Shown: in pieces, positions 1-40,806 of the stretch
How positions within the stretch are numbered: position 1 is the first letter of the stretch
How the letters are laid out: every line of letters begins with the position of its first letter
Source: Polynucleobacter meluiroseus
GTDB lineage: Bacteria > Pseudomonadota > Gammaproteobacteria > Burkholderiales > Burkholderiaceae
Assembly: GCA_945864455.1 (NCBI GenBank)
Contig: CAMBBT010000002.1
Span: 1 to 40,806 of the forward strand
Direction of reading: 5' to 3'
DNA length: 40,806 bases
Notes under the pieces: generated by a model
What the model was told of the DNA's origin: nothing
Seen by the model: only the letters and a program-made list of their open reading frames with translations
The model's database searches: none
Position numbers and translations under genes: made by a program

Positions 1-28
1 GGCAGAATCGACCTGAACTGAGGACGCC
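1..28 (-). repeat. Truncated third copy of tRNA-3'-end-like repeat (minus strand GGCGTCCTCAGTTCAGGTCGATTCTGCC)
   Basis: Shares TCCTCAGnnCnGGTCGATTC with the repeat at about 905-972; cut by the window edge. Confidence 0.5.
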
Positions 29-880
29 TTACTCTATGGGAGCTATTGCTGCTCCAGTCGGTCTTTTGTAGCGGTTATAAGACCACATATATTGATGAGG
101 CTTGGAAACTATCATCTCCTCAAAATATTGATTCATTTCTGTGCAAGCATCAACCAGACAATCTGAAAATGCTTCTGGCATTAATCGGCTCCTGATTCTC
201 CAGCCCTTACCCAATCCCAATCTCTCTGCCCCAACAAAAAGAATTGCTACATTGGCTTGACGGGCTAATTTAATTGGAAATGAAGTTGTGTAAGCGTATT
301 GATTAAAAAATTTAGCCCAGACCCCGTCGCCAACGCTAGGCACCTGATCTGCCAATAGGCCCACAACCTCGCCTTTTACTAAAGCTCGCTTAATCTGACG
401 AACTCCGCCAATATTTGCCTCAACAAACTCAATCTGAGAATGTTTCCGTGATTTAAGCATTAGCTCATTCACCCACCCTTTTCGAGCCGGCCTATACATT
501 ACTGTTGCTCTAGTATGTTCAGCAAAAATACGGGGAACTATTTCAAACCCGCCAAAATGTGAAGCAAGAACAATTAAGCCCTTTCCGTTTTTAGATAGTT
601 CAATAATTTGATCTACGTTTTCTATAGTTGCTTTATGAATAGAATCTTTCGGATGCCTCCAAATCCATAATGTGTCGGCAAATATCATCCCTGATTCAGC
701 CGCTACTCTCCAGGGGGTTAATTTAAATTTTGAATAGTTGGCGGCGCTCTGATGATTTTTATATAGGCGCCGCTGGTACCGAGGAGAACTCAAATAAATC
801 AATAGCCCTACGCAAGCCCCAGCAATCTGGAGAGCCACTAACGGAAGTGAGCTAAAGAGCCTCAATATGAAATACAACAT
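29..880 (-). CDS. LpxL/HtrB-like lipid A (lysophospholipid) acyltransferase family protein
   Basis: 283-aa ORF; N-terminal hydrophobic segment, ASHFGGFE (H-x4-E type acyltransferase motif) and LLADQVPS motif typical of LpxL/HtrB family. Confidence 0.85.
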   Translation of the reverse strand: MLYFILRLFSSLPLVALQIAGACVGLLIYLSSPRYQRRLYKNHQSAANYSKFKLTPWRVAAESGMIFADTLWIWRHPKDSIHKATIENVDQIIELSKNGKGLIVLASHFGGFEIVPRIFAEHTRATVMYRPARKGWVNELMLKSRKHSQIEFVEANIGGVRQIKRALVKGEVVGLLADQVPSVGDGVWAKFFNQYAYTTSFPIKLARQANVAILFVGAERLGLGKGWRIRSRLMPEAFSDCLVDACTEMNQYFEEMIVSKPHQYMWSYNRYKRPTGAAIAPIE

Positions 881-904
881 CGGCCATTCTATACCCTGTT
901 AAAG

Positions 905-972
905 AAAAAACACCCGAAGGTGGTTTTGGTATTCCTGGTGGCACGGTCCGGAATCGACCAGGGCTGAGGATG
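905..972 (-). repeat. Degenerate tRNA 3'-half plus terminator repeat between two single-gene units
   Basis: 20-bp exact match CACCCGAAGGTGGTTTTGGT at 911-930 and 1723-1742, extending into GGTGGC..GG..CGGAATCGA.CCA similarity to the T-arm/acceptor/CCA end of tRNA-Phe at 1749-1824. Lacks the tRNA 5' half. Confidence 0.75.
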
Positions 973-983
973 TTTGACTCTAG

Positions 984-1664
984 CTATTCTTCAAAGGTGC
1001 AACTTACTTCTAGCTGATTTGGCTGCGAAATTTCATGGGAGTATTTCAAAAAATTTTCTCGATGTCTTCTGTAGAACAATAACCCCTCTTTGATACTAGC
1101 TACTGAGGCGCCTTGCTCAAGCATCTTATCCCATAGGTTCCAATCCTCTTGAGGATGAACGCCATCTTTATACCTCTTCTTGTAACCAATTTTTTGTCCA
1201 AGGGCTGTACGATACATCATTGACCCATGGTGCTGTTCTTGGCGATCCCAATACAGGTCGCCGTGATATGGCACGGTCTCGCCAGGTACTCGATCTAAGA
1301 TTTCTTCTTTCAATTCACCTGTAACAACAATATCGTAAGTAACAATATCAGTGCTCGTATTTGATAACAGCTCAATTGCATCTGAACGCAACCAGTTATC
1401 GGCGCCGATGAATAGTACATATTCTGTACTGATCCGAGATAGTATGTCTTGAAAGTTATCTACGATCCCCAAATTTTTAGGCCTCAATACATATTCAATA
1501 TCAGGATATAGACTTGGCAAATGACCGCACTCTAACCCACCATCATCAACAAATAAAATCCTTGTGGGAGGAATAGTTTGGGCGAGCAGTGACTCAATGC
1601 AATGAGCTGCAAGATGTCCGTATCTATAGGAGGCAATAACGACAGTAATCATATTGAGTGGCAT
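984..1664 (-). CDS. Family 2 (GT-A) glycosyltransferase
   Basis: 226-aa ORF with N-terminal MITVVIASYRYGHLAAHCIESLLAQTIPPTRILFVDDGG and EYVLFIGADNWL, typical GT2. Confidence 0.85.
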   Translation of the reverse strand: MPLNMITVVIASYRYGHLAAHCIESLLAQTIPPTRILFVDDGGLECGHLPSLYPDIEYVLRPKNLGIVDNFQDILSRISTEYVLFIGADNWLRSDAIELLSNTSTDIVTYDIVVTGELKEEILDRVPGETVPYHGDLYWDRQEQHHGSMMYRTALGQKIGYKKRYKDGVHPQEDWNLWDKMLEQGASVASIKEGLLFYRRHRENFLKYSHEISQPNQLEVSCTFEE

Positions 1665-1710
1665 TAGAGCACGAAACTATGACATTGGCCTCCATAAAAT
1701 CTTGGTCATG

Positions 1711-1739
1711 CCAAAAGAAAACCACCCGAAGGTGGTTTT
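1711..1739 (-). terminator. Rho-independent terminator of tRNA-Phe
   Basis: Minus strand AAAACCACC-TTCG-GGTGGTTTT followed by CTTTTGG: 9-bp stem, UUCG tetraloop, U-rich tail. Confidence 0.8.
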
Positions 1740-1748
1740 GGTGTTTCT

Positions 1749-1824
1749 TGGTGGCCCGGGGCGGAATCGAACCACCGACACAAGGATTTTCAATCCTCTG
1801 CTCTACCGACTGAGCTACCAGGCC
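1749..1824 (-). tRNA. tRNA-Phe(GAA)
   Basis: Minus strand GGCCTGGTAGCTCAGTCGGTAGAGCAGAGGATTGAAAATCCTTGTGTCGGTGGTTCGATTCCGCCCCGGGCCACCA: complete cloverleaf, anticodon GAA, encoded CCA. Confidence 0.96.
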
Positions 1825-1940
1825 AAGACTGGGAATTATAAATGAAACTGGTTTGTAGCATTGAGATATGGGGGTTTGCTATGCCAACTTCACTCAATTG
1901 ACTTATAAATCCTCGTCTCGGTGGTCATATTTAACGGTCT

Positions 1941-3290
1941 CTAACGAATATCTTTCAAGTTATTCCTAGAAATCTGAATGGCCAATTGCTCCGCTTGCTT
2001 AGCAATACTGCTGGCAGCAATCACATCGCCTAAGCTCCCCATGGTTCCGGGCCCAATCATCCATAAACTATTCCACCGCTTGCATGACAAATTAAGGACT
2101 CTAAAGTTTTCATCAACAGCAATGGCCCGCCCAAGTGGATCTCGGATGGCTAATTGGTCTTCAATGAGCCTATTGAGAAAGGGATCAGATGCAACGCCGG
2201 TGCAATTGATGATTCGATCTCCCTCAACTTCAATACTATTTTCAAGGAATACCTTCACTTTAGATTCAGAGTGTTTGATTTCTTTAGCACGCCCCAATAT
2301 AAATTGAATCTGATTTTTAGATCTTAGTTTTTCATATGCAGAGATCGTTTGTGGCGATGCTCGAAAGCGATATAGATTCCAAAGCCAGCCCAATCTTTTA
2401 AATAGGGATCGCTTTTGACTCGGAGAAAATTGTTGCCAGATCGTATTTATATTTGGCCTTAACTCTTCCCAGGCGCTCTGCCACTCAGGGCTCGCTGTCG
2501 ATATAGGAGGTAAATAATTTCGCATAAAACGAATCAATTTAGCCGGGGTTAAATTGTGTGGCCATTGAGGTTGGACTTTTCTTTCCCAATTCGCCTGAGT
2601 CGGCGGCAATACCGCCCGTGGACTAATCACATAAATCATTCCAAGATGTTTACGCTCCACCAAAGCAGTAATTGCATCTAGGGCCGTTAATCCACCACCA
2701 AGCAAAATGATGTTCTCTTGAGTCTCGATATCATCTAAGCCCTGCCCTGTCCATGGGTTCTCAATAAGACAAGATGTAGATAAAGCTGAATTGAGATTGA
2801 CGACCGCACATGGCCAAACTGGCGGCGGGTTGCCAGTAGCAATAATGACCTGCTTTGCAGTAATTGCACTGTGACTATCAAGCTCAAGACTCCAAGAGTC
2901 CTCGGAGCCGCTTAAGCCCAGAACCCTAGCCTTGATTTGCTCTATTTGACCTGATTTAGATTCGCAAGCGACGAGCTCAGAAACATAGCGTCCAAAATCC
3001 TGACGACGATAGAAATATCCAGCCTTAGTCCTTGCTGCAGAATCATTTATATGCCTTTGGGCCCACCTTGAAAAATGCAAGGGATCGTCTGCAAAAATGA
3101 TTGGCAAATCCTCGCGCACATTAAGTCGAAAGAATGGATTATTGCAACCATAAGCATTTCCTTTGCCCAGATCTCCCAAACCAATTACCGTTATGGCTGA
3201 GGATGAGATGCCCCTGCGCAAGAGGTGGGTTACTAGCACTGCTGCTGTAAAACCATCTCCAATGATCACCACTTCTTTCATATTCAACAT
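1941..3290 (-). CDS. FAD/NAD(P)-binding (YdhS-like) oxidoreductase
   Basis: 449-aa ORF, N-terminal VVIIGDGFTAAVLVTHLLRR dinucleotide-binding fold, second VIIATGNPPP and IILLGGGLTALDA motifs. Confidence 0.75.
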   Translation of the reverse strand: MLNMKEVVIIGDGFTAAVLVTHLLRRGISSSAITVIGLGDLGKGNAYGCNNPFFRLNVREDLPIIFADDPLHFSRWAQRHINDSAARTKAGYFYRRQDFGRYVSELVACESKSGQIEQIKARVLGLSGSEDSWSLELDSHSAITAKQVIIATGNPPPVWPCAVVNLNSALSTSCLIENPWTGQGLDDIETQENIILLGGGLTALDAITALVERKHLGMIYVISPRAVLPPTQANWERKVQPQWPHNLTPAKLIRFMRNYLPPISTASPEWQSAWEELRPNINTIWQQFSPSQKRSLFKRLGWLWNLYRFRASPQTISAYEKLRSKNQIQFILGRAKEIKHSESKVKVFLENSIEVEGDRIINCTGVASDPFLNRLIEDQLAIRDPLGRAIAVDENFRVLNLSCKRWNSLWMIGPGTMGSLGDVIAASSIAKQAEQLAIQISRNNLKDIR

Positions 3291-3316
3291 TGTTTAGCCT
3301 GAAAAGCGATCAGCCC

Positions 3317-5506
3317 CTACGAACAAGACCGAGCAGCATGTAATTTTCTATAGCTATCCATCAAGCGATGGTGCCTGTCTAGGCCCTCCAGCTTTAAGTT
3401 CGTTGGGGTCAAGCCATAGAAGCGAACGCTACCATCCACTGACTCCATTACAGCATCCATTCTCTCCTCGCCAAACATCCGACGAAAGTTAGTGATGTAG
3501 TCATCAAGTGCGTGGTTATCAGCCAGCAAAATCTCTAGCACTGCATTTAAGGCCTGATAAAACAATCTGCGCTCCACTGTGTTGTCGTTATATTGAAGGA
3601 AGGCGCCAACTAGCTCATGCGCGTCTTCAAATTGCTTTAAAGCCAAGTGAATTAGTAGCTTTAACTCCAGAACTGTCAACTGACCCCAGGGCGTATTCTC
3701 ATCAAACTCAATACCAATCAATGTAGCAATATCACTATACTCATCGAGCTCGTTATTCTCTAAACGTTGAAGCAGCGCACTTAAGCCAGCATTATCAAGG
3801 CGGTGTAAATTCAAAATATCATTTCGGAATAACAAGGCCTTATTAGTGTTGTCCCAAATCAGATCCTCTATCGGATAGACTTCAGAATAGCCTGGCACTA
3901 AAATTCTGCATGCGGTCGCTCCTAACTGGTCGTATACCGCCACGTAAGCTTCTTTGCCAAGCTCCTTGAGGATGCCAAACAAGGTTGTCACCTCTTGTAC
4001 ATTAGAGTTTTCGCCATGGCCAGAGAAGTCCCATTCAATAAAATCGTAATCTGATTTTGTGCTGAAGAAACGCCACGACACGATGCCACTTGAATCAATG
4101 AAGTGCTCAACAAAGTTATTTGGCTCAGTCACTGCTTCGCTTGCAAAAGTAGGTGGTGGTAAGTCGTTCAAGCCCTCTAAACTCCGCCCCTGCAGTAATT
4201 CAGTCAAGCTTCGTTCAAGTGCCACTTCTAAACTTGGATGCGCGCCAAAAGATGCGAACACGCCGCCTGTCCTTGGATTCATCAAAGTAACGCACATCAC
4301 TGGATAGACGCCACCCAGTGATGCATCCTTCACCAATACTGGAAAGCCCTGCTCTTCTAAGCCCCGAATACCTGCCAGAATGGCCGGATATTTTGCGAGC
4401 ACTTTCTGCGGCACCTCTGGTAGAGCGATTTCACTCTCCAGAATTTCACGCTTGACTGCCCGCTCAAAAATCTCTGACAAACATTGCACCTGCGCTTCAG
4501 CCAAGGTATTACCAGCACTCATACCATTGCTGACGTAAAGATTTTCAACCAAATTAGATGGAAAGTAGATGGTCTCCCCATCCGACTGGCGCACATACGG
4601 TAACGAACAGATGCCGCGCTGCGCATTGCCAGAATTAGTATCAATAAGATGTGAGCCGCGCAAATCACCTTCTGGATTAAAAATATTGAGACAGTACTCA
4701 TCCAAAATTTCTACTGGTAGTGCATCATCGATACCGGCCTTAAACCAGCGCTCATTTGGGTAATGGACAAAAGTAGCATTAGCAATATCCTCTCCCCAGA
4801 ATGTGCCAGCATAGAAGTGGTTATTGCTGAGGCGCTCGATATATTCGCCCAAGGCCGATGCCAGTGCGCTTTCTTTTGTAGACCCCTTCCCATTAGTAAA
4901 ACACATCGGCGAATGGGCATCACGAATATGTAAAGACCAAACGTTAGGAATGAGGTTACGCCACGAGGCAATTTCAATCTTAATTCCCAGCTTAGCTAAC
5001 ACACCAGTCATATTGGTAATGGTTTGCTCAAGTGGAAGATCTTTGCCGGCAATATAGGTACTACTGTCAGAAGCCGGGTTTAATGTTAACAAGGTCTGCG
5101 CATCTGTATCTAGATTTTTTACCTCTTCAATCACGAACTCTGGCCCAGCTTGCACTACTTTTTTAACTGAACAGCGTTCAATAGAGCGCAAAATACCCTT
5201 ACGGTCACTTGCAGAAATGTCTTCTGGTAATTCAACCTGAATCTTGAAGATCTGTTGATAGCGGTTTTCAGGATCAACAATATTATTCTGTGAGAGACGA
5301 ATATTTTCAGTAGAAATATTGCGAGTCTCGCAATAGAGCTTCACAAAATAAGCTGCACATAAAGCCGAAGAGGCCAGAAAATAATCGAAAGGGCCCGGCG
5401 CAGAACCGTCTCCCTTATAGCGAATAGGCTGATCGGAAATCACCGTGAAGTCATCAAACTTGGCTTCAAGGCGTAGCTTATCGAGAAAGTTGACCTTAAT
5501 TTCCAT
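3317..5506 (-). CDS. OsmC domain / YcaO domain fusion protein
   Basis: N-terminal ~130 aa OsmC-like (YKGDGSAPGPFDYFLASSALCAAYFVKLYC); remainder collinear with E. coli YcaO (FTNGKGSTKESALASALGEYIERLSNNHFYA, LYVSNGMSAGNTLAEAQVQCLSEIFERAVK, SFGAHPSLEVALERSLTELLQGRSL). Confidence 0.88.
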   Translation of the reverse strand: MEIKVNFLDKLRLEAKFDDFTVISDQPIRYKGDGSAPGPFDYFLASSALCAAYFVKLYCETRNISTENIRLSQNNIVDPENRYQQIFKIQVELPEDISASDRKGILRSIERCSVKKVVQAGPEFVIEEVKNLDTDAQTLLTLNPASDSSTYIAGKDLPLEQTITNMTGVLAKLGIKIEIASWRNLIPNVWSLHIRDAHSPMCFTNGKGSTKESALASALGEYIERLSNNHFYAGTFWGEDIANATFVHYPNERWFKAGIDDALPVEILDEYCLNIFNPEGDLRGSHLIDTNSGNAQRGICSLPYVRQSDGETIYFPSNLVENLYVSNGMSAGNTLAEAQVQCLSEIFERAVKREILESEIALPEVPQKVLAKYPAILAGIRGLEEQGFPVLVKDASLGGVYPVMCVTLMNPRTGGVFASFGAHPSLEVALERSLTELLQGRSLEGLNDLPPPTFASEAVTEPNNFVEHFIDSSGIVSWRFFSTKSDYDFIEWDFSGHGENSNVQEVTTLFGILKELGKEAYVAVYDQLGATACRILVPGYSEVYPIEDLIWDNTNKALLFRNDILNLHRLDNAGLSALLQRLENNELDEYSDIATLIGIEFDENTPWGQLTVLELKLLIHLALKQFEDAHELVGAFLQYNDNTVERRLFYQALNAVLEILLADNHALDDYITNFRRMFGEERMDAVMESVDGSVRFYGLTPTNLKLEGLDRHHRLMDSYRKLHAARSCS

Positions 5507-5615
5507 GGGAATAATTCCGAAGATGGTGGGGGAGTGATGTGGGCATCATTGTCCGTTGTAACGCAATGCCTTGAACACTAATGCAAAGAATAAGGGATAG
5601 CTACTAAAAGCTTTA

Positions 5616-6296
5616 TTACTCACCCTTATTACGAGATGTATCAATCCCTAGGGCCTTGAGCTTGCGATACAAATGGGTTCTCTCAAGACCGGTGTACTCC
5701 GAAATCTTAGTCATGCTGCCGCCCATGATTTGCATCTGATGCTCAAAGTACGCTTTCTCAAAAAGATCTCTTGCCTCTCTTAATGGCAAATCAAAATATG
5801 TTTTTGCAATGCCACTTATGAACTCGCCCTCGAGGGGAGCTGGAGCTGCTTCATTCGCTACTGGCTTAGGGGTCGCCGCCTGATTAGAGTTGGGCTGGGG
5901 AACTCTCTGCATTTCCGGCTCAACATACTTTGGTGAGCTCTCTAGCGCTTTAGTAACTGTCTTTAATAGCTTTTGCAGAGCAATGGGCTTTTCCAGGAAA
6001 TTTAATGCGCCAATACGGGTAGCCTCAACTGCTGTATCGATGGTAGCGTGGCCAGACATCATCACCACTGGCATTGTGAGCTGTCCTGTTTTAGACCACT
6101 CTTTAAGTAATGTAATGCCATCAGTATCTGGCATCCAAATATCAAGCAAGACAAGATCGGGGCGCATTTGTTCGCGAATGGTTCGAGCCTGAATAGCACT
6201 CTCTGCTGCATACACGGTATGGCCTTCATCGGTCAGAATCTCATTGAGAAGCTCACGAATTCCCATCTCGTCATCAACAACCAAAATATTAGCCAT
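5616..6296 (-). CDS. Response regulator, NtrX-like, with C-terminal Fis-type HTH
   Basis: Receiver domain MANILVVDDEMGIRELL...DLVLLDIWMPDTDGI...K; C-terminal ISEYTGLERTHLYRKLKALGI; overlaps operonically with the kinase gene. Confidence 0.85.
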   Translation of the reverse strand: MANILVVDDEMGIRELLNEILTDEGHTVYAAESAIQARTIREQMRPDLVLLDIWMPDTDGITLLKEWSKTGQLTMPVVMMSGHATIDTAVEATRIGALNFLEKPIALQKLLKTVTKALESSPKYVEPEMQRVPQPNSNQAATPKPVANEAAPAPLEGEFISGIAKTYFDLPLREARDLFEKAYFEHQMQIMGGSMTKISEYTGLERTHLYRKLKALGIDTSRNKGE

Positions 6297-6298
6297 AC

Positions 6299-8608
6299 TT
6301 AGGCCGCCTCTTTTGCTAAATTCATAAACAATATTGATACCTGTGCACCAACCACTTCCGCTCCATGCATACGATTTCGTATTTCAATTTTGGCAGTGTG
6401 ATCATCAACAATTTTTTTAACGACTGCTAAACCCAATCCTGTGCCCTTACTCTTTGTTGTGACATAAGGCTCAAACGCTCTTACCAATATCTTAGCTGGA
6501 AATCCCACCCCAGAATCACTTATTGTTAATCGCACTGCCTTTTGCTCTACACCATTGTGCTCTCCATAGGGCACCAGCTCTGTTTTTACTTCAACTGCCT
6601 CGCCAGGATGAGGGCCCTCCAACGTAGCATCTTGAGCATTTTGTAATAGATTATGTATCACCTGCCTGAGTTGAGTGGAGTCACCCATAATTTCTGGGCA
6701 ATGCGGATCAAGCTGGGTGCGGATTGGGCTGCCTTCATACAGGCCTAAAATTTCTGAGATGAGCGTATTAATAGATAAGGGTTTTAGCTGTGGCGTCGGT
6801 GTTTTAGCAAAATCCCTAAAGTCATTCACCATCTCTTTCATCGCCTGAACCTGACCAATAATGGTTTCGGTGCTGCGATTAATCATTTCTTCATGTTCAG
6901 GAGTGAGTTTGCCAGCAAGCTTGTGTTGCAAACGCTCAGCCGATAACTGAATTGGGGTCAGTGGATTCTTGATTTCATGGGCTAGGCGCCTTGCAACTTC
7001 ACTCCAAGCAATTGATCTTTGTGCGCTGACTACATCAGTGATGTCATCAAATACCACCATGCGCAAATCTTCTGTTAACTCTGTTCCTCGAACAAACAAA
7101 GTAACGCCTAATTCATTCTCAAATTCATTAGTCGTGTGTAGTTGAATTTGCTTTTGCCAAACGGGGGCAGTCTTAAGAGTGGCCTGGGCTGCGGGGGCGC
7201 TCTCATTAGCATCCGCAAGCCACATTGTTGCAAAACCCTCTTTAATAGCCCCCTCAAACTCAGCAAGGGCCGGATTACTGCTTAATGGCTTGCCATCTAT
7301 ATGTGTTAAGTCTTGCGCAAAAATACGATCTGCGCCTGCGTTACTAGATACCACGTTATAGCGCTTATCAAAAATGCAGACGCCCGCAGTGAGATTTCCC
7401 AAAACCTTCTCTAGAAAAGCCTTCGACTCTTGAAGAGAGTTGCGCGTATCGGCAAGTTGTCGAGTCATTACATTAAATTGACGCGTCAACATTCCCAGCT
7501 CATCTCCAGTATCTAACTCGGGCTTTGGAGATAAGTCACCTTGCGCAACAGCCTGAGTTCCTTTGAGCAACATTAACAGTGGGCGAGCCAATTGGCGGCC
7601 CAATAATAAGGCCAGGGTGACAGCAACAAATAGGGCAAAAAATAAGGTGAGTGTCAGCGTGCCAACGAACATTTTGCGCAAACCAGTGCGCCCTAAAGAC
7701 TTCTCTTGATATTCAGTATAGGCAGATTCAACCGCAAAAATATTCTTAGCCAATGGGGTCGGAATAGTGCGCACTAATTGTAAGAAATATCGATCCTCTA
7801 CTTCTTTGTTGACACCTTCTTTGTTAAGGACGCTCTTCTTACGCACAATCGGTACAATCGCCCTTACTTGATAGCTCTGCTGCCCACCCGATATTTCGAC
7901 TTGATCTAAAAAGGTAAGGCCTTTCTTTTTAAAAGCTTCGGCCACCACTTCGGCGCTGGGTGCAGGTAAGTACTTTTTGGCCCCTAGCTCGCTAGTCAAA
8001 ATCAAATTGCGCTGCATGTTGAACAGACTAACCTCTTGAATGCCAAATTGATTACGAATCTTCATAATCATCACGCCAACCTGGTCTGAACTAGTGCCCG
8101 GGGGAACCTGTACAACCTGTTCGGCAATAAAATTTCCCTCGGCCAAAATTTCTTCTTGAGCAATTTGCAAGGTCACTCGCCCTAGCTCCAGGCCGGAGTT
8201 CAGCGCTGATTCAACCTTCACATCAAACCAGGTTTCAATGCTGCGCGATACGAACTGTAGTGAGACGCCATACAAAATCAAGCCTGGAACAACACCAACC
8301 AAGGCAAAAATCATTGCAAGCTTGGCAATCAAGCGAGTGCCAAAATGCCCCCTATACCAACGAACACCAATCACTGCTACCAAAATCAAAATTACTAGGA
8401 TTAGACAAACTCCAATGACGATATTGCTTGCGTAAAGCCAAATAAAGTATTTATCAAAAAACTCTGTATTGGATGATGCGATCGATAGCAGTACTAGGAG
8501 AAATAAAGCAAACGTGCCAATAGCCCCTATAGCAATGGGGATTGCCTTCTTTCTCCAAACCTTGGATGTAAAAAAGTCGCCCTGAAGCAATGTTGAAAAT
8601 GCTTTCAT
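6299..8608 (-). CDS. NtrY-like transmembrane sensor histidine kinase (HAMP, PAS, HisKA, HATPase)
   Basis: 769 aa; TM segments, HAMP region, ARRLAHEIKNPLTPIQLSAERL H-box, HNLLQNAQDAT N-box, GTGLGLAVVKKI G2 box. Confidence 0.9.
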   Translation of the reverse strand: MKAFSTLLQGDFFTSKVWRKKAIPIAIGAIGTFALFLLVLLSIASSNTEFFDKYFIWLYASNIVIGVCLILVILILVAVIGVRWYRGHFGTRLIAKLAMIFALVGVVPGLILYGVSLQFVSRSIETWFDVKVESALNSGLELGRVTLQIAQEEILAEGNFIAEQVVQVPPGTSSDQVGVMIMKIRNQFGIQEVSLFNMQRNLILTSELGAKKYLPAPSAEVVAEAFKKKGLTFLDQVEISGGQQSYQVRAIVPIVRKKSVLNKEGVNKEVEDRYFLQLVRTIPTPLAKNIFAVESAYTEYQEKSLGRTGLRKMFVGTLTLTLFFALFVAVTLALLLGRQLARPLLMLLKGTQAVAQGDLSPKPELDTGDELGMLTRQFNVMTRQLADTRNSLQESKAFLEKVLGNLTAGVCIFDKRYNVVSSNAGADRIFAQDLTHIDGKPLSSNPALAEFEGAIKEGFATMWLADANESAPAAQATLKTAPVWQKQIQLHTTNEFENELGVTLFVRGTELTEDLRMVVFDDITDVVSAQRSIAWSEVARRLAHEIKNPLTPIQLSAERLQHKLAGKLTPEHEEMINRSTETIIGQVQAMKEMVNDFRDFAKTPTPQLKPLSINTLISEILGLYEGSPIRTQLDPHCPEIMGDSTQLRQVIHNLLQNAQDATLEGPHPGEAVEVKTELVPYGEHNGVEQKAVRLTISDSGVGFPAKILVRAFEPYVTTKSKGTGLGLAVVKKIVDDHTAKIEIRNRMHGAEVVGAQVSILFMNLAKEAA

Positions 8609-9186
8609 CGCTTAATGAGATTAGAGCCGGTTGGTGAAAAGGGAGCACGCAGCCAATCGCTAGAAACATTCCAATCACGATTATTTAAGGCATTCACCTG
8701 AAATGGCTTGGGCAGCTTGCTCAAATCTAAAGCCATCCGCAAGGAGGCCGTATACGACTTACCTGCATCCAGCTGACTATTGTCAATCACACGCCAACCA
8801 CCAACACTGCCAACTGCTTGCAAGGCCTCTGAAATTGTCGGTGCGGAAAAGGTAAATCCCTCTGAAGCAATTCGATATTGTTGAGTTAGAGGTTGGTAAG
8901 ACAGGCGGGTTTGTCTCTGAGTAATCACTGATTTCTCATCAAACCAATACCAACGCGAGCGCGTTAAATCGAACTCTGTTTGAAAGTAGAGCACCACCCC
9001 TTTCTGAACTGCACCCTCAAGGCCGGGGGAAAGTTCAATCTGAAAAGTAGCATTCAAAAGCCAGTCGGCATCAACCCTCTCCAACTCAAAGGATTTGATT
9101 TTGATTCCTTCTGCGCTTGCACTCGTTGAAATTACAGTCAACGCCATCAAGCATAAAAAGATGAATTGTTTAATTCTTTGGCTCAT
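8605..9186 (-). CDS. DUF4390-like secreted protein
   Basis: 193 aa with signal peptide; 4-bp overlaps with rsmB and the ntrY-like gene; position and content match the DUF4390 gene common in this operon. Confidence 0.7.
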   Translation of the reverse strand: MSQRIKQFIFLCLMALTVISTSASAEGIKIKSFELERVDADWLLNATFQIELSPGLEGAVQKGVVLYFQTEFDLTRSRWYWFDEKSVITQRQTRLSYQPLTQQYRIASEGFTFSAPTISEALQAVGSVGGWRVIDNSQLDAGKSYTASLRMALDLSKLPKPFQVNALNNRDWNVSSDWLRAPFSPTGSNLIKR

Positions 9187-10499
9187 GGCCCATTTTTCTT
9201 AAACAAGGCATAGTAAAACCCGTCGCTTACGTCAGTCGGCAGAATCTGCCCTGGAGCGCCCAATCGTACCGCATTGCTGTGCTGGGCAACAAACCAAATT
9301 GCCTGCTCCTCTCCCTCCTCAGGAAATATCGAGCAGGTGACGTAGAGCATGAGCCCTTCCGGTTTTAATATTTTCCAGGCTTGCTCCAGAATGCCACGCT
9401 GCTTCTGTTGCAAGGACTTGATATCGGCCTCACGCCTTAAAAAGGGGATATCTGGGTGTCTGGCCACAATGCCTGAGGCGGAACATGGCGCATCGAGTAA
9501 GATTTTATCGAAAGGGCGGCCGTCCCACCAAGATGCCTTTGAAGCATCGCCCCGCAACACCTGTACTTTGTCAGAATGCAAGCGTAAGCGATCTAAATTG
9601 CCGCCGATTTTACTAAGACGATCGCCGTCAAGCTCTAAAGCCACCATCTCACAATGAGCTAACTCGAGTAAATGCGCAGTCTTGCCACCGGGTGCCGCAC
9701 AAGCATCCAAGACTCGCTCGCCTGGCTGCGGACTTAAGAGAATTGCTGCTAACTGTGCTCCGGCATCTTGAACTGATACTGCGCCGGTATAAAAACCTGG
9801 CAGCTCTGAAACAGGAACTGGGTTAGATAATAATAAAGCGGCTGCTAGCTTTACACCAGCAAGCTCCTCAATTGGGGTAGATGTAATTCCAATCTCGCTT
9901 AATAAGGATTGATATTGATCTCGTGAATATTGTTTTTGATTGACGCGCAAAATTAATGGCGCCCGCTTTGCTTGTGCAAACAGAATCGATTGCCAGGTCT
10001 TTGAGTAATGCCGTTTTAAGTTGGCGCGCCACCAAGGCGGAACAAACATTGGAACAGGGTCTGGCGCAAAACGGGTTTCACCCTCTGGCGGCTGAACGAC
10101 AAGGCTTACCTTACGAAGTACCGCGTTCACCAAGCCTTTGGCATACATTGTCTTATCGTAATTATCACAGGCACTGACTGCTTGATCAACGATGGTGTGG
10201 GCTGCATAGCCCTTACCGTCTGCGTTTTCATTTAAGAATAGTGCGATGGCAACGCTCAATAGGTGATCCACCTCTGGAGGAGGATTCTTTGGGATCAGTT
10301 CCTTGATGAACTCATGCGATCGAACCCATTTACGCAAAGCGTCAAAGCTTAAGCTCTGCACAATAGGGCGCTCATGGGACTCTAATTCATCTAAAACTTC
10401 CGTCAGCGACCTCCCGCTCATTACCTCGCCGACAGCCTGAGCAGCAATAGTGATTGCCTCAGAAAGCGGCAGGCTATGCGGCATTTTTTTATCAGTCAA
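9183..10499 (-). CDS. rsmB: 16S rRNA (cytosine(967)-C(5))-methyltransferase
   Basis: NusB-like N-terminus plus [46 protein letters not shown] motifs. Confidence 0.92.
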
Positions 10500-11367
10500 C
10501 TGAATTTGCTCTGGGGTATGACCCGGTTTTTGCCATAGCCATCAGGCGCCCTACCCGCTCCTCGGTGGGGGGGTGGGTTGAAAATAATTGTGCGAGACCA
10601 CCAGCGCTTAAGGGATTGAGGATCATCATTTGCGCCGTTTCTGGGTGTTGCTCTACAGCGCGAAATGGGATGCCTTGTGCATAGTTATGTATTTTCTGTA
10701 GCGCATGAGCTAAAGCCTCGGGATCGGCGCTAATCTCCGCTCCGCCACGATCTGCTTCATATTCTCTGGCACGTGAAATACTCATTTGAATCAAGCTCGC
10801 AGCAATGGGAGCCAAGATGGCGACCAATAAGCTGGCGATCGGATTATTGGGCCTACCCTCAGAGCCGCGCCCACCAAAAAACATTGCAAAGTTAGCAAGC
10901 GCTGAAATTGCGCCGGCCATCGTTGCTGCAACTGTTGAAATCAAAATATCGCGATGCTGCACATGCGCCAGCTCATGAGCCATCACGCCGCGCAACTCGC
11001 GATTAGACAAAATCTTCAGAATTCCAGTGGTAGCAGCTACCGAAGCATTCTCAGGGTTTCGTCCTGTTGCAAAGGCGTTAGGAGACTCTTCATCAATTAA
11101 AAATACTTTGGGCATTGGTAAACCAGCCTTACCTGCAAGCTCTTTTACTAATGCATAAAACTGGGGTGCAGACAGCTCATCAACTTGCTGTGCATTTGTC
11201 ATCTTCAACACCATGGTGTCGGAAAACCAGTAGCTAAAAAAGTTCATGCCAACAGCAAGTAACAGCGCTATCAGCATTCCTTGCTCGCCACCTAACATAC
11301 CGCCCACCACAATAAACAATGCAGTAATTGCTGCCATCAAAACAGCAGTTTTTGCGAAATTAAACAT
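10492..11367 (-). CDS. htpX: Zinc metalloprotease HtpX
   Basis: Four-TM protein, [19 protein letters not shown] HExxH motif, [14 protein letters not shown]. Confidence 0.93.
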
Positions 11368-11369
11368 TC

Positions 11370-12368
11370 CTACTCCTTTTTATGAAAGCGCAATACTTGT
11401 TCACAGCAAGCAAGGGTCTGCAAGCAAAGAGTGGCAGCCATTTTCTTGCCGCCCGGCCTTTGCATTTCTAAAATTTCTATCAATCCCTGCCCGCATTGAA
11501 TATAGGCGCCTTTTTCACTGAAGCCCAATAGCTCCCCAGGTTTACCGGCTTTGCTAAAGGCGCCCGCTTTTGGAATGCGAGAGTTCCAAAATTTCATCTC
11601 GAGCTCTTGGGCATTGCTAGTGGCACCAGGAAAGGGGTTAAAGGCCCGAATCCGACGATCAATTTCTTGGGCACTCAAGTTCCAGTCAATTTCTGCTTCA
11701 CTCTTTAATATTTTTTCTGCATAAGTTACGCCATTCATTGCTTGCGGGGTGCGAACTAGACCCTTACCTAGTTGCAAACAATTTAGCGTATCCACAATTG
11801 ATTGGGCGCCCAATTCCGCAAATCGATGGTGCAGGCTGCTGCTTGTTTCTTCAGGCGTAATGTCAAGCTCTTTAGTAAGGACCGTATCGCCGGTATCAAG
11901 ACCAGCGTCCATCTGCATAATGCAAACGCCTGATTTTGTATCGCCCGACTCAATCGCTCGCTGTATCGGAGCAGCACCACGCCAACGTGGTAACAAAGAT
12001 GCGTGAATATTAAAACTACCGTATCTTCCTGGCTGCTGCGTAATATCTAAAACGTCTTGCGGCAAGATGAGCCCATAAGCAACCACCACCATGGCATCAA
12101 AATCTATTGCAGATAAGTGGGCGTGCGCCTCTTTGGCCTGGGCTTGCTTTTGAGGATCGCTGCTATTGCGGTTTAGCGTTTCTGGCTGAAGCACAGGAAT
12201 ATTTTTACCCAAAGCAAACTCTTTAACAGGGCTAGCATGCAAGTGCATGCCCCTTCCGGCACGGCGATCGGGCTGGGTCAGCGCCAGAACAATTTCATGG
12301 CCTGCGTCATCAATTGCGCGCATTGCTTGCGCAGCAAACTCCGGAGTTCCAGCAAATACAATTTTCAT
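11370..12368 (-). CDS. fmt: Methionyl-tRNA formyltransferase
   Basis: [48 protein letters not shown]. Confidence 0.95.
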
Positions 12369-12377
12369 CGGCAGCGC

Positions 12378-12893
12378 CTAGCGCTCACCCACAAACTCTT
12401 TGGCGCGCTTTTTTAGTTTTTGTGAAATACGAGTTCGCTTAAGTATCGACAAATACGCAACAAATACTTTGCCTTGTAAATGGTCAAGCTCATGCTGCAA
12501 ACAAACTGCTAATAAACCATCTGCATCAAGCTCGAACTCTTTGCCATTCACATCCAAAGCCTTCACTCGAACTTGTGAGGGCCTTTCAACCTCATCATAA
12601 AAATCGGGGACCGAAAGACAGCCTTCGCGCCAAGACTTTGTCTCAGGACTTGACCAAATAATTTCTGGATTTATAAAAACCTTCAAGTCATTTTGCTCAT
12701 CAGATATATCGATGATGACAATGCGCTCGTGAATATCAACCTGTGTTGCAGCCAGGCCAACGCCTGGGGCCGCATACATTGTGTCGGCCATATCAGCAAC
12801 TATTTTTTTAATGCGCGCATCCACTTGCGCTACAGGTTTGGCAACCTGATGCAAGCGCGGGTCTGGGTAACAAAGGACGTTTAACAAAGCCAT
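12378..12893 (-). CDS. def: Peptide deformylase
   Basis: [21 protein letters not shown] start (internal ATG of the longer ORF), [29 protein letters not shown]. Confidence 0.93.
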
Positions 12894-12964
12894 ATAGGAA
12901 TTATCCAACAGAGCAATCAGTCTGTCCTGATTGTGGCAATTCCCCTGAAGATCAAAATCTTTTA

Positions 12965-13639
12965 ATGCTCCCATTCCCAAAACCAAACCACATCACTTGT
13001 ATTACTAGGAGTGATAAAGAATACCCGTGCCGCCTTAATGATTTATATGATCCGCCCGCGCATCTCTATATAGACGGAGATCTTGGCTTGCTCAAAACCC
13101 CCATGATCGCCATTGTGGGCTCTCGCAAAGCCAGCGCAGAAGGCCTTAAAAATGCTGCTGCTTTTGCCAAGGAGCTATCGCGAGCAGGTTTGCTGATTGT
13201 CTCAGGGCTTGCAAGAGGCATTGATGGGGCAGCCCACCAAGCAACCCTTAAGCTGGGCCCCAATCACCTCACCATGGCAGTCTGTGGGACCGGCCTGGAT
13301 ATCATTTACCCCAAAGAACATCTGGATTTAGCCAGAAACATTAGAAAACAAGGACTTTTAGTCTCTGAGCTGCCCTTGGGTGCCCCACCGAAATCATGTC
13401 ACTTCCCTAGGCGCAATCGCATTATTGCAGCGCTATCCATTGGCGTGGTCGTGATTGAAGCAGCAGAAAAATCAGGCTCTCTTATTACTGCAAGACTTGC
13501 ATCAGAGCTCGGAAGAGAGGTTTTTGCAGTACCAGGATCTATTCGTCACCCCCTTTCTGGCGGTTGCCACCTTCTGATTCAGCAAGGTGCAAAACTGGTG
13601 CGCAGCCCCCAAGAAGTACTAGAAGAGTTGGTTTTTTGA
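12965..13639 (+). CDS. dprA: DNA-processing protein DprA (Rossmann-fold core only)
   Basis: 224 aa: [76 protein letters not shown]. Confidence 0.85.
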
Positions 13640-13770
13640 GAAAGCACCTATTTAAAGTGGTTTAAATGGGGTTTTTACCCCTTAAGGCTTCCCAAAAGTG
13701 GCTGCTTCTTTATTGAAAAACTGGCCTTTTTGGACTTTTCCCAATTTATCGGTTAATAATAAAAAAGGGG

Positions 13771-13810
13771 TGAACAATTAACCAAACCCTGATTTGGTTT
13801 AAATTGTTCA
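13771..13810. repeat. Near-perfect inverted repeat upstream of topB-like gene
   Basis: TGAACAATT-AACCAAA-CCCTGA-TTTGGTT-TA-AATTGTTCA: 9-bp and 7-bp arms with one 2-nt bulge and a 6-nt loop. Confidence 0.85.
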
Positions 13811-13860
13811 TCTTTTTCACTATTAGAAACATCATTTCAGGCTCAAATTTAGGCAAACGC

Positions 13861-16524
13861 GTGGCTAAAGCATCTACCAAAAGCAGCACCAAGATCACAT
13901 CTGTGGATCATCCCAAGACCCTGGTCATTGCCGAGAAGCCTTCGGTAGCCAACGACATTGCCAAAGCCTTGGGTGGCTTTACCAAGCACGAGGACTATTT
14001 TGAAAGCGACGACTTTGTTATCTCCTCCGCAGTCGGCCACCTCTTAGAAATAGCGGCCCCAGAAGAATATGACGTTAAGCGTGGCAAATGGTCTTTTGCT
14101 AATCTGCCGGTAGTGCCCCCCTATTTTGATTTACGGCCAATTGTCAAAACGGAATCGCGCCTCAAAGTTTTGCAAAAGCTGATCAAGCGCAAAGACATCA
14201 CCTCTCTGATTAATGCCTGTGACGCGGGGCGCGAAGGTGAGCTGATCTTCCGCTTAATTGCACAACATGCAAAAGCATCGCAGGGCATCAAACGTTTGTG
14301 GCTCCAGTCCATGACTCCAGCGGCAATTCGGGATGGCTTTGCAAGCTTGCGCACTGATGCAGATATGCAGCCGCTTGCTGATGCAGCCCGTTGCCGCTCA
14401 GAAGCTGACTGGCTGGTTGGTATTAATGGTACTCGTGCCATGACCGCTTTTAACAGCAAGAGTGGCGGTTTCTTTTTAACTACTGTAGGGCGTGTTCAAA
14501 CCCCAACACTCTCGATTGTGGTCGAGCGCGAAGAACTCATTCGTAAGTTTATTTCCAAAGATTATTGGGAAGTAAAGGCGGAATTTATTGCTGCTGCTGG
14601 AGTTTATGAGGGTCGCTGGTTTGACCCTAAATTTAAGAAAGATGTTGCCGAACCAGATGCCCGTGAGAATCGCCTCTGGAGTGAGGCTGCGGCGCAAAGC
14701 ATTATTGCAGCATGTCGTGATAAAAAAGCCAGCGTTACAGAGGAGGCCAAGCCAGCAACCCAACTTGCGCCGCAACTTTTTGACCTCACCAGCTTACAGC
14801 GTGAAGCAAACGCCCGTTTTGGTTTTTCTGCAAAAAATACTTTAGGTCTTGCGCAGGCGCTCTACGAACGTCACAAGGTTTTAACCTATCCCCGTACCGA
14901 TGCAAAAGCACTTCCAGAGGACTATTTAGACACCGTTAAACAAACCATGGAGATTCTTGCTGAAAACTCACAAGACTATCGTGCGTTTGCCAAACAAATT
15001 CTGAAGGGGGATCCAAAGGATCCAAAGTCAAAGGCGGGCTATGGTTGGATCAAGCCGAATAAACGCATCTTTGATAACTCCAAAATTTCCGATCACTTTG
15101 CAATTATTCCTACCCTAGAAACGCCTAAGACCTTAAGTGAGCCAGAGGCAAAGTTATACGACTTAGTGGTCCGTCGTTTCTTAGCAGTTTTTTATCCTGC
15201 CGCTGAGTTCCGGGTCACCACCCGCATTACTGAAGTTTTAGGCCACCACTTCAAAACTGAGGGTCGCGTCCTTGTTAATCCTGGTTGGCTCACGGTCTAT
15301 GGCAAATCGAATCAAGCTGATGATGAGTTGGTATCAGTCCAAGAGGGCGAAACCGTTCAAACCGAATCAATTGCTGCCGTTCCATTAAAAACCAAACCGC
15401 CAGCGCGCTATACAGAAGCAACGCTGCTTTCTGCAATGGAAGGTGCCGGTAAATGGGTTGATGATGATGACATGCGCGAGGCTATGGCAGAGAAAGGCTT
15501 GGGAACGCCTGCAACGCGCGCGGCCATCATCGAGGGATTACTCGCTGAAAGATATATGGTCCGTGAAGCGCGTGAACTCATCCCCACAGCAAAAGCATTT
15601 CAGTTAATGACTTTATTGCGCGGCCTAGATGTTGAAGAGCTAACACGCCCTGATTTAACAGGTAGCTGGGAAAACAAGCTTTCTCTGATTGAGCAGGGCA
15701 AAATGAATCGCGATACCTTCATGCAAGAAATTGCACAAATGACTCAGCGGATCGTCAAACGCGCCAAGGAGTATGACAGCGATACCATTCCCGGCGACTA
15801 CGCAACGCTGACCACACCATGCCCGCACTGTAAGGGTGCGGTGAAAGAAAACTATCGCCGCTTTGCTTGTGAAAAATGTGGCTTTACGATTAGTAAAACA
15901 CCAGGCGGTCGGGCATTTGAATATCCTGAAGCAGAAGAGTTGCTTCGCGAAAAAATAATCGGCCCACTACAAGGGTTCCGCAGCAAAATAGGTCGTCCAT
16001 TTGCGGCCATTATTAAGTTAAGTGAAATTCCAGAAGATGATGCTGACTATCCAAATGCAGGCTTCAAGCTTGAGTTTGATTTTGGCAACACTCAAGATGA
16101 AGAAACTGAGGCGATAGATTTCACAGGCCGACAAGCTTTGGGTGTTTGTCCAAAATGCTCTGGTGCAGTGTATGAAGATGGTATGCGTTACCTTTGCGAG
16201 AAAAATACCGGGCCAAGCAAAACCTGTGATTTCAAAACAGGCAAGGTAGTTTTGCAACAAGAAATTTCACCTGAGCAGGTACAAAAACTGCTGACCGAAG
16301 GCAAGACTGACCTCTTGACCAACTTCAAATCAAACCGGACTGGGCGTGGCTTTAAGGCCTATTTAGCTCTGGGTGCTGATGGCAAAATTGGTTTTGAGTT
16401 TGAGGCTAAGGCTGCTGGTGCAGGCAAAGCTCCAGCAAAAAAACGGGCTGGGGCTAGTGCTGCAACTAAGTCTGCTGCAAAACCTAAGCGCGCAAGCAAA
16501 GCAAAGTTATCGCCTAGCAGCTGA
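13861..16524 (+). CDS. topB: DNA topoisomerase III (type IA) with zinc-finger-like C-terminal region
   Basis: KTLVIAEKPSVANDIAKALGG, TOPRIM ACDAGREGELIFR, TVGRVQTPTLSIV, TYPRTDAKALP, CPHCKG...CEKCG and CPKCSG cysteine clusters. Start set at GTG 13861 (MAKASTK); ORF-track start at 13804 is an upstream TTG. Confidence 0.88.
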   Translation: MAKASTKSSTKITSVDHPKTLVIAEKPSVANDIAKALGGFTKHEDYFESDDFVISSAVGHLLEIAAPEEYDVKRGKWSFANLPVVPPYFDLRPIVKTESRLKVLQKLIKRKDITSLINACDAGREGELIFRLIAQHAKASQGIKRLWLQSMTPAAIRDGFASLRTDADMQPLADAARCRSEADWLVGINGTRAMTAFNSKSGGFFLTTVGRVQTPTLSIVVEREELIRKFISKDYWEVKAEFIAAAGVYEGRWFDPKFKKDVAEPDARENRLWSEAAAQSIIAACRDKKASVTEEAKPATQLAPQLFDLTSLQREANARFGFSAKNTLGLAQALYERHKVLTYPRTDAKALPEDYLDTVKQTMEILAENSQDYRAFAKQILKGDPKDPKSKAGYGWIKPNKRIFDNSKISDHFAIIPTLETPKTLSEPEAKLYDLVVRRFLAVFYPAAEFRVTTRITEVLGHHFKTEGRVLVNPGWLTVYGKSNQADDELVSVQEGETVQTESIAAVPLKTKPPARYTEATLLSAMEGAGKWVDDDDMREAMAEKGLGTPATRAAIIEGLLAERYMVREARELIPTAKAFQLMTLLRGLDVEELTRPDLTGSWENKLSLIEQGKMNRDTFMQEIAQMTQRIVKRAKEYDSDTIPGDYATLTTPCPHCKGAVKENYRRFACEKCGFTISKTPGGRAFEYPEAEELLREKIIGPLQGFRSKIGRPFAAIIKLSEIPEDDADYPNAGFKLEFDFGNTQDEETEAIDFTGRQALGVCPKCSGAVYEDGMRYLCEKNTGPSKTCDFKTGKVVLQQEISPEQVQKLLTEGKTDLLTNFKSNRTGRGFKAYLALGADGKIGFEFEAKAAGAGKAPAKKRAGASAATKSAAKPKRASKAKLSPSS

Positions 16525-17585
16525 GCGGTAATCAGCTTAGCTGCAAGCGCTGACCATAAAATACCTCGTGAGCCCAAAGCAGTAGCTAAAAAGATTCCCG
16601 GTCTTTGGGTAAGTGCGCCAATGATTGGCAAACGGTCGCCCGCAACACAGCGCACCCCAACAAAATCGTCGGCTTTTATAAGCGCCTTGAGATCTCCCTC
16701 AAAATAAGCAAGTAAACCTTGTGCTTGCTCACGATTGAATGCATCGCTGCTCTCTCTTGAACCCAGATCATCTTCGCCCTCATCAAAACTAGAGCCAACC
16801 ATCCAACGATAACCACCATCTTCAAGCTGCTGGGCTGGGAGGCAATAGCCATCACCCGATATCCCAACTCTCGGCAATCTTGATACCCAAGCATCCTCTT
16901 TTTTGATTGAGAAAATACTGAGTTGACCGCGCACCGGTTTCAGAGGCAGCTTTATCCCGATGCTACTCATTAAGGCCTTGCTATCCATGGCCGTTGCAAC
17001 CACTACCTTATCTGCAGTAAGAATAACTTCGTTGGCTTGATTTAATAAAGCCCATTGGCTATTAACCTGCTCGATTTTTGTAACGCGCGTATTCCATAAA
17101 CAAGTTAAATCATCATGCTCTTGCAATAGCGCATTGCTCGCCTCAAATATATTTAAGGATGCGCCACGAGAAAGCCAGACTCCACTTTGTTTGATGCCAC
17201 AAATTTTTTCTGCCTCTAGTGCATCTAAAGCAATCGCAATATCTTCATCGAGGTCTAATGACTTCAAATAATTCGTAGCTTCTGCTCGGTCAAAGTGCTT
17301 GTCTTTTTTGGTGGGCTGAAAGATTCCATGCTGGTTCCAGACCGTACCCCACCTAGCCTCAGCCAATAAAAAGGCAATGTGCGTTAAGCGTAATAAGCGC
17401 GGGGATCCCCTGCCAATGTGTGGATGAGCAATAGCGTAAGCGTGGCTTGAGCAGGCGGTAGCGGGGGATGATGCAGCGTCAATAATGCATACGGATTGAC
17501 CACGCTGGAGCAACTCATTTGTAATGGTTGAGCCGCAAATGCCCGCCCCGATCACCACTATTTCATGGTGTTGGGGTTTGATCAT
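16359..17585 (-). CDS. mnmC: FAD-dependent cmnm5s2U34 oxidoreductase, MnmC C-terminal-domain-type protein
   Basis: EIVVIGAGICGSTITNELLQRGQSVCIIDA, AYAIAHPHIGRG, VGVRCVAGDRLPIIGAL, ATALGSRGILWSALAAKLITAQLLG, C-terminal LAPARF. Confidence 0.8.
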   Translation of the reverse strand: MIKPQHHEIVVIGAGICGSTITNELLQRGQSVCIIDAASSPATACSSHAYAIAHPHIGRGSPRLLRLTHIAFLLAEARWGTVWNQHGIFQPTKKDKHFDRAEATNYLKSLDLDEDIAIALDALEAEKICGIKQSGVWLSRGASLNIFEASNALLQEHDDLTCLWNTRVTKIEQVNSQWALLNQANEVILTADKVVVATAMDSKALMSSIGIKLPLKPVRGQLSIFSIKKEDAWVSRLPRVGISGDGYCLPAQQLEDGGYRWMVGSSFDEGEDDLGSRESSDAFNREQAQGLLAYFEGDLKALIKADDFVGVRCVAGDRLPIIGALTQRPGIFLATALGSRGILWSALAAKLITAQLLGDNFALLARLGFAADLVAALAPARFFAGALPAPAALASNSKPILPSAPRAK

Positions 17586-17606
17586 TTAATTAATTAGAAG
17601 AAGTGC

Positions 17607-19484
17607 TCAAGCGTTTAAGCGTTGTTCAATTTTCGCACGCGTCTCTTTAAGCTCTTTTGGCAGGCGATCGCCAAGATGATCAAACAATTCAGTATGAAGC
17701 TTTAACTCATTCTTCCAATCATCAACGGCAACATGAATGGCTTTAGCAAATTTCTCTGCTGAATAGTCAAGGCCATTCCAATGCATATCGCCGTGCTCTG
17801 GGCAGATACCAAATGGTGTTTCTTTGCCTTTTGCTGTGCCTTGTGCTCGCTCTAAAATCCAAGAAAGTACGCGCATATTTTCGCCAAAGCCGGGCCAAAC
17901 AAATTTGCCATTCTCGTCCTTACGGAACCAGTTGACGCAATAGATCTTAGGCAAAACAGCGCCTTCGGCCTCTAACTTCTTGCCAATGTTGAGCCAATGC
18001 TGGAAATAATCGCTCATGTTGTAGCCGGCAAATGCGATCATCGCAAATGGGTCGCGACGCACGACACCGATTTGACCAGTAATTGCTGCTGTAGTTTCTG
18101 AACCAAGGGTAGCGGCCATATAAACGCCCTCTACCCAGTCGCGCGCTTCGCTCACCAAGGGCACGGTATTTGAACGACGGCCACCAAACAAGAAGGCATC
18201 GATAGGCACGCCTTCCGGATCGTCCCACTTAGGATCAACTGCTGGATTATTGGTAGCAGCAACGGTAAAGCGCGAATTTGGGTGTGCGGCTTTGCGACCC
18301 GCGGCGCCATCTGCCGGAGTCCAGTCTTTACCTTGCCAGTCAATCAAATGGGCTGGCGGAGTTTCTGTCAAACCCTCCCACCAAACATCACCATCATCAG
18401 TCAGGCCCACGTTAGTGAAAATCACATCCTGATTTAAGGAGTCAATACAGTTTTGATTCGTTTGACGGTTTGTGCCGGGAGCAACGCCAAAGTAACCAGA
18501 CTCTGGGTTAATTGCAAACAAACGGGTTTTACCAGTAACTGGATCTTTGCGGGGCATGATCCATGCAATGTCATCACCAATCGTAGTTACCTTCCAGCCG
18601 TCAAATCCTTTGGGCGGAATCATCATGGAGAAATTAGTTTTGCCACAAGCCGATGGAAATGCGGCTGCGATGTGATGTTTCTTGCCTTCGGGAGAAGTCA
18701 CGCCCAAGATCAACATATGTTCTGCCAACCAACCTTGTTCGCGACCCATATTGGATGCAATACGCAGTGCAAAACATTTTTTACCTAACAGTGCATTACC
18801 GCCGTAACCAGACCCAAATGACCAGATCTCGCGGGTTTCTGGGTAATGAACGATGTACTTGTTCTTATTATTTGGCCAGGTAACATCCTTTTCGCCAGTA
18901 GTCAGGGGCTTCCCAACAGTATGAACACAGGGCACAAACTTGCCATCAGCACCCAACTGATCAATCACGGCTCTGCCCATACGGGTCATCAGGCGCATAT
19001 TGATTGCAACATAAGGGCTGTCTGAGAGCTCAACACCAATGTGGGCTATCGGTGATCCGATTGGGCCCATGGAAAATGGCACAACATACATTGTTCTACC
19101 GCGCATGCAGCCGTCAAATAAAGGGTTTAATGTTGCCCTCATTTCACTTGGCTCCACCCAGTTATTGGTGGGGCCAGCATCTTCTTTTTTAGCAGAGCAA
19201 ATAAATGTTCTGTCCTCAACGCGTGCCACATCCTCTGGGTCTGAAAGGGCTAAAAATGAGTTTTTACGCTTGCTTGGGTTTAAGCGCTTGAATACCCCGG
19301 CCTTGACCAAGAGCTCACAAAATTCATCATATTCAGCCTGGGAGCCATCGCACCAATGAATTGCGTCTGGCTTGGTAAGGGCGGCAATCTCGCCAACCCA
19401 TTCAATCAATTGCTTGTTTTTTACATAAGCTGGCGCGTTTGCATCAATTTGGTCGGCAGCTGCTGTGGTCATATATTTACCCAT
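17607..19484 (-). CDS. pckG: Phosphoenolpyruvate carboxykinase (GTP)
   Basis: [63 protein letters not shown]. Start could be MTTAAADQ a few codons in. Confidence 0.95.
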
Positions 19485-19560
19485 GAAAATTTAATTTTTA
19501 ATCTAGCGATTTTAACATTTTGGGGGTGTTTTGCCCTTTAAACGGTATGGAATAAACCCT

Positions 19561-20919
19561 TTATTTGCCAATACAAAATTGGCTAAAAATTTTGCCCAAA
19601 AGCTCGTCTGGGAGTAGTTTTCCAGTGATTTGCCCGAGGTGATTTTGAGCCAAGAATAGCTCTTCAGCAAATAATTCAAGCGAATTGTTCCCATTTGCTG
19701 CGAACTGCTCTGATCTTGCAATATGCTCTGATGCGCGCTCCAGGCAGTCTAAGTGCCTTCTTCTGGCCACAATTGCCCCCTCTTGGGAGCTGTTCCACCC
19801 TACCATTTCTAATATATGCTGCTTTAAGGGCTCTATCCCATCACCAGTCTTAGCTGAAATCCGGATGGCGTCTTTTGGGCCTGACACAGAGTCTGATGCC
19901 ATTAAATCTGATTTATTGAGAACCTCTAAAACAGGGCACTTTGGCGGCATCGCTAGCAGAATTTGTTCTTTCAGGCCGTCTTCACCAGAATTGGGATCAG
20001 TCAAAAAAATCACCAAGTCGGCCAAACGAATGGCATCCCAGGATCTTTCAATACCTTTTGCCTCGACCAGGTCATTTGTTTCTCGCAAGCCGGCTGTATC
20101 GATAATATGCATCGGTACGCCCTCGATGGTGATGCTTTCCTTTACGCGATCACGTGTGGTGCCCGCAATGGGGGTCACAATTGCCACCTCTTCACCAGCA
20201 AGCCTATTGAGCAGGGAGCTCTTCCCGACGTTTGGAGCGCCCGCCAAAACTAGCTGAATGCCATCGCGCAAAATTTTTCCCTGTTTAGCGTCACTGCGTA
20301 GGGACTGTAATTTCTCTTTAACTGCGGCTAGACGTTCGCGCGCTTGCGCATTCTCTAAAAACTCAATTTCTTCTTCAGGAAAGTCTAGGGTTGATTCAAC
20401 CAAAATACGTAGCTGTGTAATTTCTTCGATCAGATCATTAATGCTCTCTGAAAAGATGCCTTGCAGGGATCTGGCGGCACCGCGGACTGCGGCCTCACTC
20501 TGTGCATCAATTAGATCAGCAATCGCTTCGGCCTGGGCTAAATCAATTTTGTTATTCAAATAAGCGCGCAGCGTAAATTCGCCAGGCTCTGCAATCACTA
20601 AACCCTCATCTTTACCCAACTCAAGGCAGCGCTTCATGACCAGCTCGAGAAGTTGTGGCCCGCCATGACATTGCAACTCCAAAACATCTTCACCCGTAAA
20701 TGAGGCTGGGGCTACAAAATAAATCGCAATGAGTTGGTCGATTGTTTGTCCACCAGCATCGCGCAAGGTTAGTAAATTGGCTTGTCGAGGAGAAAGTACT
20801 TTTTGAAAAAGTGCTTTTGTAATTGCGCCTAGGTTGTGCCCACTAATGCGCACAACCCCAACGCCCGCCTTACCTGGGGCGGTAGCTACAGCAATGATAG
20901 GCAGCTTTCTGGTCATCAT
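19561..20919 (-). CDS. mnmE: tRNA modification GTPase MnmE
   Basis: LAGAPNVGKSSLLNRLAGEEVAIVTPIAGTTRD, C-terminal LLGKIFSQFCIGK. Start taken at MMTRKLPIIAVATAPGKAGVGVVRISG; longer ORF start overlaps yidC. Confidence 0.94.
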   Translation of the reverse strand: MMTRKLPIIAVATAPGKAGVGVVRISGHNLGAITKALFQKVLSPRQANLLTLRDAGGQTIDQLIAIYFVAPASFTGEDVLELQCHGGPQLLELVMKRCLELGKDEGLVIAEPGEFTLRAYLNNKIDLAQAEAIADLIDAQSEAAVRGAARSLQGIFSESINDLIEEITQLRILVESTLDFPEEEIEFLENAQARERLAAVKEKLQSLRSDAKQGKILRDGIQLVLAGAPNVGKSSLLNRLAGEEVAIVTPIAGTTRDRVKESITIEGVPMHIIDTAGLRETNDLVEAKGIERSWDAIRLADLVIFLTDPNSGEDGLKEQILLAMPPKCPVLEVLNKSDLMASDSVSGPKDAIRISAKTGDGIEPLKQHILEMVGWNSSQEGAIVARRRHLDCLERASEHIARSEQFAANGNNSLELFAEELFLAQNHLGQITGKLLPDELLGKIFSQFCIGK

Positions 20920-20965
20920 TGCTGTGCCTTTTTCATTGAATGCTAAGCCATCAAAAATTACTTGG

Positions 20966-22675
20966 CTACTTTTTTGTAAACATTTGGTTAATCTGCCATT
21001 GTTGTGCAATTGACAGCAGGTTATTAACTACCCAGTACAACACCAATCCGGCTGGAAAGAAAAAGAACATCACCGAGAATATGATTGGCATATACATCAT
21101 CACCTTAGCCTGAATGGGATCAGGTGGTGTTGGATTGAGTTTAGTTTGCACAAACATTGATATGGCCATAACGATCGGCAAAATTCCGGCTGGGAAGTAC
21201 TGCGTAAAGCCCAATATGTCACTAATTGAAGTATCTGGTATGGATAAGTCATGCACCCACAAGATCCAGGGGGCACCGCGTAGCTCAACAGAGGACAGCA
21301 ACACCCAATACAAAGCAATAAATACTGGGATCTGAACTACCACCGGCAAACATCCGCCCAGTGGGTTAATTTTCTCTTTGCGATACATTTCCATCATCGC
21401 TTGATTTAACTTCTGTGGCTCGGCCTTGTATTGATCTCTCATAGCCATTAACCGTGGCTGCACTTCTTTCATACGCGCCATCGATTTATAACTTGCAGCA
21501 GAGAGCGGGAAGAAGACTAACTTAATCAAAATCGTGAGGAGAATAATTGACCAGCCCCAGTTGCCAACATAGCCATGGATTTTTTCCAAAAGCCAAAAAA
21601 TAGGTTTTGCCAAAATGGTCAAGTAGCCATAATCTTTAAGCAGCTCAAAGCCAGGGGCAATCGTCTCCAGAACGCTTTCCTCTTGTGGTCCAACGAAGAG
21701 GCGAGATTTTTCAACAACTGTTGAGCCTTGGGTAATTATGCCAAGCGGCGTTTGCATGCCTATGCGATATAAGCCATTATCAATTTTTCCAGCATAAATA
21801 TCGCGAGCAAATTTATCACTTGGAATCCATGCGCCAGCAAAATAATGTTGCACCATTGCAATCCAGCCCGGGTCTCCAGCGGGAACTTGGGTTGGAGTTG
21901 TAATTTTATTTTTATCAATCGCTGAAAATTCTAGCTTGTTGAATTTTTCTTTGTCGGTATAAACAGCCGGACCAGTAAATGTGCTCGCTGAAAAAGCGCC
22001 ATCAAAGGGGCCAATTTTTTGCTCTTGGCTGCCGTCTCGAACTAGCTCTGTGTAGAGAACTAGGGGCGTGGCATTACTGCTTGACTGAGTAACGCGGTGA
22101 TCAACATCAACGACATAGCTTCCGGGGCTGAGGGTGAAAGTTTTTTCTAGCTTAACCCCATTGCGATCACTAGCGAGAGTAAGGTAAGGTCGTCCTGCGC
22201 CGTCCTTACCAGACTGAGTAAGCTTGAAAGTGCTGGTGTGATTTGGCAAATCATTGTTGTTTAGAGAAATTAAGCCGGAGCGCGCAAAATACTTGTGGTT
22301 TGGTGTGTATTGAAACAACTCAATCGGTTTGTTTTCTGCGGTCAACGCTTTCAGTAATTGTGCGTGAATGACATTGGCACCATTGGCGCTAACTTCTAAT
22401 ATCAATACATCATTTTTTAATGTGAATTTTTCGGCGCCCTCAATTGCGCCAGAAGCAATAATTGGGGTTGTGGCAATCGTTGGCGCACCGGATATTTGAA
22501 CTGGTAGATCTGTTTTGTTGTTTGTTGTGGTCTTTTCGTTGGGGGCTAGCGCACTAACGGGTGTTCCGCCAAACAAAGAAGGCTTGCCCTCATGAACCTG
22601 CCAGTTGCTGTAAAGCATCAAGCCCGACATCGAGAACACTGCCCAAAGAATTGTTTTTTTAAAGTCCATTTGCAT
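20966..22675 (-). CDS. yidC: Membrane protein insertase YidC
   Basis: N-terminal TM, large periplasmic domain, GNWGWSIILLTILIKLVFFPLSAASYKSMARMKEVQP, GCLPVVVQIPVFIALYWVL. Confidence 0.95.
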   Translation of the reverse strand: MQMDFKKTILWAVFSMSGLMLYSNWQVHEGKPSLFGGTPVSALAPNEKTTTNNKTDLPVQISGAPTIATTPIIASGAIEGAEKFTLKNDVLILEVSANGANVIHAQLLKALTAENKPIELFQYTPNHKYFARSGLISLNNNDLPNHTSTFKLTQSGKDGAGRPYLTLASDRNGVKLEKTFTLSPGSYVVDVDHRVTQSSSNATPLVLYTELVRDGSQEQKIGPFDGAFSASTFTGPAVYTDKEKFNKLEFSAIDKNKITTPTQVPAGDPGWIAMVQHYFAGAWIPSDKFARDIYAGKIDNGLYRIGMQTPLGIITQGSTVVEKSRLFVGPQEESVLETIAPGFELLKDYGYLTILAKPIFWLLEKIHGYVGNWGWSIILLTILIKLVFFPLSAASYKSMARMKEVQPRLMAMRDQYKAEPQKLNQAMMEMYRKEKINPLGGCLPVVVQIPVFIALYWVLLSSVELRGAPWILWVHDLSIPDTSISDILGFTQYFPAGILPIVMAISMFVQTKLNPTPPDPIQAKVMMYMPIIFSVMFFFFPAGLVLYWVVNNLLSIAQQWQINQMFTKK

Positions 22676-22684
22676 TCACTTAAG

Positions 22685-22918
22685 TTAATGAGATGTTTGT
22701 TTTACCGCAGGATCATAACCGCCTTGTGACCATGGGTTACAGCGCAGAATGCGCCAGCCAACTAATCCTAAGCTTTTAATAAATCCGTAATGATTGAGAC
22801 AGTCGCAAGCATATTGAGAGCAACTTGGTACATATTTACATTGCATTCCAATGTAGGGGCTCAAAGCCAGTTGATAAATTTTTACCAGCTTCATTGCGGC
22901 ATTGTTTAAAAAGCGCAC
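22685..22918 (-). CDS. yidD: Membrane protein insertion efficiency factor YidD
   Basis: YQLALSPYIGMQCKYVPSCSQYACDCLNHYGFIKSLGLVGWRILRCNPWSQGGYDPV-like signature. Confidence 0.93.
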   Translation of the reverse strand: MRFLNNAAMKLVKIYQLALSPYIGMQCKYVPSCSQYACDCLNHYGFIKSLGLVGWRILRCNPWSQGGYDPAVKQTSH

Positions 22919-22919
22919 T

Positions 22920-23237
22920 TTAAATTAACCCTGAGATCTGAGCGCGCAGAAGTTCTTTTTCTTTTTTTCTGAGCTTACCCCGAGTCTGGCGACCAATTGG
23001 TTTTTTCAACTTGATCACTACATCTTTGTTTAAGGTGTTGGCTTGGGCGGTCCACACTAATTCGCGAATCATCCTCTTTAAGCGGTTGCGGTCAACCGCT
23101 CTTTTTGCTAATTTTTTAGCCACCGCAACACCCAGATCTGGTTGGCGCCCCTCTTGAGTAGGCGCAACATACATACCCCAAAACAAACTTGTCTTAGGGT
23201 GTATTTTTAATAATTCAGAAATCCTGGCGCTGTTCAA
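22920..23237 (-). CDS. rnpA: Ribonuclease P protein component
   Basis: GVAVAKKLAKRAVDRNRLKRMIRELV RNR motif; between yidD and rpmH. Confidence 0.92.
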   Translation of the reverse strand: MNSARISELLKIHPKTSLFWGMYVAPTQEGRQPDLGVAVAKKLAKRAVDRNRLKRMIRELVWTAQANTLNKDVVIKLKKPIGRQTRGKLRKKEKELLRAQISGLI

Positions 23238-23245
23238 TGGCTAAA

Positions 23246-23380
23246 TTAAACAGCTAAACGCTTACGGCCCTTAGCGCGACGTGCGTTTAATACTGCGCGA
23301 CCGCTCTTAGTTTTCATGCGAATACGAAAACCGTGTGTGCGTTTACGGCGTGTTACTGATGGTTGGTAGGTTCTTTTCAT
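23246..23380 (-). CDS. rpmH: 50S ribosomal protein L34
   Basis: Minus-strand translation [44 protein letters not shown]; not in the ORF track because of its size. Confidence 0.97.
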
Positions 23381-23602
23381 GTTATATCCTGGGAAAACCG
23401 ACTATTTTCCTTGTTGCGGGGCAAAAGGTCAATCCATCTTGATGAATATATAGGTGTTTTTCACTATTTTGATGACATTTTCACTTTAACCTTTAATTTA
23501 TATGTCTTTTTTAATTTTATACACAAGTTATCCACAGCTTTTCCACGTTTTTTTAGCTTGTGGATAACTTTGTAGCATCGCTACAATGGATCTTCTAAAA
23601 AC
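23381..23602. promoter_or_regulatory. oriC left part / dnaA upstream region
   Basis: Perfect DnaA box TTATCCACA at 23528-23536, perfect opposite-orientation box TGTGGATAA at 23559-23567, AT-rich stretch about 23490-23520. Confidence 0.8.
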
Positions 23603-25030
23603 ATGAGTAACCTACAAAATCCTCCTTCCTTGAGTTCAATCAGCCCCTTGGGCTTTTGGGATGGCGCTGTTAGCGTCCTCTCCCGCGAGCTGTCACCCCA
23701 ACAATTTAAAACATGGATTCAGCCCCTAACGCTCGTCTCTTTTGATGAGAGTGATCACTCACTAACTATTGGCGCCCCAAACAGATTCAAGCTCGACTGG
23801 ATTAAGAAAACATTTGCAGACCGCTTCCAGGAGTTAGCTTCACAGTACTTTGGCCTACCCATAAATGTTAGTTTTGTCCTTGATGTTGAGGCGGGTGCGC
23901 CCACAGTTGCAGCCCCAGCAATATTGGGGGCCTTACCAGTTGAGCCCCAACAAACCAACGCTAACGAAACGGCTGCTTCATTAGATGAAAGTGGGTTTGA
24001 GATTGAAGACCACTCAAAACTCAACCCCAATCTCACCTTCGAAAGCTTTGTCACCGGTAAAGCAAATCAACTTGCCAGGGCAGCGTCGATTCAGGTTGCA
24101 CACAACCCCGGCAGCTCATATAACCCCATGTTTTTATACGGTGGCGTCGGGCTTGGTAAGACCCACTTAATCCATGCGATTGGTAACCACCTCTTAAAAG
24201 AGAAACCCAACGCCCGCATTCGTTACATACATGCCGAGCAATATGTCTCGGATGTGGTACGCGCGTACCAACAAAAGGCTTTTGATCGCTTTAAGCGCTA
24301 CTACCACTCATTAGATCTTTTGTTAATTGACGATATTCAATTTTTTAGCGGCAAATCAAGAACCCAAGAAGAGTTTTTCTATGCTTTTGAAGCTCTCCTA
24401 GGCAACAAGGCTCAGGTCATTATTACCAGCGACACCTATCCCAAGGAGATGGCCGGCATTGATGATCGCTTAATTTCGCGTTTTGATTCTGGCTTAACGG
24501 TTGCTATTGAGCCGCCGGAGTTAGAAATGAGAGTTGCTATTTTAATGAAAAAGGCGATTAGCGAAGGCATTCCCATGAGTGAAGATGTCGCGTTTTTTGT
24601 CGCAAAACATTTACGCTCTAACGTGCGCGAGCTCGAAGGTGCGCTACGAAAGATATTAGCTTTTGTTCGTTTTCATGGGCGAGAGGTCACCATTGAGGTT
24701 GCTAGGGTCGCCCTGAAAGACCTTCTCTCGATACAAAATCGTCAAATTTCTGTTGAGAATATTCAAAAATCTGTAGCTGATTTTTATAGCATCAAGGTTG
24801 CTGACATGTACTCGAAAAAGCGGCCCGCCAACATTGCCCGCCCACGTCAAATCGCCATGTTTATGGCTAAAGAATTAACCCAAAAAAGCCTTCCTGAGAT
24901 TGGCGAGCTTTTTGGTGGCAGGGATCACACCACGGTTTTGCATGCGGTTCGTAAGATAGCGGTGGAGCGAGCTCATGATGGGCAGTTAAATCACGAAATT
25001 CATGTGATAGAGCAAACCTTAAAGGCTTGA
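23603..25030 (+). CDS. dnaA: Chromosomal replication initiator DnaA
   Basis: [32 protein letters not shown]-terminal [15 protein letters not shown] DnaA-box-binding signature. Confidence 0.98.
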
Positions 25031-25294
25031 TTTTTGCTTGTGGATAAGGGTGTGAATAAGCCTTAGGATAAGTTTGGGGATTGTATGTGGATAAGTTGTG
25101 GAAAGGTTCAGCTTCATGCAAAAATAGGGTGTTGAAAAAAAGTTATTCACTTTTTGTGCGCTACTTATACAGGGTTTTTCCACAAGTTTTTTGTCTTTCA
25201 ATCTGTTGATTTATATGGGGGTTTCTGACTTATCCACTAAAATAAGAAGCCTTACTACTACTACTACTAAGATATCCATAAGGATTTAAAAGCA
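25031..25294. promoter_or_regulatory. oriC right part: DnaA boxes plus candidate DnaA-trio unwinding element
   Basis: TGTGGATAA at 25039-25047 and 25086-25094, TGTGAATAA at 25051-25059, TTTTCCACA at 25176-25184, TTATCCACT at 25230-25238; TTACTACTACTACTACTA at 25252-25269 (minus strand 3'-AAT-GATx5-5'). Confidence 0.8.
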
Positions 25295-26410
25295 ATGCAA
25301 CTCGTTAACACTTCTCGCGATAACTTACTAAAACCCCTTCAGGTGGTTAGTGGAATTGTTGAACGCAGACACACACTGCCAATTTTGGCAAACTTACTAT
25401 TTAAAAAAAATGGTGAGAAGGTTTCTTTTATCTCAACCGATATTGAAATTCAAATCACTACGAATGCGAACTTTGGGGTTGGTACAGAAGACGCAACAAC
25501 AACAGTTGCCGCTAGAAAACTACTTGACATTTTGCGTGCACTTCCAGAGGGCCCGGTTTCTCTTAATTTAAAAGATAGCCGCATGGTTGTGCAGAGCGGC
25601 AAAAGCCGTTTTTCGTTACAAACCCTATCGGCCGCAGAATTTCCAATAATGCAAAGCGTTGGTGAGGTTACTGCTGTTTGGAAAATGCCACAAAAAAGCT
25701 TTCGTCAGCTCATTAGTCAGGTTCATTTTTCGATGGCACAACAAGACATTCGTTATTACTTGAACGGAATGTTGTTAGTTGTGGAGGGTAAGGAGGTTGT
25801 AGCGGTTGCAACCGACGGCCACCGCCTTGCCTATTCGCAAGTTGAATTGGCTGAAGCGCCAGCGGGCTCAGGCCAAAGACAAGAAATTATTATTCCTCGC
25901 AAAACAATTTTAGAATGCCAACACCTCCTAGAAGACTCCGAAGGGCCCTTAGAAGTCAGCCTCACAGCTAACCAGGTGAAGTTTGCCTTTGGTGATATCG
26001 AGCTAATCTCTAAGTTGGTGGAGGGCAAGTTTCCAGACTTCCAAAGAGTAATTCCAAAGGGGCACAAAAACACACTGGTTGTTGGCCGCGACGTTTTGCA
26101 AGCAGCGCTTCAGCGCGCAGCGATTCTGACTACAGATAAATTTAAAGGCGTTCGCTTTTCTTTATCAACCAACCGCATTACCGTTCAATCCACCAACGCC
26201 GAACAAGAAGAGGCTCAGGAAGAGATTGAAACCGAGTACAGCGGCGACACGGTAGAAATTGGGTTCAATGTAAGCTACTTATTAGATGTTTTGTCCAACC
26301 TTAAAAACGAAAAAATCCAAATTAGTTTGGGCGACGCAAATAGCAGCGCCGTAATTACTCTGCCTGGCTCAGAGAGCTTTAAGTATGTTGTGATGCCAAT
26401 GCGTATTTAA
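25295..26410 (+). CDS. dnaN: DNA polymerase III beta sliding clamp
   Basis: 371 aa, follows dnaA; ERRHTLPILANLL, YLNGMLLVVEGKEVVAVATDGHRLAYS, C-terminal YVVMPMRI. Confidence 0.97.
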   Translation: MQLVNTSRDNLLKPLQVVSGIVERRHTLPILANLLFKKNGEKVSFISTDIEIQITTNANFGVGTEDATTTVAARKLLDILRALPEGPVSLNLKDSRMVVQSGKSRFSLQTLSAAEFPIMQSVGEVTAVWKMPQKSFRQLISQVHFSMAQQDIRYYLNGMLLVVEGKEVVAVATDGHRLAYSQVELAEAPAGSGQRQEIIIPRKTILECQHLLEDSEGPLEVSLTANQVKFAFGDIELISKLVEGKFPDFQRVIPKGHKNTLVVGRDVLQAALQRAAILTTDKFKGVRFSLSTNRITVQSTNAEQEEAQEEIETEYSGDTVEIGFNVSYLLDVLSNLKNEKIQISLGDANSSAVITLPGSESFKYVVMPMRI

Positions 26411-26415
26411 CTTAG

Positions 26416-28920
<2,505 letters not shown>

Positions 28921-28922
28921 AT

Positions 28923-29417
28923 ATGAAATCAAAAAAAATAACACCTCCTAAGGTGGATCGGTCTTCTATTGTTGTGAAATCCTCGCCTATCCATGGCAAA
29001 GGCGTTTTCGTAGCAAAGCCAATCAAAAAAGGCCAAGCTATTATTGAGTACAAAGGCGAGTCTATTAGTTGGAAGCTAGCCATTAAGCGTCACCCCCATG
29101 ATAAGAAGGACCCAAATCATACGTTTTACTTTTCTTTGGATGACGGCCGTGTAATTGATGCAAAGTATGGCGGCAATGCTGCGCGCTGGATCAATCATTC
29201 TTGTAAGCCAATCTGTGAAACAAAGGAAGGTATTTATGACGGCAAGCCCCGCGTCTTTATTTATGCCAAGCGCGATCTTAAGGTTGGCGAAGAGTTGTTT
29301 TATGACTACTCCCTCGACATAGAGGGCCGCATTACTAAGCAAATGAAAAAAGACTATGAGTGTCGATGTGGTGCCAAGAAGTGTCGTGGCACCATGCTTG
29401 CCCTCAAAGGTAAATAG
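28923..29417 (+). CDS. SET-domain protein (putative protein-lysine methyltransferase) with post-SET-like Cys cluster
   Basis: HGKGVFVAKPIKKGQAIIEYKGE, ARWINHSCKPICE, KVGEELFYDYSL, ECRCGAKKCRGTML. Confidence 0.9.
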   Translation: MKSKKITPPKVDRSSIVVKSSPIHGKGVFVAKPIKKGQAIIEYKGESISWKLAIKRHPHDKKDPNHTFYFSLDDGRVIDAKYGGNAARWINHSCKPICETKEGIYDGKPRVFIYAKRDLKVGEELFYDYSLDIEGRITKQMKKDYECRCGAKKCRGTMLALKGK

Positions 29418-29431
29418 GCGCCCAACATCGT

Positions 29432-29662
29432 ATGTTGTATGTCAGCATTCAAGAGTTAGAGGCGGCGATTAATTATTGGCGAAACCAGTCGCCCGCAAAA
29501 GGGGAAGAGTTGCGCTTATGTCCCGAGGCTGCGGCTCTTGCCAAGCCTTACGCGTTGATGATTGTCCAATGCTCCCAAAGGATGCCCTTAGACGTTTTGG
29601 ATGAAGTAAGTAGGGCTGCGATTCGGCAGTACCGCAACATCAACCTCGGGGAAGCCAACTAG
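29432..29662 (+). CDS. DUF3717-like small protein
   Basis: 76 aa, MLYVSIQELEAAINYWRNQSPAKGEELRLCPEAAALAKPYALMI; family recalled from memory. Confidence 0.6.
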   Translation: MLYVSIQELEAAINYWRNQSPAKGEELRLCPEAAALAKPYALMIVQCSQRMPLDVLDEVSRAAIRQYRNINLGEAN

Positions 29663-30600
29663 TTTTTGTGCTGATATTTCTGATATAGGGCAATAATCTC
29701 GCCCACAACCCCGCGCCTAAAGGCAAGGACACAGACTACAAAAATGACGCCGGTAATAATGGTGCTCCAGCCACCCAAGTTGGCTAAGTAGTTTTGTAGG
29801 TTAACAACAATAGCAGCCCCTACTATTGGGCCCCAAAGCGTACCAATTCCACCCAAAATTGTCATCAACACCGCTTCCCCAGACGTATGCCAAAAAACAT
29901 CTGAGAGAGAGGCTAGTTGTAAAACTAGGCTTTTTAAGCCGCCACCCAAACCCGCCAGTCCGGCAGATAAAGTAAATGCGACTAATTTATAGCGATTAAC
30001 GTCATAACCCAGGGAAATGGCGCGCGGCTCATTTTCTCTTATAGCTTTCATCACTTGACCAAATGGCGATCCCACAATCCGCTTAATCATAAAAAAAGCC
30101 AAAATAAAAACAACCAAGGAAAAGTAATACATATTGGTGGATTTTGATAAATCAATTAAACCCAAGAACATGCCCCGAGGAACGCCCTGAATACCATCCT
30201 CCCCGTTTGTAAATGGTACTTGAGTTGCTACGAAGTAAACAACCTGTGCTAAGGCCAAGGTAATCATCGCAAAGTAAATGCCTTGCCGCCGAATTGCTAG
30301 GCTACCAAAGACGTAACCTAACACTGTTGCACAAACTACCCCACAAAATAAGCCAAACTCTGGGGTTGCGCCCCATTCCTTCATAACATGGGCAGTAATG
30401 TATGCGCCTGTACCAAAAAATGCAGCGTGACCAAAAGAAAGTAGGCCGGCAAAACCCAACAAGAGATTTAGCGAGGCGGCCAAGATAGCAAAACAAAATA
30501 TCTTCATCATGAAAAGGTCGTAGACGAAGCCCTGGAAGGGCACCATCACCAACAAAGCCATAATGACTATGGAAATCTTATCAATATTAGAGAGCTTCAT
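29659..30600 (-). CDS. Branched-chain amino acid-type (HAAT) ABC transporter permease, LivM-like
   Basis: Multi-TM; LNLLLGFAGLLSFGHAAFFGTGAY and GGIGTLWGPIVGA signatures. Confidence 0.92.
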   Translation of the reverse strand: MKLSNIDKISIVIMALLVMVPFQGFVYDLFMMKIFCFAILAASLNLLLGFAGLLSFGHAAFFGTGAYITAHVMKEWGATPEFGLFCGVVCATVLGYVFGSLAIRRQGIYFAMITLALAQVVYFVATQVPFTNGEDGIQGVPRGMFLGLIDLSKSTNMYYFSLVVFILAFFMIKRIVGSPFGQVMKAIRENEPRAISLGYDVNRYKLVAFTLSAGLAGLGGGLKSLVLQLASLSDVFWHTSGEAVLMTILGGIGTLWGPIVGAAIVVNLQNYLANLGGWSTIITGVIFVVCVLAFRRGVVGEIIALYQKYQHKN

Positions 30601-30602
30601 TA

Positions 30603-31517
30603 TTATTGGGCCTTTCCAAACAGGCCGGCCGGCTTTATTAAGAGGACAATAATCATAATAATGAAGATGGATACTGATGAGGCTTGGGGATAAAACACTT
30701 TTGTTAGCCCCTCAACCACCCCTAAGCCCAACCCAGTCACAATTGCACCGGCAATTGATCCCATGCCACCAATGACAACAACCGCGAACACCACAATAAT
30801 TAAATTAGAGCCCATCACAGCCGTTACTTGGTAAATTGGTGCCGCCATTACTCCAGCAAAAGCAGCCAAAGCACAGCCAGCGCCATAGGTAAGGGTAACT
30901 ATCAGGGGCACATTGATGCCCAAGGCCTGCAGTAATCGCGGGTTCTCGGTCCCAGCCCTTAACAAACTTCCTAGGTTGGTGCGCTCAATGAAATACCAAG
31001 TGGCAAAACAAACAATGAGGGCCAAGAAGACAACCCAAAGCCTGTAATAGGGCAAGAATAATTCGCCAACGCGTAAACCGCCTTGCAGTAGCTCAGGCAC
31101 TGGATAGCTATTACCTAGAGCACCAAACCAATGACGAAACATGCCCTCTATCACTAAGGCTAAGCCAAAGGTTAGCAACAGGCCATATAAATGGTCTAAA
31201 TGATAAAGCCGTTTTAGCATCGTTTTTTCAATCAACATACTAAAAAGGCCTACGAGCAGTGGCGCCAATATTAGAGCCACAAAATAATTTAATTGAAAAT
31301 CTGGTGCTCCAATCCAATTGCCAATTTGGGTTAGTCCAATCCATGCCACCATGGCGCCCAACATATATTGGGCGCCATGGGTGAAGTTGATGACATTTAA
31401 CAAGCCAAAAATTACCGCTAGACCCAGGCTCAAGAGTGCATAGAAGGAGCCATTAATCAGCCCAATCAAAAGCTGAGAGACTAAGGCCTGTGGGGTAATT
31501 CCGAGCAGCTCAAACAT
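30603..31517 (-). CDS. HAAT ABC transporter permease, LivH-like
   Basis: LINGSFYALLSLGLAVIFGLLNVINFTHGAQYMLGA, GGMGSIAGAIVTGL. Confidence 0.92.
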   Translation of the reverse strand: MFELLGITPQALVSQLLIGLINGSFYALLSLGLAVIFGLLNVINFTHGAQYMLGAMVAWIGLTQIGNWIGAPDFQLNYFVALILAPLLVGLFSMLIEKTMLKRLYHLDHLYGLLLTFGLALVIEGMFRHWFGALGNSYPVPELLQGGLRVGELFLPYYRLWVVFLALIVCFATWYFIERTNLGSLLRAGTENPRLLQALGINVPLIVTLTYGAGCALAAFAGVMAAPIYQVTAVMGSNLIIVVFAVVVIGGMGSIAGAIVTGLGLGVVEGLTKVFYPQASSVSIFIIMIIVLLIKPAGLFGKAQ

Positions 31518-31536
31518 GGATTAGCTAAGGCCCTGA

Positions 31537-32751
31537 TTAATTAGTAACTAGCTTACATTTTGATTGCGCTAAAGGCAGTGTGGCATCTTTTGCCGGAATT
31601 ACTTTAGCAACTTTAGCAACGTCATTAGGCCCTTTGGATTCACTAGGACTCTTGACTTCAAGCAAGTACATATCGTGCTCGAACTTGCCATCCGCGCGAA
31701 TTTTTCCCTTAAAGAGACCATCATTAATTTCAACTGATTTCATCTGCTTCATGACTGCATCTGAGTTATCCGTTTTTGTAGCATCAATGGCCTTCAAATA
31801 CTGCATTGTTGCTGAGTAGACGCCTGCCTGAACTGATGTTGGCGCTTTTCCTTTGAATTCCTTCATAAAGCGTTCAGCAAATTTCCGGTTAGAGTCGTTG
31901 TAATCCCAATACCAACCCACGGTAAAGTTCATGCCAGCGGTTTGTTTTAGTCCAAGCGCCTGAATATCGCTAATGAACATGAGAAGCGGAACAACCGTTT
32001 GTTTTGAGCCCATAATGCCAAGCTCAGCAGCTTGTTTTACGGAACCAATCGTGTCACCGCCTGCATTCGCTAAACCGATTACTTCAGCTTTGGAAGCTTG
32101 TGCTTGTGCCATAAATGAAGAAAAGTCTTGGGTGTTAATTGGATGCTTCACACTTCCTAGCACCTTTCCACCATTGGCAAGTACTACCTCTGTAGTGTCG
32201 CGCTCCAAGGTATGGCCGAATGCATAGTCTGCGGTCACAAAGAACCAAGTCTTTTTACCAGAATCCACCACGGCCTTGCCTGTGCCTCTTGAGAGCGCAT
32301 AGGTGTCATAAACATAGTGAACATTGTATGGAGTGCACTTTTCATTGGTGATTGGTAAAGATGCCGCACCAGTTACGATGGAGACCTTCTTAAATTGCTC
32401 CGCCACCTCCATGGCGGCTAAAGCAGATGCAGTCGATACATTGCCCACAATCATGTCAACCTTGTCTTTTTCAAACATCTCGCGAGCTTTAGAGCTCGAG
32501 AGGTCAGCCTTAGACTGTGTGTCTGCAGAGGTAATTACAATTTTTTTACCTAGCACTTGCCCACCAAAATCTTTTGCGGCCATTTGTGCTGCCACCACTG
32601 CCCCAGGACCTTCAATTGCAGAATAAATACCTGAGAGGTCCGTTAGCACCCCAATCCTAATCTCGTTATCCGAAATGGTTTGTGCATGAGCGGTAATTGC
32701 GGCCGCCATTAAACACGATGCAACTGCTGTTGCGATTAAAGTCTTTTTCAT
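31537..32751 (-). CDS. HAAT ABC transporter periplasmic substrate-binding protein (LivK/J-like)
   Basis: Signal peptide ending in AHAQ; IRIGVLTDLSGIYSAIEGPGAVVAAQMAAKDFG; DTIGSVKQAAELGI. Confidence 0.9.
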   Translation of the reverse strand: MKKTLIATAVASCLMAAAITAHAQTISDNEIRIGVLTDLSGIYSAIEGPGAVVAAQMAAKDFGGQVLGKKIVITSADTQSKADLSSSKAREMFEKDKVDMIVGNVSTASALAAMEVAEQFKKVSIVTGAASLPITNEKCTPYNVHYVYDTYALSRGTGKAVVDSGKKTWFFVTADYAFGHTLERDTTEVVLANGGKVLGSVKHPINTQDFSSFMAQAQASKAEVIGLANAGGDTIGSVKQAAELGIMGSKQTVVPLLMFISDIQALGLKQTAGMNFTVGWYWDYNDSNRKFAERFMKEFKGKAPTSVQAGVYSATMQYLKAIDATKTDNSDAVMKQMKSVEINDGLFKGKIRADGKFEHDMYLLEVKSPSESKGPNDVAKVAKVIPAKDATLPLAQSKCKLVTN

Positions 32752-32787
32752 TTGAACATCTCCTTTTAAGCTTGCTTCATTTTTTAA

Positions 32788-33495
32788 CTACACCCCCAAT
32801 AAAACCCTGAGCCGCTCTTCGTTAGCTCCGAGCTCACTTCTTTCCACTATTTTTACAACCTGCCCATGTTCTATCACGTAGTTTCTATCAGCGAGCTTTG
32901 AGGCAAATCTAAAATTCTGTTCAACCAAAACAATAGTAAAGCCGCGCTCTTTCAGTGTGCGAACTACCTCAGATAGTTTATGCACAATTACTGGAGCCAA
33001 CCCCTCTGTGATTTCATCAAGCAATAAAATATTTGCACCGGTTCGTAAAATCCGTGCAATGGATAGCATCTGTTGCTCGCCACCCGAAAGTTTGCCACCG
33101 GGGCTAGAGCGCCGCTCATATAAATTAGGAAACATTTGATAAATCTCATCTACCGACATTGCCATGCCTTCCCCAACCTTGGGGGGCAGCATTAAATTCT
33201 GCTCACAAGTAAGACTTGTAAAAATACCCCGCTCCTCGGGACAATAACCAATTCCTAGTCTGGCAACTTCATGCGTTGGCATACCAATCACATCAATTTC
33301 GTTGACTTTGATCGACCCAGTTCTGCTGGAAACCAAGCCCAAAACAGCCCTTAGCGTTGTTGTCCGCCCCGCTCCATTGCGGCCCAACAGGCAGATAACC
33401 TCACCTTTGTTTACCGACAAATTGATTCCATGCAAGACATGGGATTCGCCATACCACGCGTTGAGATTGTTGATTTCTAAAGCTGGAGTACCCAT
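32788..33495 (-). CDS. HAAT ABC transporter ATP-binding protein, LivF-like, atypical Walker A (GRNGAGRT)
   Basis: LSGGEQQMLSIARIL signature, LLLDEITEGLAP Walker B; Walker A lysine replaced by arginine (codon CGG). Confidence 0.9.
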   Translation of the reverse strand: MGTPALEINNLNAWYGESHVLHGINLSVNKGEVICLLGRNGAGRTTTLRAVLGLVSSRTGSIKVNEIDVIGMPTHEVARLGIGYCPEERGIFTSLTCEQNLMLPPKVGEGMAMSVDEIYQMFPNLYERRSSPGGKLSGGEQQMLSIARILRTGANILLLDEITEGLAPVIVHKLSEVVRTLKERGFTIVLVEQNFRFASKLADRNYVIEHGQVVKIVERSELGANEERLRVLLGV

Positions 33496-33502
33496 ACCCT
33501 GA

Positions 33503-34321
33503 TTAATGGCCTTCTAGTTCGGAGTCAGCGGTACCCATGTACGCTTCCATCACCTGATGATTTTTCGAAACTTGCTCATAGGATCCCTCAGCAATGACTT
33601 CGCCACGCTGTAAGACAGAGATAGTGGTTGCAATATTGGCAACCACCTTCATGTTGTGCTCCACCATCAAAACCGTCCTACCTTTTGATACCTTTTTAAT
33701 GAGTTCGGTTATAAGATCAACATCTTCATGGCCCATGCCTTGGGTTGGCTCATCAAGCAACATTAGCTCAGGGTCCATGGCGATAGTGGCTGCAATTTCA
33801 AGCGCGCGCTTTCTTCCATAAGGAAGGTTCACCGCTAGTTCATCGGCAAACCTAGTCAGCTCAACCTGGTCAAGCGCCTCCATCGCGCGTGTATTTAATA
33901 CATCTAGCGAATTTATATTTCGCCAAAAATAAAATGAGCTTCCCAATGTTCGTTGAATCCCAAAGCGAACGTTTTCAAGTACTGTCATATGAGGGAACAC
34001 CGCCGATATTTGAAAGGAGCGGATGATGCCCTTGCGTGCAATTTGCGATGGCTTTTCAGCGCTAATATCCATGCTGTTAAAGAGGATTTTTCCAGAGCTT
34101 GGCTCTAAAAACTTTGTTAATAAATTAAAGCAGGTGGTTTTTCCAGCCCCATTAGGGCCAATCAGTGCGTGTATGGCACCGCGTTCAATAGCTAAATTCA
34201 CCTTGTTTACCGCAATGAAGCCATTAAATGATTTTGTGAGGTCTTCCGTTTTGAGGATGACGTTTTCTTTGTCCAAGAGGCCTAGACTTTCAAAATAGAT
34301 ATCAGGAAAAGCATAGCCCAA
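33503..34321 (-). CDS. HAAT ABC transporter ATP-binding protein, LivG-like
   Basis: Walker A GPNGAGKTTCFNLLTKF, LMLLDEPTQGMGHEDVD Walker B. True start may be internal. Confidence 0.92.
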   Translation of the reverse strand: MGYAFPDIYFESLGLLDKENVILKTEDLTKSFNGFIAVNKVNLAIERGAIHALIGPNGAGKTTCFNLLTKFLEPSSGKILFNSMDISAEKPSQIARKGIIRSFQISAVFPHMTVLENVRFGIQRTLGSSFYFWRNINSLDVLNTRAMEALDQVELTRFADELAVNLPYGRKRALEIAATIAMDPELMLLDEPTQGMGHEDVDLITELIKKVSKGRTVLMVEHNMKVVANIATTISVLQRGEVIAEGSYEQVSKNHQVMEAYMGTADSELEGH

Positions 34322-34400
34322 TTACATTCAATTTCGTATAGTGCTAACCCTATGCTAGGCCCTTAAGCCTTAGCGGCAACTTTTAATGAAAAGCGGCTAT

Positions 34401-35414
34401 TTATTCGTGCACGCAAGCCCAACCGAGGTCAGCAAGCGCTCCCGCTTTCGCTCCGTTTTCAATTGCATCGCTCGCATTAGCATTGCCATCCAGTGCGCGT
34501 TTGGTAATGCCATGCAAAATTGCCGAAATTCGGAATAAGTTATAAGCCATCAAGAAGGGCCAATACTCTGAAATCGATCTGCCCACTTGTTTTTCATACA
34601 TGGCGATATATTCAGATTCGCTAGGAATTCCTAGGGCAAGCAAGTCGAGGCCTTGTATGCCGCGCCATAAGGTTGGCGGGATTCTCCAAGTCATGCATTG
34701 GTAAGCAAAGTCAGCCAGCGGGTTGCCAAGCGTAGAAAGCTCCCAATCTAAAACCCCAATGATGCGCAAATCCGTTTTATGAAAGATGAGGTTGTCCATA
34801 CGAAAGTCACCGTGGATCAGCGAGGCTCCATCTTCAGCAGGAATATGCTCAGGCAACCAGTCCATCAACTTATTAAGAGACTCGGGAATAGCAATGTTGG
34901 CTTCACGCACTTGCCGAGACCAGCGCGCAATTTGCCGTGCAAAATAATTGCCAGGCTTGCCAAAAGTTTCTAATCCAAGCGACACATAATCTAGTCGATG
35001 TATAGCAAAGATAGTGCGATTCATTTGTTCGTAAATCTGCTGACGCTCACTTGCCGCAAGGCCTGGTAAAGACTGGTCTACAAAGACGCGTCCGTCCAAA
35101 TATTCCATGATGAAAAAGGCGGTTCCAATAATGCTCTCATCTTCACAATAAGCTAGCATTTGGGGGACGGGGACATCTGTGCCAGCTAACGCCTTCATCA
35201 CGCGGTACTCTCGATCAACTGCATGTGCTGATGGCAATAAAACCCCGCTCGGTTTTTTTCTGAGCACGTAATGGGAGTTGCCATTACTAATTTTGAAGGT
35301 TGGGTTCGATTGGCCGCCAGTTAATTGGCTAAGCTCGATGGGGCCCCTAATAATGCCTAATGAATTTAAGTACTGCCCAAGCGACTCTTGAAAAGAGAGG
35401 GTTTGCATAAGCAA
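34401..35414 (-). CDS. APH-fold phosphotransferase, ACAD10/11-kinase-domain / LvaA-like
   Basis: LIHGDFRMDNLIFHKTDLRIIGVLDWELSTLGNPLADFAYQC catalytic/DFG-like segment. Confidence 0.85.
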   Translation of the reverse strand: MLMQTLSFQESLGQYLNSLGIIRGPIELSQLTGGQSNPTFKISNGNSHYVLRKKPSGVLLPSAHAVDREYRVMKALAGTDVPVPQMLAYCEDESIIGTAFFIMEYLDGRVFVDQSLPGLAASERQQIYEQMNRTIFAIHRLDYVSLGLETFGKPGNYFARQIARWSRQVREANIAIPESLNKLMDWLPEHIPAEDGASLIHGDFRMDNLIFHKTDLRIIGVLDWELSTLGNPLADFAYQCMTWRIPPTLWRGIQGLDLLALGIPSESEYIAMYEKQVGRSISEYWPFLMAYNLFRISAILHGITKRALDGNANASDAIENGAKAGALADLGWACVHE

Positions 35415-35421
35415 TTAGTAT

Positions 35422-36192
35422 TTATAGGCCGTTAATCAGGTGGCCGCTATCTACTGCAATGGTTGCGCCGGTCATTGCGGTGCTGGCGTCAGAGGCCAGT
35501 AGCAATAGTGGCCCGTTTAAATCTTCTAAATTATTGAAGCGCCGCGAAGGTATGCGTACCAGAATTTTTTGTCCGGCCTCACTCATGAGGAAGTCGCGAT
35601 TGAGGTCAGTAATCACATAGCCTGGCAACAGGGCATTGACTCGGATTTGATGGCGCGCTAACTCAAGAGCCATTACTTTTGTGAGCTGGACTACGCCCGC
35701 TTTTGAGATGACATAAGGAGCCACTCCGCCGATGATTCGCTCCCCTAAGATAGAGGCAATATTGATAATATTTCCAGGTATATTGCTAGCGGCTAGGCGC
35801 CGTGCCGCCTCAGTCGCAACCAACCAACAGCCCTTCAGATTGGTGTCGATTACCTGATCCCAATCTTCCTCGGTTTGGTCAAGCAACTTGCGATTGACGC
35901 TTATGCCGGCATTGTTAATAACGATGGTTGGCAATGACCACTGGGTAAGTTCATCAAAACACTTCGTCACACTTTTTTTGCTTGTGACATCTAATTCAAA
36001 TGCTTTTGCTTGACCACCCAATTGGGTAATTTCATCTACAACAGACTGTAGTTGATTTATGCGGCGTGACGCGATGGCTACTTTTGCGCCTGCTTGTGAA
36101 AGCAATATGGCGCAGTGTTTGCCAATACCGCTAGATGCGCCGGTAATCAAGGCCGTCTTGTTATCTAAGCGAAACAGCTGACCGATATCCAT
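35422..36192 (-). CDS. Short-chain dehydrogenase/reductase
   Basis: ALITGASSGIGKHCAILL, NNAGIS, YVISKAGVVQLTKVMALELA (YxxxK), C-terminal TGATIAVDSGHLI. Confidence 0.92.
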   Translation of the reverse strand: MDIGQLFRLDNKTALITGASSGIGKHCAILLSQAGAKVAIASRRINQLQSVVDEITQLGGQAKAFELDVTSKKSVTKCFDELTQWSLPTIVINNAGISVNRKLLDQTEEDWDQVIDTNLKGCWLVATEAARRLAASNIPGNIINIASILGERIIGGVAPYVISKAGVVQLTKVMALELARHQIRVNALLPGYVITDLNRDFLMSEAGQKILVRIPSRRFNNLEDLNGPLLLLASDASTAMTGATIAVDSGHLINGL

Positions 36193-37361
36193 TACTTGGA
36201 CTCTTTGTTTGCAATCATTTTTCGAGCCATGCTCCAGCGATGGACTTCGCTTGGACCATCATAAATTCGGAAGCCACGCATATCTTTAAAAATTTTCATT
36301 AGAGCAGTCTCACCAGTGACGCCTTGGCCACCCAACATTTGAACGCAACGATCTACCACTCGCCACTCAGCCTCAGAACAAATGACTTTGGCTCGACTAG
36401 ACTCAAAATTACAGCGCTGCCCTTGATCCAAAAGCCAGGCAGTATGCCAAATGGTTAATCGAGAGGTTTGCAGATCCATGTCGTTATCTGCCAACATAAA
36501 TCCAACACCCTCATGCTCGCCTAAAGTTTTGCCAAAGGCCTCTCTTTTACTTGCGTAGGCAAGCGCAATGTCTTGTGCGCGTTGCGCTTGACCAAGCCAA
36601 CGCATGCAATGGGTTAGCCTGGCAGGCGCTAAACGTACTTGGGCATTTTTAAAACCCTTTCCAAGCTCACCTAATATTTGTTTGGAAGAGACGCGTAAAT
36701 TTGTAAACTGAAGCACGCCATGCCCACCAGTAAAGCAGCTATCCATCGCATCCATGTTTCGAACAAGCTCAATGCCTTGCACATTCATGTCTGACAAAAA
36801 CATGGTTGCAGAGCCATCTTCACCGCGAGCCATGATGATGACAAAGTCGGCTCCATCAGCCCCAGTAATAAACCACTTTTGACCATTAATAAGATAGTCT
36901 TCACCATCTTTAGTGGCGGCGGTCATGAGCATTGAAGGATCTGAGCCAGCACCGGGAGCAGGCTCTGTCATCGCAAAGCATGAACGAATTTTTCCCGCAA
37001 CTAAGGGGCGAAGCCAGCGCTCTTTTTGTTCTGGACTAGCAATCTCTTTTAATAAATGAATATTGCCTTCATCGGGGGCGTGGATATTCATCGCAGTTGG
37101 TCCTAATGAGGAGTAACCAGCTTCTTCGAAAACAATGGCTTTTTCTATATGGCTTAAACCTAAGCCCCCCATTTCAAGAGAGGCATGGGGCGTCAGCAAT
37201 CCGGCCTTGCGTGCTAATTCAATTAATTCTTTACGGAGATCCTCGCTAGGGCCATGTTCATTTTGGCGTGGGTCTTTTTCGAAAGGCATGACTTGATCAC
37301 GAATAAATGATCGCGTCCGATCCCGCAACCCTTCTAGTTTGGGCGTTAAAGAGAAGTCCAT
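36192..37361 (-). CDS. Acyl-CoA dehydrogenase family protein (ACAD10/11-like)
   Basis: CFAMTEPAPGAGSDPSML, GQKWFITGADGADFVIIMAR, KREAFGKTLGEHEGVGFMLADN, QMLGGQGVTGE, RIYDGPSEVHRWSMARKMI. Confidence 0.9.
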   Translation of the reverse strand: MDFSLTPKLEGLRDRTRSFIRDQVMPFEKDPRQNEHGPSEDLRKELIELARKAGLLTPHASLEMGGLGLSHIEKAIVFEEAGYSSLGPTAMNIHAPDEGNIHLLKEIASPEQKERWLRPLVAGKIRSCFAMTEPAPGAGSDPSMLMTAATKDGEDYLINGQKWFITGADGADFVIIMARGEDGSATMFLSDMNVQGIELVRNMDAMDSCFTGGHGVLQFTNLRVSSKQILGELGKGFKNAQVRLAPARLTHCMRWLGQAQRAQDIALAYASKREAFGKTLGEHEGVGFMLADNDMDLQTSRLTIWHTAWLLDQGQRCNFESSRAKVICSEAEWRVVDRCVQMLGGQGVTGETALMKIFKDMRGFRIYDGPSEVHRWSMARKMIANKESK

Positions 37362-37505
37362 TGTTTGATTGTAATAGCAGGTAAAACTGAAATCACACTT
37401 AAAACTTCCTATGACTAAAATACATTTTGAGTAAGGCTGCCACGTAAGACCTTATGATTATTTTTTATTGAGCCTCTTATCGAATTTTCAATTTTCATTT
37501 GGCCC

Positions 37506-38255
37506 TTGCTATTGGCGGCGGCTTTTTTTGCTGGCTTAGTCGATGCAGTGGCGGGTGGCGGCGGCTTAATTCAGGTTCCCGCCCTATTTGCTGCTTATCC
37601 CAACGAGCATCCCGCAACATTGCTTTCTACCAATAAAGTTTCTGCTGTTGGCGGAACTGTAAATGCTGCACGAAAATATTTACATCATGTTTCTCTGCCA
37701 TGGGCTGTTGTATTGCCTGCAATCGTGGCGGGTTTTGTGGGATCTCTTTTGGGCGCCAGCGCAGTCAGCAGCTTTCCAGCTGAGCCTTTGCGTAAGGCTT
37801 TGCCCTTTGTTTTGTTATTCCTTTTGCTCTACACCTGGTTTCAGCCATCGCTTGGTGAGGCCCATGCTCCCAAAGGTGTAAATCGTTTTCAGCAATTAAA
37901 AGCAGCTGTGCTTGGTCTAACTATTGGGTTTTACGATGGCTTCTTTGGCCCTGGCACTGGCAGCTTTTTGCTTTTCGGCTTTGTGCGATTCTTTGCTTTT
38001 GACTTTTTGCACGCATCCGCTGCAACAAAGTTGGTGAACGTTGCAACAAATCTTGCGGCGATTTTGTTGTTGGCTAGCTTGGGCCAAATTAATTGGCCCC
38101 TTGGAATTGCCATGATGATTGCCAATATCGTGGGCAGCCAATATGGCAGCCGACTTGCAATTCAACATGGCAGTACTTTTGTGAGAAAGGCTTTTTTGGT
38201 AATTGTGAGCGCCTTAATTCTGAAGTCTGCATGGAATGCTTATTTCTTGAATTAA
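37506..38255 (+). CDS. TSUP (TauE/SafE-type) membrane transporter
   Basis: FFAGLVDAVAGGGGLIQVPALF and GFYDGFFGPGTGSFLLFGFV duplicated TSUP motifs. Start uncertain (TTG 37506 or upstream ATT 37467). Confidence 0.85.
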   Translation: MLLAAAFFAGLVDAVAGGGGLIQVPALFAAYPNEHPATLLSTNKVSAVGGTVNAARKYLHHVSLPWAVVLPAIVAGFVGSLLGASAVSSFPAEPLRKALPFVLLFLLLYTWFQPSLGEAHAPKGVNRFQQLKAAVLGLTIGFYDGFFGPGTGSFLLFGFVRFFAFDFLHASAATKLVNVATNLAAILLLASLGQINWPLGIAMMIANIVGSQYGSRLAIQHGSTFVRKAFLVIVSALILKSAWNAYFLN

Positions 38256-38306
38256 ATCATATACTTAGAAAAATTAACCTTAGCTTGCCTGTTTTTTGAT
38301 GGTCTA

Positions 38307-38322
38307 TGTTTCACGTGAAACA
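38307..38322. promoter_or_regulatory. parS centromere-like site
   Basis: Perfect 16-bp palindrome TGTTTCACGTGAAACA upstream of mnmG. Confidence 0.95.
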
Positions 38323-38360
38323 AACAAATGCTATGATCATCGCCCTATCTAAGGCAAATC

Positions 38361-40280
38361 ATGCGTTATTCCAAAAGTTTCGATGTCATCGTAGTTGGCG
38401 GCGGTCATGCTGGGACTGAGGCCGCTTTAGCTGCGGCACGCATGGGTTGCGATACCCTATTAATTACCCATAGCATTGAGAGCTTGGGGGCAATGAGCTG
38501 CAATCCTTCCATCGGCGGCATTGGCAAGGGCCATTTAGTTAAAGAGATTGACGCTATGGGTGGCGCTATGGCTGCAGCCACTGATGAGGCTGGAATCCAG
38601 TTTCGTATTCTCAATTCCAGCAAGGGACCCGCTGTAAGGGCAACACGAGCTCAAGGCGATCGAATTCTCTTCAAGGCGGCGATACGTCATCGCTTAGAAA
38701 ATCAGCCTAACTTGAGCCTTTTCCAGGCTGCTGTCGATGATTTAATGGTGAATGGAGACGAGGTTCAGGGAGTCATTACCCAAATGGGCTTAGAGTTTAG
38801 GTCAAAAAAGGTGGTGTTAACCGCCGGAACCTTTCTGGATGGAAAAATTCATGTTGGTTTAAACCATTACTCTGGCGGTCGCGCTGGAGACCCGGCAGCA
38901 GTTTCTCTATCTACCCGCTTAAAAGAACTAAAGCTCCCCCAGGGTAGGCTCAAGACTGGTACCCCACCCCGTATTGATGGTCGAACTATTGATTTCTCTG
39001 TCATGCTGGAGCAGCCGGGCGATTTGGATCCAGTACCCGTGTTTTCTTATTTGGGGCGTCCGGAGCAGCATCCAAGGCAGGTGCCTTGCTGGATTTCTCA
39101 TACAAACGAAAAGACCCATGACATTATTCGGGGCGGTCTAGATCGATCACCCATGTATACAGGAGCGATTGAGGGGGTTGGCCCACGCTATTGCCCTTCT
39201 ATCGAGGACAAAATTCATCGTTTTGCTTCTAGAAATAGCCACCAGATTTTTTTGGAGCCTGAAGGTTTAACTACAAACGAGTTTTATCCCAATGGAATTT
39301 CAACCAGCCTTCCGTTTGACATTCAGCGGGAATTGGTCCGAAGTATTCGCGGCCTAGAGTCTGCAGTCATTGTTCGCCCTGGTTATGCAATTGAATATGA
39401 CTTCTTTGATCCGCGCCAGTTACGCCACAGCCTAGAAACCAAGGCTATTGCCAGCTTGTACTTTGCTGGGCAAATTAATGGTACCACCGGCTATGAAGAG
39501 GCTGCAGCCCAAGGAATGCTGGCTGGCATCAATGCCGGACTTTCTGCCAAGGGTAAAGAGCCTTGGCTGCCTAAGCGAAGTGAATCTTATATTGGCGTTT
39601 TGGTGGACGATTTAATCACTCGTGGGGTTCAGGAGCCCTATCGAATGTTTACTAGTCGAGCCGAGTATCGCCTTAGCTTGCGTGAAGATAACGCCGATAT
39701 GCGCTTAACCCCGATTGGGCGCGAGCTGGGCTTGGTTGATGATTACCGCTGGGAAGTATTTTGTAGGAAACAGGAGGCTGTTTCACGTGAAACATCTCGC
39801 TTAAAGGATATTTGGGTTGGGCCAAATCATGAGTCAGCCCCACTACTTTCAGAGCTCTTGGGCCAAGCTTTGTCGCATGAGTGTAATTTGACCGAGCTTT
39901 TAAGGCGCCCGGGCGTTACTTATGAGGCAATTACAAGCTTGGGCGATGGTTTATGGTCTCCAGGAGCGCTGGATGACGACATTGGGCTTGCTGCACAAAT
40001 TAGCGACCAGGTCGAGATTTCAGTGAAGTACCAGGGCTATATTGAGCGCCAAGCACTTGAAATAGAGCGCCAAGAGCATAACGAAAGCTTCCCTCTCCCA
40101 GAAGCGCTGGACTATTCAAATGTAGTGGGTTTATCTAAAGAGGTTCAACAGAAGTTGAATCTGCATAAGCCTGAAACATTAGGACAGGCCGGCAGGATTT
40201 CTGGGGTAACTCCAGCGGCACTTTCATTGCTGCTAGTTCATCTTAAAAAAGGTTTGGGGCGCTCCCAAGAAACTACATGA
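38361..40280 (+). CDS. mnmG: tRNA uridine-5-carboxymethylaminomethyl modification enzyme MnmG (GidA)
   Basis: [68 protein letters not shown]. Confidence 0.97.
39779..39794. promoter_or_regulatory. parS site inside the mnmG coding sequence
   Basis: Second perfect TGTTTCACGTGAAACA, read in frame as part of A-V-S-R-E-T. Confidence 0.93.
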
Positions 40281-40806
40281 GTGAGGGTTTGCTTGCTCTG
40301 GGAATTGAGGGTTTAGGTTTAAATTTAAGCGCGGCAAACATAGCTGATTTAGAGCTTTTTCTGCAAGAAATGGGTCGCTGGAATCAGGTCCATAATTTAA
40401 CTGCAATAGAGGGTGAAAGTGACTCTATTAAATTGCATCTTATTGATTCTATTGCAGTTTTACCTGTTTTAAGACGGTTTTTAAAAAGCCCCAATCCTAA
40501 AATTGCAGACCTTGGGTCAGGCGGCGGCTTGCCGGCAATTCCAATTGCTATTACCGAGCCAGAATGGCGCTTAAGCTTAATCGAAGCTGTTAGAAAGAAG
40601 ACCGCATTTCTTCAGCATGTTCGAGGCAGCTTGAAGTTAAAAAACGTAGATATTCTAGGTGAGAGGGTTGAATATGCTGCAGTGCATCAAAAAGGCCAAT
40701 TCGACGCTGTTATTTCACGCGCCTTTACCAGTCTTGCACGTTTTTTAGAACTTTCTTTACCCTTTTTAAAGCCTGATGGTCTGGTGTTTGCAATGAAAGG
40801 CAAGCG
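40277..40806 (+). CDS. rsmG: 16S rRNA (guanine(527)-N(7))-methyltransferase RsmG (GidB), truncated by window end
   Basis: ATGA overlap with mnmG stop; [36 protein letters not shown]. Confidence 0.95.

Follow-up and report, generated by a model that had tools for sequence, protein, structure and literature searches.

Genomic islands that grow by addition at a tRNA gene and contain tRNA repeats have been described in several bacterial groups. They include islands at tRNA-Lys in 'Ca. Methylopumilus' (PMC10872708), at several tRNAs, including tRNA-Phe, in 'Ca. Actinomarinales' (PMC7771536), and islands in Alteromonas (PMC4119200). According to the portion of PMC10872708 used here, the Methylopumilus islands range from 330 bp to 42 kb and hold 1–63 coding sequences, and the tycheposons of Prochlorococcus are summarized there as elements of 4–200 kb with a tyrosine recombinase. 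The arrays of Polynucleobacter considered in this work display the features by which additive islands are recognized, namely, a tRNA target and partial tRNA repeats that bound variable cassettes. No earlier description of this Polynucleobacter locus was found; the coverage of the Polynucleobacter literature was incomplete, and priority is not claimed.

The window, i.e., the whole analyzed stretch of 40,806 nucleotides, opens contig 2 in a Polynucleobacter meluiroseus assembly (1.49 Mb, 147 contigs, 81% complete), and the locus can be read only from position 1 inward. With a probability of roughly 80%, the sequence comparisons point to the tRNA-proximal end of a tRNA-Phe-anchored cassette array that would have arisen by site-specific recombination at the T-loop, with a putative recombinase acting in trans. 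In total, the window holds the tRNA-Phe gene and three copies of one composite site, with two cassettes in between (Table 1). The earlier note, made from the letters of the window, had placed a terminator behind a tRNA-Phe gene, which ARAGORN and Rfam bear out, and the 20-bp identity that it reported between the two terminators (911–930 = 1723–1742) is exact. Its single-gene assignments, a glycosyltransferase and an LpxL-like protein, are supported by Pfam matches; against NF006487, the LpxL-like gene scores 268 bits, slightly below the cut-off of 281. The second copy of the tRNA 3' region that it described is a real site, but it is not an exact copy. Compared with the tRNA-Phe 3' end, one T is missing and several positions are substituted (TGGTCGATTCCGGACCGTGCCACC vs. 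TGGTTCGATTCCGCCCCGGGCCACC), and the 5' part of the site (TAGAGTCAAACATCCTCAGCCC) is a non-tRNA half-site common to unrelated cassettes across the genus. While the tRNA-end repeat was thus recognized, the third site at 36–1 had been overlooked. Because this site is present, the LpxL-like gene is a bounded cassette too.

Table 1. Features of the tRNA-proximal array end in the window.
Feature	Positions	Strand	Basis
tRNA-Phe (GAA), intact; platform where arrays start	1749–1824	minus	ARAGORN; Rfam RF00005, 68.1 bits
Site 1, right half-site inside tRNA-Phe (T-loop TCGATT to CCA + AAGAA)	1745–1772	minus	site model, 31.9 bits, E = 1.8e-9
Cassette 1 terminator, ACCACCTTCGGGTGGT + T-run, directly 3' of the tRNA	1713–1742	minus	sequence, pattern match
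Cassette 1, T-loop to T-loop, ~813 bp, one gene	958–1770	minus	site positions
Family-2 glycosyltransferase gene, 226 aa, cargo of cassette 1	984–1664	minus	PF00535, E = 1e-12
Site 2 (class A), already degenerate	932–982	minus	site model, 39.0 bits, E = 1e-11; blastn, E = 4e-12
Site 2, left half, TAGAGTCAAACATCCTCAGCCCTGG	958–982	minus	
Site 2, right half, TCGATTCCGGACCGTGCCACCAGGAA	932–957	minus	
Cassette 2 terminator, CACCTTCGGGTG + T-run	899–931	minus	sequence, pattern match, repeat identity
Cassette 2, T-loop to T-loop, ~946 bp, one gene	12–957	minus	site positions
LpxL/HtrB-like lysophospholipid acyltransferase gene, 283 aa, cargo of cassette 2	29–880	minus	PF03279, E = 1.8e-29
Site 3 (class A), cut by the contig end, TAGAGTAAGGCGTCCTCAGTTCAGGTCGATTCTGCC	1–36	minus	17.5 bits, E = 6e-5; repeat D2

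The blastn query that recovered site 2 was the tRNA 3' end together with its terminator. The site model was trained on the sites of these genomes, with site 2 of the window included and site 3 excluded. The terminator pattern is expected by chance 0.00 times in the window, and the site-model survey found the same terminator class as in cassette 1 in most cassettes.

In the comparison set, each species was represented by a single genome, and neither an excised circle nor a pair of strains with an empty and an occupied site was seen in it. For 20 complete genomes, the stretch running from tRNA-Phe past xerC was extracted and combined with further regions; 38 regions were searched altogether with an iterated profile, and sites of 20 bits or more were counted. 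A tRNA-Phe query gave additional partial matches in most of the 121 genomes of the genus. The search for further tRNA-3' repeats yielded 252 sites on the tRNA strand of the 38 Polynucleobacter regions and none on the opposite strand. Arrays at tRNA-Phe are present in most of the Polynucleobacter genomes examined, and at a low threshold, the number of copies per genome ranges from 1 (the tRNA only, in G032 and G105) to 21. Relatives support the idea of the earlier note that one-gene cassettes accrue one behind another at the 3' end of a tRNA: they have up to 18–21 same-orientation sites per genome and mostly single-gene units. Wherever the fetched region covers the head of an array with its tRNA, the tRNA gene is intact. 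At their far end, the arrays give way to core genes, and a HAD-type dehalogenase gene adjoins in ten of the mapped genomes. The class A site (defined below) was found in none of 260 genomes of other genera of the family and had no match on plasmids, phages, or viral contigs. Its exact matches in named genome records came from Polynucleobacter or from uncultured betaproteobacterium/Burkholderiaceae MAGs.

Short arrays of the same cassettes also occur away from tRNA-Phe (L062–L065, L068, L071–L073, and L075). Several of these ectopic arrays are headed by a tRNA-Phe fragment that begins near the anticodon arm, and in G013 (L075) the array is preceded by a gene that, judged by eye, resembles an IS30-type transposase.

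The repeated sites fall into two classes, with 184 sites in class A and 32 in class B. A class A site consists of a conserved 24-nt non-tRNA half-site, the tRNA end from the T-loop to CCA, and AAGAA, and a terminator usually comes next. The potential stem of the site does not covary. The motif profile of the left half (AGAGTCAGGCATCCTCGGCCCTGG) was computed from 85 class A sites that are preceded by unrelated DNA; the information content is ~0 up to position −23 and then rises to ~1 bit within the 24 nt. Among seven genomes searched, this 24-nt motif was found only in arrays, either main or ectopic, and it is absent from the two array-less genomes. Another tRNA as the source of the left half-site was considered and rejected, as no such source was found in seven genomes. 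The earlier note had proposed the tRNA 3' end plus terminator as the exchange site; this has to be replaced by a composite of ~50 bp that joins the 24-nt non-tRNA half to the stretch from the T-loop to CCA, and the terminators are variable cargo. Class B sites share ~45 bp with the tRNA from the anticodon loop on (TTGAAAATCCTTGTGTCGGTGG|TTCGATTCC...), a pattern typical of classical tRNA integration. The elements that they terminate are larger, with a median of 4.9 kb, and some carry a recombinase of 410–430 aa.

A class A cassette extends from the T-loop base of its site (TCGATTCCGCCCCGGGCCACCAAGAA) through a terminator (in most) and usually one gene to the left half-site, which abuts the next T-loop. 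The median length is 1,095 bp. Exactly one open reading frame of at least 90 aa was present in 104 of the 184 cassettes, and 88 of these 104 run in the tRNA direction; the frames were called with a simple script, and gene counts are approximate. Some class A intervals hold many genes, and one gene is the mode, not the rule. A terminator-like hairpin with a T-run stands directly behind CCA in 117 of 146 cassettes with distinct bodies, and it is represented by several unrelated sequences. The cargo includes a lipid A-type acyltransferase, a glycosyltransferase, an Sbt-type bicarbonate transporter, a patatin, a cupredoxin, a repeat lipoprotein, the BrnT toxin, and a Phd/YefM antitoxin. The arrays of the 20 complete genomes also contain 103 copies (0.33 per kb) of the palindrome GTC[CG]TTTAAA[CG]GAC, which is absent from the downstream core DNA; many copies lie at a fixed distance of ~113, 159, or 181 nt behind a site.

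The content of the arrays is shuffled between genomes. The 184 class A cassettes belong to 130 DNA families, and 27 families are found at two or more places. When homologous cassettes are compared between two genomes, their neighbors differ in 131 of 133 comparisons and their array index in 82 of 95 pairs. A cassette of 3.08 kb, first in the array of G016 and fifth in that of G090, is 97.0% identical over 3,079 bp from T-loop to T-loop, whereas the core gatAB genes of these genomes are 77.6% identical. In a second case of transfer, the values are 94.2% for the cassette and 81.4% for the core. At the left junctions of transferred cassettes, identity starts within the T-loop. At an identity of at least 83%, the LpxL-like gene of the window occurs in ~19 of 121 genomes, where it is distinct from a resident paralog at ~40%, and in five mapped arrays it occupies positions 1, 2, 8, 10, and 10. 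It had been argued that a tandem accretion would be contradicted if all close relatives carried the same two genes in the same place, and this is not what is observed. Of the 121 genomes, 43 have homologs of the glycosyltransferase, which lie near tRNA-Phe in some genomes and elsewhere in others. The farther a site lies from the tRNA, the lower it tends to score (pooled Spearman −0.33, p = 7e-6), in keeping with addition next to the tRNA and decay of older sites; single arrays show the trend weakly, and some, e.g., G050, show the reverse. Sequence comparison shows class A units to have a constant orientation and an order that changes between species, and it shows their transfer from species to species as exact units bounded by T-loops; the suggested likeness to integron cassettes holds for both the shuffled gene content and the horizontal movement of exact units between relatives.

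In the 20 complete genomes, no gene matching PF00589 or PF00239 lies in a class A interval, and the two in-array PF00589 matches are both inside integrase-bearing elements. An integron integrase (TIGR02249) exceeds the cut-off in none of 21 genomes, including those whose arrays have up to 21 copies; the matches below the cut-off are XerC, XerD, and others. A tyrosine recombinase, which the earlier note advised looking for further downstream, does exist, conserved 16–69 kb away in the 20 complete genomes, but it is XerC in core synteny and does not adjoin the array, so a dedicated array-end integrase was rejected. A serine recombinase was also rejected (present in six genomes, never within an array). 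The observation that no integrase is visible stands for class A cassettes, but some relatives do have an integrase at the locus that belongs to another site class. Because the cassettes contain no integrase, they are probably swapped between species by an enzyme encoded elsewhere.

A recombinase of 410–430 aa (P0001) has homologs in 66 of 121 genomes, several of them within ~300 bp of tRNA-Phe, and it is usually accompanied by a second recombinase of 188 aa. For P0001, Pfam gives no match at 0.01 and PDB no relative at the sequence level, and there is a weak similarity to NCBIfam XerA; its homolog in G078 (42% identity) coincides with a PF00589 match. The idea that P0001 moves class A cassettes found no support, since every end seen in its elements is a class B site. 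The recombinase-bearing elements with a visible far end (G079, G020, G049, G026, G013, G072, and G110) are likewise all of class B. In G079, G020, and G049, the recombinase lies beside tRNA-Phe (within ~200 bp) together with a direct repeat of the tRNA 3' part, unlike in the window cassettes, and integrase-bearing elements lie inside the arrays of G110, G014, G026, and G072. Possible enzymes for class A are the 188-aa or 410–430-aa recombinases of class B, XerC/D, or a transient enzyme from outside the sample.

Class B elements carry the 410–430-aa and ~188-aa recombinases as a conserved module (L082, L084–L087, L090, and others), and the smaller protein resembles the catalytic part of XerC/D and FimB-type invertases. 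In five genomes, the gene for the larger protein lies 5' of tRNA-Phe and points away from it (L091 in G018, L092 in G027, L093 in G089, L094 in G034, and L100 in G090), ~300 bp upstream of the tRNA 5' end in four and 1.2 kb in G090. It looks as if elements also inserted on the 5' side of tRNA-Phe. A viral contig (L102:1–13065) carries a terminal repeat of 51 bp that matches the tRNA-Phe sequence of class B exactly. Its genes, judged by eye, are inovirus-like (zot-like, secretin-like, and integrase), which suggests a filamentous phage that uses tRNA-Phe.

The array can be explained by the following course of events. Crossing-over within TCGATTCC would be carried out by a recombinase supplied in trans, probably a tyrosine recombinase, and a circular cassette composed of a left half and a right half would insert at the tRNA T-loop. 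The tRNA would keep its own 5' part, the newcomer would supply the functional 3' end and the terminator, and the previous occupant would be pushed downstream, behind the newcomer's left half-site. Insertion would thus take place at the tRNA-proximal end, and older sites, which are no longer needed, could decay. In this scheme, the tRNA gene would act as attI and the composite site as attC. Whether the whole amounts to an integron-independent form of gene capture, with integrase-less and mostly single-gene cassettes, a dedicated composite site, a putative T-loop-specific recombinase in trans, and one tRNA platform throughout the genus, is in our estimate evenly balanced.

The cassettes might also be exchanged by homologous recombination alone, e.g., after natural transformation, between repeated tRNA 3' ends and terminators, with no site-specific recombinase at present. 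Direct repeats of 25–60 bp would likewise keep the units within their boundaries and in one direction, XerC and XerD alone are conserved throughout the 20 complete genomes, and some array-bearing genomes, such as G036, have no other PF00589 gene. We nevertheless consider this unlikely. It leaves unexplained why 85 unrelated segments end in the same 24-nt non-tRNA half-site and how new units appear at the tRNA and regenerate it, and the arms of identity are short.

Less probable still is that the intervals are what decay has left of ordinary integrase-bearing tRNA islands that piled up in tandem and whose integrases were deleted. Elements with an integrase are indeed found inserted at this tRNA-Phe (G079, G020, and G049) and inside arrays, but they end in class B sites, whose tRNA identity starts from the anticodon loop. 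Class A differs in its left half, its compact single-gene bodies, the lack of integrase remnants, and its movement as exact units. This movement is also not predicted if the repeat is an RNA device, i.e., a tRNA-like 3' end plus terminator on mRNA ends that was spread by duplication. GGCCC...GGGCC could form a minihelix, and terminators follow directly, but the stem does not covary (582 paired cells observed vs. 582.1 in shuffles), and 118 of 168 deviating cells are broken, which makes this reading hardly credible.

Polynucleobacter are small-genome freshwater bacteria that share accessory genes between species, and the array offers a concrete route for this. The route is testable, since it involves exact gene-sized units, one tRNA, and a defined site. 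Should site-specific capture at the T-loop be confirmed, it would do the work of an integron without needing a resident integrase, the order of an array could be read as an acquisition record, and the search for similar arrays could be extended to further tRNAs of other streamlined bacteria.

The best explanation of the locus is an array akin to the known additive tRNA islands, which works like an integron but is not one. As in the additive islands, a tRNA is the target for variable cassettes with partial tRNA repeats at their ends (PMC10872708, PMC7771536, PMC4119200), and both the content among strains and species and the island length vary. In contrast to these islands, as far as they are described in the parts of the papers used, the arrays have a conserved non-tRNA half-site, mostly single-gene units, terminators for each cassette, and two site classes. 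Tycheposons are similar in being tRNA-anchored elements with cargo genes in streamlined aquatic bacteria, going by their summary in PMC10872708; class A differs from that summary in its median of 1.1 kb and its lack of a recombinase, and class B elements come nearer. Classical tRNA islands and prophages, represented here by class B and by the inovirus-like L102, use the same tRNA-Phe with a direct repeat of its 3' part and an adjoining tyrosine-type recombinase. They differ from class A in the ~45-bp repeat from the anticodon loop, in their larger size, and in that some carry a recombinase. With integrons, the arrays share tandem, mostly single-gene cassettes of the same orientation, a conserved composite recombination site, shuffling between genomes, and toxin-antitoxin genes among the cargo. 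Unlike in integrons, the platform is a tRNA gene, no IntI is found above the cut-off in the 21 genomes, and the site looks derived from a tRNA and unlike attC, going by its make-up of a non-tRNA half plus the tRNA stretch from T-loop to CCA and by its potential stem, which does not covary. Moreover, each Polynucleobacter cassette tends to carry a terminator ahead of its gene.
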